DNA of 64,000 nt from Actinopolyspora biskrensis (GTDB lineage: Bacteria; Actinomycetota; Actinomycetes; Mycobacteriales; Pseudonocardiaceae): the NCBI RefSeq assembly GCF_013408175.1, contig NZ_JACBYW010000001.1:310001-374000 (forward strand), given 5' to 3'. The position numbers and the translations under genes are program-made. The notes beneath the pieces are model-generated. The model had not been told where the DNA came from and searched no databases. It saw only the letters and a list, made by a program, of their open reading frames with translations. Position 1 is the first letter of the stretch. Every line of letters begins with the position of its first letter. This document shows, one piece after another, positions 1 through 64,000 of the stretch.

Positions 1-363
1 AGCTGGCCGGTTAGCCGGCACGTGAGTCGGCGCCTTGCTGCGTTGGGCACGCTCTTGAGTAGCCACCTACGCTGCGAGCGGCCCGGCCTTGCGATGCATC
101 CGACTCACGCACCGGAGCTTCTCGTCCTGGTCAGGCTCACAGCACTCGCGTTGGGGTGCGGCCTTGCACCGGAAGTGCGCAGAGCGCCTGGACCGGCGCT
201 CCTGATCAAGGGGTGCTGTCCAACGCAGGCGCTTACGAGCCTGAGTCACCGGCACCGCAGCGGGTTCTCCCGTGGTGCTCTCGCGAGGAAGGCCCCGACG
301 TTGTGTAGGGTCGCTACCCGAGGTCGGGGCACCCGGAGCGAGAGCCCGCGAGAGGTTCCGCCA
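1..363 (+). repeat. Composite intergenic repeat (A + linker + B), left end cut by window edge
   Basis: This stretch before def holds no convincing gene. It matches 24773-25163 closely along its length: the A part (about 10-130) with CGTGAGTCGG and, about 80 nt later, CCGACTCACG as inverted arms; a linker with shared blocks such as CCGGAAGTGCGCAG, GTCCAACGC and GCTTACGAGCCT; then the B hairpin at 261-363. Open frames across it on both strands have no recognisable protein and do not match known families. Its origin is unknown; non-autonomous spread or recombination between copies are possible explanations. Confidence 0.7.
261..363 (+). repeat. Dispersed hairpin repeat, family B, copy 1
   Basis: About 100 bp with nested complementary arms. 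CTCTCG boxes and a GAGGAAGG-CCCGACG arm on the left pair with CGTCGGG/GTCGGGGC and CGAGAGCCCGCGAGAG on the right, around a loop of about 20 nt. The same design recurs at 4011-4113 (reverse), 13813-13909 and 25062-25163, and in weaker form at 20634 and 61714. It sits 54 nt upstream of def, so it could also affect transcription or mRNA ends there; that role is inference. Confidence 0.75.
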
Positions 364-416
364 AGCAACCACCCAAGCAGGCCAAGCCGTGTACTCTCGA
401 AGACCAGGGGGCTCGC

Positions 417-956
417 GTGACCGTCCGGCCGATCAGGCTCTTCGGCGATCCGGTGCTGCGCACCAGGGCCGGTGAGATCGTCGATTTCGACAGGGAGCTG
501 CGTACGCTCGTACGCGATCTCTGGGACACGATGGAGAAGCGGGGAGGCGCCGGGCTGGCGGCTCCCCAGCTGGGGGTGGGGGCCCGGGTCTTCACGTACC
601 ATTGCGACGGCCACGCGGGGCACCTGATCAATCCTTCGCTGTGGTTGGCCGACGAACAGACGCAGGACGGGATGGAGGGATGCCTGTCCATCCCGGAACT
701 GGGCTGGAAGTGTCGGCGCTACCGCAACGTGGTGGCTCGTGGCTGGAACATGCACGGGGAGCCGGTGGAGGTGAGCGGTTCCGACCTGCTCGCTCGGTGC
801 CTGCAGCACGAGACCGATCACCTCAACGGGGTGCTGTTCCTGGACCGGCTCGACGAACGGACCCGCGAAACCGCGCTGCGCGAGATCCGCGCTGCGTCCT
901 GGTTCGACGGCACCGAACCGGTGATCAAGCAGGATCCGCATTCGTTGTTCCAATAA
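417..956 (+). CDS. def: Peptide deformylase
   Basis: Removes the N-formyl group from new polypeptides in the cytoplasm. All three family motifs are visible in the 179 residues: GAGLAAPQ at 44-51, EGCLS at 87-91 (metal ligand Cys89) and QHETDH at 130-135 (ligands His131 and His135, catalytic Glu132). The GTG start follows a G-rich GGGGG box. The gene lies just upstream of fmt, which adds the formyl group this enzyme removes, though 195 bp containing a family A repeat separate them, so co-transcription is not certain. Length is normal for an actinobacterial deformylase. Confidence 0.95.
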   Translation: MTVRPIRLFGDPVLRTRAGEIVDFDRELRTLVRDLWDTMEKRGGAGLAAPQLGVGARVFTYHCDGHAGHLINPSLWLADEQTQDGMEGCLSIPELGWKCRRYRNVVARGWNMHGEPVEVSGSDLLARCLQHETDHLNGVLFLDRLDERTRETALREIRAASWFDGTEPVIKQDPHSLFQ

Positions 957-960
957 CTCG

Positions 961-1080
961 TAACGGAGCTTTGCGTGGCTGGTCGGTTGGCCGTCACGTG
1001 AGTCGGCACCTCGAGCAGCGGCCTGTGGCCACGTGCCCTGCCGCCTCGCGATGCGTCCGACTCGCGTCCCGGGGCCCACG
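961..1080 (+). repeat. Dispersed repeat family A, diverged copy
   Basis: The def-fmt gap contains a diverged copy of repeat A. It shares GGTCGGTTGGCCGTCACGTG and AGTCGGCACC with the other copies, and the closing block GCGATGCGTCCGACTCGCG. The inner part differs from copies at 1, 24773 and 42152. Like them it places GTGAGTCGG and CCGACTCGC as inverted arms far apart. No gene is supported in 957-1151. Confidence 0.6.
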
Positions 1081-1151
1081 CTCCGCGTGGGCTGAAGCAC
1101 CCGAGCCGGACCAAGCCGCTTGTCGGGAGTCCTGAAAGGAGCGCACTGGAC

Positions 1152-2090
1152 ATGCGCGTGGTATTCGCGGGAACGCCGGATCCGGCCGTTCCCGCGCTTC
1201 GCGAACTGCTCGCTTCGCGGCACGAGGTCGTGGGAGTCGTCACGCGGCCGGACGCCCCGGCGGGGCGGGGGCGCAGGCTGGTCCCTTCGCCGGTGCGCGA
1301 GTGCGCCGAGCAGTACGGTCTCGAAGTGTTGACTCCGAGCCGGGCCTCGGACCCGGAGTTCCTGAACCGGCTCGCCGAGCTGGAACCCGACTGCTGCCCA
1401 GTGGTGGCCTACGGAGCTCTGCTGCGGGAACAGGCGCTCTCGATCCCCCGGCACGGTTGGGTCAATCTGCACTTCTCGTTGCTGCCCGCTTGGCGCGGGG
1501 CGGCCCCGGTTCCCGCAGCGATCCGTCACGGTGACGACATGACGGGGGCCACCGCGTTCCGGATCGTTCCCGAACTCGACGCGGGGCCCGTCTTCGGAGT
1601 CGTCACCGAACGGATCGAACCGCGCGACACCAGCGGTTCGCTGCTCGACAGGCTGTCGGTTTCCGGGGCGCGGTTGCTGGTGGCGACGATGGACGCCATC
1701 GAGGACGGCACCGTGCACGCCGAACCGCAACCCTCCGAGGGGGTGAGCTACGCGCCCAAGGTCACCGCGGAGGACGCCAAGGTCGACTTCGGCGTGCCCG
1801 CGCGAGCGGTCGACCGGATGATCCGTTCCGTCACGCCGGATCCCGGTGCTTGGGCCTGGCTCGACGGGAACCGGTTCAAGCTGGGACCGGTGGAAATCCC
1901 CGAGCGGGATTCCTCCGGGACCGGTGAATTGCGGCCGGGGGAGATCTCCGTGGGACGCCGTCAGGTGTTGGTCGGGACGGCCACCACCCCCGTGCGGCTC
2001 GGAGAGGTGCAGGCACACGGCAAGAAACGCATGCCAGCCACGGACTGGGCGCGTGGAGTCAACATCGAGCAAGGAACCGTGCTGAAGTGA
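1152..2090 (+). CDS. fmt: Methionyl-tRNA formyltransferase
   Basis: Transfers a formyl group from 10-formyltetrahydrofolate to Met-tRNA for translation initiation. The 312 residues carry the N-terminal formyltransferase fold, with the active-site stretch [15 protein letters not shown] (about 105-119; Asn105, His107 and the SLLPxxRG loop) and the downstream catalytic Asp143 (ELDAGP). The C-terminal third is the tRNA-binding barrel. An AAAGGAGCG ribosome binding site lies upstream of the ATG. The stop overlaps the start of rsmB, so the two are translationally coupled. Confidence 0.96.
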
Positions 2091-3517
2091 ACCGCGACCG
2101 TTCCCGGGACAACTCCCGGCCGAAGAATTCCCGCCCGCCGCGTCGGCGGGCCGATCGGACGAAACCGCCCGCCGACGATCCCGCGCGCACCGTGGCACTG
2201 GAGACGCTGCGCGCGGTGCGCGAGCGGGACGCCTACGCCAACCTGGTCCTGCCGGGGCTGCTGCGCCAGCACAACCTGACCGGCAGGGACGCCGCGCTGG
2301 CCACGGAACTCGCCTACGGTTCCTGCAGGGCCCGCGGACTGCTCGACGCGGTCATCGCGGACTGCAGCGACCGCTCGCTCGACGAGACGGACCCCCTGCT
2401 GCTCGACGCGTTGCGGCTGGGGGCCTACCAGCTGTTGCGGACCAGGATTCCCGGGCACGCCGCCGTGGCCGCCACCGTCGATCTGGTGCGGGGCAACCGC
2501 GGTTCCAGGGTGTCCGGTTTCGCCAACGCGGTGCTGCGCCGCATCGGTGAGCGCACCGAGGAGGAGTGGGTGGACAGGCTGGCCCCGGATCCCGCTGTCG
2601 ATCCGGTGGGCCACGCGGCGTTCCGCCACGCGCACCCCGAGTGGATCGCGCGGGCCTTCTCCGCCGCGCTGGGTGACGTCGCCGCGGAGGAACTGGACGA
2701 GGCACTGGCGGCCGATGACAGGCGCCCCGAGGTGCATCTGACCGCCCGGCCCGGGGAGATCAGCGCGGACGAGCTGGCCGCCGTCACCGGTGGTGACCCG
2801 GCCCCGTACTCCCCGTACGGGGTGCGTCTCGAGCCCGGCGCGGGGGACCCCGGGGAGCTGGAGCCGGTCAAGGAGGGCTTCGCCTCCGTGCAGGACGAGG
2901 GCAGTCAGCTCACCGCTCTCGCGTTGAGCAGGGTGGAGCTGGAAGGTCGGGACACCCGTTGGCTGGATCTCTGCGCGGGACCGGGGGGCAAGGCCAACCT
3001 GCTCGGTGCGCTGGTGACGATGGACGGCGGAAAACTGGACGCCGTGGAGCAGACCGAGCACCGGGCCGAGCTCGTCAAATCGGCCACCCGGGGGCTCTCG
3101 GTGAACGTGCGGGTCACGGACGGGCGTGACCTCGGGAAGTCCGCGAACTACGACCGAGCGCTGGTGGACGCCCCCTGCACCGGCCTGGGGGCCCTCCGGC
3201 GCAGGCCGGAGGCCCGGTGGCGCAGGCAGCCCGCGGACCTCGACGAGCTCGTGCGGTTGCAGGGTGAGCTGTTGCGCTCCGCGATCGAGCGGACCCGCTC
3301 GGGCGGGGTGGTGGCCTATGTGGTCTGTTCCCCGCACCCGGCCGAGACCACGGAGGTGGTCGCGGAGGCGGTCCGCGAAACCGAGGCGCGCGAGCTCGAC
3401 GCCCGTCAGTACTTTCCCGACATGCCCGCGCTGGGCGAAGGGCCCTCCGTCCAGCTGTGGCCGCACCGGCACGGCACGGACGCCATGTTCTGCGCTCTGC
3501 TGCGGGTGGAGCGGTAA
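2087..3517 (+). CDS. rsmB: 16S rRNA (cytosine-C5)-methyltransferase RsmB/Sun
   Basis: SAM-dependent methyltransferase expected to make m5C967-type modification in 16S rRNA. The 476 residues begin with a basic, disordered stretch, then a NusB-like RNA-binding domain (about 30-180), then a Rossmann methyltransferase domain. The methyl-binding motif [11 protein letters not shown], the [15 protein letters not shown] motif IV and the [10 protein letters not shown] motif VI, with its catalytic cysteine, are visible. The GTG start overlaps the fmt stop (GTGA), which is typical of an operon. Confidence 0.94.
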
Positions 3518-3553
3518 CCGCGGGTTTCGTCAGCTGTGGGTTCGGAGGTAACC

Positions 3554-3970
3554 ATGTCGTCAACTCCCGTCGAGGTCACCAGGACCGACCGGTCCGTTTT
3601 CACCGCGACCAACGGACGCGGTGGCGAGGTGACGATCTCGACCGAGGAAGCGCCCGACTCGTTCACCCCGGGGGAACTGCTGTTGGCCGCGGTGGCGGGC
3701 TGTGCTCAGCTCACCGGAGAGAACCTGTTGACCAGGCGGGTGGGCGAGCACTCCCCGATCACCGTCCACGCGGACGGGGAGCTCGACGAGGAGGAGCCCA
3801 ACAGGTTCGGTGCCGTGCGGCTGTCCTTCGACGTCGATCTGTCCGCTGTGGCCGACGAGACCGAGCGTGCGAAACTGGCCGATGCCGTCGAGCGCGCGAT
3901 CGCACGGCGGTGCACCGTCAGTCGCAGTGTCGAGCACGGCACTCCCACCACGGTCTCGCTGCCGCACTGA
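3554..3970 (+). CDS. OsmC family peroxiredoxin-like protein
   Basis: 138-residue OsmC/Ohr-fold protein. It has the two conserved cysteines of the family, one in the AVAGCAQ helix and one in ARRCTVSRSV, which in characterised relatives reduce organic or inorganic peroxides. The ATG at 3554 is chosen because GGAGGT lies immediately upstream. The gene follows rsmB by 36 bp and may be read through from it. OsmC versus Ohr subtype cannot be decided with certainty; the spacing and the GELLLAAVAGC motif favour the OsmC/YhfA-like side. Confidence 0.85.
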   Translation: MSSTPVEVTRTDRSVFTATNGRGGEVTISTEEAPDSFTPGELLLAAVAGCAQLTGENLLTRRVGEHSPITVHADGELDEEEPNRFGAVRLSFDVDLSAVADETERAKLADAVERAIARRCTVSRSVEHGTPTTVSLPH

Positions 3971-4010
3971 GCGGTTGAGGCTGTCCGGCCCCGTTGCTCG
4001 GGTGGCTCTG

Positions 4011-4113
4011 TGGCGGAACCTCTCGCGGGCTCTCGCTGCGGGCAGGCCCGACATCGGGTAGCGGCCCGCACGACGTCGGGCCTTCCTCGCGGGAGTACCA
4101 CGGGAGAACCCGC
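4011..4113 (-). repeat. Dispersed hairpin repeat, family B, copy 2 (reverse)
   Basis: Reverse-oriented copy of the family B hairpin in the 324-bp gap after the OsmC gene. TGGCGGAACCTCTCGCGG opens it and GGGAGAACCCGCG closes it; CCCGACATCGGG and GACGTCGGGCCTTCC form the inner arms. The rest of the gap (4114-4294) shows no gene; it holds only a probable ribosome binding site (GTGGAGATCG) for the deaminase that follows. Confidence 0.75.
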
Positions 4114-4294
4114 GGCGGTGCCGACTGCTCGCGTGGTGTGCGGCTCCGGGAGCGCCGAAGGAAAAACCCGGCCCGGTTCTCGGCGCGGCCGGAAATTTTC
4201 GAGGCCAGCACGCGGCGCCGCTCATCCGGAACCGGGTGCTTCCGCCGGAGGACCGCGTGGCGGTGGCCGCGTGGTAGTGAAGTAGTGGAGATCG

Positions 4295-4756
4295 ATGAAT
4301 TATCAGGCGAAGCTGCACGAGTACCGGAGCTGGCTCGCGGCGGCGGTCGAAGAGGCCCGGGCCGGTGCCGAGGCGGGTGGTGTGCCGATCGGAGCGGTGC
4401 TCGTCGGTTCGGAAGGCGAGATCCTCGGCCGGGGTAGCAACCGGCGGGTCCAGGACGACGACCCCACCGCCCATGCCGAGACCACCGCCTTCAGGAGGGC
4501 GGGCAGGCTGCGCACTTACGGTGCCACGACGATGGTCACCACGCTGTCGCCGTGCTGGTTCTGCAGCGGTCTCGTCCGTCAGTTCGGCATCGGCCGGCTC
4601 GTCATCGGCGAGGCCCGCAACTTCCACGGCGGCCACGACTGGCTGGCCGAGCAGGGAGTGGAAGTGGTCCTGCTCGACGACGCCGACTGCGTGCGCATGA
4701 TGGCGGACTTCATCGCGGAGTCCCCCGGTCTGTGGGAGGAGGACATCGGCGAGTAG
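4295..4756 (+). CDS. Cytosine deaminase of the yeast Fcy1 type
   Basis: Zinc-dependent deaminase expected to convert cytosine to uracil in pyrimidine salvage. The 153 residues show the CDA fold motifs HAET (zinc ligand and proton-shuttle Glu) and SPCWFC (two Cys ligands). The C-terminus, ending in LWEEDIGE after a long FHGGHDWL loop, closely recalls fungal cytosine deaminase, which closes its active site with a C-terminal helix ending DIGE; this sets it apart from guanine or tRNA-adenosine deaminases. It is unlike the amidohydrolase CodA of E. coli. No operon partner is evident, although a permease gene follows 133 bp downstream. Confidence 0.85.
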   Translation: MNYQAKLHEYRSWLAAAVEEARAGAEAGGVPIGAVLVGSEGEILGRGSNRRVQDDDPTAHAETTAFRRAGRLRTYGATTMVTTLSPCWFCSGLVRQFGIGRLVIGEARNFHGGHDWLAEQGVEVVLLDDADCVRMMADFIAESPGLWEEDIGE

Positions 4757-4889
4757 CCGGTGACCGTGCCCGAGAACGGCGCTGTGCTCGTTTCCGGAGG
4801 GTTCCCGTACCGCCTGCGGGCCCGATGAGTGCGCTTTCTAGGGTTGTTGCCGCTTGTCCGGTAGCCGATCGACCACGGGAGGAGCGCTG

Positions 4890-6275
4890 GTGGGGCAACA
4901 ACAGGAGGAAGAGCACGAGAGCGGTTTACGGAGGGATCTCAGCAGCAGGCAGGTCGGGATGATCGCCGTCGGCGGTGCGATCGGCACCGGCCTGTTCCTC
5001 GGATCGGGACTGGCCATATCGATCGCGGGACCGGCCGTGCTGGTGGCCTACGCGGTCGCCGCGCTCGTCGCGCTCGCGTTGGCCTACGCGTTGGCCGAGA
5101 TGATGGTGGTGCACCCGGAGGCAGGCGGTTTCGGGGCCATAGCGCACCGCTACCTCGGTGGGCTGACCGGGTTCGTCCAGCGGTGGGTCTACTGGGCCGC
5201 CCAGGTGGTCAACATAGGCAGCGAGGTCGTGGCCGCGGGCATCTACTTCCGGTTCTGGTACCCGGAGGTCCCGCTGTGGATGCCGGTGGTCGCCTTCTCG
5301 GTGATCATGCTCGTGGTCAACGCCGCGGCCGTCCGCTACTTCGGCGAGTTCGAGTACTGGTTCGCCATGATCAAGGTCGTGACCATCGTGGTGTTCGTGC
5401 TGCTCGGGATCTTCTACATCTTCTTCGGCCTTCCGGGAGCTCCCGCGACGGGAACGGGGGCGCTGACCGAGCACGGCGGGTTCCTGCCGAACGGGATCGG
5501 TGCGGTCTGGCTCGCGCTGACCGTGGTCACCTTCTCCTACCTCGGCACCGAGGCGGTCTCCGTCACGGCTTCCGAGTCGAGGAATCCGACGCGGGACGTG
5601 CCGCGAGCCGCGCGGGGCATGGTGCTGCGTCTCGCGCTGTTCTACGTGCTCGGCATGTTCGTGATCGTCTCGATCCTGCCGTGGAACAGCGTCTCCACGG
5701 GTGAGGAACTGACGCAGAGCCCCTTCGTGCGGTTGTTCGACACGGCGGGAATTCCGGCGGCGGCCGGAGTGATGAACTTCGTCATCCTGACGGCAGCTTT
5801 GTCGGCCATGAACACGAACCTCTACGTCACCGCCCGGATGACCTATTCGCTGGCCAGGGACGGATACGCCCCGCGCTGGTTCGCCGGGCTGAGCCGGCAG
5901 GGGACCCCGCGCAGGGCCCTGGTGCTCTCCGCCGCCGGGCTCGCGCTGGCCGCGGCGGTTTCCGCGCTGTCCCCGAGCACGGCGTTCCCCGTGCTGCTGG
6001 GGATGGCGCTGTTCGGGGCACTGCTGACCTGGTTGATCATCTTCGCCAGCCAGTTGGCCTTCCGGCGCAGGCGAGCCGCCGAGGGGTTGCCCGCTTCCCC
6101 GGTACGGCTGCCGGGTACGCCGGTGACCACCGTGCTCGCGATGGCGTTCGTGCTCGCGGTGCTGTTGACGACCCCCTTCACGGATCAGTTCGGCATGGCC
6201 TGGAAGGCCGGGGTGCCGTTCGTCGCGCTGCTGCTGGTCGTCTACTGGATCATCCGGCGCAGAGCACGCGCCTGA
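4890..6275 (+). CDS. APC-superfamily amino acid permease
   Basis: Predicted integral membrane amino acid importer (AAT/GABA-permease branch), 461 residues with about 12 hydrophobic segments. The entry signature LSSRQVGMIAVGGAIGTGLF (TM1) and the TM6-7 stretch FSYLGTEAVSVTASESRNPTRDVPRA are characteristic. I place the start at GTG 4890, seven bases after GGGAGGAG, rather than at a TTG 36 bases upstream that lacks a ribosome binding site. Substrate cannot be named from sequence. A QQQEEEHE acidic stretch opens the cytoplasmic N-terminus. Confidence 0.9.
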   Translation: MGQQQEEEHESGLRRDLSSRQVGMIAVGGAIGTGLFLGSGLAISIAGPAVLVAYAVAALVALALAYALAEMMVVHPEAGGFGAIAHRYLGGLTGFVQRWVYWAAQVVNIGSEVVAAGIYFRFWYPEVPLWMPVVAFSVIMLVVNAAAVRYFGEFEYWFAMIKVVTIVVFVLLGIFYIFFGLPGAPATGTGALTEHGGFLPNGIGAVWLALTVVTFSYLGTEAVSVTASESRNPTRDVPRAARGMVLRLALFYVLGMFVIVSILPWNSVSTGEELTQSPFVRLFDTAGIPAAAGVMNFVILTAALSAMNTNLYVTARMTYSLARDGYAPRWFAGLSRQGTPRRALVLSAAGLALAAAVSALSPSTAFPVLLGMALFGALLTWLIIFASQLAFRRRRAAEGLPASPVRLPGTPVTTVLAMAFVLAVLLTTPFTDQFGMAWKAGVPFVALLLVVYWIIRRRARA

Positions 6276-6340
6276 CCGGAGTTCTCCTGTTCGGTCGCCG
6301 TGGGGGTGCCGGAGCGGCCCCGGACCTCGGGCGGCGCTGT

Positions 6341-6853
6341 TCAGCCGCCCGGTCCGGCCGCGGTCGGGCCGGGCGGCTCCGCCTCCCGCGGGAGGAAGGA
6401 GACCGCGGGCAGGGTGCGGGCGAGTTCCGCGCGTCCCCGCGGGGTCAGCATCGGCCACCCCGTAAGGCGGGTCAACAGCCGTGCCGCCCAGGGGTGCTCC
6501 CGCACGTACCCGGCCAGCAGCTCGGCGGTTTCGCTCTCGCCGAGAACCCGTTGGCGCGGGCGGTGGTACCGCCTGCGCCCGATGCGGATCTCCAGCGCGG
6601 GGGAAGCGGTGATGTTGCGGTACCAGTGGGACCTCGTCCCCCAGCCCGAGATCACCACCACCTCGCCGCTTACGGGCCGGTGCCGCACCACTTCGAGCAC
6701 CGTTTCGCGCGGCAGCCCGCTGCTGCGGCCACGGTGCACGAGGTAGACGAACCTGCTGCCGAGCAGCCATCCGAGGTTCCGGCGGTAGAGGTGGATCGGG
6801 GTCCGCAGCAGCTTGCGCGGTACCCCCCGCGGGACTTTCCGGGTCAACGACAC
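6341..6853 (-). CDS. Deazaflavin (F420)-dependent nitroreductase-family protein
   Basis: 170-residue member of the DUF385/Ddn-like split-barrel family, whose known members use the actinobacterial deazaflavin cofactor F420 to reduce varied substrates. The motif order fits: [20 protein letters not shown], then [17 protein letters not shown] and the [11 protein letters not shown] helix. The GTG start at 6853 is chosen for its upstream GGAGGAG; a longer frame to 7006 has a basic, low-complexity extension unlikely to be real. The gene converges on the permease and stands alone. Confidence 0.85.
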
Positions 6854-7010
6854 TCCTGCTCCTCCTCCGCTCCGCGTGCTCGTGGGACGGCGCCGCACGA
6901 GGACTGCCACGGGCTCCTCTCCGGTCGATCGTCCCGGGACGCGAACCGGTGCGCTCTTCCGGGGGCGGGTGGACGCGCGGGACAGTCGGAAGGGGTCACG
7001 ACCCAAGGGC

Positions 7011-7016
7011 TATCAT
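7011..7016 (+). promoter_or_regulatory. -10 box of a probable leaderless promoter for rpe
   Basis: TATCAT lies seven bases before the GTG of rpe and no Shine-Dalgarno sequence is present. Transcription would start at or within a base of the GTG, giving a leaderless mRNA, a frequent arrangement in Actinobacteria. No clear -35 is visible. Confidence 0.45.
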
Positions 7017-7023
7017 TCCGACT

Positions 7024-7707
7024 GTGTCGAACCAGCCCATGATCGCGCCGTCCATTCTGTCCGCGGATTTCGCTCGGCTCTCCGAGGAGATGGCCGCTGT
7101 CGGGGGTCCGGGTCAGGGTGCCGACTGGCTGCACGTCGACGTTATGGACGCCCATTTCGTCCCGAACCTCACCCTGGGGCTTCCCGTGGTCGAGTCGTTG
7201 CTGCACAGCACCGACACACCGCTCGACTGCCACCTGATGATCGACGATCCCGACCGGTGGGCACCGGGCTACGCCGAGGCGGGAGCGCACAACGTCACGG
7301 TGCACGTCGAAGCGGCCGAGGACCCGGTGGCGCTGGCCAAGAACCTGCACGCGGCCGGATCCAACGCGGGACTGTCGATCAAGCCGAACACCCCGCTGGA
7401 CCCCTACACTGAGCTGCTGCGGCACTACGACACGCTGTTGATCATGTCCGTGGAGCCCGGTTTCGGCGGGCAGAAGTTCATCACCGATGTGCTGGACAAG
7501 GTGCGCTCCGCGCGCCGGATGGTCGACACCGGCCACCTGAACCTGCTCGTCGAGATCGACGGCGGCATCAACACCGACACGATCGAGCAGGCGGCCGAGG
7601 CCGGTGTGGACTGCTTCGTGGCCGGCTCAGCCGTCTACGGCGCCGAGGACCCGACCGGGGCTGTCGAACGCCTGCGCTCCCAGGCTGCGGCGCACGGACC
7701 TCGCTGA
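7024..7707 (+). CDS. rpe: Ribulose-phosphate 3-epimerase
   Basis: Interconverts ribulose 5-phosphate and xylulose 5-phosphate in the pentose phosphate pathway. The 227 residues form a TIM barrel with the expected catalytic motifs: [13 protein letters not shown] at the N-terminus, [15 protein letters not shown] (metal-binding His and catalytic Asp), [17 protein letters not shown] and EIDGGIN (second catalytic Asp), then [11 protein letters not shown] 7024 matches the family N-terminus; further upstream starts would add residues absent from relatives. It overlaps ribD by one base, linking ribulose-phosphate supply to riboflavin synthesis, which needs ribulose 5-phosphate. Confidence 0.96.
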
Positions 7708-8744
7708 TGCCTCCGGAATGGGCCCGCACCCCGGGTGTGCTCGCCGCCATGCGGCACGCCGCGGAACTCGCCGAGGGGGTGCACGGCAGCACCAGCCCCA
7801 ACCCGCCGGTGGGGTGCGTGATCCTCGACACCGAGGGTGAGGTCGTCGGTAGCGGGGCCACGCGGCCGCCGGGAGGGCCGCACGCCGAGGTGGTCGCTCT
7901 GGAGGAGGCCGGTTCCCGTGCGCGCGGCGGGACGGCGGTGGTGACGCTCGAACCCTGCGCGCACACCGGCAGAACCGGGGCGTGCGCGGCGGCGTTGCGC
8001 GCGGCGGGCATCGGCGGGCTCGTGTACGCGGTGTCCGACCGGAATCCGCCGGCATCCGGAGGAGCCCGCGAGCTGGAACGAGCCGGGGTCGCCGTGGCGG
8101 GCGGGGTGCTCGCCGAGGAGGTCGCCGGTGGGGCGCTTCGCGGGTGGCTGCACTTCGCACGTACCGGTCGTCCGCACGTCACCTGGAAGTACGCCGCGAG
8201 TCTCGACGGGCGTTCCGCCGCGGCGGACGGGACCAGCCAGTGGATCACCTCTCCCGAGGCGCGTGTGCAGGTGCACCGGCTCCGGGCGAAGTGCGACGCG
8301 ATCGTGGCCGGAACCGGAACGGTCCTGGCCGACGACCCGAGCCTGACCGTGCGGGACGAGCACGGTGCCCCGGTCCCGGAACAACCCTTGCGGGTGGTGC
8401 TCGGTGACCGGGAGGTGCCAGCGGGGGCCGAGGTGCTCGACGACGCGGCGCCGACCCTGCGCCTTCCGGGCGGTGATCCCGAGGGCGCGCTGCGCGCGCT
8501 CGCGGACAGGGGGGTCGTGGAGGTCTTCCTCGAGGGAGGCCCGACGCTGGCCGGGGCCTTCCTGCGGGCCGGACGAGTGGATCTGGTTCAGGCCTTCGTG
8601 GCCCCGGCACTGCTCGGATCGGGAAGGTCCGCGCTGGGGGACGCGGGCGTGGTGAGCATCTCGTGGGCATGGCGCTTTTACTTCGAACGGGTCACCATGT
8701 GTGGGCCGGACGTGTGGATCAGCGCTGTTCCCGCGGAAGGATAG
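7707..8744 (+). CDS. ribD: Bifunctional pyrimidine deaminase/reductase RibD
   Basis: Carries out the second and third steps of riboflavin synthesis. The N-terminal deaminase domain has HAEVVAL and PCAHTGRTGAC with the zinc ligands; the C-terminal reductase domain begins at TWKYAASLDGRSAAADGTSQW and includes VAGTGTVLADDPSLTVRD. At 345 residues it has the length of a full fusion. The ATG overlaps the rpe stop in a TGATG junction. After ribD, 141 bp intervene before ribE; I looked for an FMN riboswitch there and did not see its conserved core. Confidence 0.95.
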   Translation: MPPEWARTPGVLAAMRHAAELAEGVHGSTSPNPPVGCVILDTEGEVVGSGATRPPGGPHAEVVALEEAGSRARGGTAVVTLEPCAHTGRTGACAAALRAAGIGGLVYAVSDRNPPASGGARELERAGVAVAGGVLAEEVAGGALRGWLHFARTGRPHVTWKYAASLDGRSAAADGTSQWITSPEARVQVHRLRAKCDAIVAGTGTVLADDPSLTVRDEHGAPVPEQPLRVVLGDREVPAGAEVLDDAAPTLRLPGGDPEGALRALADRGVVEVFLEGGPTLAGAFLRAGRVDLVQAFVAPALLGSGRSALGDAGVVSISWAWRFYFERVTMCGPDVWISAVPAEG

Positions 8745-8885
8745 AGTGGAAGCAGCGGCCTCGGTTCGCGGCCTGCCGCGCGGGGGAACGGGATGACGGC
8801 CGCACGTCGGGTACCGTGCTCACCCCGGGTTCACCCGTGAGGGGACCACGCTAGGCCAACGGGATCGCCCAAAGGAGGGTGTCAC

Positions 8886-9527
8886 GTGTTCACCGGAATC
8901 GTGGAGGAACTCGGTGAGGTAGCCGCTGTCGACCCCGTGTCCGGAGGAGCGCGGCTCTCCGTGATCGCGCCCAAGGTCACCGCCGACGCCTCCCACGGTG
9001 ACTCCATCGCCGTCGACGGAGTGTGCCTGACAGTGGCCGGAACGGCCGACGGCCGGTTCACGGTCGACGTGGTCGACGAGACACTGCGTCGTTCCACGCT
9101 CGGTGCGCTGAAGGCGGGTGATCGGGTCAACCTCGAACGCGCCATGGCGCTCGGCGAGCGGCTGGGCGGACACATCGTGCAGGGGCACGTGGACGCGACG
9201 GGGACCGTGTCCGGAGCGGACTCGGACGGGCTGACCAGGATCTCCATTCCCGGCCGACTGTCCAGGTATCTCGTGGAGAAGGGGTCGATCACCGTCGACG
9301 GCGCGTCGCTGACCGTCGTCGAGGCCGGTGCGCAGGAGTTCAGCGTGGCACTGATCCCGACCACTCTCGAAGAGACCACACTGGGGCGGCGTGCGCAGGG
9401 GGACAGGGTCAACATCGAGGTCGACGCGCTGGCCAAGCACGTGGAGCGGCTGTTGGGCCCCCAACTCGACCAGCTCGCCCGTACCGGGGCACCAGGCGCG
9501 GTGGACAACGGCGAAGGCAGGGAGTAA
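8886..9527 (+). CDS. ribE: Riboflavin synthase, alpha subunit
   Basis: Dismutates two 6,7-dimethyl-8-ribityllumazine molecules to riboflavin. The 213 residues contain two tandem lumazine-binding barrels: [12 protein letters not shown]...DGVCLTV in the first, and GHVDATGTV...DGASLTVV in the second, the expected internal duplication. AAAGGAGGG lies upstream of the GTG start. Four bases separate its stop from the ribBA start, so the block 8886-11798 is probably a single transcript. Confidence 0.95.
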
Positions 9528-9532
9528 GCGCG

Positions 9533-10842
<1,310 letters not shown>

Positions 10843-10846
<4 letters not shown>

Positions 10847-11343
10847 GCGGTGAGGGAAGACCACAGGTGCGGGTCCCGCACGCCCCTGACCTGCGGCTCG
10901 CGATCGTGGCCATTCGCTGGCACACCGAGATCGCGGAGCGGATGCTGCGGCGCGCGCTGGACGCGGCCGGGGAAGCGGGCACCGCGGAGCCGAGGGTGGT
11001 GCGCGTTCCCGGGTCCATGGAGCTGCCCGTGGTGTCCCAGCAGCTGGCGCACGACCACGACGCGGTCGTCGCGCTCGGCGTGGTCATCCGCGGCGGAACC
11101 CCGCACTTCGAGTACGTCTGCGAATCGGTCACCTCCGGTCTCGGCAGGGTCGCCCTGGACGAGGCGACGGCCGTCGGCAACGGCGTTCTGACGGTGGACA
11201 CCAGGGATCAGGCCGTGGAACGCGCCGGTTTCGAGGGGTCCGTCGAGGACAAGGGGTTCGAGGCCACGGCGGCGGCACTGGACACGGCGCGGGTGCTGCG
11301 TGAGCTCCGTGGTGACTACAGCAACGAGCGAGGGTTCCTGTGA
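10843..11343 (+). CDS. ribH: 6,7-dimethyl-8-ribityllumazine synthase
   Basis: Condenses the RibA/RibD product with dihydroxybutanone phosphate. The 166 residues include [18 protein letters not shown], the [14 protein letters not shown] substrate loop and [18 protein letters not shown] with the catalytic-site His. It normally assembles into large icosahedral or pentameric shells. The ATG overlaps ribBA by four bases, and its stop overlaps the next start, so ribBA-ribH-PH protein are translationally coupled. Confidence 0.95.
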
Positions 11344-11798
11344 GCGCTTCCACCGGGACGGACGACGTGGTTCAGGTGCGCCCCCTGCGAGTGCGCAGGG
11401 TGGCGATCCCCGCCGCGACCGTGGTGCTGATCGTCTGCGTCATCGCCGCCCTGCTGCTGCGCCGGACGTCTTCGGGGTTGTTGCTCACCGTTTCGGACCA
11501 GGTCTCGATGGTGGGCATCGGGGCGGTGCTGGCCGGGCTGATCCTGCTGACCGTTCGTCCGCGGCTGCGTGCCGACGAGAACGGCGTGGAGGTGCGCAAC
11601 TCGATCCTGACCCGCCAGTACGCGTGGTCCGACGTCCGGGGGATCAGCTTCCCGGAGGGAGCCAGCTGCGCGCGCCTGGAGCTTCCCGACGACGAGTACG
11701 AGGCGATCACGGCGATCCAGTCCTTCGACGGTGAGCACGCCGTCCGGGCCATGCGCGATCTGCGGGCGCTGCGGCGCAGGATCGGCCAGCTCGAGTAG
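11340..11798 (+). CDS. PH-domain membrane protein
   Basis: 152-residue protein with two hydrophobic segments (about 22-42 and 56-76) followed by a small bacterial PH-like (bPH6 type) domain, seen in RPRLRADENGVEVRNSILTRQYAWSDVRGISFP. Such proteins commonly follow ribH in actinobacteria, but their role is unknown; here the GTG start overlaps the ribH stop, which supports co-expression. A connection with riboflavin export or membrane association of the pathway would be speculation. Confidence 0.75.
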   Translation: MSASTGTDDVVQVRPLRVRRVAIPAATVVLIVCVIAALLLRRTSSGLLLTVSDQVSMVGIGAVLAGLILLTVRPRLRADENGVEVRNSILTRQYAWSDVRGISFPEGASCARLELPDDEYEAITAIQSFDGEHAVRAMRDLRALRRRIGQLE

Positions 11799-11926
11799 TC
11801 GGGGCCGGCGCAGGGTGGGGATCGAGAGCGCCGATCACCCACGGTGCGGGGAGCGGCCCCGGGGTGAGGGAGAATGGTCGTGGTGACACCGAACCGGGCG
11901 CCGTGCAGGCGGTGAGGAGAGAGATC

Positions 11927-12952
11927 GTGAGCTTGGCCCAGGAGCGCAACCTGCGGTTGGTTCGAGCCGACGAGACCGCGGGGCCACACGTGCGGTTGGG
12001 AGATGTGAAACTCCGGAACCGCCTGGTGACCTCCTCCAGTCTGCTCGGCTACGGAGTGGCCAACTCCAAGCTCATCCCGTACGGCATGAGCCCCATATCG
12101 CAGCTCGTCCCGCTGGACCGCTTCGGTGCCGTGACCACCCGCACGCTGACGGTCGAACCCCGCGAGGGGCACTTCACGACCAAGGACGTGTGGTCGCTGG
12201 GGGAGCTTCCCGGGCTGCTGAAGTACTACGGACGGGCCCTGCGGCAGGTCGACGGTGGCTGGTTGAACGCCTTCGGCTGGTGCAACGTGGGCATCGACTC
12301 CTACCTGCGGGACTACTACCCCCGCACCAGGGGGCAGAACACGATCATCTCGGTCGGGGGGTTCTCGACCGAGGAGTTCGTCACCCTGGTGGACAGGATC
12401 AACGCAGCCGTCCCGGCCGGGGAGATCGCGGCCGTCGAGTTCAACGTCTCCTGCCACAACGTCAACTTCGACTTCAACGCGATCATCGAGTCGGTGCTGG
12501 CCGAAGCCGTCCCGCGCAGCAACCACCCCGTCATCCTCAAGCTCTCCCCGGACTACGACTACCTGCAGCACGCCAAGCTGGCGGCGCGGCACGGTGTGTC
12601 CGCGCTGACCGCGATCAACACCGTGAAGGGGCTGCGGCTGGACCCGCGGACGGGAACCCCGCTGCTGGCCAACGGGTTCGGAGGACTGTCCGGCCGGGCG
12701 ATCAAACCGATCGGGCTGCGGGTGATCTCCGAGCTGCGGGACGCGGGGGTGACCCTGCCGATCATCGCGACCGGGGGGATCCGCACCTTCGACGACTGCC
12801 GCGAGTACTTCTGGGCCGGAGCCGACGCGGTCAGCCTGGGCAGCGCCAGCTGGTTCGCCAGCTTCCCCGGCTACGCGCTCTCCCCGCTGTACGCCCTGCG
12901 CATCAGGTCGTTGCTGCGTCGGATGGAGAACTACCGGCCCCCGAGGCGGTAA
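11927..12952 (+). CDS. Dihydroorotate dehydrogenase-like flavoprotein
   Basis: 341-residue TIM-barrel flavoenzyme of the class 1 dihydroorotate dehydrogenase group. Visible features are EFNVSCHN (the NxSCPN-type loop with the catalytic Cys kept but His in place of Pro), VILKLSPDYD, the TAINTVKG strand, GGLSGRAIKPI and the FMN phosphate loop ATGGIRT. GTG 11927 is preferred because GAGGAGAGA precedes it; an upstream GTG at 11864 has no ribosome binding site. Actinomycetes usually make pyrimidines with a class 2 PyrD encoded elsewhere, so the substrate here may differ; I cannot confirm dihydroorotate. Confidence 0.75.
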   Translation: MSLAQERNLRLVRADETAGPHVRLGDVKLRNRLVTSSSLLGYGVANSKLIPYGMSPISQLVPLDRFGAVTTRTLTVEPREGHFTTKDVWSLGELPGLLKYYGRALRQVDGGWLNAFGWCNVGIDSYLRDYYPRTRGQNTIISVGGFSTEEFVTLVDRINAAVPAGEIAAVEFNVSCHNVNFDFNAIIESVLAEAVPRSNHPVILKLSPDYDYLQHAKLAARHGVSALTAINTVKGLRLDPRTGTPLLANGFGGLSGRAIKPIGLRVISELRDAGVTLPIIATGGIRTFDDCREYFWAGADAVSLGSASWFASFPGYALSPLYALRIRSLLRRMENYRPPRR

Positions 12953-13010
12953 GGCCGGGGAACCGAGGAGCTCGGGGGTGCGCCACGGCGCGAGGTGCCT
13001 GCCACCGCCC

Positions 13011-13712
13011 TCAGAGCTTGATGTCGGCCCCGGACCACCGGTCGGCGTAGACCATGTGGAGCTGGCTGTCCTCGCGGGGATCCGCGTGAAAGCGGAGCTC
13101 GTTGCACTGGTGCGCTCTGCCCGTCAGGGAGCGCATGCTGGGGCCTCTCGTCGCGAGATCCAGGAACCACGTGCTCAGCTCCCGGAACAGCGGTGCGTTT
13201 CCGGTGAGCAGCAGTGTTTCCGCGTGCACGTGCTGCCGCAGGGGGTGCTGGTCCATCCAGTGCTCCTCGAAGGGAAGCACGTTCTCCTCGTCCGGAACAT
13301 CGCTCGCGGGAATTTCGGCCGTTTCCGGCCTGCCGCCGTCCAGCCGGGCGCGTACCTCCTTCCAGCGCGAGGGGCGGAACTGCAGACCGCGATGAAGCAG
13401 AAGCAGATCCAGCTGCGGTTCGTCCTCGGCCAGCGGACAGCACCACTCGACGCATCGCGGCCGGCACTGCGGCGTGACCGGTGTCGTCCTGCCCCGCAGC
13501 GGGATGTGCACCAGCGATCGCGGTGATCGGGCGGCCAGCAGCCAGGCCACCCCGATCCGGTGGGCGGCGCGGGCGTCGAGCCGCATGTCGAACTCACCTT
13601 TTCGGTTCCTGAAGTCCCGCAGCACCACGTTCGGCGGGGTGGGTCTGGGCCGGATCACCCGGTAGGAGTGCTTGCCGAGCCGCGCCCGGTGCACCGTGAT
13701 CGGAAGTCGCAT
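13011..13712 (-). CDS. Hypothetical protein
   Basis: 233 residues that I do not recognise. The frame starts MRLPITVHRARLGKHSYRV, contains a short Cys cluster (QCRPRCVEWCCPLAEDEP, about residues 85-105) and a His-rich acidic region (HWMDQHPLRQHVHAET), and ends RWSGADIKL. There is no signal peptide or membrane segment. It converges on the dihydroorotate dehydrogenase-like gene. The Cys cluster could bind metal, but the spacing matches no motif I know. Start ATG 13712 has only a weak GGGGAAGA upstream. Confidence 0.55.
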   Translation of the reverse strand: MRLPITVHRARLGKHSYRVIRPRPTPPNVVLRDFRNRKGEFDMRLDARAAHRIGVAWLLAARSPRSLVHIPLRGRTTPVTPQCRPRCVEWCCPLAEDEPQLDLLLLHRGLQFRPSRWKEVRARLDGGRPETAEIPASDVPDEENVLPFEEHWMDQHPLRQHVHAETLLLTGNAPLFRELSTWFLDLATRGPSMRSLTGRAHQCNELRFHADPREDSQLHMVYADRWSGADIKL

Positions 13713-13812
13713 CCCGCGAATTCTTCCCCGGACCACGCGCCGCTGTCGCCCCGATTCTGGTGGGCACTCCCGCGGGCCGAACTCCTACCACCCTCGAAAC
13801 CGACACCGCCGC

Positions 13813-13909
13813 GAGGTCTCTCGTGGTGCTCTCGCGAGGAAGGCCAGACGTGGCGTATGGCTACTCGACGTCGGGCACCCGGAGCGAGAGTCCGCGAGAG
13901 GTTCCGCCA
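13813..13909 (+). repeat. Dispersed hairpin repeat, family B, copy 3
   Basis: Almost identical to the copy at 25062 over CTCTCGTGGTGCTCTCGCG and GAGGAAGGCC, and over the right arm CGTCGGGCACCCGGAGCGAG and CCGCGAGAGGTTCCGCCA. It lies in the 283-bp gap between the hypothetical gene and uvrC, about 75 bp before the uvrC promoter. The remainder of the gap carries only that promoter. Confidence 0.8.
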
Positions 13910-13983
13910 CCTGCACCGCCACGCGGAAGGCCCCGTCGCTCCATCTCTGGAGTGGTCTTGGTCAACGCCGTCACCGGCGCACG

Positions 13984-13989
13984 TAGGCT
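13984..13989 (+). promoter_or_regulatory. -10 box of a probable leaderless promoter for uvrC
   Basis: TAGGCT is placed six bases before the GTG start of uvrC. The intervening GGGGGC is too close to act as a Shine-Dalgarno sequence. A GTCAAC at 13961-13966 stands at a 17-base spacing and could serve as a weak -35. Confidence 0.4.
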
Positions 13990-13995
13990 GGGGGC

Positions 13996-16236
13996 GTGGC
14001 CGATCCGTCCACCTACCGACCAGCTCCGGGAACCATCCCGTCCTCGCCCGGCGTGTACCGCTTCCACGACGGCGACGGACGGGTCATCTACGTCGGCAAG
14101 GCGAAGAACCTGCGCAGCAGGCTCGCCGCGTACTTCGCCGATCTGTCCGCCCTGCACCCGCGCACGCGGCGGATGGTGACCACGGCGACCGGTGTCCAGT
14201 GGACCGTGGTCAACACCGAGGTGGAGGCGCTGCAACTGGAGTACTCCTGGATCAAGGAGTTCGATCCCAAGTTCAACGTCCGCTACCGCGACGACAAGTC
14301 CTACCCGGTGCTGGCCGTGACGCTGCACGAGGAGTTCCCGAGGCTGCACGTCTACCGCGGTCCGCGCAAGAAGGGGGTGCGTTACTTCGGTCCCTACGCG
14401 CACGCCTGGGCCATCAGGGAGACCCTGGACATGCTGCTGCGGGTCTTTCCGGCGCGTACCTGCTCCAACGGTGTGTTCAAACGGCACGCCCAGATGGGGC
14501 GTCCCTGCCTGCTCGGCTACATCGACAAGTGCTCGGCCCCCTGCGTGGGGCGGGTCGACGCCGCGGAGCACCGCCGCGTGGTGGACGAGTTCTGCGATTT
14601 CCTGTCCGGGCGCTCCGACGCGATGATGCGCAGGTTGCAGCGCCGGATGGAGGACGCCTCCGCCGAACTCGACTTCGAGCGCGCGGCCCGGCTGCGGGAC
14701 GATCTGGAGGCCCTGCGGCACGCGATGGAGAAGCAGGCCGTGGTGCTCGGGGACGGTACCGACGCCGATGTGGCCGCCTTCGCCGAGGACGAGCTCGCCG
14801 CCGCCGTTCAGGTTTTCCACGTGCGCGGCGGCCGGGTCCGCGGCCAGCGCGGGTGGGTCATCGACAAGGTCGAGCAGACCGGTACGCCCGAGCTGGTGGA
14901 GCAGTTCCTCACCCAGTTCTACGGTGAGCAGGCAGCGCTGGCGGACCAGGCAGACGCGGGCGGGGGCAGTCCGGTTCCCCGCGAGGTGCTGGTGCCCGAG
15001 CTGCCGGAGGACTCGCGGGCCGTCGGCCAGTGGCTCGGTGAGCTGCGGGGGAGCAAGGTCGCGTTGCGGGTCCCGCAGCGGGGGGACAAGCGGACCCTGC
15101 TGGACACGGTGCGGCGCAACGCCGAGGAGGCGTTCGCCCAGTACAAACTGCGCAGGGCGGGCGACATCAGCGCGCGCTCAGCCGCGTTGCAGGAGTTGCA
15201 GGAGGCGCTCGGGCTGGACAGCGCACCGCTGCGGATCGAGTGCGTGGACGTGAGCCACGTGCAGGGCAGCGATGTGGTCGCCTCGCTCGTCGTGTTCGAG
15301 GACGGGGTGGCGCGCAAGTCCGAGTACCGGCGTTTCTCGGTGCGCGGGGGGTCGGAGGGCGGTGACACCGCCGCGATCGCCGAGGTGGTGCGGCGCAGGT
15401 TCGAACGTTATCTCCGGGAGGCCGGTGACGGGGAGCCCGCGGCTTCGCTGACGCCCCAGGGGGTTCAGCCGGACGCGACCACCAGGGCGGGTGAGGCCGC
15501 CGGTGGGGCCGACGGAGCCGAAGCGGAGTCGGACTCCGAGGAGGGGGAGGCCGTTCCCGCGGGGGTGGACCCGGAGACCGGCAAGCCGCGCAAGTTCGCC
15601 TACCCGCCGAACCTGCTCGTGGTGGACGGCGGGGCCCCGCAGGCCAACGCGGCCGCTGACGAGCTCGCCGAGCTGGGCATCACCGATGTCGCCGTGGTCG
15701 GTCTGGCCAAGCGGTTGGAGGAGGTGTGGCCTCCTGCCGAGCCGGCTCCGGTGATTCTGCCCCGCACCAGCGAGGCGCTGTACCTGCTGCAGCGGGTGCG
15801 GGACGAGGCGCACCGCTTCGCGGTCAGCTACCACCGCAAGAAGCGCTCCGCGCGGATGAGCGGTTCCCGGCTCGACGGTGTTCCGGGGCTGGGTGAGACG
15901 CGGAAGAAGGCACTGCTCAGGCATTTCGGTTCGGTGCGCAAGATTCGTCGTGCCACTATCGAGGAAATAACCGCCGTTCCCGGGTTCGGGAACCGATTGG
16001 CCGAAGCGGTGCACCACGCCCTGTCGGACGATCGGGACACGGCCGGGACCTCGGACGACGGGAGCTCGGAGGACGAGAACTCGGACGGCGGGGAGCACGT
16101 GCGGAACGAGGGGACGACGGTGTCCGGGCCGGTCGAGGACGGCACCACCGCGGAGCCGGGCTCGTCCGACCGGACGTCCCGGGAAGAGGCCCGGGACACG
16201 ACGGGGGAAGACGGTACTCAGGGGGTTGAGCAGTGA
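13996..16236 (+). CDS. uvrC: UvrABC excinuclease subunit C
   Basis: Makes the dual incisions of nucleotide excision repair. In order: the GIY-YIG nuclease domain (GVYRF...[10 protein letters not shown], about 18-40), the UVR motif (about 205-240), the RNase H-like 5' nuclease domain and a C-terminal helix-hairpin-helix pair ([20 protein letters not shown]...[15 protein letters not shown]). 746 residues is longer than usual because of a Gly/Glu/Asp-rich insertion at about 475-530 and an acidic Ser/Asp/Glu tail after the HhH. It heads the uvrC-rapZ-yvcK-whiA block and overlaps rapZ. Confidence 0.95.
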
Positions 16237-17111
16237 CCGAGGAGAAGACGGGCATGGAGGTCGCGGTCGTGAGCGGGCTCTCCGGCGCCGGACGCAGCAC
16301 CGCGGCCAAGTGCCTGGAGGATCTCGGGTGGTTCGTGGTGGACAACCTGCCTCCGGAGCTGATCTCCACGATGGTGGAACTCGGTGCCCGTTCGAGTGAT
16401 GCGGTCACCAGGGTCGCCGTGGTGATGGACGTGCGCAGCCGCGCTTTCACCGAGGACCTCGGTTCGGTGATCAAGGATCTGGACGCCCGCGGCTACAAGC
16501 CGAGGGTGCTGTTCCTCGAGGCCACCGACGAGGTGCTGGTGCGTCGCTTCGAGCAGGTGCGCCGCGGCCATCCCCTGCAGGGCGAGGGCAGGCTCGCCGA
16601 CGGGATCGCGGCCGAGCGTTCCCTGCTGTCCAAACTGCGTGCGGAGGCCGATCTGGTTCTGGACACCACCGGGCTGTCGGTGCACCAGCTGCGCACGAAG
16701 ATCGAGGACGCGTTCGGTACCGAGGCGAGCACCAGGACCAGGGTTACCGTGCTCTCCTTCGGCTACAAGTACGGGCTCCCGATGGACGCTGACCTGGTGA
16801 TGGACTGCCGGTTCCTGCCGAACCCGTTCTGGATCCCCGAGCTGCGCGACTTCGACGGCAGGCAGGACCAGGTACGCAACTACGTCCTCGGTCAGGAGGG
16901 CGCCGAGGAGTTCCTCGGGAACTACCAGCAGCTGCTGCGACTGGTCGGAACCGGGTACCAGCGTGAGGGCAAGCGCTACCTGACGCTCGCCATGGGGTGC
17001 ACGGGCGGAAAGCACCGCAGCGTGGTGCTCACCGAGGAACTCGCGAGGAGACTTTCCGAGGAGGAAGGTTTGACGGTCAAGACGGTTCACCGCGATCTGG
17101 GGCGCGAATGA
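16233..17111 (+). CDS. rapZ: RNase adapter / nucleotide-binding protein RapZ
   Basis: 292-residue P-loop protein of the RapZ/YvcJ family. The Walker A is GLSGAGRST, with Arg replacing the usual Lys as in other actinobacterial members; [10 protein letters not shown] follows. The C-terminal domain has [20 protein letters not shown] and [15 protein letters not shown], the small-molecule binding region. In E. coli RapZ guides RNase E to an sRNA and senses glucosamine 6-phosphate; its actinobacterial role is not well defined. The GTG overlaps the uvrC stop and its own stop overlaps yvcK. Confidence 0.93.
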
Positions 17112-18118
17112 GTACTCCCGAGTCAGGGGTTTCCGGCGAACGGGAATCGCGTCCGCTGCGTGCCGTCGCCCTCGGCGGTGGTCACGGGCTCCAGGTGAGC
17201 CTCGCGGCGCTGCGCCGCATAACCACCGACATCACCGCCGTGGTCACCGTGGCCGACGACGGTGGCTCCTCCGGGCGGTTGCGCCGTGAGCTCGGGATGC
17301 TGCCTCCCGGCGACCTGCGCAAGGCGCTCTCCGCGCTGTCCTCCGAGGAGGAATCCGGCCGCACCTGGTCGCGGCTGTTCGAGCACCGCTTCGGCGGCAA
17401 CGGCGTCCTCGCCGGGCACGCGGTGGGCAACCTGGTCTTCGCCGGTCTGCTGGAGGTGCTCGGCGATCCGATAGCCGTCCTCGACGAGGCCTGCGAGCTG
17501 CTCGGCGTGCAGGGGCGGGTGCTTCCCATGTCGGTCGAGCCGCTGGACATGGAGGCCGATGTCGTCGGGCTGGACGAGGACAGGGAAGCCGTACGCACGA
17601 TCAGGGGCCAGGTGGCCATCGCCAGCACACCGGGGCGGGTCAAGCGCGTCCGGCTCGACGCGGTGAACGGTCAGGCGCACCAGCCGCGGGCCGCGCAGGA
17701 GGCCGTGCGGGCGGTGCTCGACGCGGACGTGGTGTTGCTGGGCCCGGGGTCCTGGTTCACCAGCGTGCTGCCGCACCTGCTCGTCCCCGAGCTCCGGGAC
17801 GCCTTGGTCAGCACCGCCGCTCAGCGGATCGTGGTACTCAATCTTGTCCCGCAACCGGGTGAAACCGCGGATTTTTCTCCGGAGCAGCATCTCGACGTGA
17901 TCTCGGAACACGCACCGAAATTGCGGGTGGACGCGGTTCTGGCCGACAAGGACGCGGTTCCCACCCCCGATCGACTTCGTGCTGCGGCGAGCGCGCTTGG
18001 TGCGCAGACTTTGCTTGATCGAGTCGCCGCTGCATCGGCTTCGGGGAGACACGAACCGGATGCTCTCGCGGCGAGTCTGACAGCCGCACTGGAGAGGAGG
18101 ACGGACCGGTGGCGATGA
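17108..18118 (+). CDS. yvcK: Gluconeogenesis factor YvcK / CofD-like protein
   Basis: 336-residue YvcK (UPF0052) protein, which binds UDP-sugars in Bacillus and Mycobacterium and influences carbon flow and cell-wall synthesis. [15 protein letters not shown] and [16 protein letters not shown] are the nucleotide-sugar binding signatures; [16 protein letters not shown] lies further on. The ATG at 17108 overlaps the rapZ stop. An upstream in-frame start would add a basic segment encoded inside rapZ and is rejected. The 3' end overlaps whiA. Confidence 0.93.
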
Positions 18119-19125
18119 CCGCGGCGGTCAAGGACGAACTGAGCAGGTTGCCGACGACCAAGGCCTGCTGCCGCAGAGCCGAGGTGTCCTCGTTGTTGCG
18201 TTTCGCCGGCGGGCTGCATCTCGTCGGAGGACGAATCGTGGTGGAGGCGGAGCTCGACTCGGGCTCCACCGCGCGCAGGCTGCGTCGCGAACTGCACGAG
18301 CTGTACGGGTATCACTCCGATGTGCACGTGATCACCTCGGGGGGCCTGCGCAAGGGCACCCGTTACGTGGTGCGCGTGGTCCGCGAGGGTGAGGGGCTGG
18401 CGCGGCAGACCGGGCTGCTCGATCCGCGTGGGCGTCCGGTGCGCGGACTTCCCTCGCACGTGGTCGCGGGCGGGGTCTGCGACGCCGAGGCGGCCTGGCG
18501 GGGAGCCTTCCTCGCGCACGGTTCGCTGACCGAACCCGGCCGGTCCTCGGCGTTGGAGGTCACCTGCCCGGGCCCGGAGGCCGCGCTCGCCCTGGTCGGG
18601 GCGGCGCGCAGGATCGAGGTGCAGGCCCGCTCCCGTGAGGTGCGTGGTACCGATCGGGTGGTCGTGCGGGACGGCGATGCCATCGGCGCGCTGCTGACCC
18701 GTCTCGGGGCGCACAACAGCGTGATGACCTGGGAGGAGCGGCGGGTGCGCCGTGAGGTGCGCGCCACGGCCAACAGGCTGGCCAACTTCGACGACGCCAA
18801 CCTGCGCCGTTCCGCGCGCGCGGCGGTGGCCTCTGCAGCCAGGGTGGAACGTGGACTGGAACTGCTCGGCAGCTCGATTCCCGAGCACCTGCTGGTCGCG
18901 GGCAGGCTCCGGCTCGCGCACCGGCAGGCCTCGCTGGAGGAGCTGGGGCAGTTGGCGGACCCGCCCATGACCAAGGACGCCGTCGCGGGGCGGATCCGGC
19001 GGCTGCTTGCCATGGCCGACAAGCGCGCGCGGGAGTTGAACCTGCCGGACACCGAGTCAGCGGTGACCGCTGAGCTGCTGGAGTCCGGGGTCGACGGGAT
19101 GCTGGGCGAGGAGCAGCACAGTTGA
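18109..19125 (+). CDS. whiA: Sporulation/cell-division regulator WhiA
   Basis: DNA-binding transcription factor needed for sporulation septation in Streptomyces and conserved in Gram-positives. The 338 residues comprise a degenerate LAGLIDADG homing-endonuclease-like N-terminal domain ([32 protein letters not shown]) and a C-terminal helix-turn-helix ([27 protein letters not shown]). GGAGAGGAGG precedes the GTG. The start overlaps yvcK by ten bases. Its presence suggests a sporulating or filamentous actinomycete but does not prove it, since WhiA is widespread. Confidence 0.95.
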
Positions 19126-19147
19126 ACGCGGCGCCGAGGTGGCTCGT

Positions 19148-19177
19148 GCCGCCGGGAGCGGGTGATCTCCCGGCGGC
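19148..19177 (+). terminator. Hairpin terminator after whiA
   Basis: GCCGCCGGGAG and CTCCCGGCGGC form a perfect 11-bp stem with an eight-base loop, 22 bases after the whiA stop. No T tract follows, which is usual for actinobacterial hairpin terminators. It marks the likely end of the uvrC-rapZ-yvcK-whiA operon. Confidence 0.6.
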
Positions 19178-19358
19178 GCACCACCGGCGTCTCCGGGGCA
19201 CCGGTTCCCGGGGACTGGGAAAAACGGTTTCGCGCTCCTCGGCCCGATCCGGGCGTCCCGTGGCGCGAGCCCGTGGGCAGGCGATTCCGTCCGGGTGACG
19301 TTGGTGGGACTCGCCGTCGCGGCGTCTCCCTGATGCGCACGCGGGCCGTCGTGGGCGA

Positions 19359-19364
19359 TAGGGT
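19359..19364 (+). promoter_or_regulatory. Candidate -10 box upstream of gap
   Basis: TAGGGT lies 70 bases before the gap start within the 308-bp gap 19126-19433. If used, it gives an untranslated leader of about 60 bases. Apart from the whiA terminator and this box I see no other feature in the gap; the segment 19178-19340 is featureless GC-rich DNA. Confidence 0.35.
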
Positions 19365-19373
19365 CTGAAGTGA

Positions 19374-20444
<1,071 letters not shown>

Positions 20445-20453
20445 ATCGCCTCC

Positions 20454-20481
20454 GGCCCCGGCAGCCTCCGCTGCCGGGGCC
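20454..20481 (+). terminator. Strong hairpin terminator after gap
   Basis: GGCCCCGGCAGC and GCTGCCGGGGCC form a perfect 12-bp stem closed by the loop CTCC, beginning nine bases after the gap stop. There is no T run. The rest of the gap to pgk (20482-20787) contains a degenerate family B repeat and the pgk ribosome binding site. Confidence 0.7.
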
Positions 20482-20633
20482 TTCTCAGCAGTGCTCCGGC
20501 CCCGGCCCGCTCGAACCGCCGCCCTCGTGGTCGCACCGCGCCGCGGGGACGAAGCCGGTCACCGAGCCGGCGCCTCGTGGTCCCGGTCCGCGCTCCCGGG
20601 GTGCGGCGGCAGGGGGCGCGGAAGCGCTTCGCA

Positions 20634-20710
20634 GCGGGGTTTTCCGCTCGGGGTGCGGCCGCTACCGGATGTCGGGACACCCGCGGCGAGAGCCCGCGAG
20701 TGGGTCCGCC
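20634..20710 (+). repeat. Degenerate copy of hairpin repeat family B
   Basis: GCTACCGGATGTCGGGACACCC-like sequence and GGCGAGAGCCCGCGAG, GGTCCGCC match the loop and right arm of family B, and GGGGTTTTCCGCTCGG recalls the left end, but the CTCTCG boxes and the GAGGAAGGCC arm are lost. I regard this as an eroded copy between gap and pgk. Confidence 0.45.
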
Positions 20711-20787
20711 GAGTGGCCGCCCACGACAACCGAAGCGGAAAATCTCCATCAGCAACCAACGGTGTATTCCCCTGGAGGAGCCGCAGC

Positions 20788-21990
20788 GTGAAGAATCTCG
20801 ACGACCTGTTGGGCGAGGGGGTTCAGGGCAGGAACGTACTGGTGCGTGCCGACCTGAACGTCCCGCTGGACGGCGAAACCATCACCGACGACGGCAGGGT
20901 GCGCGCCGCGCTCCCGACGATCGAGAAGCTGACCTCGGCCGGGGCACGCGTGGTGCTCGCCGCGCACCTCGGCAGGCCGGAGGGTGCGCCGGACACCCGT
21001 TATTCGCTCGCCCCGGTGGCGCGCAGGCTCGGTGAGCTGCTCGGTTCCGAGGTCGCGCTGGCCGACGACGTGGTCGGCTCGTCGGCGCACGAGGTCGTGG
21101 GCGGGCTGGCCGACGGCCGGGTCGCCATGCTGCAGAACGTGCGTTTCGACCCGAGGGAGACCAGCAAGGACGACGCGGAGCGGGGCGAGCTGGCCGACGC
21201 CCTCGTCGAGGTGGTCGGGAACTCGGCCGCCTTCGTCTCGGACGGCTTCGGCGTGGTCCACCGCAAGCAGGCCTCGGTCTACGATCTCGCTACCAAGCTG
21301 CCCTGCTACGCGGGTGGGCTGGTGCTCGACGAGGTCGAGGTGCTGCGGACGCTGACCGGCGACCCGCGGCGGCCCTATGTCGTGCTGCTCGGCGGCTCCA
21401 AGGTCTCGGACAAGATCGAGGTCATCAACGCCCTGCTGCCGAAGGTGGACAGGCTGGTCATCGGCGGTGGCATGGCCTACACCTTCCTCGCCGCGCTGGG
21501 CAACTCCGTGGGCGATTCGCTGCTGCAGCAGGATCAGATCGCCACCACCAAGCAGTTGCTGGACGAGCACGGCGACAAGCTGGTGCTGCCGGTGGACGTG
21601 GTGGTCGCCGACCGCTTCGCCGACGACGCGAACACCCAGGTGGTCCCGTCCGACGCCATCCCGCGGGGCTGGCAGGGGCTGGACATCGGTCCGCGCACCG
21701 TCGAGCGCTACACCGAGATCCTCGGGTCGGCGAGCACCGTGTTCTGGAACGGCCCGACCGGCGTGTTCGAGTTCTCGAACTTCGCCGAGGGGACCCGCGG
21801 GGTGGCCAAGGCGATCGCCGACTCCGACGCGTTCAGCGTCGTCGGCGGCGGTGACTCCGCGGCCGCCGTCCGCACGCTCGGTCTGGACGAGCAGCGGTTC
21901 TCGCACATCTCCACCGGAGGCGGGGCCTCGCTGGAGTTCCTCGAGGGTAAGAAGCTGCCCGGTGTGGCCGTACTGGAAGGCGAGGTCTGA
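20788..21990 (+). CDS. pgk: Phosphoglycerate kinase
   Basis: Makes ATP from 1,3-bisphosphoglycerate. 400 residues, the standard length, with [13 protein letters not shown] and [10 protein letters not shown] at the substrate face, the [17 protein letters not shown] hinge region, and the nucleotide end [11 protein letters not shown] and [11 protein letters not shown]. The GTG at 20788 is fixed by CCTGGAGGAG just upstream; the longer upstream frame runs into the repeat. It ends two bases before tpiA. Confidence 0.97.
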
Positions 21991-21992
21991 TC

Positions 21993-22778
21993 ATGTCCAG
22001 GCAACCGTTGCTGGCGGGCAACTGGAAGATGAACCTCAACCACCTCGAGGCGATCGCTCTGGTGCAGAAGATCGCCTTCGCCCTGCCGGAGAAGTACTTC
22101 GACAAGGTCGAGGTGGCCGTGCTGCCCCCCTTCACCGATCTGCGCAGCGTGCAGACCCTGATCGACGGGGACAAGCTGCTGCTCCGCCACGGGGCCCAGG
22201 ACGTCTCGCCGCACGACTCGGGGGCCTACACCGGCGACGTTTCCGCCCCGATGCTGGCCAAGCTCGGCTGCGACTACGTCGTCACGGGCCACTCCGAACG
22301 TCGTGAGCACCACGGTGAGACCGACGAGACCGTCAACCGGAAGACGCGGGCCGTGCTCAAGCACGAGATGACGCCGATCCTGTGCGTGGGCGAGCCGCTC
22401 GACGTCCGCGAGGCGGGCGACCACGTGCGGCACTGCACGAGCCAGCTCATCGAGGGCCTGAAGGGGCTCAAGCAGGAGCAGGTCGCGCGTGCCGTGATCG
22501 CCTACGAGCCGGTTTGGGCCATCGGCACCGGCAAGGTGGCCACCTCCGAGGACGCCCAGGAGGTCTGCGCGGCCCTGCGGGGCGCTCTGGTGGACAAGTA
22601 CGGTTCGGAGATCGCCGAGCAGGTCCGTATCCTGTACGGGGGTTCGGTCAAGTCCAGCAACATCTCCGAGCTGCTGGGCCAGGGCGATGTGGACGGCGCC
22701 CTGGTCGGCGGTGCGAGTCTCAACGGCGACGAGTTCGCCAAGATGAGCGCGATGGCAGCGGGTGGACCACTGCCGTGA
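21993..22778 (+). CDS. tpiA: Triosephosphate isomerase
   Basis: Interconverts dihydroxyacetone phosphate and glyceraldehyde 3-phosphate. 261 residues with every hallmark: LAGNWKMN (Asn and Lys), VTGHSERRE (His electrophile), [12 protein letters not shown] (catalytic Glu and mobile loop) and [16 protein letters not shown] for the phosphate site. It is co-transcribed with pgk, with only two bases between stop and ATG. Confidence 0.97.
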
Positions 22779-22787
22779 ACGATTCCG

Positions 22788-22816
22788 CGGCGGACGGTCG
22801 CAAGGGCCGTCCGCCG
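22788..22816 (+). terminator. Hairpin terminator after tpiA
   Basis: CGGCGGACGG and CCGTCCGCCG give a perfect 10-bp stem with a nine-base loop, starting ten bases after the tpiA stop. It ends the pgk-tpiA transcript. Confidence 0.6.
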
Positions 22817-22903
22817 GGAAGCGCTGTGAAAACGGTCGGAGTCCGGCCTGCCGCGTGAGCACGCTGATGCGAACTGCTGCCCCACGGTGGGTGGCCGATT
22901 CGG

Positions 22904-22909
22904 TAGGCT
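22904..22909 (+). promoter_or_regulatory. Candidate -10 box for secG
   Basis: TAGGCT stands 31 bases before the secG ATG, leaving room for a short leader with the GAGG ribosome binding site. The terminator upstream makes an independent secG promoter likely. Confidence 0.35.
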
Positions 22910-22940
22910 TGCCACGAACCGTGGTGTGAACGAGGACGAT

Positions 22941-23177
22941 ATGACACTTTTGCTGCAGATCATGGTCCTGCTGACCAGCATCATGCTGGTGCTGCTCGTG
23001 CTGCTGCACCGTGCGAAGGGCGGCGGGCTCTCCTCGCTGTTCGGCGGCGGTGTGCAGTCCAACCTCGCCGGGTCCAGTGTCGCGGAGAAGAACCTGGACA
23101 GGATGACGTTGTTCGTCATCGCGCTGTGGGTGATCTCGATCATTGGAACCGGGCTGTTGATCAAGATGAGCGCCTGA
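22941..23177 (+). CDS. secG: Protein translocase subunit SecG
   Basis: Small auxiliary subunit of the SecYEG channel. 78 residues with two membrane helices (about 3-21 and 52-73) joined by the typical Gly/Ser-rich loop HRAKGGGLSSLFGGGVQ. The ATG at 22941 is taken because GAGG lies six bases upstream; an in-frame GTG at 22926 is less favourable. Placement directly after tpiA is conserved in actinobacteria. Confidence 0.95.
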   Translation: MTLLLQIMVLLTSIMLVLLVLLHRAKGGGLSSLFGGGVQSNLAGSSVAEKNLDRMTLFVIALWVISIIGTGLLIKMSA

Positions 23178-23280
23178 CGGGACGCGGTCGGGCGGTTCCG
23201 GCCGTCCGACCGCTTCGATCTGCGGTCTCGGTCCACCCGGTTTCGGTCCGTTCAAAGGCGGGTACGGTGGGTGAAAGCTG

Positions 23281-23634
23281 ATGACTGGCGGTAATGCGAT
23301 ACGTGGTATGCGGCTCGGCTCCGGAACGATCAGCGGTGATGTGGAGCGGGGGGAGTCGGCGCCTCGCCAGCGAGTGGAGTACTGGTGCGACAACGGGCAC
23401 CGGGTGGAACCCTCCTTCGCCGCGGATGCGCGGGTCCCCGAGATCTGGGAGTGCACGCAGTGCGGTCTTCCGGCGGGGCGTGACAGGGAGAACCCGCCCT
23501 CGCCGAAGCGCAACGAGCCGTACAAGAGCCATCTCGCCTATGTGAAGGAACGGCGCAGTGACGCCGACGGGATGGAACTGCTGGACGAGGCGTTGAGCAG
23601 GTTGCGGGATCGGCGCGGTCGGTCCGAGCGGTGA
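23281..23634 (+). CDS. rbpA: RNA polymerase-binding protein RbpA
   Basis: Actinobacteria-specific transcription factor that binds RNA polymerase and the principal sigma factor and stabilises open complexes. 117 residues: the N-terminal GNAIRGMRLGSG, the zinc-ribbon-like core with YWCDNGH and ECTQCGLPAG, and the C-terminal sigma-interacting YKSHLAYVKERRS helix. A TACGGT box 12 bases upstream of the ATG may be its -10, giving a leader of only a few bases. A textbook intrinsic terminator follows. Confidence 0.95.
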   Translation: MTGGNAIRGMRLGSGTISGDVERGESAPRQRVEYWCDNGHRVEPSFAADARVPEIWECTQCGLPAGRDRENPPSPKRNEPYKSHLAYVKERRSDADGMELLDEALSRLRDRRGRSER

Positions 23635-23695
23635 GCGGTCCCGACGGGTGAGTTCCGCCGGGCCGGTTTCGCAGCCCGGCCGGTGTGTTCCGCCG

Positions 23696-23735
23696 CGGTG
23701 GAGGCACGGATGTCGACGTGCCTCCACCGTTTTTT
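23696..23735 (+). terminator. Intrinsic terminator after rbpA
   Basis: CGGTGGAGGCACG and CGTGCCTCCACCG pair perfectly over 13 bp around an eight-base loop, followed by TTTTTT. This is the clearest rho-independent terminator in the window. A weaker hairpin (GCCGGGC/GCCCGGC) precedes it. Confidence 0.9.
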
Positions 23736-23856
23736 CGTTCCGGGGTCCGGCCGGGAGCGGCAGCCGGTGCGGGAGGTGTCCGCGCGTGGCGGGACCGGAG
23801 TTTTCGTGAGAGTTTGGCGCCGGAAAGCGATGTCACGGTTCCGGGAAGGAAAGCAC

Positions 23857-24753
23857 ATGCGCGCCATCCAGTTCTCCGACTACGGGTCTTCGGAAGTGTT
23901 GAAGCTCGTGGAGGTGGGCGTTCCGGAACCGGGGGCGGGACAGGTCCGTGTCGCTGTTCGCGTGGCCGGGGTCAATCCGCTGGACTGGAAGCTTCGCAGC
24001 GGTGTGATGACCGAGCTCTCCCTGCCGCGGCGCCCTGGTATGGAGTTGGCCGGTGTGGTCGACGCCGTGGGGGCGTCCGCCTCCTTCGAGGTGGGTGACG
24101 AGGTGTTCGGGTGGGCCGAGACCGGTTCCTACGCCGAGTACGCCCTGGCCTCGCTGGTGGCCCGCAAGCCGGCCGAACTGTCGTGGCGGGACGCCGCCGC
24201 CCTGCCGGTGGCGGGGGCGACCGCGCTGCGGGTGCTGCGGCAGCTGGAGCTCCGGGAGGGCGAGGTGCTGCTGCTGCACGGGGCGAGCGGGGCGGTCGGC
24301 CGGTTCGCCACGCAGCTCGCCGTGGACCTGGGGGCGACGGTGATCGGCACGGCCGGTGAGCAGCGTTTCGAGGACCTCCGTTCGCTGGGGGCGACGCCGG
24401 TGGCCTACGGCGCGGGGCTGGTCGAGCGGGTACGGGAGATCACTTCTCGGGTGGACGCGGTGTTCGACGCGGCGGGCCAGAACGTGCTGCCGGAGTCGGT
24501 GAAGCTGCGCGGCACCACCGACAGGGTCATCACCATCGCAGATCCGCGGGCCTCCGAGCTGGGGGTGACCTTCTCGAGCGGGGGGTCCGGGGAGCGGAGC
24601 TCGGAGCTGCTGGACGAGATCGTCGAGCGCGTCGTCGCGGGGAAGCTGAGCGTGCGGCACGCGCGGGCGTACCCGTTGAGCGAGGCGGCCGCGGCCCAGG
24701 ACGACAGCGAGACCGGCCACAGCGGCGGCAAGATCACGCTCGACGTCGTGTGA
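23857..24753 (+). CDS. NADP-dependent MDR oxidoreductase (quinone reductase-like)
   Basis: 298-residue medium-chain reductase without zinc ligands. Domain order is the GroES-like barrel (MRAIQFSDYGSSEVLKL; VNPLDWKLRSGVM; PGMELAGVVDAVG) and then the Rossmann fold with VLLLHGASGAVGRFATQLA. Close relatives reduce quinones or unsaturated carbonyls with NADPH; the substrate here is unknown. AAGGAAAG precedes the ATG at 23857. It stands alone between the rbpA terminator and a composite repeat and is the first gene of the accessory region. Confidence 0.85.
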   Translation: MRAIQFSDYGSSEVLKLVEVGVPEPGAGQVRVAVRVAGVNPLDWKLRSGVMTELSLPRRPGMELAGVVDAVGASASFEVGDEVFGWAETGSYAEYALASLVARKPAELSWRDAAALPVAGATALRVLRQLELREGEVLLLHGASGAVGRFATQLAVDLGATVIGTAGEQRFEDLRSLGATPVAYGAGLVERVREITSRVDAVFDAAGQNVLPESVKLRGTTDRVITIADPRASELGVTFSSGGSGERSSELLDEIVERVVAGKLSVRHARAYPLSEAAAAQDDSETGHSGGKITLDVV

Positions 24754-24772
24754 TCCGCAGCGTAGCCCTCTG

Positions 24773-25163
24773 CGGAGCTTCGTGCGCCTGGTCGGGTGGT
24801 TGCTTAGCCGTCGCGTGAGTCGGCGCCTTGCTGCGTTGGGCCGCTCTTGAGTGGCGGCCTACGCGGCGAGCGGCCCGGCCTTGCGATGCATCCGACTCGC
24901 GCACCGGAGCTTCTCGTTCCAGGTAGGTTGAAGCGCTCGCGTCGACCGAGGCCTTTCGCCGGAAGTGCGCAGCGTTCTCCTGCGGCGCGGGCAGCGCCGA
25001 GCTGCCGGAAGAAGGACACCGTCCAACGCGAGTGCTTACGAGCCTGCGCAACCCGACCGACCGCGGGTTCTCTCGTGGTGCTCTCGCGAGGAAGGCCCGA
25101 CGTGGCGTGTGGCTACTCGATGTCGGGCCTGGCCGGAGCGAGAGCCCGCGAGAGGTTCCGCCA
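24773..25163 (+). repeat. Composite intergenic repeat (A + linker + B), second copy
   Basis: Fills most of the 451-bp gap between the oxidoreductase and the convergent GntR gene. The A part (24773-24930) has CGTGAGTCGGCGCC and CATCCGACTCGCGC as distant inverted arms, then a linker shared with 131-260 (CCGGAAGTGCGCAG, GTCCAACGCGAG, GCTTACGAGCCTG), then the B hairpin. The order and orientation A-linker-B equal those at 1-363, so the composite is a unit that has been copied. No gene is supported inside it. Confidence 0.75.
25062..25163 (+). repeat. Dispersed hairpin repeat, family B, copy in composite
   Basis: Best-preserved family B copy. CTCTCG, GCTCTCGCGAG and GGCCCGACGT on the left face ATGTCGGGCC, CGAGAG and CGCGAGAGG on the right, around the loop GGCGTGTGGCTACTCG. 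It ends 42 bases before the stop of the convergent GntR gene and may therefore act as its terminator. Confidence 0.8.
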
Positions 25164-25204
25164 CCCGCGCCGCCAACGCAGAAAGAGCAGCCGACCCTCC
25201 AGTC

Positions 25205-25921
25205 CTAAGCGAGATAGGCCTTGCGCACGGGGCGGGTGGGTCCACTGGTGAAGTACTCGGGTGTTCTCGCCTTGACCGCGTCGATGTCGTGGAAGACCTC
25301 GCGGAGGTGCGAGCGGAGGGCTTCTTCCGCGGCTTCCGGGGGGCCGGACTCGAGCTGGTCGACGATCTCCGTGTGTTGCTCCAGCATCCGCTCCAGGGTG
25401 TCGGCGATGGGCAGGCACGCCCGACGAGCTCGGTCGAGGTGCGCCTTGGCCGAGCTGACCACGTCCCAGGCGGCCTCGTGGTTGGCCAGCCGCAGCATCG
25501 TGGCGTGCAGCGTCTCGTCCAGCTCGAAGAACCGGTCGACGTCCCGCGCTTTCACGGCCAGCTGCTGTTGTTCGAGGTTCTCCCGGAGCTTTTTCAACTG
25601 GGGCCGTTCGATGGTCAGGGTCAGTTCGCGGAAGGAGGCCAGTTCCAGCGCTTCGCGGATGAACTGCGCGTCGGCCACCGCTGTCGGGTCGATCCGGGAG
25701 ACGAAGGTGCCCACTTGGGGGTAGATCTCCACCAGGCCGTCGTTGGAGAGCAGGATGAGCGCCTCGCGGACGGGTGTGCGGCTCACGCTCAGTTCGGCGG
25801 CCAGCTCGTTCTCCGCGATACCACTTCCCGGTTCGAGAGTCAGATCGAGGATGCGGCGCCGCACCTCGGCTGTGGCCAGGTCGCGTGAGGTCCTCGTGCT
25901 GTTGTTTCGTGAGCGCATCAC
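25205..25921 (-). CDS. GntR-family (FadR/FCD subfamily) regulator
   Basis: 238-residue repressor-type regulator, read away from the sugar-acid operon. The winged helix-turn-helix (about 18-75: ELAAELSVSRTPVREALILLSNDGLVEI) is followed by an all-helical FCD ligand domain whose metal-binding residues appear in RFFELDETLHATM (Asp, His), EQHTEIV and SHLREV (His). FCD regulators usually sense carboxylated sugars or organic acids, matching the divergent operon. The GTG at 25921 (ATG at 25918 follows) lies seven bases after AGGA. A consensus operator lies in the divergent promoter region. Confidence 0.9.
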   Translation of the reverse strand: MMRSRNNSTRTSRDLATAEVRRRILDLTLEPGSGIAENELAAELSVSRTPVREALILLSNDGLVEIYPQVGTFVSRIDPTAVADAQFIREALELASFRELTLTIERPQLKKLRENLEQQQLAVKARDVDRFFELDETLHATMLRLANHEAAWDVVSSAKAHLDRARRACLPIADTLERMLEQHTEIVDQLESGPPEAAEEALRSHLREVFHDIDAVKARTPEYFTSGPTRPVRKAYLA

Positions 25922-25933
25922 CGGTGCATCCTA

Positions 25934-25962
25934 TTGACGAAACGCTAGTGTGGTTCTACTAA
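25934..25962 (+). promoter_or_regulatory. Sigma70-type promoter of the sugar-acid operon
   Basis: TTGACG (25934-25939) and TACTAA (25957-25962) are 17 bases apart in an unusually AT-rich stretch for this genome. Transcription would start about 28 bases before the transporter ATG. Confidence 0.55.
25951..25961. promoter_or_regulatory. GntR/FadR-type operator
   Basis: TGGTTCTACTA fits the FadR-subfamily consensus TNGTNNNACNA at every fixed position. It overlaps the -10 region of the operon promoter, so bound regulator would block transcription, and it lies 30 bases from the regulator gene, allowing autoregulation. Confidence 0.6.
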
Positions 25963-25996
25963 TATACTAGCATATTGCCGCCTCGCCGGAGTTCGA

Positions 25997-27397
25997 ATGA
26001 CTACCGAGACATCCACGTCGGCACGGGATCCCTACGTGCTGACCTCCGATGAAGTGAAGGAACCACCAGCGGGCTGGCGTGGATCGTTGCGCTTCCTGGG
26101 TCCGGGGCTGATCCTGAGCGCATCCATCGTCGGCTCTGGGGAGTTGATCGCCACGACGGCGCTGGGCGCCGAGGCCGGCTTCGCGCTGCTCTGGTTGGTC
26201 GTGTTCAGCACGCTGGTCAAGGTGGCGGTGCAGGTCGAGCTCGGGCGCTGGTCGATCGTGACCGGGCAGACCGCTCTGGAGGGTTACAACAAGGTGCCGC
26301 CGCGTTTCCGCGGTCTCGGCTGGATCAGCCTGCTGTGGATCCTGATGGCGGTCGTCAAGGTGCTTCAGGTCGGTGGTGTCGTCGGCGGCCTGGCGGCGGC
26401 CCTGAGCATCCTGATGCCCGTCGGTTCCGGCCCGTTGGAGTTCACCTCGCTGGCGATCTGGACCGCCGTGGTGGTCGTCGCCGCGATCGTGTCGCTGTAC
26501 TCCAACAAGTACACCCTCATCGAGCGCGGCGCCGTCGGACTGACGGTGATCTTCGTGCTGATCACCTGCGTGATCGCCTTCGGGCTGCCGTTCACCGAGG
26601 TCGGCTACGGGCTCGCGGAAGTGCGCACCGGCCTGAGCTTCACGATCCCCGGTGGTGCGGTCGGCGCGGCGATCGCCATGTTCGGGCTCACCGGCGTCAC
26701 CTCGGACGAGATCACCTACTACACCTACTGGTGCATCGAGAAGGGCTACGCCCGCTGGGTGGGTCCGAACGACGGCACTCCCGAGTGGCGCGAGCGTGCC
26801 AGGGGCTGGATCAGGGTGATGTACCGGGACGCCTTGTTGTCCTGGGTCGTCTACACGGTCGGCACGATGGCGTTCTTCGTCATGGGCGCGGCCGTGCTGC
26901 ACCCGGCCGGGCTGGTGCCCGAGGGCAACGACATGATCACCACGCTGTCCCGCACCTACACCGAGACGCTGGGCGAGTGGGCGAGCACGGCCTACCTGCT
27001 GGGCGCGGTGGCGGTGCTCGGCTCCACGCTGTGGGCGGCCCTTCCGAGCTGGACCCGTGTCGCCGCGAACGCGGTCTCCGTCTGCGGTGGGTTCGACTGG
27101 CGCGACACCGCACGCCGCACGTGGTGGATGCGCGCGTTCACAGTCGTGTTCCCGATCACCTGGGGAGCCGCTTACCTGTACTTCAGCTCCCCGGTGTTCA
27201 TGGTCCAGACCGGCGGTTTCATCGGAGGGGTCTTCCTGATCGCGGTGACCGTGGCCACCTGGTACCTGCGCAGGAACGAGGTGGACGAGGGCCTGCGGGG
27301 TGGCAGGTGGTTCTCGGTGGCTCTGACGGTCAGCAGCCTGCTCATCGTCGGGCTCGGCGTCTACACGGCGATCAGCGTTTTCGGGGGTGGGAACTGA
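25997..27397 (+). CDS. Nramp-fold transporter without metal-site motifs
   Basis: 466-residue membrane protein with about 11-12 helices, related to the Nramp divalent-metal transporters. The helix that carries the metal-binding DPGN in true Nramp proteins reads SIVGSGEL here (about 43-50), and the helix with the second site (MPH) reads [12 protein letters not shown] (about 230-241). Both metal motifs are therefore gone. First gene of an operon for sugar-acid breakdown, with its stop overlapping the next start (TGATG), so it is the obvious candidate uptake system for that sugar acid. That role is inference; no such substrate is established for the fold, to my knowledge. Confidence 0.8.
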
Positions 27398-28416
27398 TGA
27401 ATCGGACGATGAGCGCCGCGGTGCTGCACGGTGCCGGGGACCTGCGGGTCGAGCAGCGCGCCGTGCCGCGGGCATCCGCGGGCCAGGCGCTGCTCGCGGT
27501 CGGTCACGTGGGGTTGTGCGGTTCCGACGTGCACTACTACCGGGACGGCCGCAACGGGAACAACGAGCTCCGCGCGCCCGCGGTGCTCGGCCACGAGATC
27601 GGCGGGAGGGTCGTCGAGGTCGGCCCGGAGGTCCCGGACGAGCTCGTGGGCGGGACGGTGGTGGTCGAACCGGCGGTGCCCTGCCGTCACTGCTCGTTGT
27701 GCACGGCGGGTCGCTACAACCTCTGCGGGAACGGCCACTGCCTCGGATCGCCGCCCAGCGACGGCGGGCTGGCCGAGTACCTCGCCGTGGACGCCGCCCA
27801 GCTGCACCGGGCGCCCGAGGGGCTGCCCGCGGCGGCAGTCCCCTCGCTCGAACCGCTCGCCGTCGCGGTGCACGCGCTGCGCCGCACCGGCTTCGCCCCC
27901 GGACAGTCCGTGCTGGTGACCGGGGCCGGACCGGTCGGCCTGCTGGTGGCCCAGGTCGCGCTCGCCTGGGGCGCCCGCCGGGTGACGATATCCGATGTGG
28001 ACGAATCGCGTCTGGAGGTCGCCCGAGCGGTCGGCGTCGAGCGCGCCTTCCGCCCGGACGAGCTCGACGGGCTCCGCGTGGAACGCACGCTGGAGTGCTC
28101 CGGGGCGGTGTCCGCTCTGGACACCGGTGTGGCGGCGACCGTCCCCGGAGGTCGGCTGGGGCTGGTCGGCACCGTTCCCGACGAGGCGGTGCGGGCGCGC
28201 CTGGCTCCGGTGCAGCGCTACGAGATCGACCTGGTGGGCGCGTTCCGGTACGCGGGCGGCTTCCCCGAGGCGATCCGGCTGGTCGAGGACGGAGCCGTGG
28301 ACCTCGTCGCGCTCGGCACGGCGAACTACCCCCTGGAACGCGCTGCCGAGGCCCTCGGCCGGGCGAGCGGCGGTACCGGGGTCAAAACGACCGTCGAATG
28401 CACCACGGAAAGGTGA
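27397..28416 (+). CDS. Zinc-dependent aldonate/polyol dehydrogenase (L-idonate or L-gulonate 5-dehydrogenase-like)
   Basis: 339-residue medium-chain dehydrogenase. Catalytic zinc ligands Cys41 ([10 protein letters not shown]), His66 and Glu67 (GHEIGG) and the additional Glu152 (SLEPLAVA) are present, as is the structural zinc set Cys96, Cys99, Cys102 and Cys110. The dinucleotide loop GAGPVG (176-181) is followed by an acidic residue at about 200, which favours NAD. Relatives oxidise L-idonate, sorbitol or L-gulonate. Its neighbours handle D-fructuronate and D-mannonate, so oxidation of L-gulonate at C5 to D-fructuronate is the most coherent role. Its start overlaps the transporter stop. Confidence 0.82.
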
Positions 28417-28418
28417 GC

Positions 28419-29627
28419 ATGAAGATCGTGGACGCGAAGGTGATCGTCACATCACCGGGACGCAACTTCGTCACCGTCAAGATCACCACGGAGGACGGTG
28501 TCACCGGGGTCGGCGACGCCACGCTCAACGGGCGCGAGATGGCCGTCGTCGGTTATCTCACCGAGCACGTCTGCCCGCTGCTGATCGGTCGCGAGGCGAG
28601 CCGCATCGAGGACACCTGGCAGTACCTCTACAAGGGGGCCTACTGGCGGCGCGGGCCGGTCACGATGACCGCGATCGCGGGTGTCGACACCGCGCTGTGG
28701 GACATCAAGGGCAAGGTGGCGGGACTGCCCGTCTACCAGCTGCTCGGCGGGCGCAGCCGCGACGGGGTGATGGTCTACGGCCACGCCCAGGGCTCCACGA
28801 TCGAGGAGACCGTGGACGAGGTCGGACGTTACCTCGAACGCGGGTACCGGGCGGTGCGCGCGCAGACCGCGATACCGGGGCTGTCCGGCACCTACGGCAT
28901 CGGTTCGGACGGCGAGCGCTACGAACCGGCGTCCTCCGGGCTGCCGGAGGAGACGCCGTGGTCGACGCCCGCCTACCTCAACCACGTGCCCGAGCTGTTC
29001 GACCGGGTGCGTCGCGAGCACGGCTACGGGTTCCACCTGCTGCACGACGCCCACCACCGGATGAGCCCGAACGAGGCGGCGGGGCTCGCCAAGGCCCTGG
29101 AGCCCTTCCGGCTGTTCTGGCTGGAGGACCCGACACCGGCGGAGGACCAGACGGCGTTCCGCCGGATCCGCGAGCACAGCACCACGCCGCTGGCGACCGG
29201 TGAGATCTTCAACTCCATCCACGACTGCGATCGGCTGATCACCGAGCGGCTGATCGACTACATCCGCACCAGCGTCACGCACGCGGGCGGGATCACGCAC
29301 CTGCGCCGGATCCTGTCGCTGGCCGAGCTGCACGGCGTGCGTTCCGGCTCGCACGGCGCCACCGACCTGTCGCCGGTGTGCATGGCCGCGGCGCTGCACG
29401 TCGACACCGCGATCCCGAACTTCGGCGTTCAGGAGTACATGCCGCACGAGGAGCGGACGAACGAGGTCTTCCCGCACGGCTATCACTTCGCCGACGGGCA
29501 CCTGTACCCGAGCGAGGATCCGGGGCTCGGCGTCGACATCGACGAGAACGCCGCCGAGTCCCACCCGTACGAGCCCGCCTACCTGCCCGTGGCGCGGCTG
29601 CACGACGGATCGATGCACGATTGGTGA
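28419..29627 (+). CDS. manD: D-mannonate dehydratase (enolase superfamily, ManD)
   Basis: Converts D-mannonate to 2-keto-3-deoxygluconate. In the 402 residues the known catalytic positions of characterised ManD enzymes coincide even in numbering: Arg147 and Tyr159 on the mobile loop, metal ligands Asp210, Glu236 (WLEDP) and Glu262 (ATGEIF), and His212. The HGATD loop near 311-315 has Ala where low-activity family members have Pro, which from memory is the mark of efficient mannonate dehydratases. The ATG lies three bases after the dehydrogenase stop, with AAAGGTGAG as ribosome binding site. Gene symbol follows the enzyme family name; E. coli uses unrelated uxuA. Confidence 0.92.
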
Positions 29628-29632
29628 CCACA

Positions 29633-30586
29633 ATGGACTACGACGTCATCGTCCTCGGCGAGGTGCTGCTCGAGGTCGGCACGTCCGCGGTGTTCCGGGA
29701 CGGCGTCGAGGCACGGCTGGGCTGCTCCGGCGACGCGCTCAACGCGGCCGCGGCCGCGGCGGCGGCCGGGGCGCGTGTCGGTCTGCTGACCAGGATCGGC
29801 GACGACGAGGTCGGCGAGGGGATCGTCGCGCGTATCGAGGAGCTCGGCGTGGACACCGGACTGGTCGACAGGACCGGGGGCCACAACGGCTGCTACCTGA
29901 TGCGGGCCGACCCCGGGGGAACGCGGGGGTTCGCCTACATGCGGCGCGGGAGCGCCGCCAGCGGGTTGAGCCCGGACGACGTTCGGCGGGCGCGGCTCGG
30001 CGAACGCGCGCGCTGCGTGCTCACCAGCGGTATCACCGCCGCGCTGTCGGACACCGCCCGCGCGGCGGTGCTGGCCGCCAAGGAGGCGGCGAACGAGTTC
30101 GTCTACGACCCGAACCACCGGCCCGCGCTGGTCGGTTCGGACGAGGCGGCCGCCACGCTGCGCGCCGTGTCGGAGGGGGCGAAGCTGGTCACCCCGTCGC
30201 ATCCGGGGGAGACCTCCGCGCTGCTCGGGTGCGGCACCTCGGAGGAGGCGGCACGCGAGCTCCGTGCGCTCGGCACGGAGGCGGTGGCCGTCACCTGCGG
30301 TGGCGACGGGGTGCTGGTCGAGGCGGAATCGCGGGACGGTTCGTGGCGTCTTCCTCCCGTGCCCGCGAGGAGCGTGGTGGATCAGACGGGTGCCGGGGAC
30401 GTCTTCGCCGGTACCGTGACCGCTCGGCTGGCCCTCGGGGACGAGCTCCCCGTGGCGGTCGGGCTGGCCGCGGCGGCCGCGTCGCTGTCGGTCGGGGGAC
30501 GTGGTGGTACCGGCGGGATCCCGGCGATCGGGAGCACCCGCGAGCACTTGGCGACGAGTCCCGGGAGCGTGTCATGCGCCGGTTGA
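29633..30586 (+). CDS. PfkB-family sugar kinase, probable 2-keto-3-deoxygluconate kinase
   Basis: 317-residue ribokinase-fold enzyme. GDALNAAAAAAAAGARVGLLTRIGDD is the N-terminal PfkB signature, in two parts, and DQTGAGDVFAGTV is the C-terminal one with the catalytic Asp and anion hole. Between a mannonate dehydratase and a mannonate oxidoreductase the expected substrate is KDG, giving KDG 6-phosphate. I use ATG 29633; a GTG at 29624 overlapping the ManD stop is an alternative that would add three residues. The 3' end overlaps the next gene by 13 bases. Confidence 0.87.
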   Translation: MDYDVIVLGEVLLEVGTSAVFRDGVEARLGCSGDALNAAAAAAAAGARVGLLTRIGDDEVGEGIVARIEELGVDTGLVDRTGGHNGCYLMRADPGGTRGFAYMRRGSAASGLSPDDVRRARLGERARCVLTSGITAALSDTARAAVLAAKEAANEFVYDPNHRPALVGSDEAAATLRAVSEGAKLVTPSHPGETSALLGCGTSEEAARELRALGTEAVAVTCGGDGVLVEAESRDGSWRLPPVPARSVVDQTGAGDVFAGTVTARLALGDELPVAVGLAAAAASLSVGGRGGTGGIPAIGSTREHLATSPGSVSCAG

Positions 30587-32049
30587 ACCTGGAGAACCTC
30601 ACCGACGTTTCCCGGCGCTCCGGGGACGGGATCGCCCCCGAGGAGCTCACCGTCGGAATCGTCCACTTCGGAGCGGGCAACTTCCACCGGGCGCACCAGG
30701 CCGTCTGCACCGAGGACGCGATGCTGGCCACCGGTGAGACCGGGTGGGCGATCAGCGCGGTCACCCAGCGCGGTCCCGCCGTGCGCGACCGGCTGCGCGG
30801 CCAGGACTGTCTTTACACAGTGGTCACCAGGGACGAGTCGGGGACGGCGTACCGGGTGGTGCGTTCCGTCCGCGAGGTGCTGGACGGTCCGTCGGAGACG
30901 GAGGCCGTGCTGGAGCGCATCGCCGACCCCTCGGTGACGGTCGTGACGCTCACGGTCACCGAGCACGCCTACCGGCTCCTGCCGGGAACGCGGCGGTTGG
31001 ACACCGCCGATCCCGGCGTGCTGGCCGATGCCGCCGGGCAGGGGCCGTCCACGGTGGTGGGGCGGCTCGTGGCCGGGATCCGTGCCCGCCGCGCGGCGGG
31101 AGCGGGTCCGCTGGCCGTGGTCAGCTGCGACAACCTCGACGAGAACGGTCCGGTGCTGCGTGCGGCGGTGCGTGATTTCTGCGCGCTGCTGCCGGACGGC
31201 GCCGAGCTGGCCGAGTGGATCGAGCGGCACGTCACCTTTCCCGCGACGATGGTCGACCGCATCGTGCCCGCCACGACGGAGGAGGACCTCGCCGGGGTGG
31301 AGGCCGAGCTGGGTGCGCGCGACGAGGCGGCCGTGGTCGCCGAGCCGTTCATCCAGTGGGTGATCGAGGACGACTTCCCGGCGGCCCGGCCCGCCTGGGA
31401 GAAAGCCGGTGCCCTGCTGGTCGACGACGTCCGGCCGTACGAGATGACCAAGCTGCGCACGCTCAACGCGTGTCACTCGCTGCTGGCCTACCTGGGCGCG
31501 CTGGCCGGTGTCGGGACCATCGCCGAGACGATGTCGGTCGCGGAGTTCGAGGCGGTCGCCAGGAGGCTGGCCGACAACGAGGTCGCCCCCACATTGCCCG
31601 GGATCGCCGGTTTCGAGCACGGCGGCTACGTGGACACGGTGCTGCGCCGCTTCCGGAACCCGGCGCTGGCGCACACCACCCAGCAGGTCGCCTCGGACGG
31701 GTCGCTCAAGATCGGGCCGCGGCTGCTCGGAACCGTCGGCGACGCGCTGCGGGGGTCGGTCGTTCCGAGCGCGGCGGCGCTGGCGATCGCGGCCTGGTTG
31801 CGCTGCGTGCTCGTGCGGCGGACCGACGGCGGGGAGCCGTTGGAGGTGCGTGAGCCCGCCGACGAGCGGATCCGGGAGGGCGCCGGTGGCGGCACGGGCA
31901 GGGGGGTCGTGCGGCCCGCGCTGGCCGCGGCCGGGGTCGACGAGGCGCTGTTGGACGACCGGCGCTTCCTGTCGCTGGTCGAGCACCACTACGACGAGCT
32001 GGCCAGGAGCGGGGCGCGGGAGACCGCGCGGAGCGTCGCCGCCGAGTAG
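30574..32049 (+). CDS. uxuB: Mannitol-dehydrogenase family: D-mannonate oxidoreductase (fructuronate reductase)
   Basis: 491-residue long-chain dehydrogenase. The N-terminal NAD-binding part starts VGIVHFGAGNFHRAHQAV; the catalytic segment YEMTKLRTLNACHSLLAYLG holds the family Lys-Asn-His set. Members reduce D-fructuronate to D-mannonate or oxidise mannitol/arabinitol. Context with ManD and a KDG kinase argues for the fructuronate/mannonate activity. Its ATG lies inside the kinase gene. It is the last gene of the operon; no aldolase for KDG 6-phosphate is encoded in this window. Confidence 0.87.
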   Translation: MRRLNLENLTDVSRRSGDGIAPEELTVGIVHFGAGNFHRAHQAVCTEDAMLATGETGWAISAVTQRGPAVRDRLRGQDCLYTVVTRDESGTAYRVVRSVREVLDGPSETEAVLERIADPSVTVVTLTVTEHAYRLLPGTRRLDTADPGVLADAAGQGPSTVVGRLVAGIRARRAAGAGPLAVVSCDNLDENGPVLRAAVRDFCALLPDGAELAEWIERHVTFPATMVDRIVPATTEEDLAGVEAELGARDEAAVVAEPFIQWVIEDDFPAARPAWEKAGALLVDDVRPYEMTKLRTLNACHSLLAYLGALAGVGTIAETMSVAEFEAVARRLADNEVAPTLPGIAGFEHGGYVDTVLRRFRNPALAHTTQQVASDGSLKIGPRLLGTVGDALRGSVVPSAAALAIAAWLRCVLVRRTDGGEPLEVREPADERIREGAGGGTGRGVVRPALAAAGVDEALLDDRRFLSLVEHHYDELARSGARETARSVAAE

Positions 32050-32142
32050 GAGGTCGGCGATCCTTTTCGGACCTTCGTGGGTGTGATCGCCCGGCGTGCC
32101 GCTGCGCGCCGGGCGGTTCTTCGTCGTGCGGTGGATTCCGGG

Positions 32143-32430
32143 TCAGGCCCACACGAGGTGGAGGGTGCGGCGACAGGCCAGGCGCTGGCGTGCGGTGGCC
32201 GCGTCGCGGAAGCCGAGGTGCAGGGTGCCCTCGGTGCCGATGAGGTCGGTGCGGTCCTCGTGGGCCATGCCCCAGTAGTGGATGACGGCGTCGTGGCGGT
32301 CGCCGATCTCCTCGCACAGGGCGAACAGGCCGGGGGCGTTCTCGGTGACCACGCCCTGCAGTTGGGCCATGAACTCCTCGCGGGTGCCCAGCGGAGGCAG
32401 CTTGGGGTAGAAGGGGTTGTTGCCTGACAT
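32143..32430 (-). CDS. Hypothetical small protein
   Basis: 95 residues, starting MSGNNPFYPKLPPLGTREEF and rich in aromatic and acidic residues; unrecognised. It has no membrane segment. The ATG follows GAGGAGATCC. It is divergent from the Scr1-type regulator and shares with it a short AT-rich region holding a palindrome, so both genes may be controlled together. Codon usage is normal for the genome. Confidence 0.65.
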   Translation of the reverse strand: MSGNNPFYPKLPPLGTREEFMAQLQGVVTENAPGLFALCEEIGDRHDAVIHYWGMAHEDRTDLIGTEGTLHLGFRDAATARQRLACRRTLHLVWA

Positions 32431-32460
32431 TGGATCTCCTCACAAATCGAAGAACGATGT

Positions 32461-32488
32461 ACTAACAAGTTAGCTGCTAACGGTTAGT
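32461..32488. promoter_or_regulatory. Palindromic operator of four CTAAC/GTTAG half-sites
   Basis: Within 28 bp four half-sites alternate: ACTAAC, GTTAG, CTAAC, GTTAGT, separated by AA, CTG and G. The whole is nearly its own reverse complement. It lies between the divergent small gene and the Scr1-type regulator gene in DNA much richer in A and T than its surroundings, so it is a good candidate binding site for that regulator. Confidence 0.55.
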
Positions 32489-32565
32489 CTGTAGATTCCA
32501 CGATTGGTTGAACCTTGGGGCGAATATCGCCTGGGGCAGACTGGAGTTTACTCGGAGGAGGTGCT

Positions 32566-33423
32566 GTGTCAGAGCGAACGGATCCGGTCTCGCTGCGACG
32601 TCGTATCGGGGCGAAGTTGCGTCAGGCGCGAACCGATGCGGGAAGGACGACCAACGAGGCGGCTGCTGAGTTGGGATGTTCGAGAGGAAAGATCAGCCAG
32701 ATGGAGGCCGGTATGTACCGGCTTCAGCATCGGGATGTCCGTGACCTGCTCAAGTTCTACGGGGTCGCGCACTCCGCTGCGGCTCCAGTGGTGGAGCAAG
32801 CGAAACGTTCCGCGGAACCGAGTTGGTGGGCGCCTTACGCCGATGTGGTCGAGGAGTGGTTCGCGTTCTTTCTCGGTTCGGAAGGAGAGGCTGTTCGCGA
32901 GTTCAACTACGAACAGCTGGTCGTCCCCGGTCTGCTACAGACCAGTGACTACGCGGCGGCTCTGACCGCGGCCAGTCGTAGTGTTTCGGCCGAGGACCGA
33001 CAGAAGGTGGCTGATCTCAGGCTGGAACGGCAGAAGCGACTCCTGGAGCCGAACCCGCTCGAACTGCACGCGGTGTTCGAGGAGTCCGTCCTCCGGCGGC
33101 CCATCGGTGGGCGCGACATCCTTCGAGAACAACTCCGCCACCTCGTGGAGATGGCCGAACTGCCGCACGTGGATATCCAGGTGCTTCCCACCGATGTCGG
33201 CGCGCATTCGGGTATGGACGGCAAGTTCGTCCTCCTGGAGTTCGAGGAGTTCGATCCCGGTGTGTTCCTGGAAAGCCATCCCGTGCTCGGTGCTCGCTAC
33301 GATGTCGAAGACCCGACCCTGACGCAGACCTACGTATCGACTGCGAAAGCCCTTCGCAACGAAGCTCTCGATCAGAGACAATCGGTCGAGCGCTTGGAAA
33401 GTGCGATCGCTGACCTGACGTAG
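32566..33423 (+). CDS. Scr1-type XRE transcriptional regulator with DUF5753 domain
   Basis: 285 residues. An XRE helix-turn-helix (about 10-65: LRRRIGAKLRQARTDAGRTT...LGCSRGKISQMEAG) is followed by the DUF5753 effector domain with its signature FNYEQLVVPGLLQTSDYA and LPTDVGAHSGMDGKFVLLEF. Such regulators occur by the dozen in actinomycetes and pair with adjacent DUF397 proteins, as in the WhiJ/BldB-like and SCO4441-SCO4442 loci of Streptomyces. GGAGGAGGT precedes the GTG. A DUF397 gene follows nine bases downstream. Confidence 0.92.
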   Translation: MSERTDPVSLRRRIGAKLRQARTDAGRTTNEAAAELGCSRGKISQMEAGMYRLQHRDVRDLLKFYGVAHSAAAPVVEQAKRSAEPSWWAPYADVVEEWFAFFLGSEGEAVREFNYEQLVVPGLLQTSDYAAALTAASRSVSAEDRQKVADLRLERQKRLLEPNPLELHAVFEESVLRRPIGGRDILREQLRHLVEMAELPHVDIQVLPTDVGAHSGMDGKFVLLEFEEFDPGVFLESHPVLGARYDVEDPTLTQTYVSTAKALRNEALDQRQSVERLESAIADLT

Positions 33424-33432
33424 GGGTGTGAG

Positions 33433-33633
33433 ATGCGAGGTATTCCGGACACAGCATGGCGCAAGTCCTCCCGCAGCATGAACCAGGGCGCTTGCGTCGA
33501 GGTGGCACTCGGTGGTGAGGGGGTCTCGGTGCGGGACTCGAAGGAGCCCTTCGGTCCTGTGCTGACGGTCTCCTGGAGACAGTGGGCGATGTTCGTGCGG
33601 AATTCCTGGACGGTGCCGGGCCGGAGCGAGTAG
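33433..33633 (+). CDS. DUF397 protein, partner of the Scr1-type regulator
   Basis: 66 residues with the full DUF397 pattern: AWRKSSRS, GACVEVAL, VSVRDSKEPFGPVLTVS and WAMFV. BldB of Streptomyces is the best-known member of this family. Members next to XRE regulators are thought to modulate them, and some pairs behave like toxin-antitoxin couples. It lies nine bases after the regulator stop, hence in the same transcript. Confidence 0.9.
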   Translation: MRGIPDTAWRKSSRSMNQGACVEVALGGEGVSVRDSKEPFGPVLTVSWRQWAMFVRNSWTVPGRSE

Positions 33634-33676
33634 GGATCCGGTTTCGTTCGGGTGGACACGTGGCTGGGGTGCAGTG

Positions 33677-34062
33677 GTGAGTGGTTGGTCGCGGTCGTTG
33701 GTGACCGCTGGTGTCGGTGCGGCTTTGCTGGGGGCTGTCGGGTGCAGTCCCGGTGATTCCTCGGAGGGTGCGACGGAGGAGACCTCGGCTGCCAAGCCTT
33801 CGGGTGAGGTGTTGGCCGGGGTGGATCCGTGCGGCATCTTGTCGGATGCTGAATTGAAATCCTTTGGACTGAAGACGGAGGGCAAGGTTACGAACAGCCC
33901 CCCGTGGGCACCGGGATGTCAGTACCAGGGCGATCCTGTTGTTGCGAGTATCCGCAAGGAGACGCGTGACACGGTGGACTCTGCAGCGAAGAAGGAGACG
34001 TGGGCCGAGTTCGAGCGCACCGAGGTGAATGGTCGTGCCGGAGCGACTGCGGTGACCGAGGG
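33677..34062 (+). repeat. Direct repeat unit 1 (5' two thirds of DUF3558 gene)
   Basis: Matches 35071-35456 at a constant offset of 1394 bases with only about ten differences; 33790-33988 is an identical run of 199 bases. After about 34062 the two genes diverge sharply. The pattern suggests recent duplication or gene conversion. Confidence 0.85.
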
Positions 34063-34222
34063 GGCTACCCAGGCGGGGACCTGCGACGCGATGTTCGACG
34101 CCGGTCAGGGCATGATCCAGGTACGTGCCCATGACGTCGCTCGTTCGGGCAGCCGCGACGAGTGCGCCAAGGCGCTGGAGACCGCCGAGAAGGTCGAGCC
34201 GAACGTTCCGGGACAGGCGTGA
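33677..34222 (+). CDS. DUF3558 lipoprotein (copy 1)
   Basis: 181-residue secreted lipoprotein. A signal peptide with hydrophobic stretch LVTAGVGAALLGAVG ends at Cys23, the expected lipidated residue, followed by a Ser/Glu/Thr-rich linker and a DUF3558 domain with a conserved Cys pair (VDPCGIL; PGCQYQG). The GTG at 33677 is chosen by alignment with its near-identical partner at 35071. DUF3558 lipoproteins are common in mycolata and pseudonocardia and often lie near type VII secretion genes, but their role is unknown. Confidence 0.85.
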   Translation: MSGWSRSLVTAGVGAALLGAVGCSPGDSSEGATEETSAAKPSGEVLAGVDPCGILSDAELKSFGLKTEGKVTNSPPWAPGCQYQGDPVVASIRKETRDTVDSAAKKETWAEFERTEVNGRAGATAVTEGATQAGTCDAMFDAGQGMIQVRAHDVARSGSRDECAKALETAEKVEPNVPGQA

Positions 34223-34357
34223 GGTGCGTGATTGTGTCGGGGCTTCCGTCGCGCCGGTTCGTGGGGCTGAGTTGGGTGATTGCGGGCTGCGCAGCGCTTC
34301 CGGAAACCTCGACCGGGGCGGTGGAGCACCGCTCCGGCGCGCACTCGGAGGGGTCTC

Positions 34358-34540
34358 GTGGCGGTGGGTGAGCAGTACGGATGGCGGAAGAGCAGCTACA
34401 GCAATCACCAGGGCGCTTGCGTCGAGGTGGCGCTCGGTGGTGCGGGAGCGTCGGTGCGGGACTCGAAGGAGCCAGCCAGCGCGGTGTTGACTGTGGACTC
34501 CCGAAAGTGGACCGCGTTCGTGCACCGGTTGAAGGACTGA
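34358..34540 (+). CDS. DUF397 protein (second)
   Basis: 60 residues: GWRKSSYSNHQGACVEVAL, ASVRDSKEP, VLTVDSRKWTAFV. It is clearly a paralogue of the one at 33433 but lacks a neighbouring XRE gene. GTG 34358 follows GGAGGGG by five bases; an upstream start would add unrelated residues. Its position after a DUF3558 gene suggests the stretch 33433-34540 (DUF397 plus DUF3558) was partly duplicated and rearranged. Confidence 0.85.
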   Translation: MAVGEQYGWRKSSYSNHQGACVEVALGGAGASVRDSKEPASAVLTVDSRKWTAFVHRLKD

Positions 34541-34651
34541 GATCTCCGTCACCGGAGTGGTTTTTGCCGGTTTGGCACACAGTGCCGTGGGGCGGCGCTA
34601 CAGTGTTCGTGCCGGTGGGCGGTCGTGACGAGCGCGTTGTGAGGAGTGGCT

Positions 34652-35074
34652 GTGTCCGTTGTCAAGGGGGAGGGCTCCGGGTTCTCGGGGGCCAGCGCGG
34701 CGCTGGGGGCGATCAGCGAGGAGAACTCCTGGATCGAGCAGCAGATCTCGGGCGGCGGGCTGAGCATGGAGCCCAGTGCCGCCGACGAAGCAGCCAAGGT
34801 GTACGAGGAGAAGGCTGAGAAGGTAGCCTTGCTTGCCGATAATGCCGCTCGTCTGCAACAAGTTCCTGGGTTGGGGGATTACCCCTCGGGGCGACAGTTG
34901 GCAAATAAGTTCTCGCAGAAAGCCACTAACGGTTCTACCGGGGCAGCGGACCTACTGAGACAGTTCCGGGACGAGTTGCTGCGTAAGGCGGACCTGTTCC
35001 GCCAAGCCAAGGAGAAGTACGTTGCCACCGACGAGCAGATCAGCAGTGACCTGAACAGGGGGAGTCAGCAGTGA
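34652..35074 (+). CDS. WXG100-like type VII secretion substrate candidate
   Basis: 140 residues, predicted almost wholly helical, without signal peptide. A Gly-rich start (KGEGSGFSGASAALGAIS) precedes two long amphipathic helices rich in Ala, Glu, Lys and Gln. No strict WxG is visible. It fits the size and helix pattern of small ESX-linked proteins, and its stop overlaps the start of a DUF3558 lipoprotein gene (GTGA), so the two are co-translated. GAGGAG precedes GTG 34652. Assignment rests mostly on context. Confidence 0.6.
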   Translation: MSVVKGEGSGFSGASAALGAISEENSWIEQQISGGGLSMEPSAADEAAKVYEEKAEKVALLADNAARLQQVPGLGDYPSGRQLANKFSQKATNGSTGAADLLRQFRDELLRKADLFRQAKEKYVATDEQISSDLNRGSQQ

Positions 35075-35456
35075 GCAGGTGGTCGCGGTCGTTGGTGGCC
35101 GTTGGTGTCGGTGCGGCTTTGCTGGGGGCTGTCGGGTGTAGTCCCGGTGATTCCTCGGAGGGTGCGACGGAGGAGACTTCGGGTGCCAAGCCTTCGGGTG
35201 AGGTGTTGGCCGGGGTGGATCCGTGCGGCATCTTGTCGGATGCTGAATTGAAATCCTTTGGACTGAAGACGGAGGGCAAGGTTACGAACAGCCCCCCGTG
35301 GGCACCGGGATGTCAGTACCAGGGCGATCCTGTTGTTGCGAGTATCCGCAAGGAGACGCGTGACACGGTGGACTCTGCAGCGGAGAAGGAGACGTGGGCC
35401 GAGTTCGAGCGCACCGAGGTGAATGGTCGTGCCGGAGCGACTGCGGTGACCGGGGG
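35071..35456 (+). repeat. Direct repeat unit 2 (5' two thirds of DUF3558 gene)
   Basis: Second copy of the repeat at 33677-34062; see that entry for the identity pattern. The two units are in direct orientation 1.39 kb apart, so recombination between them would delete the second DUF397 and the helical protein. Confidence 0.85.
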
Positions 35457-35616
35457 GGCGACTCAAGCCGGGATCTGCAGTGCTTTGTTCGACGCCGGAC
35501 AAGGCATGATCCAGATTCAAGCTCAAGAATTCAGTCGTTCTGACGATCTCGACGAGTGCGCCAAGGCGTTGGAGATCGCCGAGAAGGTCGAGCCGAACGT
35601 TCCGGAACCGGCGTGA
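35071..35616 (+). CDS. DUF3558 lipoprotein (copy 2)
   Basis: 181 residues, almost identical to copy 1 through residue 128, then different (IQIQAQEFSRSDDLDECAKALE against the other's VRAHDVARSGSRDE region). The lipobox Cys is at 23 and the DUF3558 cysteines are kept. It is fused in translation to the upstream helical protein by a GTGA overlap, and its stop lies nine bases before the large PPE-like gene, so helical protein, lipoprotein, PPE-like protein and EspG seem to form one unit. Confidence 0.87.
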   Translation: MSRWSRSLVAVGVGAALLGAVGCSPGDSSEGATEETSGAKPSGEVLAGVDPCGILSDAELKSFGLKTEGKVTNSPPWAPGCQYQGDPVVASIRKETRDTVDSAAEKETWAEFERTEVNGRAGATAVTGGATQAGICSALFDAGQGMIQIQAQEFSRSDDLDECAKALEIAEKVEPNVPEPA

Positions 35617-35625
35617 GGTGACGTC

Positions 35626-37122
35626 ATGGGTGTGATGGGCTGGCTGGGCGAGCAGGCGAGCTCGGCGGGTGAGGCCGTCGGCGAAGCGGCGAACGCGACG
35701 GTGGACGCCGTCGGTGACGCCGCCAGTGCCACGTGGAACGCTGCCGGTGACTTCGCCGGGGCGGTGCGCGACGACGTCGGAAGTGTCTTCGGCTTCGACA
35801 CGCGTGCGGAGAACGCCCAACAGGAGCGGGCGGCCGCCGCCGAGAAGCAGGGTCAGCAGCTGCGTGACGAGCTGGCCCAGCGCAACCAGCGGCTGGACGC
35901 CCCGGCAGGCTACGATCCGGCCTCGATCTCGCAGCAGGAGAACTGGCAGTCCTACGGGCACCGCCAGATCTACGACACCAACCAGAACACGCTGAGCCAG
36001 TCCGACGCGGCAGCCGTGGCCGAAGGATGGCGGAACATCGGCAAGGAGCTGAGTTCCATCGGCGACGAACTCGTCCAGGAGGCCACCAGAGCCATCGACA
36101 GCGGCTGGTCCGGCGAGGCGGCCGAGGCGGCCAAGCGGTCCGCGCAGCCCCTGGCCAAGTGGTCCAGCGGCAGCGGCGAGTGCTTCCGGCTGACCGGCAA
36201 CAAGATCGAGGAGGCCGGTTCGGCGGCGGGCCAGGTCAAGGCGATGGTGCCCGAACCGCAGGACCACGACGTGAGCCGGACCGTGGTCAGCGGTCTCGCC
36301 GCCGGTCCTCTCGGGGGTGGGACGGACGCCCTGCGGCAGATGCACGAGCGCCAGCAGGAGGAACGCAAGGCCCAGGAGACCATGGACCGGGTCATGGGGG
36401 CCACCTACCGCGACGTGGACACCACGGTCCCGGCGTACCGTCAGCTGGACGGCAAGCAGGCGCCCCCACCGGACTCCAAACCTGATGGCCCGGGCACCGC
36501 GGGTGTCCCGCCCGGAAGGGGCCCCGGAGGTGGAACCGGGGGCTACTCCGGCGGAGGGGCAGGCACGGCCGGTTACCCCGGCGGTGGCTACTCGGGAGGC
36601 GGCTCCGGAACCGGCCAGGGCGGTGGCCCCGGCTGGGACGGCCAGTCGCGGCAGCCCGGCGGGAGCGGAGCCGGCACGCTCCCCGGGGGAGGATCCTCGG
36701 TGTCGCCTTCGGACAGCGAATCGGCCTGGGCGTCCGGCCCGTCCGCCGGCGGGCCCGGAGCGGGCGCGGGTGGCCCCGGTGCGGGTGGTGCCGCCGGAGG
36801 TGCCGGTGGTGGCGCCGTCGCGGGCGGCTACGCCGGAGGCGCTCCGGGAGGCGCCGGATCGGGCTCCAACATCGGGCCGGGGGGACGCTCCGGCACGGGC
36901 TCCGTCAAGAGCGGTGCCGGCCCGGCCTCGGGCGGTGGTGGCACCACGGCCGGTTCCGCGGGACGCGGCGGCGGTGGCGCGCGCGGCCCCATGGGGATGG
37001 GCGGCGGCCAGCGCGGTCAGGGCGGCGAGGAGGAGGAACACGAGCGCCCCAGCTGGCTGGAGGAGTGGGACGACGTGTGGTTCAACGACATGCCCAGGAC
37101 CGCCCCGCCGGTCATCGAGTGA
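35626..37122 (+). CDS. Large PPE/WXG-like secretion substrate with Gly-rich tail
   Basis: 498 residues. The first 275 are helical: an Ala-rich lead (WLGEQASSAGEAVGEAA), then a long coiled-coil-like region containing a WSG turn (DSGWSGEAAEAAKRSAQPLAKW, in the position of the WxG motif). From about 285 to 470 the chain is Gly/Ser/Pro/Ala-rich low complexity, ending in a conserved-looking aromatic acidic tail, SWLEEWDDVWFNDMPR. Architecture matches actinobacterial ESX substrates of the PPE-like class. The next gene is EspG, the dedicated chaperone for PPE proteins, which strongly supports the assignment. Confidence 0.75.
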   Translation: MGVMGWLGEQASSAGEAVGEAANATVDAVGDAASATWNAAGDFAGAVRDDVGSVFGFDTRAENAQQERAAAAEKQGQQLRDELAQRNQRLDAPAGYDPASISQQENWQSYGHRQIYDTNQNTLSQSDAAAVAEGWRNIGKELSSIGDELVQEATRAIDSGWSGEAAEAAKRSAQPLAKWSSGSGECFRLTGNKIEEAGSAAGQVKAMVPEPQDHDVSRTVVSGLAAGPLGGGTDALRQMHERQQEERKAQETMDRVMGATYRDVDTTVPAYRQLDGKQAPPPDSKPDGPGTAGVPPGRGPGGGTGGYSGGGAGTAGYPGGGYSGGGSGTGQGGGPGWDGQSRQPGGSGAGTLPGGGSSVSPSDSESAWASGPSAGGPGAGAGGPGAGGAAGGAGGGAVAGGYAGGAPGGAGSGSNIGPGGRSGTGSVKSGAGPASGGGGTTAGSAGRGGGGARGPMGMGGGQRGQGGEEEEHERPSWLEEWDDVWFNDMPRTAPPVIE

Positions 37123-37243
37123 ACGGGTAGGACTCGGCGGCTCGGTCGGCCTGGTAGTTACCGCGCCGAGCGGCAGCACATCGGGAAAGCATTCGAAGAC
37201 ACCAGGTGCGGAGGAGCTCCGCACGAAGCAAAAGGGGAGAAAG

Positions 37244-38071
37244 TTGGCCGTCGCGGGCCGTTGGCAGCTGCACCCGCTGCACCTGTACTTCGTGCACGGT
37301 TATCTCGGGCTGGACGACCTGGCTCTTCCGCTGGAGGTGGCGCCCTACACCCACACGCGGCAGGAGTTCGCCGAAGTGGGCAAACGCGAGTACGGGACGA
37401 TGCGTTCGCAGGGGCTGATCGTCGACGACGAGATCGAACCGGGCCTGGCCCGGGTGCTGACGGTGCTGGCCAAGCCCTACCTGTGGGTGGACTCGCTGTG
37501 GGTCCCCCGGGCCGGTGAACCACACCTCTGGCGCACGATCGCCGCGGTCACCGAGGGCAGCAGGATCGTCCTCGGCGTCCAGCCACCCGGTGAGACCGAG
37601 CGCTACGGCGGGCCCCTGACCGTCGAACTGCACGAAGGGGTGAGCCTGTCCCAGGCGCTGCTGCCGACCCTGCCCGCGGCCCCGCCGGGCAAGCAGGGGC
37701 CGGTGAAGGTGCCGTCCAGCTCCTTCCCGAAGGAGGAGACCGAGCAGGAACCCGCGCAGCACGGCTTCCTGGAACGGGCCGCGACGACGCGGGGCAGCGC
37801 CACCAGCGGGGACCGCCAGCTGGAGACGTACCGGGCCGTCGGGGGCGCCGAGCACCTGCGGGCGGGCCAGCTCGCGGCCAACGCCCGCGACCGCAACGGG
37901 CGCGTGAACCGCTCGGCGGTGGTGCGCTGGTTCGACAACGCCGAACCCGACGGGCGCTACCTCGACCACACCGAGCGCGGCAGCACCGGCGAACCCGTGC
38001 ACGCGCTCACCCCGGCCGACGCCAGGGTGCTCGGCAACAAGATCGAGGAGCTGATCACCACCGTGCGGTGA
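37244..38071 (+). CDS. espG: ESX secretion-associated protein EspG
   Basis: 275-residue member of the EspG family, cytosolic chaperones that hold PE-PPE type substrates before export by type VII secretion. The N-terminal LHLYFVHGYLGLDDLALPLE and the C-terminal VRWFDNAEPDGRYL, RGSTGEPVHALTPADARVLGNKI blocks are typical. I place the start at TTG 37244 after GGGGAGA; the in-frame region further upstream overlaps the PPE-like gene and is not coding. There are no ESX core genes (eccB, eccC, eccD, mycP) in the window, so this cassette must rely on machinery elsewhere. Confidence 0.85.
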   Translation: MAVAGRWQLHPLHLYFVHGYLGLDDLALPLEVAPYTHTRQEFAEVGKREYGTMRSQGLIVDDEIEPGLARVLTVLAKPYLWVDSLWVPRAGEPHLWRTIAAVTEGSRIVLGVQPPGETERYGGPLTVELHEGVSLSQALLPTLPAAPPGKQGPVKVPSSSFPKEETEQEPAQHGFLERAATTRGSATSGDRQLETYRAVGGAEHLRAGQLAANARDRNGRVNRSAVVRWFDNAEPDGRYLDHTERGSTGEPVHALTPADARVLGNKIEELITTVR

Positions 38072-38226
38072 GCCCACCAGCGGCTCGGCGTCCTCCCGCC
38101 CCGAACGAGGCCGTGTGGTGGTGGAAGGATCGCGGAAGCGAGATCGGGATGACGGAGCCACCGCGCGCGGTGGGGGAAGAGTCCGGGCCTTCTGGCGCTG
38201 ATCCAGCCCAGGGCAGAGGACGTCCA

Positions 38227-38261
38227 TGATCGGATAACGTGCTCCGCACGTTATCCGATCA
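38227..38261. terminator. Perfect 16-bp hairpin, probable bidirectional terminator
   Basis: TGATCGGATAACGTGC and GCACGTTATCCGATCA form a perfect 16-bp stem around the loop TCC. It is the longest uninterrupted stem in the window and moderate in GC. It lies 155 bases after espG and overlaps the 3' end of a decayed reverse-strand frame. No T run follows on either strand; a cruciform or protein site is the alternative. Confidence 0.5.
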
Positions 38262-38666
38262 GCAGCCCGCATTCTTCGGCTACGGACAGGTAGTCGGCTC
38301 GCCATCCGAGGGGCAGCGAAACTGTGTGGCAGTCGGAGCCTTCGGTGCGACGCAGCTCGTCGGTTGTGCGCTGTTCCGCGGCTTCTCGGTCGGTGTGGAC
38401 GACGATGACGATCGGATCACGCTCCACACTCCTCGTCCACAATGGCCTGTTGATCCGAGCACAGTAGATAGCACCTTCGAAAACGAGGGTGCCGACAGTG
38501 GTAGCGGCCCACGTGGTCGAATCCGGGCCGTTGCAGCGCCACGCGATGTTCTTCTGCTCGCACCCCGGGTGCGGCGGACGATGTCGACAGCCTCGTCGGT
38601 TCCGGCACCGTATTCCCCGCGCCGTAGGTGATGAGCTCCTGACGCGAGGGCAGCCAGCGCGCCCAA
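38251..38666 (-). pseudogene. Possible decayed gene of unknown function
   Basis: Three overlapping reverse-strand frames each show a stretch with normal-looking protein composition: MGALAALASGAHHLRRGEYG and DEAVDIVRR near 38570-38666, HPRFRRCYLLCSDQQAIVDEEC near 38420-38490, and DPIVIVVHTDREAAEQRTTD followed by GWRADYLSVAEECGLLIG at 38251-38415. Read together they suggest one gene broken by at least two frameshifts. I recognise no family. The base composition is more AT-rich than in neighbouring genes. Confidence 0.3.
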
Positions 38667-39042
38667 CGTCAGCGCCTGCTACCGCAGCAGTCGCCGCAAC
38701 ACATCCGGATCAATTCCGCTACTACCACGCACCCAGGCAGCCTAGACCACACGTGTGGTTAGCCAGGCATACCGCAGGATTCCGGTCCACTGCTCCTCAA
38801 GCACCGGGCCGTGGGCGTCATCGTCGGCACTACCACAAAGGCCACCGGCGGAAAGGTTGACGCGAAACGGGTAACGGGTGCGGGAGTTGATTCTTCAGGC
38901 CTGCTAGTAGCGAACGCGTCGCGCCTGACCGAGACACGGGGCGGAAGCCGACGCGGTCTTTATCCTTTTTTCGTGAGTTTCACCCTCGGTGTCGCTGCGG
39001 GAGATAGCATAACGGATACTACGCCGACCGAAGGGCAGGAAC
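38667..39042. other. Intergenic stretch without a supported gene
   Basis: No frame here resembles a protein. T-rich sequence at 38959-38971 and AT-rich DNA just before 39043 (GATAGCATAACGGATACT) probably hold the promoter of the next gene; TAGCAT at 39005 or GATACT at 39015 could be the -10, but no matching -35 stands out. Confidence 0.4.
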
Positions 39043-39408
39043 ATGGCACACACGGGCAAGGATTTCGGTGCCGACCTGTACGGACTGAAACAGGTCGCCA
39101 AATCCCACCTTTCGACGGTATCCGATGTGTACGGGAGCGCGATCGACAAGTGTGCGAGCGCGCTGGATGGGGTGGACGGGCTCGCGGGTGTGCCCGAGCA
39201 GTTCGTCGCAGAGCGGGGTGCGGTGGTGGACAAGTACCAGCAGGCGCACGATTCCGTCATCGACCTGTTGCGCAAGACCCGGGAGAACCTGGACGAGACC
39301 GCCGAGGCGTTGAACCAGGCGGCCGACCAGTACGCGGAGGACGACCGGGTCGCTGCGGCGGAGCTACAGCGGCTCATTGACGATCGCGGGAAACCGAAAC
39401 CGGAGTGA
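39043..39408 (+). CDS. WXG100-like helical protein
   Basis: 121 residues, helical throughout, with no signal peptide. The sequence KDFGADLYGLKQVAKSHL, ALDGVDGLAGVPEQF and LRKTRENLDETAEALNQAAD is typical of ESX-linked secretion-substrate helices (long helix, turn, long helix), without an exact WxG. AGGGCAGGAAC precedes the ATG. It begins a second small cassette that ends in another DUF3558 lipoprotein gene. Confidence 0.6.
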   Translation: MAHTGKDFGADLYGLKQVAKSHLSTVSDVYGSAIDKCASALDGVDGLAGVPEQFVAERGAVVDKYQQAHDSVIDLLRKTRENLDETAEALNQAADQYAEDDRVAAAELQRLIDDRGKPKPE

Positions 39409-39412
39409 GGGT

Positions 39413-40351
39413 ATGAGTTTCGACGACTTGATGCAGCGGGCGAAGGAGATCGAGCAGCGCGCCGCCGAAGTCGAGTACCAGCATGAGGTGGATACAGCCA
39501 GTCAGGGTGGCCCCAGCGGGGCCCGTGGGGTCAACTATGCGGAGATCCAGCGAAAATACGAAGGAGCGGCAGTACCGCGCTTCGAGCCGTTCGCGGGCAT
39601 GCCCGACCCCGAGTCTTACGATCCGCTGATCGAGGCGCTGGGGAACGCGATGCAGCAACTGTCCTCCGGAAAGAAGGACCCGATCAACGGTGGGAACATC
39701 ACTGCGAATCCGGATCTGGCCCAGGTCGACTCCGCCGGGGACAAGTTGGAGGACTGGACCGGTGAGGCCGCGGACAAATTCAAGACGAATTTCCTCGACC
39801 CGTTCCCGGCTGTGGCCGAGAATCAGTTTTTGCTGCTCGGCGCGATGAGAGGTGCGCTCGAAGCGGATCAGGAGCGGTGGCGCCGAGCACGTGACGACAT
39901 TGAAACTATCGCGAAGGAAACGCTCAACGGTTTGGACAATACCAACAGTTGTGGGAAGAACGAGCTGAAGTTCACCTTTTCGGTGGCTGCCGCGGTGGCG
40001 GCAGTCGGTTCGGTTCCGTTTACCGGAGGAGCTTCGGCAGCCGTGATCCCGGCCGTGGGGGCCGCCGGTGCGGTTGGTGCCGCCGGAATGGACGGGGCGA
40101 AGTTGGGTGACCCGAAGGAGTCGAACAAGGAAGGCGGCTCAGCGGAGCAGATCATACAGTCCATGAAGGATTCGATCGACGAGCTCACCGAGGAGATCCG
40201 CAAATCCGGTGGTGATGTCGCCAAGACTCTGGACGCGATTCCGGGTGAAATAAAGGCTGCCCGCAGCGATTTCGTCTCGGCGCGCCCGGCGTTGGCAGGC
40301 ATGGGCGGCGACGAAGTGACCAGCGATGACGGGCTCGGGCGGGCGACCTAG
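39413..40351 (+). CDS. WXG/PPE-like secretion substrate candidate
   Basis: 312 residues. A charged N-terminal helix (MQRAKEIEQRAAEVEYQ) leads to a segment with VDSAGDKLEDWTGEAADKFKT (about 110-130), whose W-T-G turn has the spacing of a WxG motif between two helices. A Gly/Ala-rich hydrophobic stretch (AAAVAAVGSVPFTGGASAAV) follows, then a coiled-coil-prone tail. The ATG is four bases after the previous stop. A membrane-active or pore-like role for the hydrophobic stretch would be speculation. Confidence 0.6.
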   Translation: MSFDDLMQRAKEIEQRAAEVEYQHEVDTASQGGPSGARGVNYAEIQRKYEGAAVPRFEPFAGMPDPESYDPLIEALGNAMQQLSSGKKDPINGGNITANPDLAQVDSAGDKLEDWTGEAADKFKTNFLDPFPAVAENQFLLLGAMRGALEADQERWRRARDDIETIAKETLNGLDNTNSCGKNELKFTFSVAAAVAAVGSVPFTGGASAAVIPAVGAAGAVGAAGMDGAKLGDPKESNKEGGSAEQIIQSMKDSIDELTEEIRKSGGDVAKTLDAIPGEIKAARSDFVSARPALAGMGGDEVTSDDGLGRAT

Positions 40352-40365
40352 ACGGGAGTAGTACA

Positions 40366-40854
40366 GTGGGTGAACTGGCTGAGCGACTGGACAGGATTCG
40401 GGTCCGGGCGAACGCTCCTGGTGTGGACCTCGAAGCCGAGCTACGTGATCGTAATCAGGTCACGCTCACGTTCGGGGAGAGCGTGTACGAGTTCATCGAC
40501 GAGCGTTTTCTGGAACGTGCTTTGGCGGGGTTGGCCCGACGGTTGTACACCGGGTGGGTGCGGCAGTACCGCGAGGCGATCAGCACCACGAACCTGAATA
40601 TCGAACCGAACGACCAGCACGACTTCGCCTTCGAGGAAGAGATGCACGCGGTCGAGGCGAGTGCAGAGTCCAGCGACGGACGCGTCACCATATCCACGGT
40701 CGGAATGCAGGAATTCAGCGTGTCGATCCGTCGCGGGACCGTGCGTGAGCTGAGCGAGCGCGAGTTCGTCGCGCGGGCCACCGAGGTAGTTCCGCGTCTG
40801 ATCCAGCACTTTCAGGCGCAAGTCGCCGAGCTGAAGGTGCGATACTACGGATGA
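40366..40854 (+). CDS. Uncharacterised protein of the secretion cassette (YbaB-like?)
   Basis: 162 residues, soluble, mixed alpha/beta. Two halves look similar: a strand-rich part followed by a long helix (VTLTFGESVYEFIDERFLERAL...; VTISTVGMQEFSVSIRRGTVRELSE...), reminiscent of two YbaB/EbfC-type folds in tandem, which occur in actinobacterial ESX loci. I cannot confirm the family by eye. It starts with GTG 14 bases after the preceding gene and overlaps the following DUF3558 gene (ATGA). Confidence 0.55.
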   Translation: MGELAERLDRIRVRANAPGVDLEAELRDRNQVTLTFGESVYEFIDERFLERALAGLARRLYTGWVRQYREAISTTNLNIEPNDQHDFAFEEEMHAVEASAESSDGRVTISTVGMQEFSVSIRRGTVRELSEREFVARATEVVPRLIQHFQAQVAELKVRYYG

Positions 40855-41378
40855 GTGGTCGTACCGTGCGGTTCGTGTCCGCGATGTTGGTGCTGCTGGG
40901 TGTGGCGACGGCGTGTGGCTCGTCGGACCGACCACGCGAGTTGTCGTTGGACAATGTGCAGCCATGTGATCTGATTTCGCAGGCAGAACTGCGTGATCTT
41001 CAGGTGAAGGCGCCGCCGCAACCGGTCTCGGTTGTGGAAGGTGCGGGCGAAGAAGGTACGAGTTGTCAGTATTCGCCTCTGTACGGGGGGACTGTCTCTG
41101 TCGCTGTCGTAACGAACCACGGAATCGATCGGTGGACCGACGGGTCCATGGAGTCTTCCCGGGCGGTCGATTTGTCCCGGGTGAAAGGATATCGCGTGAT
41201 CAGGATCGAGTACGGCGAATCTGCGAGTGAGCCGCACGACAGCTGCACGTCATACGTCGATGTGGCGAGTGACCAATCGCTGAAAGTGCACGTGAGTGAG
41301 AACTCGACAGATGACCCACCCACGTGTGAGACGGCTCGCCGGTTCGCGGGGAATGCGATTCGAGCACTCGCAGGTTAA
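40851..41378 (+). CDS. DUF3558 lipoprotein (third)
   Basis: 175 residues with a signal peptide (MSGRTVRFVSAMLVLLGVAT) and lipidation Cys22, then a DUF3558-like domain (VQPCDLISQAELRDL; TSCQYSP; DSCTSYV; TCETARRF). It is much more diverged than the two copies at 33677 and 35071. The ATG overlaps the stop of the preceding cassette gene. Again a lipoprotein closes a run of helical proteins, repeating the organisation seen at 34652-35616. Confidence 0.8.
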   Translation: MSGRTVRFVSAMLVLLGVATACGSSDRPRELSLDNVQPCDLISQAELRDLQVKAPPQPVSVVEGAGEEGTSCQYSPLYGGTVSVAVVTNHGIDRWTDGSMESSRAVDLSRVKGYRVIRIEYGESASEPHDSCTSYVDVASDQSLKVHVSENSTDDPPTCETARRFAGNAIRALAG

Positions 41379-41525
41379 CGCGACAACAGGAAGGCGAGTG
41401 TTCCGTGCCGGCCGGATCCGTTCCGTCCCGCAGTCGGGGAACACGGCACCGTGGCCCGTTCCGGGCGAGGTGATCTCACGGCGCGCGGCGGGATGGAGAG
41501 TTCCCGCCGCGCCCGGGCGAACCGG

Positions 41526-42056
41526 TCAGACGCCGAAGGCGTCCGGGTACCGGATGGTCCCGCCGGGAACGGGTCGGCTCCCGTCCAGCGCCAGCGCCAT
41601 CATCGCCTCGTCGGGGGCTTCGAACGGCGCACGCACGCCGAAACCGGAGGCGGGGGTGAATCCGAACCGCGGGTAGTACTCGGCGTGCCCGAGGCAGACC
41701 ACGAGGTTCTCGCCCAGCGCGCTGGCCGCGTCGAGCGCGGCGCGGATGGCGGCCGCGCCCGCTCCGCGCCGCTGGTGCTCGGGCAGCACCGCGCACGGGG
41801 CCAGCGCCAGCGCGGGGTGGTCGTCGACGTGGCAGCGGGTGAGCAGGGCGTGGCCGACAGGGGTGCCCTCTGCGGTCTCGGAGAGCATCGACAGGCCGTC
41901 CATCCAGGCCAACGGGTCGGCACGCAACCCGTCGACCAGGTCGGCCTCCTCGGCGGTGGGGAAGGCCGCGAGGTTGACTGCGCGGACGGCGGCGCGGTCC
42001 GCCGCTCCTTCCGGTCGAGTGGACCAGGCATCGTTCACGGGAGCTTCTCCTGTCAT
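41526..42056 (-). CDS. GNAT-family N-acetyltransferase
   Basis: 176 residues with the acetyl-CoA binding motif A in CAVLPEHQRRGAGAAAIRAAL and the C-terminal LGHAEYYPRFGFTPASGFGV typical of the YhbS-like subgroup. The acceptor substrate is not predictable. AGGAAAAAC precedes the ATG. It converges on the third DUF3558 gene and has no operon partner. Confidence 0.88.
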   Translation of the reverse strand: MTGEAPVNDAWSTRPEGAADRAAVRAVNLAAFPTAEEADLVDGLRADPLAWMDGLSMLSETAEGTPVGHALLTRCHVDDHPALALAPCAVLPEHQRRGAGAAAIRAALDAASALGENLVVCLGHAEYYPRFGFTPASGFGVRAPFEAPDEAMMALALDGSRPVPGGTIRYPDAFGV

Positions 42057-42151
42057 GTTTTTCCTGCCGACTGCATAGCGGGGACTTCGGCGTTGTCCCG
42101 TCGAAGGGGAACCTCTGACAACAGGCTTCGTGCGACGTGGAGTGCTTTCAG

Positions 42152-42305
42152 CCTACGCAGATCGAGAAGCTCCGGTGCGTGAGTCGGATGCATTGCACGG
42201 CCGGGCCGCTCGCCGCGTAGCCGCTACTCAAGAGCGAGCCCAACACAGCAAGGCGCCGACTCACGTGACGGCTACCCGACCACCCGAGCAAGTCGCTTCG
42301 CAAAA
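42152..42305 (-). repeat. Dispersed repeat family A, reverse copy
   Basis: On the reverse strand this reads GTCACGTGAGTCGGCGCC, TTGGGCTCGCTCTTGAGTAG, CGGCGAGCGGCCCGGCC and ATGCATCCGACTCACGCACC, closely matching 24773-24930 and 1-130, but without linker or B part. It occupies most of the gap between the acetyltransferase and the small hypothetical gene. Confidence 0.75.
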
Positions 42306-42674
42306 CTAAGGGAGGAGTTCGTTGATGAATTGGGTGGCCTGCCGGTAGTTCTCGTAGGCCTCGGGATCGTCCGGCCCGCCGGACTCGAGCATCTCCTCGT
42401 AGGCCCGGGCCTGGGCGGACATGGCGTTGTGCAGCAGCAGGGCCTGCTGGCGGAACTCGTCGAGCGTGGCCCGCAACGTCTCGCTGCCCGTGCCGAGCTC
42501 GTCCAGCTCGTCCAGCGCGGGCTGCTGCCGCGGGTGCATCCGCTCGGCCAGCAGCAGCCAGCCCGCGGACTGGCTGCGCAGCGTCTCGGCGAAACCGGGT
42601 TCCCGCCCGCCGTCCGTGCCGCGCCCGTCCGGCGCGGATCCGTCCCGGTCCTCGTGCTCGCCGACCTCGTCCAT
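42306..42674 (-). CDS. Hypothetical protein
   Basis: 122 residues, unrecognised. After an acidic N-terminus (MDEVGEHEDRDGSAPDGRG) the rest is predicted helical (FAETLRSQSAGWLLLAERMH; LDEFRQQALLLHNAMSAQAR; YRQATQFINELLP). There is no signal or membrane segment. The ATG at 42674 has AGGAT upstream; a longer frame to 42740 is possible. It is divergent from the metallophosphoesterase gene and its end abuts repeat A. Confidence 0.55.
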   Translation of the reverse strand: MDEVGEHEDRDGSAPDGRGTDGGREPGFAETLRSQSAGWLLLAERMHPRQQPALDELDELGTGSETLRATLDEFRQQALLLHNAMSAQARAYEEMLESGGPDDPEAYENYRQATQFINELLP

Positions 42675-42863
42675 GACCCGATCCTGCCACGGCCCCTCCG
42701 CACCGCCGGACGTCGCTCGGCCGGGCGAGCGGGCGCCCACGGCGCCGAATCCGGCCCGGGGGCGGTGATGCCCGGACCGCTCGCCCGTCGACGGCGTGAA
42801 GCGCGGCTGTCAACACCGGTGCGGTGTGTAGCACGTCCTCTCCCGCGCGCGACGACCGGCCGG

Positions 42864-42869
42864 TAGGGT
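42864..42869 (+). promoter_or_regulatory. -10 box of a probable leaderless promoter (metallophosphoesterase)
   Basis: TAGGGT is followed by seven bases (CTGGCGC) and then the ATG, with no ribosome binding site. This spacing puts the transcript start at the start codon. Confidence 0.45.
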
Positions 42870-42876
42870 CTGGCGC

Positions 42877-43746
42877 ATGGCGGCGCCGTCGTTGCTCGCG
42901 ACCAGCGATCTGCACGTCTCCCACCGGGACAACCGCCCGGTGCTGGACACGATCAGGCCTCACACCGACGAGGACTGGCTCATCGTGGCCGGGGACGTCG
43001 CCGAGAAGACGGACACGATCCGTTGGGCCCTCGAACTGCTGCGCGAGCGGTTCGCCAAGGTCGTCTGGGTCCCCGGCAACCACGAACTGTGGACCCCGGC
43101 CGACGACGAGGTGTCCGCGCGCGGCGTCGAACGCTACGACCACCTGGTGCGGATGTGCCGCGAACTGGACGTGACCACCCCCGAGGACCCCTACCCCGTG
43201 TGGCGGGACGGGGAGCGGGAGGTCGTGATCGTCCCGCTGTTCGTGCTCTACGACTACAGCTTCCGCACCCCCGGCACCACCGCCGCGGAGGCGTTGGAAC
43301 ACGCCTACGAGACCAGGGTGGTGTGCACCGACGAGGTGCTGCTGCACCCCGATCCGCACGAGTCGCGGACGGCGTGGTGCCACGACCGGGTGAGGCGAAC
43401 CCTGCCCCGGTTGGAAGCCATCCCCGAGGACCTGCCGACCGTGCTGGTCTCGCACTGGCCGCTGCACCGCGACCCCACCAGGAGGCTGTACTACCCGCAG
43501 TTCGGAATCTGGTGCGGCACCGAACTCACCGCCGACTGGCACCTGCGCTTCCGCGCGCTGGCCGAGGTCCACGGTCACCTGCACATCCCGGTGACCGACC
43601 GGATCGACGGGGTGCCGTTCGAGGAGGTCTCGCTCGGTTATCCGCGGGAGTGGCGCAGACGCGGAGGCCCGGGGGAGCCGCTGCACAGCATTCTGCCGCC
43701 CGCGGGCGAACGCACCTTCGAGGAACTGGTGAGGGCCCACCGGTGA
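42877..43746 (+). CDS. Calcineurin-like metallophosphoesterase
   Basis: 289-residue dinuclear-metal phosphoesterase. The metal-ligand series is clear: SDLHVSH, IVAGDVAEK, VPGNHELW, LVSHWPLH and VHGHLHIP. Substrate unknown. In actinomycetes a gene of this family commonly precedes a phosphopantetheinyl transferase, as here, where its stop overlaps the next GTG. Hydrolysis of a pantetheine-related phosphoester would be a reasonable guess from that linkage but is not shown. Confidence 0.88.
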   Translation: MAAPSLLATSDLHVSHRDNRPVLDTIRPHTDEDWLIVAGDVAEKTDTIRWALELLRERFAKVVWVPGNHELWTPADDEVSARGVERYDHLVRMCRELDVTTPEDPYPVWRDGEREVVIVPLFVLYDYSFRTPGTTAAEALEHAYETRVVCTDEVLLHPDPHESRTAWCHDRVRRTLPRLEAIPEDLPTVLVSHWPLHRDPTRRLYYPQFGIWCGTELTADWHLRFRALAEVHGHLHIPVTDRIDGVPFEEVSLGYPREWRRRGGPGEPLHSILPPAGERTFEELVRAHR

Positions 43747-44411
43747 TCGAGCGAATCCTGCCGGAGGGGGTGGTGTCCTCCGAGACGTTCGGCGACGACC
43801 CGCGGGCGCGGCTGCTGCCGGAGGAGGAGCCGTCCGTCGCCAGAGCCGTGCACAAGCGCAGGCGGGAGTTCACCGTGGCGCGCGGCTGCGCGCGCCGCGC
43901 GCTGGCCGGGCTCGGCTACGGCGAGATCGCCGTCCCCAGTGGAACGAACCGGGAACCGCTCTGGCCGGAGGGCGTGGTCGGCAGCATCACGCACTGCACC
44001 GGGTACTGCGCCTCAGCCGTCGCGCGGGAAGGCGTGGTTCGCTCGCTGGGTATCGACGCCGAGACCGACGGTGAGCTGCCCCCGGGGGTGCTCGAACAGG
44101 TGACCGTCGAGCGGGAGCGGGAACTGCTGTCGCGGCTGCCCGCCGACCGGAGCTGGGACCGCCTGCTGTTCAGCGCGAAGGAGAGCGTGTACAAGGCGTG
44201 GTTCCCGCTGACGGGTCGCTGGCTCGGTTTCACCGACGCGTTCGTGAGCTTCGGGCCCGACGGTGGTTTCCGCGCCGAACTGACCGCCCCTCCCGTCGAA
44301 ACCGCGCACGGGACGCTCACGGGGTTCACCGGCGGATCCGTGTCCGAGGCCGGATTCGTGGCCACGGCCGTGGTCGTCCGCGCCGGTGATCCCTACCTGA
44401 CGACCAGCTGA
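43743..44411 (+). CDS. 4'-phosphopantetheinyl transferase (Sfp/EntD type)
   Basis: Activates carrier proteins of polyketide, nonribosomal peptide or fatty acid synthases by transferring phosphopantetheine from CoA. The 222 residues contain SITHCTGYCASAV, the magnesium ligands GIDAE (Asp105, Glu107), and FSAKESVYKAW (146-153) with the catalytic Glu/Lys. Its EntD-like N-terminal part (RREFTVARGCARRAL) recognises CoA. The GTG overlaps the metallophosphoesterase stop. It implies that the organism makes carrier-protein-dependent metabolites, as expected for the group. Confidence 0.93.
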   Translation: MIERILPEGVVSSETFGDDPRARLLPEEEPSVARAVHKRRREFTVARGCARRALAGLGYGEIAVPSGTNREPLWPEGVVGSITHCTGYCASAVAREGVVRSLGIDAETDGELPPGVLEQVTVERERELLSRLPADRSWDRLLFSAKESVYKAWFPLTGRWLGFTDAFVSFGPDGGFRAELTAPPVETAHGTLTGFTGGSVSEAGFVATAVVVRAGDPYLTTS

Positions 44412-44429
44412 TACGAAAGGCATTCGACC

Positions 44430-44912
44430 ATGACGACAACCACGGCGGACCTCGCCGACCGCGACGGGGAAGACGTGCGCAGCTGCGATCTGCAGCTGTG
44501 CCGTTTCGGCACCCGCCAGGTCTTCTCCGGGCCGATCCGGACGGTGCGGTGCTTCCAGGACAACGCGCTGCTCAAGAAGACGCTGTCCGAGCCGGGAGAG
44601 GGGGCCGTGCTCGTCGTCGACGGTGCGGGCTCGGTGCACACGGCGCTGGTGGGCGACCTCATCGCCGAACTCGGGAGGTCCAACGGGTGGAGCGGGATCG
44701 TCGTCAACGGCGCGATCCGCGACTCCGCCGTCATCGACGGGATGGAGTTCGGTGTCAGAGCGCTGGGCACGAATCCGCGCAAGAGCTCCAAGAGCGGTGC
44801 CGGAGAGGCGGACGTGACCGTGGAGTTCGGAGGGGTGCGGTTCGTCCCGGGCGAGTACCTGCTCAGCGATCACGACGGTGTGGTGGTGAGCCGGACCCCG
44901 GTCGAATCGTGA
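44430..44912 (+). CDS. rraA: RraA family protein (ribonuclease E regulator-like / HMG aldolase-like)
   Basis: 160 residues of the RraA fold. The core [29 protein letters not shown], in two parts, and [31 protein letters not shown] carries the Gly-rich substrate loop and the Arg-Asp pair shared with 4-hydroxy-4-methyl-2-oxoglutarate aldolases. In E. coli RraA inhibits RNase E; many relatives are instead aldolases, so the activity here is open. It begins 18 bases after the phosphopantetheinyl transferase. Its 3' part is duplicated exactly 1573 bases downstream. Confidence 0.85.
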
Positions 44913-44931
44913 CGCGTGCCGGCCCCGGCGG
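44686..44931 (+). repeat. Direct repeat, left copy (3' end of rraA)
   Basis: Matches 46259-46504 at offset 1573. 44692-44922 (231 bases, covering the last 73 codons of rraA, the stop and about ten bases beyond) is identical in both; a few single differences extend the match at each end. The repeats bracket the PIN toxin-antitoxin module. Confidence 0.95.
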
Positions 44932-45078
44932 GACCGTCGTCCTTTCTTTCGTGGGAACCAGCCGGGGCTCCTGGTCCCTCGCTCCGTCGGGAGCGTGCTC
45001 TCCTGAGGTTCGGACCGGGGGGCGGTCCCACCGGGCCGGGACAGCACAGCTGGTCAGTCCGCTCCGGGCAGGAGGCGG

Positions 45079-45627
45079 TCACTGCTGGTGGCGCGGAATC
45101 TCGGCGGCGAACTTCGGTAGGCCGGTGCGTTCGAGGCGGTTCATCAAGCCCGCGATCGTGGTGGGCTCCCTGGTGTAGGCGCTGACTTGCCGGGCCAGGC
45201 AGGCCATGACCCGCGCCGGGTAGAGGTCGAGCTGGTCGAGCAGGAACTCGTCGGGGTGCACGGCCTCGATCGCGTACGGCTTCAGCGCTTGCTCGGGGAA
45301 GTGGCGCAGGTTCGCGGTGACGACCACGGCGGCGTTTCCCCGCACGGCGGCCGCCAGCACATGACGATCGCCTTCGTCGTTGGTCATGGCCGGTATCAAG
45401 GACTCGTAGCCGGTGACCTCGGCATCGGTGAAGTGACGCCGCATGTTGCGCAGCCGATGGTCGGCTTGCGCCTCGGAAGTCATCCTGACCAGGTTGCGGT
45501 GCAATTCCTCAAGCACGTCGGCGGACCACAGCGGGCGGTACGTCTCCGCTGAGGCCAGCCGCAGCAGGGTGTCGTTGAGATACCCCGGAACGAGGACGCA
45601 CGTGTCCAGGAAGGCGGGGAAGGCCAC
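45079..45627 (-). CDS. PIN-domain nuclease, toxin of a type II toxin-antitoxin pair
   Basis: 182 residues. The PIN acidic residues are visible: FLDTCVLVPG (first Asp), the central Glu in LEELHRNL, and NDEGDRHVLAAAV with Asp residues, before VVTANLRHFP. PIN toxins of this kind cleave RNA. It lies nine bases after an antitoxin-like gene in the same direction. A GTG start is used. Its longer-than-VapC C-terminal extension (MACLARQVSAYTREPTTIAG) resembles PIN proteins paired with excisionase-type HTH antitoxins. Confidence 0.85.
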   Translation of the reverse strand: MAFPAFLDTCVLVPGYLNDTLLRLASAETYRPLWSADVLEELHRNLVRMTSEAQADHRLRNMRRHFTDAEVTGYESLIPAMTNDEGDRHVLAAAVRGNAAVVVTANLRHFPEQALKPYAIEAVHPDEFLLDQLDLYPARVMACLARQVSAYTREPTTIAGLMNRLERTGLPKFAAEIPRHQQ

Positions 45628-45636
45628 CGCGGGCTC

Positions 45637-46116
45637 CTACTCCTGTGGCAGTGGCTGCAGGGTGTCGTCGTGGAAACCGGCTTCCTGGCCGGCGGCGCCC
45701 ATCTCGTCGAGCGCTTCCTCTCGTTCCTGCCACGTGTGATTCCGGTAGGCCACGACATCTTTCAACCGCACCTTCCGGTGACGGCCGTGCAGCACGTAGG
45801 GAATCTCGCCCGCCTCGAGCCGTTTGATCAATGTCGGTCGCGAGATCCCCAGCAGGTCGGCCGCCTCCTGGGTGGTCAGCATCGTGTTGTGCGGGGCCAC
45901 CGTGATGGCCAATCCCTGCGACATCGCGCTGACGACATCACGCAATGCCTGGAACACGGGATCGGGCAACTCGATCTCGCTGCCATCCGGCCCCAGCAGC
46001 AGGGCGTGTTCGCCCTGCTCGTCGCGGGCCAGTTGCTTGGCCAGCGCGCCCAACAGGTTCTGCTCCTCCCCGGCATCCGGAGGTAGCACAGTCTGGTCCT
46101 GCATCGTCGCGGTCAT
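45637..46116 (-). CDS. Antitoxin with excisionase-type helix-turn-helix
   Basis: 159 residues. The C-terminal half is a MerR/excisionase-like DNA-binding domain, MLTTQEAADLLGISRPTLIKRLEAGEIPYVLHGRHRKVR, here in two overlapping motifs (wing with HRKVRLKDV). The N-terminal half is acidic (PPDAGEEQNLLGALAKQLARDE). It precedes the PIN toxin and probably represses their shared promoter. ATG 46116 follows GGGAGGGTCACC; a longer frame exists upstream but lacks a ribosome binding site. Confidence 0.85.
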   Translation of the reverse strand: MTATMQDQTVLPPDAGEEQNLLGALAKQLARDEQGEHALLLGPDGSEIELPDPVFQALRDVVSAMSQGLAITVAPHNTMLTTQEAADLLGISRPTLIKRLEAGEIPYVLHGRHRKVRLKDVVAYRNHTWQEREEALDEMGAAGQEAGFHDDTLQPLPQE

Positions 46117-46176
46117 CGGTGACCCTCCCTCGATGCACAGCGGTCCGCGCGGACCACTCGTTTCCTGACACGTGCC

Positions 46177-46205
46177 AGTGTACACGCTTACTCGAAAAAT
46201 TCGAA
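46177..46205 (-). promoter_or_regulatory. Promoter and operator of the PIN toxin-antitoxin pair
   Basis: Read on the reverse strand, TTCGAA (46205-46200) and TACACT (46182-46177) form -35 and -10 boxes 17 bases apart. The palindrome TCGAAAAATTCGA (46192-46204) overlaps the -35 and is a natural binding site for the antitoxin. The DNA is far more AT-rich than the rest of the region. Confidence 0.5.
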
Positions 46206-46258
46206 AACTTTGGATCTTGCGAGGTCGCGCCCTCCCGTGGCGTCATCGCATCGACCGT

Positions 46259-46485
46259 GGTGGGGCGGGATCGTCGTCAACGGCGCGATCCGCGACTCCG
46301 CCGTCATCGACGGGATGGAGTTCGGTGTCAGAGCGCTGGGCACGAATCCGCGCAAGAGCTCCAAGAGCGGTGCCGGAGAGGCGGACGTGACCGTGGAGTT
46401 CGGAGGGGTGCGGTTCGTCCCGGGCGAGTACCTGCTCAGCGATCACGACGGTGTGGTGGTGAGCCGGACCCCGGTCGAATCGTGA
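46259..46485 (+). pseudogene. rraA 3' fragment (right copy of the direct repeat)
   Basis: Exact copy of the last 73 codons of rraA with stop, lacking the 5' half; an in-frame upstream extension (from 46210) is unrelated sequence. It is probably not expressed. The direct repeat continues to 46504. It records how the toxin-antitoxin module came to lie here. Confidence 0.9.
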
Positions 46486-46662
46486 CGCGTGCCGGTTCCG
46501 GCGGACCGGCCGGAGACCCTGGCCCGAACGTGTGAGCGGGAGGGCCCGCCCCGGATTCCTTCATCGGAAAGGGGCCCGCGAGCGTGTTCGTGGACCGGTG
46601 CGGCCGGAGACGGGCCCTACCGTTGGTTCGGAAGAACTCTTCGGCGGGTGCGAGGTTTCCCG

Positions 46663-47064
46663 ATGATCACCAATCCCAAGTTCGTCGTCCTCTACGCGGA
46701 GAACCAGCAGCGGGTGCTCGACTTCTGCACGGAAACGCTCGGATTCGAGGTGCAGGCCGACGCGGCCTACGGCGAGAGCTCCCGCTGGATCGAGGTGCGA
46801 ATCCCGGAAGCGACGACGTACCTGGTGATCGCGGAGGGCGATCCGGAGGTTCGCGGGCTCGTGCGCAGGCGGCTGGGCGAGATGAGCCACGTGTGGTTCG
46901 ACTGCGACGACCTCGACGCGACGTTCACGTCCCTGGCGGGACGGGGAGTGCGTTTTCCGGTGGAGCCGCAGCCCGCGCCGTGGGACCCCAGCGGGCAGAC
47001 CCGCTGGGCGCAGTTCGCCGACCCGGAGGGCACGTTGTACGGGCTGACCCAGCGCGGCGCTTGA
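46663..47064 (+). CDS. VOC-family (glyoxalase/dioxygenase fold) protein
   Basis: 133 residues forming two beta-alpha-beta-beta-beta units: KFVVLYAENQQRVLDFCTETLGFEVQADAAYG... and HVWFDCDDLDATFTSLAGRGVRFPVEPQ..., ending ADPEGTLYGLTQ. Such small VOC proteins include glyoxalases, bleomycin-type resistance proteins and dioxygenases; a specific role cannot be assigned. GCGAGG precedes ATG 46663. It stands alone, converging on pgl. Confidence 0.85.
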   Translation: MITNPKFVVLYAENQQRVLDFCTETLGFEVQADAAYGESSRWIEVRIPEATTYLVIAEGDPEVRGLVRRRLGEMSHVWFDCDDLDATFTSLAGRGVRFPVEPQPAPWDPSGQTRWAQFADPEGTLYGLTQRGA

Positions 47065-47254
47065 GGACGCCGCGGGCCTCCGTCCGAGCGCGGCGTTTCG
47101 CGCGGGACCGGCCCTCCGGAGTCGCTCCGGGAAGGACGTTTCGCGCGGAATCGTCAAAAGTTATGGGCACGACCCGAGGCGGGATTTTCGGGGCGGCGGA
47201 TTCGCGATCACCGGAACGCGACGGCCACCCGGCTCACCAGAGCCGGTGCCCCGG

Positions 47255-47286
47255 CCCACGGTCGTCGGCGGGCCGAGGACCGTGGG
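47255..47286. terminator. Hairpin between convergent VOC gene and pgl
   Basis: CCCACGGTC and GACCGTGGG pair over 9 bp, extended by CCGG/CCGG with one bulged A, around a 14-base loop. It stands between convergent genes (ends at 47064 and 47340) and can serve both strands. Confidence 0.5.
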
Positions 47287-47339
47287 ACCGGAGCAGTTCG
47301 TCAGGGCGTCCTTAGCGGACGGCGTCCCGGCAGGCAGCA

Positions 47340-48140
47340 TCACGGCGGGGTGGTGCCCTGCTCCGGCGTCGCCGGAGCGGTCACCGCCGCCGACTCGGCC
47401 GCGGCCTGACGGTCCAACAGCCACAGCGTGCGCTGCCTGCCGCGGGCACCGGCCGCCGGAACGTCGACGGCGTGCGCGCCGCCCAGCGCCCGCGCCACCG
47501 CCTCCGCCTTGCCCGCGCCACCGGTCATCAACCACACCTCGGAGGCGGCCCCGATCGTGGGCAGCGTCAGCGAGATCCGTTCCGCGGGGGGCTTCGGGCA
47601 GTCGTGCACCCCGAGCACCACGTGCTCGGTGTCCCGCACGTAAGGGGTGGCGGGGAACAGCGAAGCGGTGTGCCCCTCCTCGCCGACACCAAGCATCAGC
47701 ACGTCGAACCGGGGAACCGGCGCGGCCGAGCCCGTCTCGGCGAGCGCGCCGAGCACGGCGGCGTAGTGCTCCGCTGCCGCGTCCACATCGGAACCGAACC
47801 GGCCGTCCGAGGGAGCCATCGGGTGCACCCGGCGCGGATCGACCGGAACGTGGTCCAGCAGGGCCTCGCGGGCCTGGGTCTCGTTGCGCTCACCGTCGCC
47901 TTCGGGGAGGAAGCGCTCGTCCCCCCAGAACACGTTCACCGCGGACCAGTCCACGGCCGCGTGCGCGGGCGACTCCCGCACCTTGCGCAGCACCCCGATA
48001 CCCGTGCCGCCGCCGGTCAGCACGATCGAGGCGAAACCCCGCGCCTGCTGGGCGTCCACGATCCTGGTGATCAGCCGCGCGGCGGCGGCCTCGGTCAGCA
48101 CGTCCGTGTCGGAGTGCACCATGATCTCGTCGTTGCTCAT
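47340..48140 (-). CDS. pgl: 6-phosphogluconolactonase
   Basis: Hydrolyses 6-phosphogluconolactone in the oxidative pentose phosphate pathway. 266 residues of the DevB/SOL type: VLTGGGTGIGVLRKV, VNVFWGDERFLPEGDGERNE and MLGVGEEGHTASLFP are all present. It is the last gene of the pentose phosphate operon; its ATG overlaps the opcA stop. An in-frame extension upstream is the shadow of opcA and not part of the protein. Confidence 0.95.
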   Translation of the reverse strand: MSNDEIMVHSDTDVLTEAAAARLITRIVDAQQARGFASIVLTGGGTGIGVLRKVRESPAHAAVDWSAVNVFWGDERFLPEGDGERNETQAREALLDHVPVDPRRVHPMAPSDGRFGSDVDAAAEHYAAVLGALAETGSAAPVPRFDVLMLGVGEEGHTASLFPATPYVRDTEHVVLGVHDCPKPPAERISLTLPTIGAASEVWLMTGGAGKAEAVARALGGAHAVDVPAAGARGRQRTLWLLDRQAAAESAAVTAPATPEQGTTPP

Positions 48141-49111
48141 GACTGCTGCCCCGCGGACACCGGTTCGGACTCCTCGGCGTGCTCGTCCGGGTCCTCGCGA
48201 ACGACCTCGGACAGCCCGCGCAGGGTGCTCTCGTAGATCTCGTCCGGTCCCAGCCTGCGCAGCTCCTCGGCCAGGCAGTCCCGGACGGCGCGGCGTTCCA
48301 GCGCGACCCTGCGGTCGGGCTGGCCCGGCTGGGTGAGGTAGCCGATCTTGCCGTCCGGGCGGACCACCTCGACGTTGCCGCTCGGACGCTCCAGCACGGC
48401 GGAGACGATCCCCGGCCCCTCCCGGTTCACCTTCCGGTGAACCGGGATGTCCAGGCTGGACGCGAGCCAGCCCGCCAGCAGGTCGGTGGACGGGGAGTCG
48501 GCCTCGCCGGAGACGGTGGCGCCCCGGATCGGCTCGAACGGCGGCTGGTCCAGGGCCGCGGCGAGCAGGGCCCGCCACGAGGTCAGCCGGGTCCAGGCCA
48601 GATCGGTGTCGCCGTCCACATAGGACCTGGTTCTGGCGCCGAGCGCGTCGATCGGGTCGGGCTCGGCGGCGGCGTCGGTGATCCTGCGGTGGGCCAGCTC
48701 CCCGACCGGGTCCTTGGCCGGGTACTCGGGGGAGTCGTTGGGCCACCAGGCCACCACCGGGGCGTCCGGGAGCAGCAGCGGCACGACGGAAGCAGCCCCC
48801 TCCTCGGCCAACTCGCCGTACACCCGCAGGACCACGACCTCCGAGGCGCCCGCGTCGCCCCCGATGCGGATCTGCGCGTCGAGCCTGGCCGCGGCCTGCC
48901 GTGCGCCCTTGGCGACCACGATCACCCGCGCCGGGTGTTCCCGGCTGGCCTCGTTGGCCGCCTGGATGGCCTGTTCGGTCTCCGAGCTGTCGTCGGTGAC
49001 GATGACCAGTGTCAGCACCCTGCCGAGTGCTACGGCACCACCGGACTCCCGCAGCTCGACCATCTTCTTGTTGACCTGCGAGGTGGTGGTGGAGGGCAGA
49101 TCGACGATCAC
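48137..49111 (-). CDS. opcA: Glucose-6-phosphate dehydrogenase assembly protein OpcA
   Basis: 324 residues; conserved partner that supports assembly and activity of G6PDH in actinobacteria and cyanobacteria. Typical stretches are VTLVIVTDDSSE-like LTLVIVTDD, VVVLRVYGE, LLLPDAPVVAWWPNDSPEYP and DLAWTRLTSWRALLAAALD. Encoded directly after zwf with a four-base overlap (ATGA), and before pgl with another overlap, so zwf, opcA and pgl are made in step. Confidence 0.95.
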   Translation of the reverse strand: MIVDLPSTTTSQVNKKMVELRESGGAVALGRVLTLVIVTDDSSETEQAIQAANEASREHPARVIVVAKGARQAAARLDAQIRIGGDAGASEVVVLRVYGELAEEGAASVVPLLLPDAPVVAWWPNDSPEYPAKDPVGELAHRRITDAAAEPDPIDALGARTRSYVDGDTDLAWTRLTSWRALLAAALDQPPFEPIRGATVSGEADSPSTDLLAGWLASSLDIPVHRKVNREGPGIVSAVLERPSGNVEVVRPDGKIGYLTQPGQPDRRVALERRAVRDCLAEELRRLGPDEIYESTLRGLSEVVREDPDEHAEESEPVSAGQQS

Positions 49112-50637
49112 GGCCGCCTCCAGACTCGTCCAGTGCGGGCCAGCATCGTCTCAGCCGACGGTGGCCCCCAGCTTCCTGCCTTGTACTTCTCCGGGTACCC
49201 GTGTTGGGCCCAGTAGTCCAGAATCGGGTCGAGGATCTGCCAGGACAGCTCCACTTCCTCGTTCACGGGGAACAGCGAGGGCTCGCCGAGCAGCACGTCC
49301 AGCAGCAGCCGCTCGTAGGCCTCGGGCGAGGATTCGGTGAAGGAGTGCCCGTAGCCGAAGTCCATCGTCACGTCGCGCACCTCCATCGAGGTGCCCGGCA
49401 CCTTGGCCCCGAACCTCATGGTGACGCCCTCGTCCGGCTGCACCCGGATCACCAGCGCGTTCTGACCGAGCTCCTCGGTCATGGTGTCGTCGAACGGCAG
49501 GTGGGGCGCGCGCTTGAACACCACGGCGATCTCGGTGACCCGCCTGCCGAGCCGCTTGCCGGTGCGCAGGTAGAACGGCACCCCGGCCCAACGGCGGTTC
49601 TCGATCTCCAGGGTGATCGCCGCGAAGGTCTCCGTCTTGGAGTCGGAGGCGAAACCGCCCTCCTCGTGGAGCCCGGGAACCTGCTGGCCGCCCTGCCAAC
49701 CGCCGGTGTACTGGCCGCGCGCCGTGGTCTGGGCGAACGGTCCGACCGGTTTGGTGGCCGAGAGCACCTTGCTCTTCTCCGCGCGCAGGTCGCCCGGGGA
49801 GAACGAGAGCGGCTCCTCCATGGCGGTCAGCGCGAGCAGCTGGAGCAGGTGGTTCTGGATCACGTCGCGGGCGGCGCCGATCCCGTCGTAGTAGCCCGCG
49901 CGACCGCCGAGCCCGATGTCCTCGGACATGGTTATCTGCACGTGGTCGACGTAGTGGGCGTTCCACAGCGGTTCGAACAGCTGGTTGGCGAAGCGCAGCG
50001 CGAGGATGTTCTGCACCGTCTCCTTGCCGAGGTAGTGGTCGATGCGGAACACCGAGTCCTCGGGGAAGACCTCGTTGACGGTCCGGTTGAGTTCCTTCGC
50101 GCTTTCCAGGTCGTGCCCGAAGGGCTTCTCGATCACGACCCGGCGCCACTCGTCCTCGGTCTGCTCGGCGAGCCCCGAGTGGGACAGGTTGGTCAGCACG
50201 GTCTGGAACGCCCCCGGCGGGACCGAGAGGTAGAAGGCGTGGTTGCCCCCGGTGCCGCGCTCCTCGTCGAGCTCCTTGATCGTCCGACTCAGTCGCTCGA
50301 ACGTGCCCGGGTCGTCGAAGCTGCCGGAGACGAAGCGGATGCCCTCGGCGAGCCGGTCCCAGACGGCCTGGTGGAAGGGGGTGCGCGCGTTCTCCTTGAC
50401 CGCCTCGTAGACGACGTCGCCGAAGTCCTGGTTCTCCCACTCCCGCCGGGCCACGCCGGTGAGGGCGAACCCCGGGGGCAGCAGCCCCCGGTTGGAGAGA
50501 TCGTAGATGGCCGGCATCAGCTTCTTGCGCGACAGGTCGCCGGTGACCCCGAATATGGTCAGACCGGCCGGTCCCGCGATGCGCGGCAACCGCTTGTCCC
50601 TGGGGTCGCGCAGTGGATTGTGCTCAGGGGAGCTCAC
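49108..50637 (-). CDS. zwf: Glucose-6-phosphate 1-dehydrogenase
   Basis: Oxidises glucose 6-phosphate with NADP. 509 residues, full length. IFGVTGDLSRKKLMPA is the nucleotide-binding loop; VVIEKPFGHD and the active-site RIDHYLGKETVQNI (with catalytic His) follow, and FYLRTGKRLGRR lies downstream. It ends over the opcA start. The GTG/ATG start is preceded by GAAAGGACGA. It is fourth in the order tkt, tal, pgi, zwf, opcA, pgl. Confidence 0.96.
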   Translation of the reverse strand: MSSPEHNPLRDPRDKRLPRIAGPAGLTIFGVTGDLSRKKLMPAIYDLSNRGLLPPGFALTGVARREWENQDFGDVVYEAVKENARTPFHQAVWDRLAEGIRFVSGSFDDPGTFERLSRTIKELDEERGTGGNHAFYLSVPPGAFQTVLTNLSHSGLAEQTEDEWRRVVIEKPFGHDLESAKELNRTVNEVFPEDSVFRIDHYLGKETVQNILALRFANQLFEPLWNAHYVDHVQITMSEDIGLGGRAGYYDGIGAARDVIQNHLLQLLALTAMEEPLSFSPGDLRAEKSKVLSATKPVGPFAQTTARGQYTGGWQGGQQVPGLHEEGGFASDSKTETFAAITLEIENRRWAGVPFYLRTGKRLGRRVTEIAVVFKRAPHLPFDDTMTEELGQNALVIRVQPDEGVTMRFGAKVPGTSMEVRDVTMDFGYGHSFTESSPEAYERLLLDVLLGEPSLFPVNEEVELSWQILDPILDYWAQHGYPEKYKAGSWGPPSAETMLARTGRVWRRP

Positions 50638-50666
50638 GTCTCGTCCTTTCCTGCTAGAGCCGCGCC

Positions 50667-52292
50667 TCAGCCGGCCGCACGCAAATCCTGCACCGCCTTG
50701 ACCAGTTCCACCAGTCCGGCGGCGCGGTCGGTCAGGTGCAGGCGGAGCACCGGCCGGTTCTGCTGCGCGAGGACCTGGCCGTCCCCGAGCGCCTGCGCGC
50801 GCTGCAGACCGGCCAGGGTGTAGGGACGCCCGGGGACGTCCAGATCCGCTCCGGGACTGCCCGTCACCTGGAGGAAGACCCCGTTCTGGTGCCCGCCCTT
50901 GTGGTACTGGCCGGTGGAGTGCAGAAAGCGCGGTCCCCAGCCGAAGGTCGTCTGCAGACCACTGCGCCGGGACAGCTCTGGTCGCAGCACGGTGATCGAG
51001 GCGTCGTCGAGACGGTCCAGATAGGCCTGCACGGCCAGGTAGCCGCTGCTCGGGGCGATGGCGACCAGGGACCGCAGCGCCTCGGCCACGGTCCCGACCC
51101 CGGGGGAGAGCCAGTCACCCGAGGGGTGGACCTCGATCGAACCGTCCACCACCGCCGGGGTGGCGATCGGTCCGCCTGCCGGGCCGTCCAGCAGGCTGCG
51201 CGCGGCCTCCTTGGCGGCTTCGACATCGGGCTGGTCGAACGGGTTGATCCCGAGCAGCCTGCCCGCCAGCGCCGTGGCGAACTCCCAGAGCAGCATCATT
51301 CCCCCGAGCGGGCCCCGGGTGCTGATCGAGGCGGTTCCGTCCGGCGGACCGACGGCGACCGGGGTGGCGTCCCCACCCGCGGTGGCGAAGCCGGTGGCCT
51401 CCACGTTCTCCACCGGAACGGGAAGCAGCCCGATCCCCGACTTGCCGGTGGACTCGGCGATCAGCTGTTCCACCCAGTCGCTGAAGCCGACGATCCCGGA
51501 GCCGCTGTCGGCGAGGACGACCTTCTCCGCGCCGTTCCCGTGGGCGGCGGCCAGTGCGGCGGAGAGCCGGATCGCCGGGTTGGACTCGTCATCGGAGGCG
51601 AGTGCGGGGAAGGCGGCCGCGGCGTCGTCGAGCAGTCCGGCGATGTCGGCTCCGGCCAGCCCGGCCGGAACCAGCCCGAAGGCGCTCAGCGCGGAGTAAC
51701 GTCCCCCGACGTTCGGGTCCGCGGCGAAGACCTTGCGGTAGCCGGACTCCTCGGCCAGCTCCTGCAGCGGCGAGCCCGGATCGGTCACCACGACCATGCG
51801 GCGGGCCGGGTCGATGCCCTCCTCGGAAAAGGCCTGCTCGAAGATCCGCCGGTGGCAGTCGGTCTCCACCGTGGTCCCCGACTTGGAGGAGACGACCACG
51901 ACCGTGCGGTCCAGCTCGCCCTCCAGGGCGTCGGAGACCTGGGCCGGGTCCGTCGTGTCGAGCACGACCAGCGAGGTCCCCGCGGTCGCGGTGATGACCT
52001 CGGGAGCCAGCGAGGAACCGCCCATGCCGGCGAGCACCACGCGGTGCAGCCCCTCCTCGTGCAGCTCCGCGCGCAGTGCGTCGATCTCGGCGAGCAGCCC
52101 GCGGGACGTTTCGTGCAACGTCGTCCACGACAGTCGCGCGGACGCCTCCTCCTCGGCGTCCGTTCCCCAGAGCGTCGGATCTCCGGCGGCGAGCTTGCTC
52201 GCGGCCCGGTCGTTGACCAGCCGCTGGACCAGGGACTCGGCCTCCCGTGCCAGCGAAGGATCGGCGATCTCGGCCGAGGTTTCAGTCGTCAT
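50667..52292 (-). CDS. pgi: Glucose-6-phosphate isomerase
   Basis: Interconverts glucose 6-phosphate and fructose 6-phosphate, joining glycolysis with the pentose phosphate operon that contains it. 541 residues with two sugar-isomerase (SIS) domains: VVLAGMGGSSLAPEVI and VVVSSKSGTTVET in the first, NVGGRYSALSAFGLVPAGLA between them, and HSTGQYHKGGHQNGVF toward the end. It belongs to the shorter actinobacterial/archaeal-like branch rather than the E. coli type. ATG 52292 has AAGGAAC upstream; longer in-frame sequence is not coding. Confidence 0.93.
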   Translation of the reverse strand: MTTETSAEIADPSLAREAESLVQRLVNDRAASKLAAGDPTLWGTDAEEEASARLSWTTLHETSRGLLAEIDALRAELHEEGLHRVVLAGMGGSSLAPEVITATAGTSLVVLDTTDPAQVSDALEGELDRTVVVVSSKSGTTVETDCHRRIFEQAFSEEGIDPARRMVVVTDPGSPLQELAEESGYRKVFAADPNVGGRYSALSAFGLVPAGLAGADIAGLLDDAAAAFPALASDDESNPAIRLSAALAAAHGNGAEKVVLADSGSGIVGFSDWVEQLIAESTGKSGIGLLPVPVENVEATGFATAGGDATPVAVGPPDGTASISTRGPLGGMMLLWEFATALAGRLLGINPFDQPDVEAAKEAARSLLDGPAGGPIATPAVVDGSIEVHPSGDWLSPGVGTVAEALRSLVAIAPSSGYLAVQAYLDRLDDASITVLRPELSRRSGLQTTFGWGPRFLHSTGQYHKGGHQNGVFLQVTGSPGADLDVPGRPYTLAGLQRAQALGDGQVLAQQNRPVLRLHLTDRAAGLVELVKAVQDLRAAG

Positions 52293-52437
52293 ACGGTTCC
52301 TTCGCGTTCGATCGTCAACACGTGACGAAAAGGTGCACACGTTGACAGGCGGCCGCCGGTTCCTCCGACCGGGCGGCCGCCTGCGTCCGGGCGGTGACCC
52401 GTCCACGGGCCGCGGCACGTGGACGGGCCGACCGCTG

Positions 52438-53544
52438 CTACCGAGCCTGTTCGAGCTGCTGCGAGACCGTCTGGAGCAGCTCCTCCCAGGACTTCTCGAA
52501 CTTCTCCACGCCCTCGCGTTCGAGGACGGCGTACACGTCGTCCAGGTCGATTCCCGCCTCGGCGAGGGAGTCGAAGACCTCCTGGGACGCGGCGGCCGTG
52601 CCACGAACCGTGTCACCCACGATGTTGCCGTGATCGGCGGTCGCGTACAACGTGGACTCGGGCATGGTGTTGACCGTGTGCGGGGCCACCAGCTCGTCGA
52701 CGTAACGGGTGTCGGAGTAGGCGGGCTCCTTGACTCCCGTGGACGCCCAGAGCGGACGCTGCCGGTTGGCGCCGGCCTGCTCCAGCGCCTGCCAACGCGA
52801 TCCGGTGAACGTCTCCTCGTAGGCGGAGTAGGCCAGCCGGGCGTTGGCGATGGCGGCCCTGCCGTACAGGTGCTCGGAGGCCCCCATGGCCTTCAACCGC
52901 TTGTCGATCTCCGAGTCGACCCTGGAGACGAAGAACGAGGCCACGGAGTGGATCCGGCTGATGTCGTGACCGTTGTCCTTGGCCCGCTCCAGGCCCGCCA
53001 TGAACGCGTCCATGACCTCCCGGTAGCGCTGCACCGAGAAGATCAGCGTCACGTTCACGCTCACGCCCTCCGCGAGGGTGCGGGTGATGGCGGGGAGTCC
53101 CTCCGGGGTGGCCGGGATCTTGACGAACATGTTCGGCCGGTCCACGGCCTTGGCCAGCTCCAGGGCCTCGGTGACCGTGCGTTCGGTGTCGTGCGCCAGC
53201 CGGGGATCGACCTCGAGCGAGATCCTGCCGTCCTCGCCGCCGGTCGCCTTGTGCACGTCACGGAAGACGTCGGCCGCCTCCCGGATGTCCCTGGTCGTGA
53301 GTTCGCGCACGGCCTCGTCCACGCCCGCCCCGCGGGCGGCGAGCTCGTTGATCTGCTCGCGGTACTCCTCCGCGTCGGACATGGCGCTCGCGAAGATCGT
53401 GGGGTTGCTGGTCACCCCGACGAGGTTGTAGTCCTTGATCAGCTCGGCGAGGTTGCCGGAGTTGATCCGCTGCCTGGACAGGTCGTCCAGCCAGACGGCC
53501 ACACCGGCGTCGCTGAGCGCCTGCAGGTTGCTGTTGCCGCTCAC
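52438..53544 (-). CDS. tal: Transaldolase
   Basis: Moves a dihydroxyacetone unit between sugar phosphates. 368 residues of the long actinobacterial type. [30 protein letters not shown] (the Schiff-base Lys lies here), [16 protein letters not shown] and [15 protein letters not shown] are the TIM-barrel motifs. A perfect GGAGGT box stands six bases before the GTG. It follows tkt by 54 bases, in the same direction. Confidence 0.95.
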
Positions 53545-53598
53545 TAGTTACCTCCGTCGTTCGCAGCATTGCGGGTCGGTTGGCGTGCGCCCGTGGGC

Positions 53599-55695
53599 TC
53601 AGCCGGAGCGCACGCTGCTCAGGCTCCGCCGCGCGGCCGCGACCACGGCTTCCGTCGTGATGCCGAACTCGTCGAACAACGTCTTGTAGTCGGCCGAGGC
53701 ACCGAAGTGCTCCAGCGAGACGATCTCACCGTTGTCGCCGGCGAAGCGGTGCCAGGACTGGGCGATGCCCGCCTCGACGAAGACCCGCGCGCGCACCGAG
53801 GACGGCAGCACCCGCTCGCGGTAGTCGCCCTCCTGCGCGTCGAACCACTCGACGCACGGCATCGAGACCACACGAGTGGCAACGCCCTCGGCCTCCAGAA
53901 TCTTCCTGGCCTCCACGGCCAGCTGCACCTCGGAACCGGTCGCTGTGAGCACCAGTTCGGGGGTACCCGAGGAGGCCTCGGCCAACACGTAACCGCCCCG
54001 GGAGACTCCCGCACGGTCGGTGCCCTCCAGGGTCGGAACGCCCTGGCGGGTCAGCGCCAGCCCGGCGGGGCCGTCGGGCTTCTCCAGCACGGCCTTCCAC
54101 GCGGCTGCCGTCTCGTTGGAGTCGGCCGGGCGGACCACGGAGAGCCCCGGGATGGCACGCAGACTGGCCAGCTGTTCGATCGGCTGGTGGGTCGGCCCGT
54201 CCTCTCCGAGACCGATCGAGTCGTGCGTCCACACGTAGACGGTGGGCACGCGCATCAGCGCGGCCAGGCGCACGGCGGGCCGCATGTAGTCGGAGAAGAT
54301 CAGGAAGGTGCCGCCGTAGGGACGGGTTCCCCCGTGCAGCGCGATGCCGTTGAGCAGCGACCCCATGGCGTGCTCCCGGACGCCGAAGTGCAGCGTGCGC
54401 CCGTAGGGCTGGGCGGGGAACATGCCCGTGGAGATGCTTTCGGGACCGAACGAGTCGGCGCCCTTCATCGTGGTGTTGTTGCTCTCGGCGAGGTCGGAGG
54501 AACCGCCCCAGAGCTCGGGCAGCACGTCCTTGAGCGAGGCCAGCACCTCGGCGGAGGCCTTGCGGGTGGCGATGCCCTTCCCGTCGGCCTCCCAGCTCGG
54601 CAGCGCGTCCGCCCAGCCCGCGGGCAGCTGCCTGGCGCTGATCCGGTCGAGCAGTGCCTTGCGCTGCGGGTTCTCATCGGCCCACGAGTCGAAGGCGATC
54701 TGCCACTTCTCGTGGGAGGCCTTGCCGCGCTCGGCGACCGAGCGGGCGTGGGCCAGCACCTCCTCGGAGACCTCGAAGGACTTCTCGGGGTCGAAGCCGA
54801 GAACCTTCTTGACCTCGGCGACCTCCTCGGAGCCCAGCGCGGCGCCGTGGGCCTTGCCGCTGTTCATCTTGTTCGGCGCCGGGTAGCCGATCACCGTGCG
54901 CAGCACGATCATGCTCGGCCGGTCGGTCTCGGCGCGCGCGGCCTCCACGGCGTCCAGGAAGCCCCGCACGTCCTCACCGCCGTCGACGGTGACCACGTGC
55001 CAGCCGTACGCCTCGTAGCGCTTGGCCGTGTCCTCGGACAGGGCGATGTGCGTGTCGTCCTCGATGGAGATCTCGTTGGCGTCGTAGATCACCGTGAGGT
55101 TGCCCAGCTGCTGGGTTCCCGCCAGCGAGGAGGCCTCGGAGGTGACGCCCTCCTCGATGTCGCCGTCGGAGGCGAGCACGTAGATCTGGTGGTCGAAGAC
55201 GCTCTCGCCGGACTCGGCCTCGGGGTCGAACAGGCCGCGTTCGCGCCGTGCGGCCATGGCCATGCCGACCGCGTTGGCGAGTCCCTGACCGAGCGGTCCG
55301 GTCGTGGTCTCCACACCCGTGGTGTGGCCGTACTCCGGGTGCCCCGGAGTGGCCGAGTCCCAGGTGCGCAGCGCCTTGATGTCGTCCAGCTCCAGCCCGT
55401 AGCCGGACAGGTAGAGCTGCAGGTACAGGGTCAGGCTCGAGTGCCCGGCCGACAGCACGAAGCGGTCCCGGCCGATCCAGCTCGCGTCGTTGGGGTCGTG
55501 CCGCAGCACTCGTTGGAACAGTGCGTACACGGCTGGGGCCAGACTCATCGCGGTGCCCGGGTGGCCACTGCCGCATTTCTCGACGGCGTCGGCCGCCAGA
55601 ACGCGGATCGTGTCCACGGCGCGCTGGTCCAGCTCGGTCCAGTCCTCGGGAACTCGTTTGGTGGTCAAACGGGCAAGGTCGTCTGTGACGGACAC
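53599..55695 (-). CDS. tkt: Transketolase
   Basis: Thiamine-diphosphate enzyme of the non-oxidative pentose phosphate pathway. 698 residues: KCGSGHPGTAMSLAP near the start, GPLGQGLANAVGMA, the ThDP/metal motif SDGDIEEGVTSEASSLAG...LTVIYDANEIS, and the second-domain YVWTHDSIGLGEDGPTHQPIE. The GTG at 55695 gives the usual N-terminus (MSVTDDLARLT); a GGAG at a nine-base distance is the probable ribosome binding site. First gene of the six-gene operon. Confidence 0.95.
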   Translation of the reverse strand: MSVTDDLARLTTKRVPEDWTELDQRAVDTIRVLAADAVEKCGSGHPGTAMSLAPAVYALFQRVLRHDPNDASWIGRDRFVLSAGHSSLTLYLQLYLSGYGLELDDIKALRTWDSATPGHPEYGHTTGVETTTGPLGQGLANAVGMAMAARRERGLFDPEAESGESVFDHQIYVLASDGDIEEGVTSEASSLAGTQQLGNLTVIYDANEISIEDDTHIALSEDTAKRYEAYGWHVVTVDGGEDVRGFLDAVEAARAETDRPSMIVLRTVIGYPAPNKMNSGKAHGAALGSEEVAEVKKVLGFDPEKSFEVSEEVLAHARSVAERGKASHEKWQIAFDSWADENPQRKALLDRISARQLPAGWADALPSWEADGKGIATRKASAEVLASLKDVLPELWGGSSDLAESNNTTMKGADSFGPESISTGMFPAQPYGRTLHFGVREHAMGSLLNGIALHGGTRPYGGTFLIFSDYMRPAVRLAALMRVPTVYVWTHDSIGLGEDGPTHQPIEQLASLRAIPGLSVVRPADSNETAAAWKAVLEKPDGPAGLALTRQGVPTLEGTDRAGVSRGGYVLAEASSGTPELVLTATGSEVQLAVEARKILEAEGVATRVVSMPCVEWFDAQEGDYRERVLPSSVRARVFVEAGIAQSWHRFAGDNGEIVSLEHFGASADYKTLFDEFGITTEAVVAAARRSLSSVRSG

Positions 55696-56042
55696 TCCTC
55701 GCGGCTCCAGTTTCCCTCGTGCGGTGAATCCGGTCGAACTTGACCGATTCGTTCCGCTGTTATCCCTCGTCCAACTTGCAGCGTAATCGTGTTGGATCCG
55801 GCGTGTCGCGACCCGTCCGGTTCCGGTGGGGCCCTTTCGGCGTGGCGTTGGCGACACAACCCGCCGTCGAACTCGCTCCGTGATCGAACGGGCTCCTTCG
55901 GTTACCGAGCGGGGTGAGGGATTCCGCGGTGGGTGGACTTGTGTACAGGAACCGGGGGATGATCGGGTCACGCCCGAAGTGGGGGGATCGCCCGTTCCGA
56001 CGGTTTCGGGACCGTCGGGCGTTCGAACGGATTGGGGGAACC
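55696..56042. other. Divergent promoter region between tkt and DUF2157-like gene
   Basis: About 350 bp without a supported gene. The tkt promoter should lie here; on the reverse strand GATAAC (55758-55763) is a possible -10 with GATTAC at a 17-base distance as a poor -35. On the forward strand several G-rich runs precede possible starts of the next gene. No repeat of family A or B is present. Confidence 0.35.
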
Positions 56043-57083
56043 TTGGTCGGGGCACTCAGCCGAGGACAGCGTGACGCGCTGTACGAACTGGTCGCGGCGG
56101 GCGAGCTCACCGACGAGCAGGCGAGGGCCGCCGTCGAGGCCGTCGAGTCGGAGGGACGAGCACGCGACTCCGCCAGGGCGCGCAACGTGCTCGTGGAGAT
56201 CGCGGGCTATCTCGGCGCCGCCCTGATGCTCGTCGGTGGTTCCGTGCTCGTGTCGGGACTGCACGACACGCTGGCCAGGCCGCTCCGGGTGAGCGTCATG
56301 GCGGGGCTGACGATCGTGTTCGTGCTGATCGGTGCCTACCTGGGCGGTGGCAGGAACGGGCTGCGCGAGCAGGCGCGCGAGCCCGGAGCGCGGGGCAGGA
56401 TCGTGGCCACGCTGTTCGCGCTCGCCGCGCTCACCGGGGGGACGGCCGTCGGGATCGGTACTCCGGAGCTGGACACGCTGCTGCCCGCGACGGGAACCGC
56501 TCTGGTGATCGCGTCGCTCGGTTACCTGGCGCTGCCCGCGGTGCCCGGCCTGCTGGCCGTGGCCGTCGCGGCGGTGTCGGTCGTGCGGGAGTTCGCGAAC
56601 CTGTGGGTGGGGCCCGATTACAGCCCCTACCACGGCGGGACGTTCCTCTCCGCGCACAACATCACGGCCGTGGCGCTGCTGGCGCTCGGGATCGTCTGGA
56701 CCGTGCTCGCGCTGCGGGGGCTCTTCGTCGCGCCACGGCTCGCGCTCACCTTGGGCGTGATCATCCTGCTGCTGGGGGCCTACTGGCCGCTGGGGAGCAG
56801 CTACGAGCTGTGGAGCTACCCGGTGCTGTTCCTCGTCGCGGCGGCGTTGCTGGCCGGTTTCGCGCGGCGCCGGGACCCCGTGCTGCTCGTCGGTGGGCTG
56901 ATCGGCGTGATGATGCTGGTGGGCGAGGGGCTGTCCGATCTGGTGGACAGCGACCTGCTCGGTGCGCTGATCGTGCTGGTGCTCGGTGCGGTGCTGCTGC
57001 TCGGCGGAGCCGTCGGGATACGGCGGACGAGGCGCGGGGGCGGAGCCGAGCGGGACGCCTCGGGAGGAGCGGGACGCGGGTGA
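56043..57083 (+). CDS. DUF2157-like polytopic membrane protein
   Basis: 346 residues. A short helical N-terminal domain (LSRGQRDALYELVAAGELTDEQARAAVEAVE) resembles the DUF2157 or SHOCT-like lead found in front of many-helix membrane proteins; about ten hydrophobic segments follow, then a charged Gly/Arg-rich tail. Function unknown. The start is uncertain: TTG 56043 after GGGGGAA gives the family-like N-terminus, whereas ATG 55959 or GTG 55941 would add a basic extension. Confidence 0.6.
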   Translation: MVGALSRGQRDALYELVAAGELTDEQARAAVEAVESEGRARDSARARNVLVEIAGYLGAALMLVGGSVLVSGLHDTLARPLRVSVMAGLTIVFVLIGAYLGGGRNGLREQAREPGARGRIVATLFALAALTGGTAVGIGTPELDTLLPATGTALVIASLGYLALPAVPGLLAVAVAAVSVVREFANLWVGPDYSPYHGGTFLSAHNITAVALLALGIVWTVLALRGLFVAPRLALTLGVIILLLGAYWPLGSSYELWSYPVLFLVAAALLAGFARRRDPVLLVGGLIGVMMLVGEGLSDLVDSDLLGALIVLVLGAVLLLGGAVGIRRTRRGGGAERDASGGAGRG

Positions 57084-57117
57084 TGGCCCGCCTCCCGGAC
57101 CCACCCGGCCGCAGTGC

Positions 57118-57813
57118 TCAAGAGGGATCTTTTTCGCCGACCGCGTTGATCGGATTCTCGGCACGTGGCACCGATTTCGCTCGTTCGTACGATTCCGCGT
57201 GTTTTCTCGTTCTGATCCGCCGCACGGCGAAAATCACGATTCCTGCCGCGACCAGCAAACCGAGTACGATCCATCCCACGGTGCCGAGAATGTTCTCGGC
57301 CTGTTCCAGCGAGGCACGCGCCAGGGCGCCCGCGCACACGTAAACCGCCGCCCACAACGCGGCGGCGGCCAGCGAGGCGGGTAAGAAGCGGTTGTAGCGG
57401 ACACCGGAGACTCCGGCCGCCGCGGGGGCGAAGGTCCGCACCACGGGCACCAGCCTGGTCAGAAAGATCGCGACGGCTCCGTGCCTGTCGAGGGCGCCCA
57501 TGGCCTGGTCCCAGCGCGGCACGCCCATGCGGCGGACCACCGAGGTGTTCCGCATGGAGGGCCCGTAGCGTCTGCCCAGCAGATAGCTGACGTGGTCCCC
57601 GGCCGAGCCCGTGATCGTGACCACGACCAGCAGCGCGCCGAGCAGCGCTCGGTTGTCCACGGAGGCGCTGGCGACCAGCACCAGGGTCTCGCCGGGCAGC
57701 ACCATCCCGATTCCGATACCGGATTCCGCGAATGCCATGGCTCCGGCGACGAGGAGGATCAGCCCGGCCGGCAGGGCCGAGAGCGTGTCCAACGTGTCGG
57801 AAACCAACGACAT
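57118..57813 (-). CDS. DedA-family (SNARE-associated) membrane protein
   Basis: 231 residues with about five hydrophobic segments. The DedA signatures are clear: AFAESGIGIGMVLPGETLVL, in a helix with the conserved acidic residue, GDHVSYLLGRRYG, and FLTRLVPVVRTFAPAAAGVSGV. Family members are lipid scramblase/flippase-like proteins, some of which recycle undecaprenyl phosphate or phosphatidylethanolamine. AGGAG lies eight bases before ATG 57813. It converges on the DUF2157-like gene. Confidence 0.92.
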   Translation of the reverse strand: MSLVSDTLDTLSALPAGLILLVAGAMAFAESGIGIGMVLPGETLVLVASASVDNRALLGALLVVVTITGSAGDHVSYLLGRRYGPSMRNTSVVRRMGVPRWDQAMGALDRHGAVAIFLTRLVPVVRTFAPAAAGVSGVRYNRFLPASLAAAALWAAVYVCAGALARASLEQAENILGTVGWIVLGLLVAAGIVIFAVRRIRTRKHAESYERAKSVPRAENPINAVGEKDPS

Positions 57814-58247
57814 GCGTCCGCTCCTGAATCGAGATCGCTGCGCCGAAACTGACTCCGCGATCATACACAGCGCCGCGCGCGGGCCGGGTGATCGTCGTTG
57901 TGCTCCGTCGTATTCGGCACCATTTCGCGGGCCCGCTCCCCCGGCGGGAAAAACTTCGACCCCTCGGCGGCGGCCCCGGGAATCATGGTACGGGGGCGAA
58001 ATCGGGTGCGGGGGATTTTTCGGGTGTGGTGAATTCGACGGGCCGTTCACCGCCGGGCGGGTCCACGTGCTCCCCGTCGCGCTGGACGGAGGACTTCCGC
58101 CGTGTTCCGGTTCCGGCCACCGCGGTGCCCGCACGTCGCGGCCGCGCGGGCGAGCTCTACGCCGGCTGTTCACGCGGTAATTACACGCCCGAAAAGTGAA
58201 TGAGGTTCACTGGGTGGTGATCGTCGATTCGACCTCGGGAGGAAGCG
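57814..58247. promoter_or_regulatory. Intergenic region with possible regulated promoter of the haemoglobin gene
   Basis: No gene is supported in these 434 bases. Near the right end TAATTA (58178-58183) could be a -10, and the inverted repeat GTGAA-TGAGG-TTCAC (58196-58210) plus another TTCAC at 58169 suggest a regulator site. GGGAGGAAGCG just before 58248 is the ribosome binding site. Confidence 0.35.
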
Positions 58248-58616
58248 ATGCGCACGGTCCTCGAACAGATGGGCGGCGAAAGCGTCGTGAGCGATGTCGT
58301 CACCCGGTTCTACGAGAAGGCACTGTCCGAACCGAGGCTGGCCGGCTACTTCCACGGCACGAACATCCACCTGCTGCGGGAGCACCAGACGCGGCTGTTC
58401 GCCGGGGTGCTGCGCGGCGAGCCCGCTCCCGTCGGGCAGGAGGGGGCGGGCACGCCCGACCCCGGAATCCACTACGACGAGTACGGCCTGGTCATCGGCT
58501 ACCTGGCCGACGCGCTGCGGGAGAGCGCGGTCCCGGAGACCGTGCTCTCCGAGACCCTGTTCGCCGTGGCCCCGCTGGCCAGGGACGTGATCACCGTCCC
58601 CGCGGTCGCCCGGTGA
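58248..58616 (+). CDS. Truncated haemoglobin
   Basis: 122-residue group I-like truncated globin that binds haem and oxygen or NO. FYEKALSEPRLAGYF includes Tyr22 (the B10 distal residue), REHQTRLFAG forms the E helix, and GIHYDEYG holds His75, the probable proximal ligand. The carboxyl end (LFAVAPLARDVI) completes the fold. It is monocistronic with its own promoter region. A role in NO or oxygen handling is inferred from the family. Confidence 0.85.
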   Translation: MRTVLEQMGGESVVSDVVTRFYEKALSEPRLAGYFHGTNIHLLREHQTRLFAGVLRGEPAPVGQEGAGTPDPGIHYDEYGLVIGYLADALRESAVPETVLSETLFAVAPLARDVITVPAVAR

Positions 58617-58682
58617 ACACCGGCGACGAGCGCCGGTGACGCGGACACCGCGGTGCGGCGTTCCTCCCGGTGGAGGGAGGGG

Positions 58683-59651
58683 TCAAGGCTTCAGCAGCAG
58701 CTTGTCCGTGGTGCGCCTGCCCTCCAGGTCCTCGTGGGCGCGGGGCGCCTCGCCCAGCTCGTAGTCGCCGCCGATCCGGATGGTGAGCTCACCGCGCGAG
58801 ACCACGTCGAACAGCTCGCCGGTCCGCCAGTCCAGTTCGGCCCGGTCGAGCACGTGGTGCGCCAGCGTGGGGCGGGTGAGGAACAGCGATCCCGCGGAGT
58901 TGAGCCGCTGGGGGTCGAAGGGGGGAACCGGTCCGCTCGCGGCACCGAACAGCGCCAGCGTCCCCCTGGGACGCAGGCAGGAAAGGCTCGCCTCGAAAGT
59001 GTCCTTGCCGACCCCGTCGTAGACCACGTGCACGCCCCGGCCGTCGGTGGCCGCCCGCACCCCCTCGGTCACGTCCCGCTCGGTGTAGCGGATGACCTCG
59101 CTCGCCCCGGCATCCCGCGCGAGACGTTCCTTCTCCGGGGTGGAGACCGTTCCGATCACGGTGCCGCCGCGCCGCGTGATCCACTGGGTCAGCAGCAGCC
59201 CCATGCCTCCGGCGGCGGCGTGCACCAGCGCGACGGTTCCCGGGCCGACCACGTGCGTGGAGGAGATCAGGTAGTGCGCCGTCAGCCCCTGCAGCATGGC
59301 CGCGGCGGCCGTGCGGCTCCCCAGGGTGCTGGGCAGTTTCACGGCCTTGTCCGCCGGGACCGCGACGCGCTCCGCGTAGCTTCCGGGAGCCATCGCCCAG
59401 GCCACCCGGTCGCCCACCGCGAACCCCGTGACCCCGGACCCCACGGCGGACACGGTGCCCGCGCCCTCGGAACCGGGCACGTGGGGCAGCGAGACCGAGT
59501 ACTTGCCGCTGCGCTGGTAGGTGTCGATGAAGTTCACACCGCAGGCGGTCGTGTCCACCAGCAGGTCGTCCGGTCCCGTCCCGGGGTCGGCGACCTCGGT
59601 GGTGCGCAGGACCTCGGGACCTCCGTGTTCCGCGATCCGGACAGCGCGCAT
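58683..59651 (-). CDS. Quinone oxidoreductase (NADPH), Qor type
   Basis: 322-residue medium-chain reductase without zinc ligands. VNFIDTYQRSGKYSVSLP and PGSEGAGTVSAVGSGV come from the GroES-like half; LVHAAAGGMGLLLTQW is the Rossmann loop (AAxGGxGxxxxQ), typical of QOR, and YDGVGKDTFEASLSCL follows. Expected to reduce quinones with NADPH; context in actinobacteria is often near ctaA/ctaB, as here. GGAGG precedes ATG 59651. Confidence 0.92.
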   Translation of the reverse strand: MRAVRIAEHGGPEVLRTTEVADPGTGPDDLLVDTTACGVNFIDTYQRSGKYSVSLPHVPGSEGAGTVSAVGSGVTGFAVGDRVAWAMAPGSYAERVAVPADKAVKLPSTLGSRTAAAAMLQGLTAHYLISSTHVVGPGTVALVHAAAGGMGLLLTQWITRRGGTVIGTVSTPEKERLARDAGASEVIRYTERDVTEGVRAATDGRGVHVVYDGVGKDTFEASLSCLRPRGTLALFGAASGPVPPFDPQRLNSAGSLFLTRPTLAHHVLDRAELDWRTGELFDVVSRGELTIRIGGDYELGEAPRAHEDLEGRRTTDKLLLKP

Positions 59652-59817
59652 TGGAAAACCTCCTGGTCGAGCAGCCTGTGACGTGCGAGTGGACGGACGT
59701 TCGTGACCGCCGATCATGCCACGTTCCGCTCCCCGCGGAGGGTGGGCGTGCTCGGACGGTATCGATACACCGGGAGGCGTGGACCACGTGTTCGCGTCAA
59801 TCCCGAACCGCACGTCC

Positions 59818-59823
59818 TAGGAT
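59818..59823 (+). promoter_or_regulatory. -10 box of a probable leaderless promoter
   Basis: TAGGAT is followed by seven bases and the GTG at 59831. There is no ribosome binding site. CGTCAA at 59795 is 17 bases upstream and might be a weak -35. Confidence 0.4.
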
Positions 59824-59830
59824 CGGCGAC

Positions 59831-60148
59831 GTGGCGACGCAGCAGAACAGCGAGACCGAACAGCAGGCACCCCGGCGTGCGGTGGAGGCGGCGACGCGTT
59901 TCGTCTCCGGGCACGGTGGATCGGCGCGGGCCGTGGTCGAGAACCTCGGACGGGGTGGGGCCCGGATCGTGCTGATCGGCGCGGACGGCGCGCTGGGTGA
60001 CGTCATGGTGCCCGATCCGGCCACCGGCGAGTCGGTGGTGGAGCAGGTCGAGGGGCTGGACAGCAGCGAGTGGGACGCCGACACCGCTGCGGCGTTGACC
60101 ATAGGCCCCGGCCACCGCAGGCGCATGGCGGGGCCCCGCGCGCGATGA
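59831..60148 (+). CDS. Small conserved-looking protein linked to an ATP-grasp enzyme
   Basis: 105 residues, unrecognised. A polar Gln/Glu/Thr N-terminus is followed by a compact mixed region (VEAATRFVSGHGGSARAVVE; ARIVLIGADGALGDVMVPD) and a short basic C-terminus (GPGHRRRMAGPRAR). No signal or membrane segment. Its stop overlaps the ATG of the ATP-grasp gene, so the two products are made together and probably act together. Whether it is a substrate, a scaffold or a regulator of the ligase cannot be told. Confidence 0.65.
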   Translation: MATQQNSETEQQAPRRAVEAATRFVSGHGGSARAVVENLGRGGARIVLIGADGALGDVMVPDPATGESVVEQVEGLDSSEWDADTAAALTIGPGHRRRMAGPRAR

Positions 60149-61077
60149 GCGGTCCGGTCGACGTTCCGAACCGCGAAGTGCTGCTGGCGACCTCCGCCGA
60201 CCGGCCCGAGACCGGCGTGGACGAGGCGCTGCTGCCGGAGGCGCTGGCCGAACTCGGCCTGCACGCCGGATGGGCGGTGTGGGACGAGTCGCGCCCCTGG
60301 GCCGAGGCCGGTCTGGTGGTGCTGCGCACCACCTGGGACTACACGAACCGCAGGGACGAGTTCCTGAAGTGGTGCGAGTCCGTTCCCGCGCTGGCGAATC
60401 CCGCCTCGGTGGTGCGGTGGAACACCGACAAGCGCTACCTGGGTGAGCTTATCTCCGCCGGACTGCCGGTGACCCCGACCGAGGTGGTCGATCCGGGCGA
60501 ACCGGCCGGGACCGCGGCCTGCGGGACGGCGGAGTCCGTGAACTGGCCCGACCGGGAGTTCGTCGTCAAGCCGAGCGTGGGCGCGGGCTCCAGGGGAGCG
60601 GTGCGCTTCCTCCCGGAGCAGCGCGCGGAGGCCGTGCGGCACCTGAACGCGCTGCACGAGGAGGGTGTGGCCGCGCTCGTGCAGCCCTACCAGCCCGCCG
60701 TCGACCGCGAGGGGGAGACCGCCGTCGTCTTCTTCGGCGGGGTGTACTCGCACGGCTTCGTCAAGGGCCCGCTGCTGGACCCCGCGGGGGACTCCGGAGA
60801 GCTCGGAATCGAGAAGGGGCCCTTCGCCACCGAGCCCGCACCGGAACTGCGCCGGGCCGCCGAGGACGTGCTCGACGCCACGAGCGCGCTGCTCGGGATC
60901 ACCCGCCACGAGCTGCTCTACGCCCGGGTGGACCTGGTGCGCGGCGAGGACGGTGCGCCCATGCTGCTCGAGCTGGAGCTCACCGAGCCCCGGCTCGGGT
61001 TCTCCCTCGCCGACCGGGCCGCGCCGTTGCGGTTCGCCTCGGCCGTGCGTTCCGAGCTCGCGCGCCGCGCCGAGTGA
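60145..61077 (+). CDS. ATP-grasp ligase of unknown substrate
   Basis: 310 residues with ATP-grasp features: LRTTWDYTNRRDEFLKW in the pre-ATP-grasp domain, FVVKPSVGAGSRGAV (ATP-binding Lys and Gly-rich loop), LVQPYQPAV, and the metal-binding LLELELTEPRLGF at the end. It resembles glutathione-synthase-like ATP-grasp proteins that join a carboxylate to an amine. Coupled by ATGA overlap to the small protein upstream. No biosynthetic gene cluster is visible nearby, so a housekeeping rather than a natural-product role seems likelier. Confidence 0.85.
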   Translation: MSGPVDVPNREVLLATSADRPETGVDEALLPEALAELGLHAGWAVWDESRPWAEAGLVVLRTTWDYTNRRDEFLKWCESVPALANPASVVRWNTDKRYLGELISAGLPVTPTEVVDPGEPAGTAACGTAESVNWPDREFVVKPSVGAGSRGAVRFLPEQRAEAVRHLNALHEEGVAALVQPYQPAVDREGETAVVFFGGVYSHGFVKGPLLDPAGDSGELGIEKGPFATEPAPELRRAAEDVLDATSALLGITRHELLYARVDLVRGEDGAPMLLELELTEPRLGFSLADRAAPLRFASAVRSELARRAE

Positions 61078-61141
61078 GCCCGCGCTCCGGTTCCGGCCGG
61101 GGTGGACCCGGAAGTGGATCGCTCCGGCCGGAGTGCCCGGC

Positions 61142-61616
61142 TCACTTCGGCGGGCCGAGCCAGCGGTGCGTGCGGCGCCGGTACTCCCGGTAGGTCTCGC
61201 CGAGCTTGTCGTCGAGGTAGGACTCCTCCAGGGAGATCCAGTAGCGGAAGCACGCCACCACGCCTGCCCCGAGCAGGGCCGCTACGCCGGATCCGCGCGC
61301 GACCGCGAGTCCGGCCAGCGACAGCGTGTATCCCGTGTACTGGGGGTTGCGGGTCACCCGGTAGACGCCGGAGTCGACGAGCCGGTCGAGCTCGGCACCG
61401 GCGACCTGCTTCGGGGTGAACCGGCTCATTCCCGCCGCGGTGAGCCCCCCGCCCGCCACCGCGGTGATCGCGCCTGCCCGCTTCACGGTCGGTGGCAGCG
61501 AAACGGCTCCCGCGCGGCGCCACGCCGCTACCACGCTCGCGGCGAAAGAAACCCAGAGTGGGCAGGCCCAGCACCCCCGCCAGGCGGGTCGGCGACGGAT
61601 TCACGTACTCGATCAT
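61142..61616 (-). pseudogene. Isoprenylcysteine-methyltransferase-like membrane protein, frameshifted
   Basis: The intact frame 61142-61534 encodes the C-terminal part of an ICMT/phospholipid-methyltransferase family membrane protein: DRLVDSGVYRVTRNPQYTGYTL and SLEESYLDDKLGETYREYRRRTHRWL. The N-terminal part lies in another frame from ATG 61616 (MIEYVNPSPTRLAGVLGLP). Reading across, LWVSFAASVVAAWRR resumes in the C-terminal frame at about 61555, so one extra base (or two missing) near 61552-61560 splits the gene. Either the gene is inactive or the base call is wrong; a short protein from GTG 61534 would lack the first helix. Confidence 0.7.
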
Positions 61617-61713
61617 CGAGTCGTCGGAGGCTCTGCGCCGCAACATCCCGCTGTTCAACACGGCTCCCGGTCGTACTTCGTCGGTTCGGTTCTCGTGGGT
61701 GCTCGTCGAGTGG

Positions 61714-61792
61714 AGCTCTCGCGGTCCCGTGAGCGGGTGCCCGACGTCGGGAGCGTCCCCGCGACGGCACCGCGGGAGGACCCGCCGCGCAG
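61714..61792 (-). repeat. Degenerate copy of hairpin repeat family B
   Basis: GAGCTCTCGCGG, GAGCGGGTGCCCGACGTCGG and CCGCGGGAGGACCCGCCGCG follow the order of the reverse family B consensus, with a lost inner arm and several changes. It lies between the frameshifted gene and the next small gene; low-confidence match. Confidence 0.4.
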
Positions 61793-61812
61793 TCCGGTCG
61801 CTGCCGTGCCGC

Positions 61813-62160
61813 TCACCACGGGGCGAGGGTGGCGGCGATCTCGTCGACGGTGGCCGTCAAGGTGATGGTGACGGGCCGGGAGGGGCCGGAAACGCGTGCG
61901 ACCGCTGCCAACCGGTTGCCGGTGCCGTCCTCGGGCAGCAGCTGGGCCTCCAGCAGCGCGGCCCACTGGTGCAGCACGTCGGCGCGTTGCTCGCTCCAGG
62001 GCGGCACCTGGCCCAGCAGCCGCGCGCCGGTGGTGCTGACCGTCCAGTCCAGCGGCGTCAGCCCGCCTTGGCGGCCTCGGCGGGCCACCTCGACCAGCGC
62101 TTCCAACGCGGCGTGCTGATGCTGCCCTCGTTCGGTGGGGGTGGGGATGTCGTCGTCCAT
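61813..62160 (-). CDS. Hypothetical protein
   Basis: 115 residues, unrecognised. MDDDIPTPTERGQHQHAALEALVEVARRG starts an acidic, helical protein; LDWTVSTTGARLLGQVPPW and PVTITLTATVDEIAATLAPW give a mixed second half. No signal or membrane segment. ATG 62160 has no strong ribosome binding site. It is divergent from the GbsR/MarR regulator gene, 230 bp away, and may share its control region. Confidence 0.5.
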   Translation of the reverse strand: MDDDIPTPTERGQHQHAALEALVEVARRGRQGGLTPLDWTVSTTGARLLGQVPPWSEQRADVLHQWAALLEAQLLPEDGTGNRLAAVARVSGPSRPVTITLTATVDEIAATLAPW

Positions 62161-62299
62161 GCGCTGCTGCTCCCGAACACCGCGGTTGCCGATTTCCGTG
62201 GCACGGTGCCACCGCGCCGATCTCGCACAGTAGCGGCTTCGTCCTCGTCACGTAACCGGCGCTCGAGCACTTTCGGTCCCGCGCATCGAGCCGGTCGAC

Positions 62300-62347
62300 T
62301 TGCCCTCGTACGTCGGTTAAGCCTATTGTTTCAGTGTTGAGCGAAAC
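62300..62347 (+). promoter_or_regulatory. Promoter and inverted repeat before the GbsR/MarR gene
   Basis: TTGCCC (62300-62305) and TATTGT (62324-62329) are 18 bases apart and resemble -35 and -10 boxes. GTTTC (62328-62332) and GAAAC (62343-62347) form an inverted repeat just at the expected start of transcription, a plausible autoregulatory site. Confidence 0.4.
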
Positions 62348-62392
62348 CGATCACGGTGCTGCCGTGGTCCGGCACCGGAGGCGAGCACAGCA

Positions 62393-62881
62393 GTGGCCGA
62401 GTACACCCAGCGCACCGACCGGCCCGCCATGTCGGAGTGGATCGAGCAGATGGCGGCGCACTTCGAGGCGACCGAGGGGATGCCGCTGATCGCGGGGCGC
62501 ATCCTCGCCTTCCTGCTGATCTGCGACCCGCCGGAACGCACCGCGGCCGAGCTGTCCCACGCGCTCAGCGCCAGCACCGGATCGGTGAGCACCAACGTGC
62601 GCTTTCTGCTGCGCATGGGCATCATCTCCAAGACGACGCGGCAGGGCCGCGAGGCGGCGCTGTACCGGGTCGAGGAGGAGCGCTGGCCCGAGCTGGTCAG
62701 CGCGCGCATGCACCGCATGGTCGAGCTGGAGGGGCTGCTCGAGTCCGGGCTGCGCATGTTCAGCGGCCAGGGCGAGCGGGCCCGCAGGCTGCGGACCGTG
62801 CACGAGTTCTACCAGTGGCTGTCGGAGGAGATCCCCGAACTGTGGCGACGCTGGGAACGCGACTCCCGGCGCAGGAGCTGA
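62393..62881 (+). CDS. GbsR/MarR-type transcriptional regulator
   Basis: 162 residues. A winged helix-turn-helix is seen in MPLIAGRILAFLLICDPPERTAAELSHALSASTGSVSTNVRFLLRMGIISKT, here described in overlapping parts: helix 2-3 at AAELSHALSAS and recognition helix at SVSTNVRFLLRMG. The C-terminal helices (LEGLLESGLRMFSG; LRTVHEFYQWLSEEIPELW) dimerise. Related proteins (GbsR, and actinobacterial regulators of drug efflux or osmoprotectant genes) are repressors. The GTG follows GGAGG at an 11-base distance. Target genes are not evident nearby. Confidence 0.85.
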   Translation: MAEYTQRTDRPAMSEWIEQMAAHFEATEGMPLIAGRILAFLLICDPPERTAAELSHALSASTGSVSTNVRFLLRMGIISKTTRQGREAALYRVEEERWPELVSARMHRMVELEGLLESGLRMFSGQGERARRLRTVHEFYQWLSEEIPELWRRWERDSRRRS

Positions 62882-62886
62882 GCGGT

Positions 62887-63864
62887 TCAGCCGCTCACGG
62901 TCTCCGAGACACCCGTCCCGCGTTCGGTGAACGCGCGTTCCGGCCCGACCGGCTCGCCCCGGTAGCGGGACTCGCCCCACAGCAGCGAGACCGTGGCGAT
63001 CACCAGTGTCGCCCCGGCCACGTGCAGCACGACCAGCCCCTCGGGAACGCCGATCGCGTACTGCACCGACCCGACGATCCCCTGGGCCAGCACGACCAGG
63101 CAGGAAGCGGCGTAGGCCCGCAGCAGTCCCCGCGTGGGAGAGGCGTTGCGCAGCCACACGCCGAAAACCGCCAGCAGGCACAGGTAGGCCATCACGAGCA
63201 GCCCGTGCGTCTGGGTCAGCAGCGGGATGGACAGCGGCAGCCGCGGAGTGGCCGGATCGCCCGCGTGCGGTCCGGCCGCGGTCACCAGCGTTCCGGCGAA
63301 CACCATCGCGGCGGCGACCACGGTCAACGCGACCAGCAGCCTGCGCATGCCCGCCGGGACCACGGGGTACGCGGGATCGTCGCCCTCACGCGCGGCCCTG
63401 ACCAGCAGCCCGGCCAGCCAGATCAGCACCGCCGAGGCCATGAAGTGCAGCGACACGCTCCACCAGCGCAGGTCGAGCAGCACGGTCATACCGCCTATCA
63501 CCGCCTGCACCGGTACGCCGAGCAGCACCACCGCGGCCAGCAGCCGCAGCCGCGGCCGCACGGGCCGCACGCGCCAGGACAGCAGCACGCAGATCAGCGC
63601 GGCCGCGGCGACCACCCACGTGAGCAGCCGGTTGCCGAACTCGACGGCCTGGTGCAGCGGCTCGATGTCGGCGTGCGAGACCGGGACCATGCTTCCCGGG
63701 AAGCACTGCGGCCAGGTGGGGCACCCCAGCCCGGAGCCGGTGACCCGGACGGTGGCACCGGTGACCGCGATCAGGCACTGGGTCACCAGCACCGCTATCG
63801 CCGAACCCAGGACGAGTCGGGGAGACGGTCGGGAGATCCGCTCGGGCAGCGAGAGTGTCGGCAC
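62887..63864 (-). CDS. ctaA: Heme A synthase (COX15/CtaA)
   Basis: Oxidises heme O to heme A for cytochrome aa3 oxidase. 325 residues, eight membrane helices in two four-helix halves. The haem-binding His residues sit in EPLHQAVEFGNRLLTW, SLHFMASAV, TQTHGLLVMA and VLHVAGATL; GSGLGCPTWPQCFPGS holds the conserved Cys pair in the extracellular loop. GTG 63864 is favoured because a TACCAT box lies seven bases upstream (leaderless); earlier GTG 63882 or a start at 63930 would add residues without membrane character. Confidence 0.92.
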   Translation of the reverse strand: MPTLSLPERISRPSPRLVLGSAIAVLVTQCLIAVTGATVRVTGSGLGCPTWPQCFPGSMVPVSHADIEPLHQAVEFGNRLLTWVVAAAALICVLLSWRVRPVRPRLRLLAAVVLLGVPVQAVIGGMTVLLDLRWWSVSLHFMASAVLIWLAGLLVRAAREGDDPAYPVVPAGMRRLLVALTVVAAAMVFAGTLVTAAGPHAGDPATPRLPLSIPLLTQTHGLLVMAYLCLLAVFGVWLRNASPTRGLLRAYAASCLVVLAQGIVGSVQYAIGVPEGLVVLHVAGATLVIATVSLLWGESRYRGEPVGPERAFTERGTGVSETVSG

Positions 63865-63871
63865 GAGGACG

Positions 63872-63877
63872 ATGGTA
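63872..63877 (-). promoter_or_regulatory. -10 box of a probable leaderless promoter for ctaA
   Basis: On the reverse strand TACCAT is followed by CGTCCTC and then GTG at 63864, with no ribosome binding site in between; same geometry as for rpe and the gene at 59831. Confidence 0.35.
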
Positions 63878-63966
63878 GGCACACGCGCGGGGCGGGCGAG
63901 GGCGGGGCCGCGGATCGTGCCGTGCGTCACCTGAGTACTGGTCGGCGGGTCTTTTTGCTTGGCGGT

Positions 63967-64000
63967 GCGGGTGGCGGAACCTCAGTCGGCGCCCGGCTGC
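63967..64000 (-). repeat. Possible family B repeat, cut by window edge
   Basis: GGTGGCGGAACCTC at 63970-63983 equals the reverse-strand beginning of family B (as at 4009-4021), but the following bases (AGTCGGCGCC) recall family A. Only 34 bases are available, so this could be the edge of another composite. Confidence 0.3.

Follow-up and report, generated by a model that had tools for sequence, protein, structure and literature searches.

A GSGE-type Nramp-related protein encoded with mannonate dehydratase in Actinopolyspora biskrensis: a candidate sugar-acid importer

The operon and its Nramp-related protein

The window, by which we mean the whole 64,000-nucleotide stretch of Actinopolyspora biskrensis DNA that was analysed, carries a compact cluster of genes on the forward strand. 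At its head lies a gene (25997..27397) for a 466-residue Nramp-related protein of the GSGE type, a proposed sugar-acid importer. It is followed by genes for an MDR zinc dehydrogenase that is L-idonate-5-dehydrogenase/RspB-like and is proposed to be a hexonate 5-dehydrogenase (27397..28416; PF08240/PF00107), the D-mannonate dehydratase ManD of the enolase superfamily (28419..29627), a PfkB-family sugar kinase, proposed to be a 2-keto-3-deoxygluconate (KDG) kinase (29633..30586; PF00294, 128.3 bits), and a UxuB-like oxidoreductase of the mannitol-dehydrogenase (MtlDH) family, proposed to interconvert D-mannonate and fructuronate (30574..32049; PF01232/PF08125). An initial annotation of this DNA had described the genes as translationally coupled, and the junctions agree with it: the TGA of the Nramp gene (27395-27397) overlaps the ATG of the dehydrogenase gene (27397-27399), the gaps before and after the ManD gene are 2 nt and 5 nt, and the kinase and oxidoreductase genes overlap by 13 nt. 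The mannonate dehydratase that it named is likewise sound (NF043051, 699.4 bits against an equivalog cut-off of 550), whereas its "KDG-type kinase" and "mannonate oxidoreductase" hold at the family level only and miss the equivalog cut-offs (126.9 against 400 bits with NF040938; 305.8 against 603 with the fructuronate reductase model NF011611). The MDR dehydrogenase is also placed at the family level only, its best NCBIfam match, NF007375, reaching 191.9 bits against a cut-off of 469. In a Pfam profile search none of the other operon genes matched a transporter family, as the annotation had stated, and no pxp (5-oxoprolinase) genes were found in the operon.

Divergent from the operon is a gene for a GntR/FCD transcriptional regulator on the reverse strand (25205..25921; PF07729 FCD, 76.2 bits; PF00392 GntR, 66.3 bits), probably an acid-responsive repressor. 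The regulator is kept at the same place in the related loci L004-L006, with 66-68% identity, and the regulator/Nramp intergenic regions of the window and of these three loci share a conserved block, aligned by eye and without statistics, in which a near-palindrome around CTACTAATATACTAGCAT (25955..25974) is a candidate operator lying over the promoter. The whole arrangement, a divergent GntR gene followed by Nramp, dehydrogenase, ManD, PfkB and MtlDH-family genes, is repeated in Actinophytocola, Halosaccharopolyspora and Prauserella, where the Nramp-related proteins are about 80% identical to that of the window; PfkB was not found in the Halosaccharopolyspora version of the operon.

The protein is related to the Nramps, scoring 68.2 bits with PF01566 (gathering cut-off 29.8) and 101.9 bits with NF037982, the "Nramp family divalent metal transporter" model (cut-off 50), and its best Foldseek and VIA matches are Nramps. 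It is far under the cut-offs of the curated MntH subfamily models, however (46 against 430 bits and 37.3 against 272.5 bits). On alignment, the segment SIVGSGEL of TM1 (residues 43-50; 26123..26146, forward strand) replaces the DPGN segment, so that D34-P-G-N37 of E. coli MntH corresponds to G46-S-G-E49; a segment of TM6 (residues 230-241; 26684..26719, forward strand) replaces the MPH segment, M209-P-H211 corresponding to T235-S-D237; and the proton-pathway acids of TM3, D109 and E112, are V125 and V128. None of the four hallmarks of the canonical Nramps (SLC11/MntH), namely DPGN, MPH, the TM3 Asp/Glu and the MntH subfamily scores, is thus found in this protein, and the earlier description of an Nramp-like protein without both metal-binding motifs stands, with GSGE in place of DPGN and TSD in place of MPH. 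The predicted structure has low pLDDT values (44-53) at TM1 and TM6.

Simple decay of the motif was set aside as an explanation: the altered TM1 motif is conserved and not decaying, because G46, S47, G48 and E49, like D237 and E238, are invariant among 13 homologues, chosen by similarity and with identities down to 42%. Within the clade of the window protein (24 rows), E49 and E238 are present in 24/24 and D237 in 23/24. More broadly, none of the 56 rows of the four GSGE-type groups retains the Asp and Met ligands of the transition-metal site; the presence of E49 in all 56 of these rows is not independent evidence, as the groups were named by this motif, and on the side of the tree that the GSGE types occupy, 56 of the 59 rows have E at this position, the exceptions being L034, L035 and L189.

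To place the protein, we collected relatives from 13 loci of one pattern-based scan of GTDB contigs, from 12 plasmid records and from 8 genomes among 396 sampled in the phylum, the A. biskrensis genome being one of the 8. For a control set we ran NF037982 against 246 genomes of the phylum and obtained matches in 120, and neighbourhoods were fetched from among the matches listed. The 146 proteins of at least 330 residues were sorted by their TM1/TM6 type; 140 fall into eight groups and 6 into none. Genes were called with a simple ORF picker, which makes errors in high-GC DNA. In a quick maximum-likelihood tree (109 rows, LG+G4, SH-aLRT support only, long branches flagged; nine loci omitted because they were copies or had been misread, DPGN reduced to 14 rows and DAGG to 6), the GSGE types (TT, WP, EW and GLGE, together with L034, L035 and L189) are split with a support of 99 from the other side, which holds the DPGN, GPGT, DAGG and GAGD types as well as a PxpT-like protein of A. 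biskrensis itself. The window clade (TT) forms one group (support 98), as does DPGN (support 100), and by the SH-aLRT values of this tree the window protein lies outside the DPGN clade. The GSGE branch occurs in Actinomycetota, Pseudomonadota, Bacteroidota, Deinococcota and Halobacteria.

Neighbourhoods of GSGE-type and canonical Nramps

In the initial annotation a tally of the homologues' operon neighbours had been proposed as a check, and the result clearly favours its reading. Using E. coli K-12 enzymes as references, we looked for marker genes within 6 kb of the Nramps after dereplication at 85%, with at least 5 kb of flank and with the window excluded, which left 103 of the 140 Nramps of the eight groups. 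A gene of hydroxy- or sugar-acid catabolism was found near 21/41 GSGE-type Nramps, in comparison with 0/28 of the DPGN type (p 1.5e-6) and 0/62 of all non-GSGE groups (p 6.6e-11), p-values that are descriptive, the 18-marker acid panel having been picked after the neighbours had been seen. The MntR regulator shows the reverse distribution (15/28 DPGN, 0/41 GSGE; p 6.6e-8), whereas control genes do not differ (4/41 GSGE, 2/28 DPGN). Because the GSGE types form a single branch, their contrast with the canonical Nramps amounts to one evolutionary event.

By type, the marker-positive Nramps are 9/17 TT (3 of the 9 being versions of the window's operon from other genera), 8/16 WP, 4/6 EW and 0/2 GLGE, with the L026 neighbourhood counted twice, for it has two GSGE Nramps. 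With references derived from the loci themselves, and with the reference loci and their near copies left out, the corresponding figures are 3/18 TT, 12/20 WP, 1/7 EW and 0/5 GLGE, against 0/33 DPGN, 0/11 GPGT, 0/14 DAGG and 0/18 GAGD. A link to acid catabolism in all Nramp-related groups is not borne out by the E. coli panel, which gave 0/9 for GPGT, 0/9 for DAGG and 0/16 for GAGD. Six E. coli proteins were kept out of the acid panel as too broad or unspecific (YgbI, YgbJ, GarR, RspB, UxuB and AceA); of these, YgbJ, GarR, RspB and UxuB each match near 1/28 DPGN loci. The E-value threshold was looser for MntR and FeoA (1e-5) than for the acid markers (1e-12), and the same in all groups. E. coli FeoA matched near none of the Nramps in this test; the 7 Pfam FeoA matches among neighbours may come from the C-terminal domain of the iron-dependent repressors.

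A Pfam scan of the two neighbours on either side, being independent of the choice of markers, agrees with the panel. It covered 54 GSGE-type and 32 DPGN Nramps (75% dereplication; eight copy loci and L037 left out). Among the top 25 families of each pool, the 114 neighbours of the DPGN type are headed by Fe_dep_repress (8 matches), one GSGE pool of 94 proteins by LUD (7), malate synthase (5) and Fer4_8 (5), and another of 75 by GntR/FCD (5).

The acids concerned would seem to be of several kinds. Hexonate-type neighbourhoods are those of the window, L026 and L032 (annotated plasmid loci, the former with UxaA, MR/MLE and Lut genes and the latter with UxuA), L043 and L044. A second kind, with DUF1537, PdxA2 or LarA, comprises the annotated plasmid loci L029 and L030 (DUF1537 kinase, PdxA, HpcH and 2-hydroxyacid dehydrogenase), L078, L079, L084, L087 and L089-L091; L007 was grouped with these, its PdxA2 recognised by BLAST and its kinase by eye. 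Lactate/glycolate genes (LutABC, GlcDEF or malate synthase) lie at L086, L138, L178 and L182, and ureide genes at L040 and L042 (OHCU decarboxylase by Pfam, uricase and HIU hydrolase by eye), the latter with an adjoining xanthine/uracil permease gene. The GLGE-type Nramps of L092-L097 lie, by eye, beside 2-oxoacid:ferredoxin oxidoreductase-like and alanine-glyoxylate aminotransferase-like genes. In a Mesobacillus plasmid (L036:6454-10269) a GAGD-type Nramp gene comes after CoA-transferase A/B and thiolase genes, possibly a ketoacid link outside the GSGE branch.

Of the 41 GSGE-type Nramps, 20 have no acid marker at all, and these include members of the window's own clade. No marker was found within the clade at L008-L016 (Roseomonas-type, Inquilinus, Spirosoma), L025/L027, L028, L031, L039 and L041, the genera of the markerless members being Inquilinus, Roseomonas/Pseudoroseomonas, Skermanella, Spirosoma and Microscilla. 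The surroundings of these genes are varied: the Microscilla locus has GH43 and SusD/TonB genes nearby, L039 and L041 are by eye ArgG/ArsM-type loci, L028 of Roseomonas adjoins a 2,3-dihydroxybenzoate siderophore cluster, and in the Skermanella plasmids L025 and L027 an SLC13 permease gene comes directly after the Nramp-related gene.

What takes the place of the Nramp in other ManD loci was examined separately. ManD is encoded in 47 of 296 genomes of the class, and of 20 loci fetched 19 were read (L247 was left out). An Nramp was recognised in 0/19 of them. In eight loci (L231, L235, L236, L239, L242, L245, L248 and L249) no membrane protein with at least 5 predicted helices was recognised within 6 kb of ManD, and the other 11 loci encode ABC permeases or MFS proteins. 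L240 repeats the window's order (divergent GntR, carrier, dehydrogenase, ManD, PfkB), L243 has MtlDH, ManD and carrier genes with a divergent GntR, and L246 contains dehydrogenase, carrier, ManD and GntR genes; their regulators are orthologues of that of the window and 46-52% identical to it. In place of the window's Nramp, the carriers of these three loci are MFS proteins whose best match is the "metabolite/H+ symporter" model TIGR00883 (373-380 bits, cut-off 443), along with the shikimate transporter, and L232-L234 (ManD with an MtlDH-family gene) have ABC permeases alongside; L241 encodes an ABC-3 permease of the metal type at some distance. In the window, L005 and L006, the Nramp is the only protein with at least 5 predicted helices within 6 kb of ManD, and L004 has in addition an amino-acid permease, beyond the operon. 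The Nramp-related protein thus occupies the slot in which related operons keep an acid-type carrier.

Substrate and competing readings

Taken together, these observations make it likely that the protein is a LeuT-fold secondary carrier in which the metal site has been exchanged for a carboxylate site and which imports a hexonate, L-gulonate or D-mannonate being the likeliest; a keto-hexonate such as fructuronate is a possible substrate. A hexonate is favoured because ManD is present, the genome has a KDPG aldolase gene outside the operon (PF01081, 2 matches, the best of 208.3 bits) and UxaC is absent (no PF02614 match in the A. biskrensis genome, while 7 of 14 control genomes were positive). 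Breakdown of glucuronate by way of UxaC is ruled out by this absence, and the aldolase and the lack of UxaC fit a route from a hexonate dehydrogenase through mannonate to KDG, not glucuronate isomerisation. L-gulonate is broken down through the ManD route in other organisms, and the pairing of a ManD-type enzyme with an MDR dehydrogenase recalls rspA-rspB of E. coli. In the scheme that we infer, which extends to transport itself, its direction, the substrate, the coupling ion and the ligand of the regulator, the acid would enter through the carrier, probably accompanied by a proton or cation, L-gulonate (or L-idonate) would be oxidised to a keto-acid by the MDR dehydrogenase, and the UxuB-like enzyme would reduce fructuronate to D-mannonate; ManD would then dehydrate this to KDG, the PfkB kinase would convert KDG to KDPG, and the aldolase encoded elsewhere would split it. 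The GntR/FCD protein would repress the operon until an acid binds.

Our confidence goes no further than this because of the markerless relatives and because YcsG/MntG and MumT, whose genes lie in catabolic operons, have been published as Mn2+ importers. The initial annotation's reading of the protein as an organic-acid carrier is supported by the recurrent acid-catabolism neighbours and extends further than stated there, with these two precedents as a limit. For the GSGE branch in general, the neighbourhoods suggest that it probably carries organic acids instead of metals. That every part of the branch consists of carboxylate carriers (for hexonates, tetronates, glycolate/lactate and ureide-derived acids), with transition-metal transport a property of other branches and not of the fold, is a generalisation that we rate as about as likely as not.

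The foremost alternative, which we nevertheless think unlikely, is metal import: the metal-dependent enzymes of the operon would receive their Mn2+, Mg2+ or other cation through this protein. ManD, UxaA, DUF1537 kinases and PdxA-type enzymes do use divalent metals, a point in favour of such a supply. LarA, moreover, uses nickel (PMC7583248), and there is precedent for metal supply in the reports on MumT, which is found with urea carboxylase, and on YcsG/MntG in the 5-oxoprolinase operon (PMC5050338, PMC10448178). Yet the metal ligands and the TM3 acids have been lost, MntR is near none of the 41 GSGE-type Nramps, and what the linked enzymes (LutABC, malate synthase, 2-hydroxyacid dehydrogenase, OHCU decarboxylase) have in common is organic-acid substrates, not a single metal; in the related ManD loci, too, the same slot is held by MFS metabolite/H+ symporters and ABC permeases, and the genome encodes a ZnuA-type ABC binding protein. 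The narrower proposal that the window protein (P0001) is the general Mn importer of the genome was set aside, although the evidence against it, this ZnuA-type protein and two other PF01566 proteins, neither of them of the DPGN type, is not decisive.

It is very improbable, in our estimation, that the substrate is a metal-acid chelate, or that acid and divalent cation are co-transported, so that acid and metal phenotypes would both be real. Such a carrier would bring the acid phenotype of PxpT into line with the Mn phenotypes of YcsG/MntG and MumT, and the acidic residues E49, E238 and D237 so well kept in the window clade are in its favour, but the Asp and Met metal ligands are gone from every GSGE-type row. 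Just as little weight is given to a carrier of some other organic acid, be it a pathway intermediate or a hydroxy acid shorter than the hexonates, or to an exporter: relatives do adjoin tetronate, glycolate/lactate and ureide genes, and specificity probably varies within the branch, but hexonate-type partner enzymes accompany the protein in four closely related genera.

If hexonate import by the GSGE-type protein is correct, many genes annotated as metal importers through NF037982 would be organic-acid carriers, the missing-transporter problem of acid catabolic operons would be solved, and the GSGE-type Nramp-related groups would have a role. The Nramp family would gain a substrate class beyond the single case of 5-oxoproline, and the pair of site types would offer a natural comparison for the switching of a LeuT-fold site between a bare cation and an organic anion. 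Annotated GSGE-type proteins of the plasmid records seen are named divalent metal transporters. The NF037982 model itself gives its highest scores, among the matches listed, to the GSGE_WP group, reaching 520 bits; the metal-transporter function in its name is unsupported by the neighbourhoods, and the name probably misleads annotation.

Relation to characterised Nramp-family proteins

The nearest functional parallel is PxpT of Corynebacterium glutamicum (cg1142; TCDB 2.A.55), reported to be required for growth on 5-oxoproline, with metal transport not excluded (PMC13274462). PxpT and YcsG of B. subtilis resemble the window protein in belonging to the Nramp family in TCDB and in being encoded in an operon for acid catabolism, next to the gene of a GntR-type regulator; they differ from it in that the window operon has no 5-oxoprolinase and YcsG has published Mn2+ evidence as well. 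YcsG is a reported Mn2+ importer whose overexpression raised cell Mn and whose promoter is bound by MntR (PMC10448178), and its deletion is also reported to stop the use of 5-oxoproline, possibly through a polar effect (PMC10448178, PMC13274462). For MumT, the other reported Mn2+ importer, the published Mn phenotypes are lower cell Mn by ICP-MS and impaired growth on urea (PMC5050338). From E. coli MntH and DraNramp the window protein is set apart by the lack of DPGN, MPH and the TM3 D/E, and the GSGE type from the canonical Nramps generally by the lack of an MntR neighbourhood. EleNRMT, an Nramp-related Mg2+ transporter outside the canonical clade (PMC12873925), is non-canonical like the window protein and matches it in Foldseek with an E-value of 1.2e-8. 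In its available part, the same 2026 preprint reports that Nramp-related proteins are without DPGN/MPH and the proton-path residues, a pattern that the window protein shares, and regards all but two groups as entirely uncharacterized. In that part of the text no organic substrate is mentioned for such groups, the word "organic" having 0 occurrences (PMC12873925).

The initial annotation had also proposed a new substrate class for the fold. This was partly anticipated by PxpT, with which an organic acid has already been proposed once as an Nramp-family substrate; neither hexonates nor the GSGE branch as a whole came up among the papers listed in an open-licence library, and no sugar-acid Nramp was among them (most subscription journals lie outside this scope).

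A. biskrensis has its own relative of these proteins. One of the two further PF01566 proteins of the genome (G000:C5:73667-74647; L046, L206) has AIGPGF in TM1, is PxpT/YcsG-like and adjoins a PxpA/LamB_YcsF gene at 72578-73291; the tree places it across the main split from the window protein, albeit as a long branch. The other (G000:C6:430431-431540; L045) is of the GAGD type and lies, by eye, between glmU-like and ribosomal protein L25-like genes. A GPGT-type Nramp-related gene in another genome (L202, G027:C1 about 238300-239800) also directly adjoins a PxpA gene, and a second Nramp type may thus serve 5-oxoproline. Finally, downstream of the operon the window carries two lipoprotein-like ORFs (33674-34222 and 35071-35616), flanking a small ORF (34646-35074); their proteins are 89% identical and their DNA is 92% identical over 554 nt, and they are probably a recent tandem duplication.
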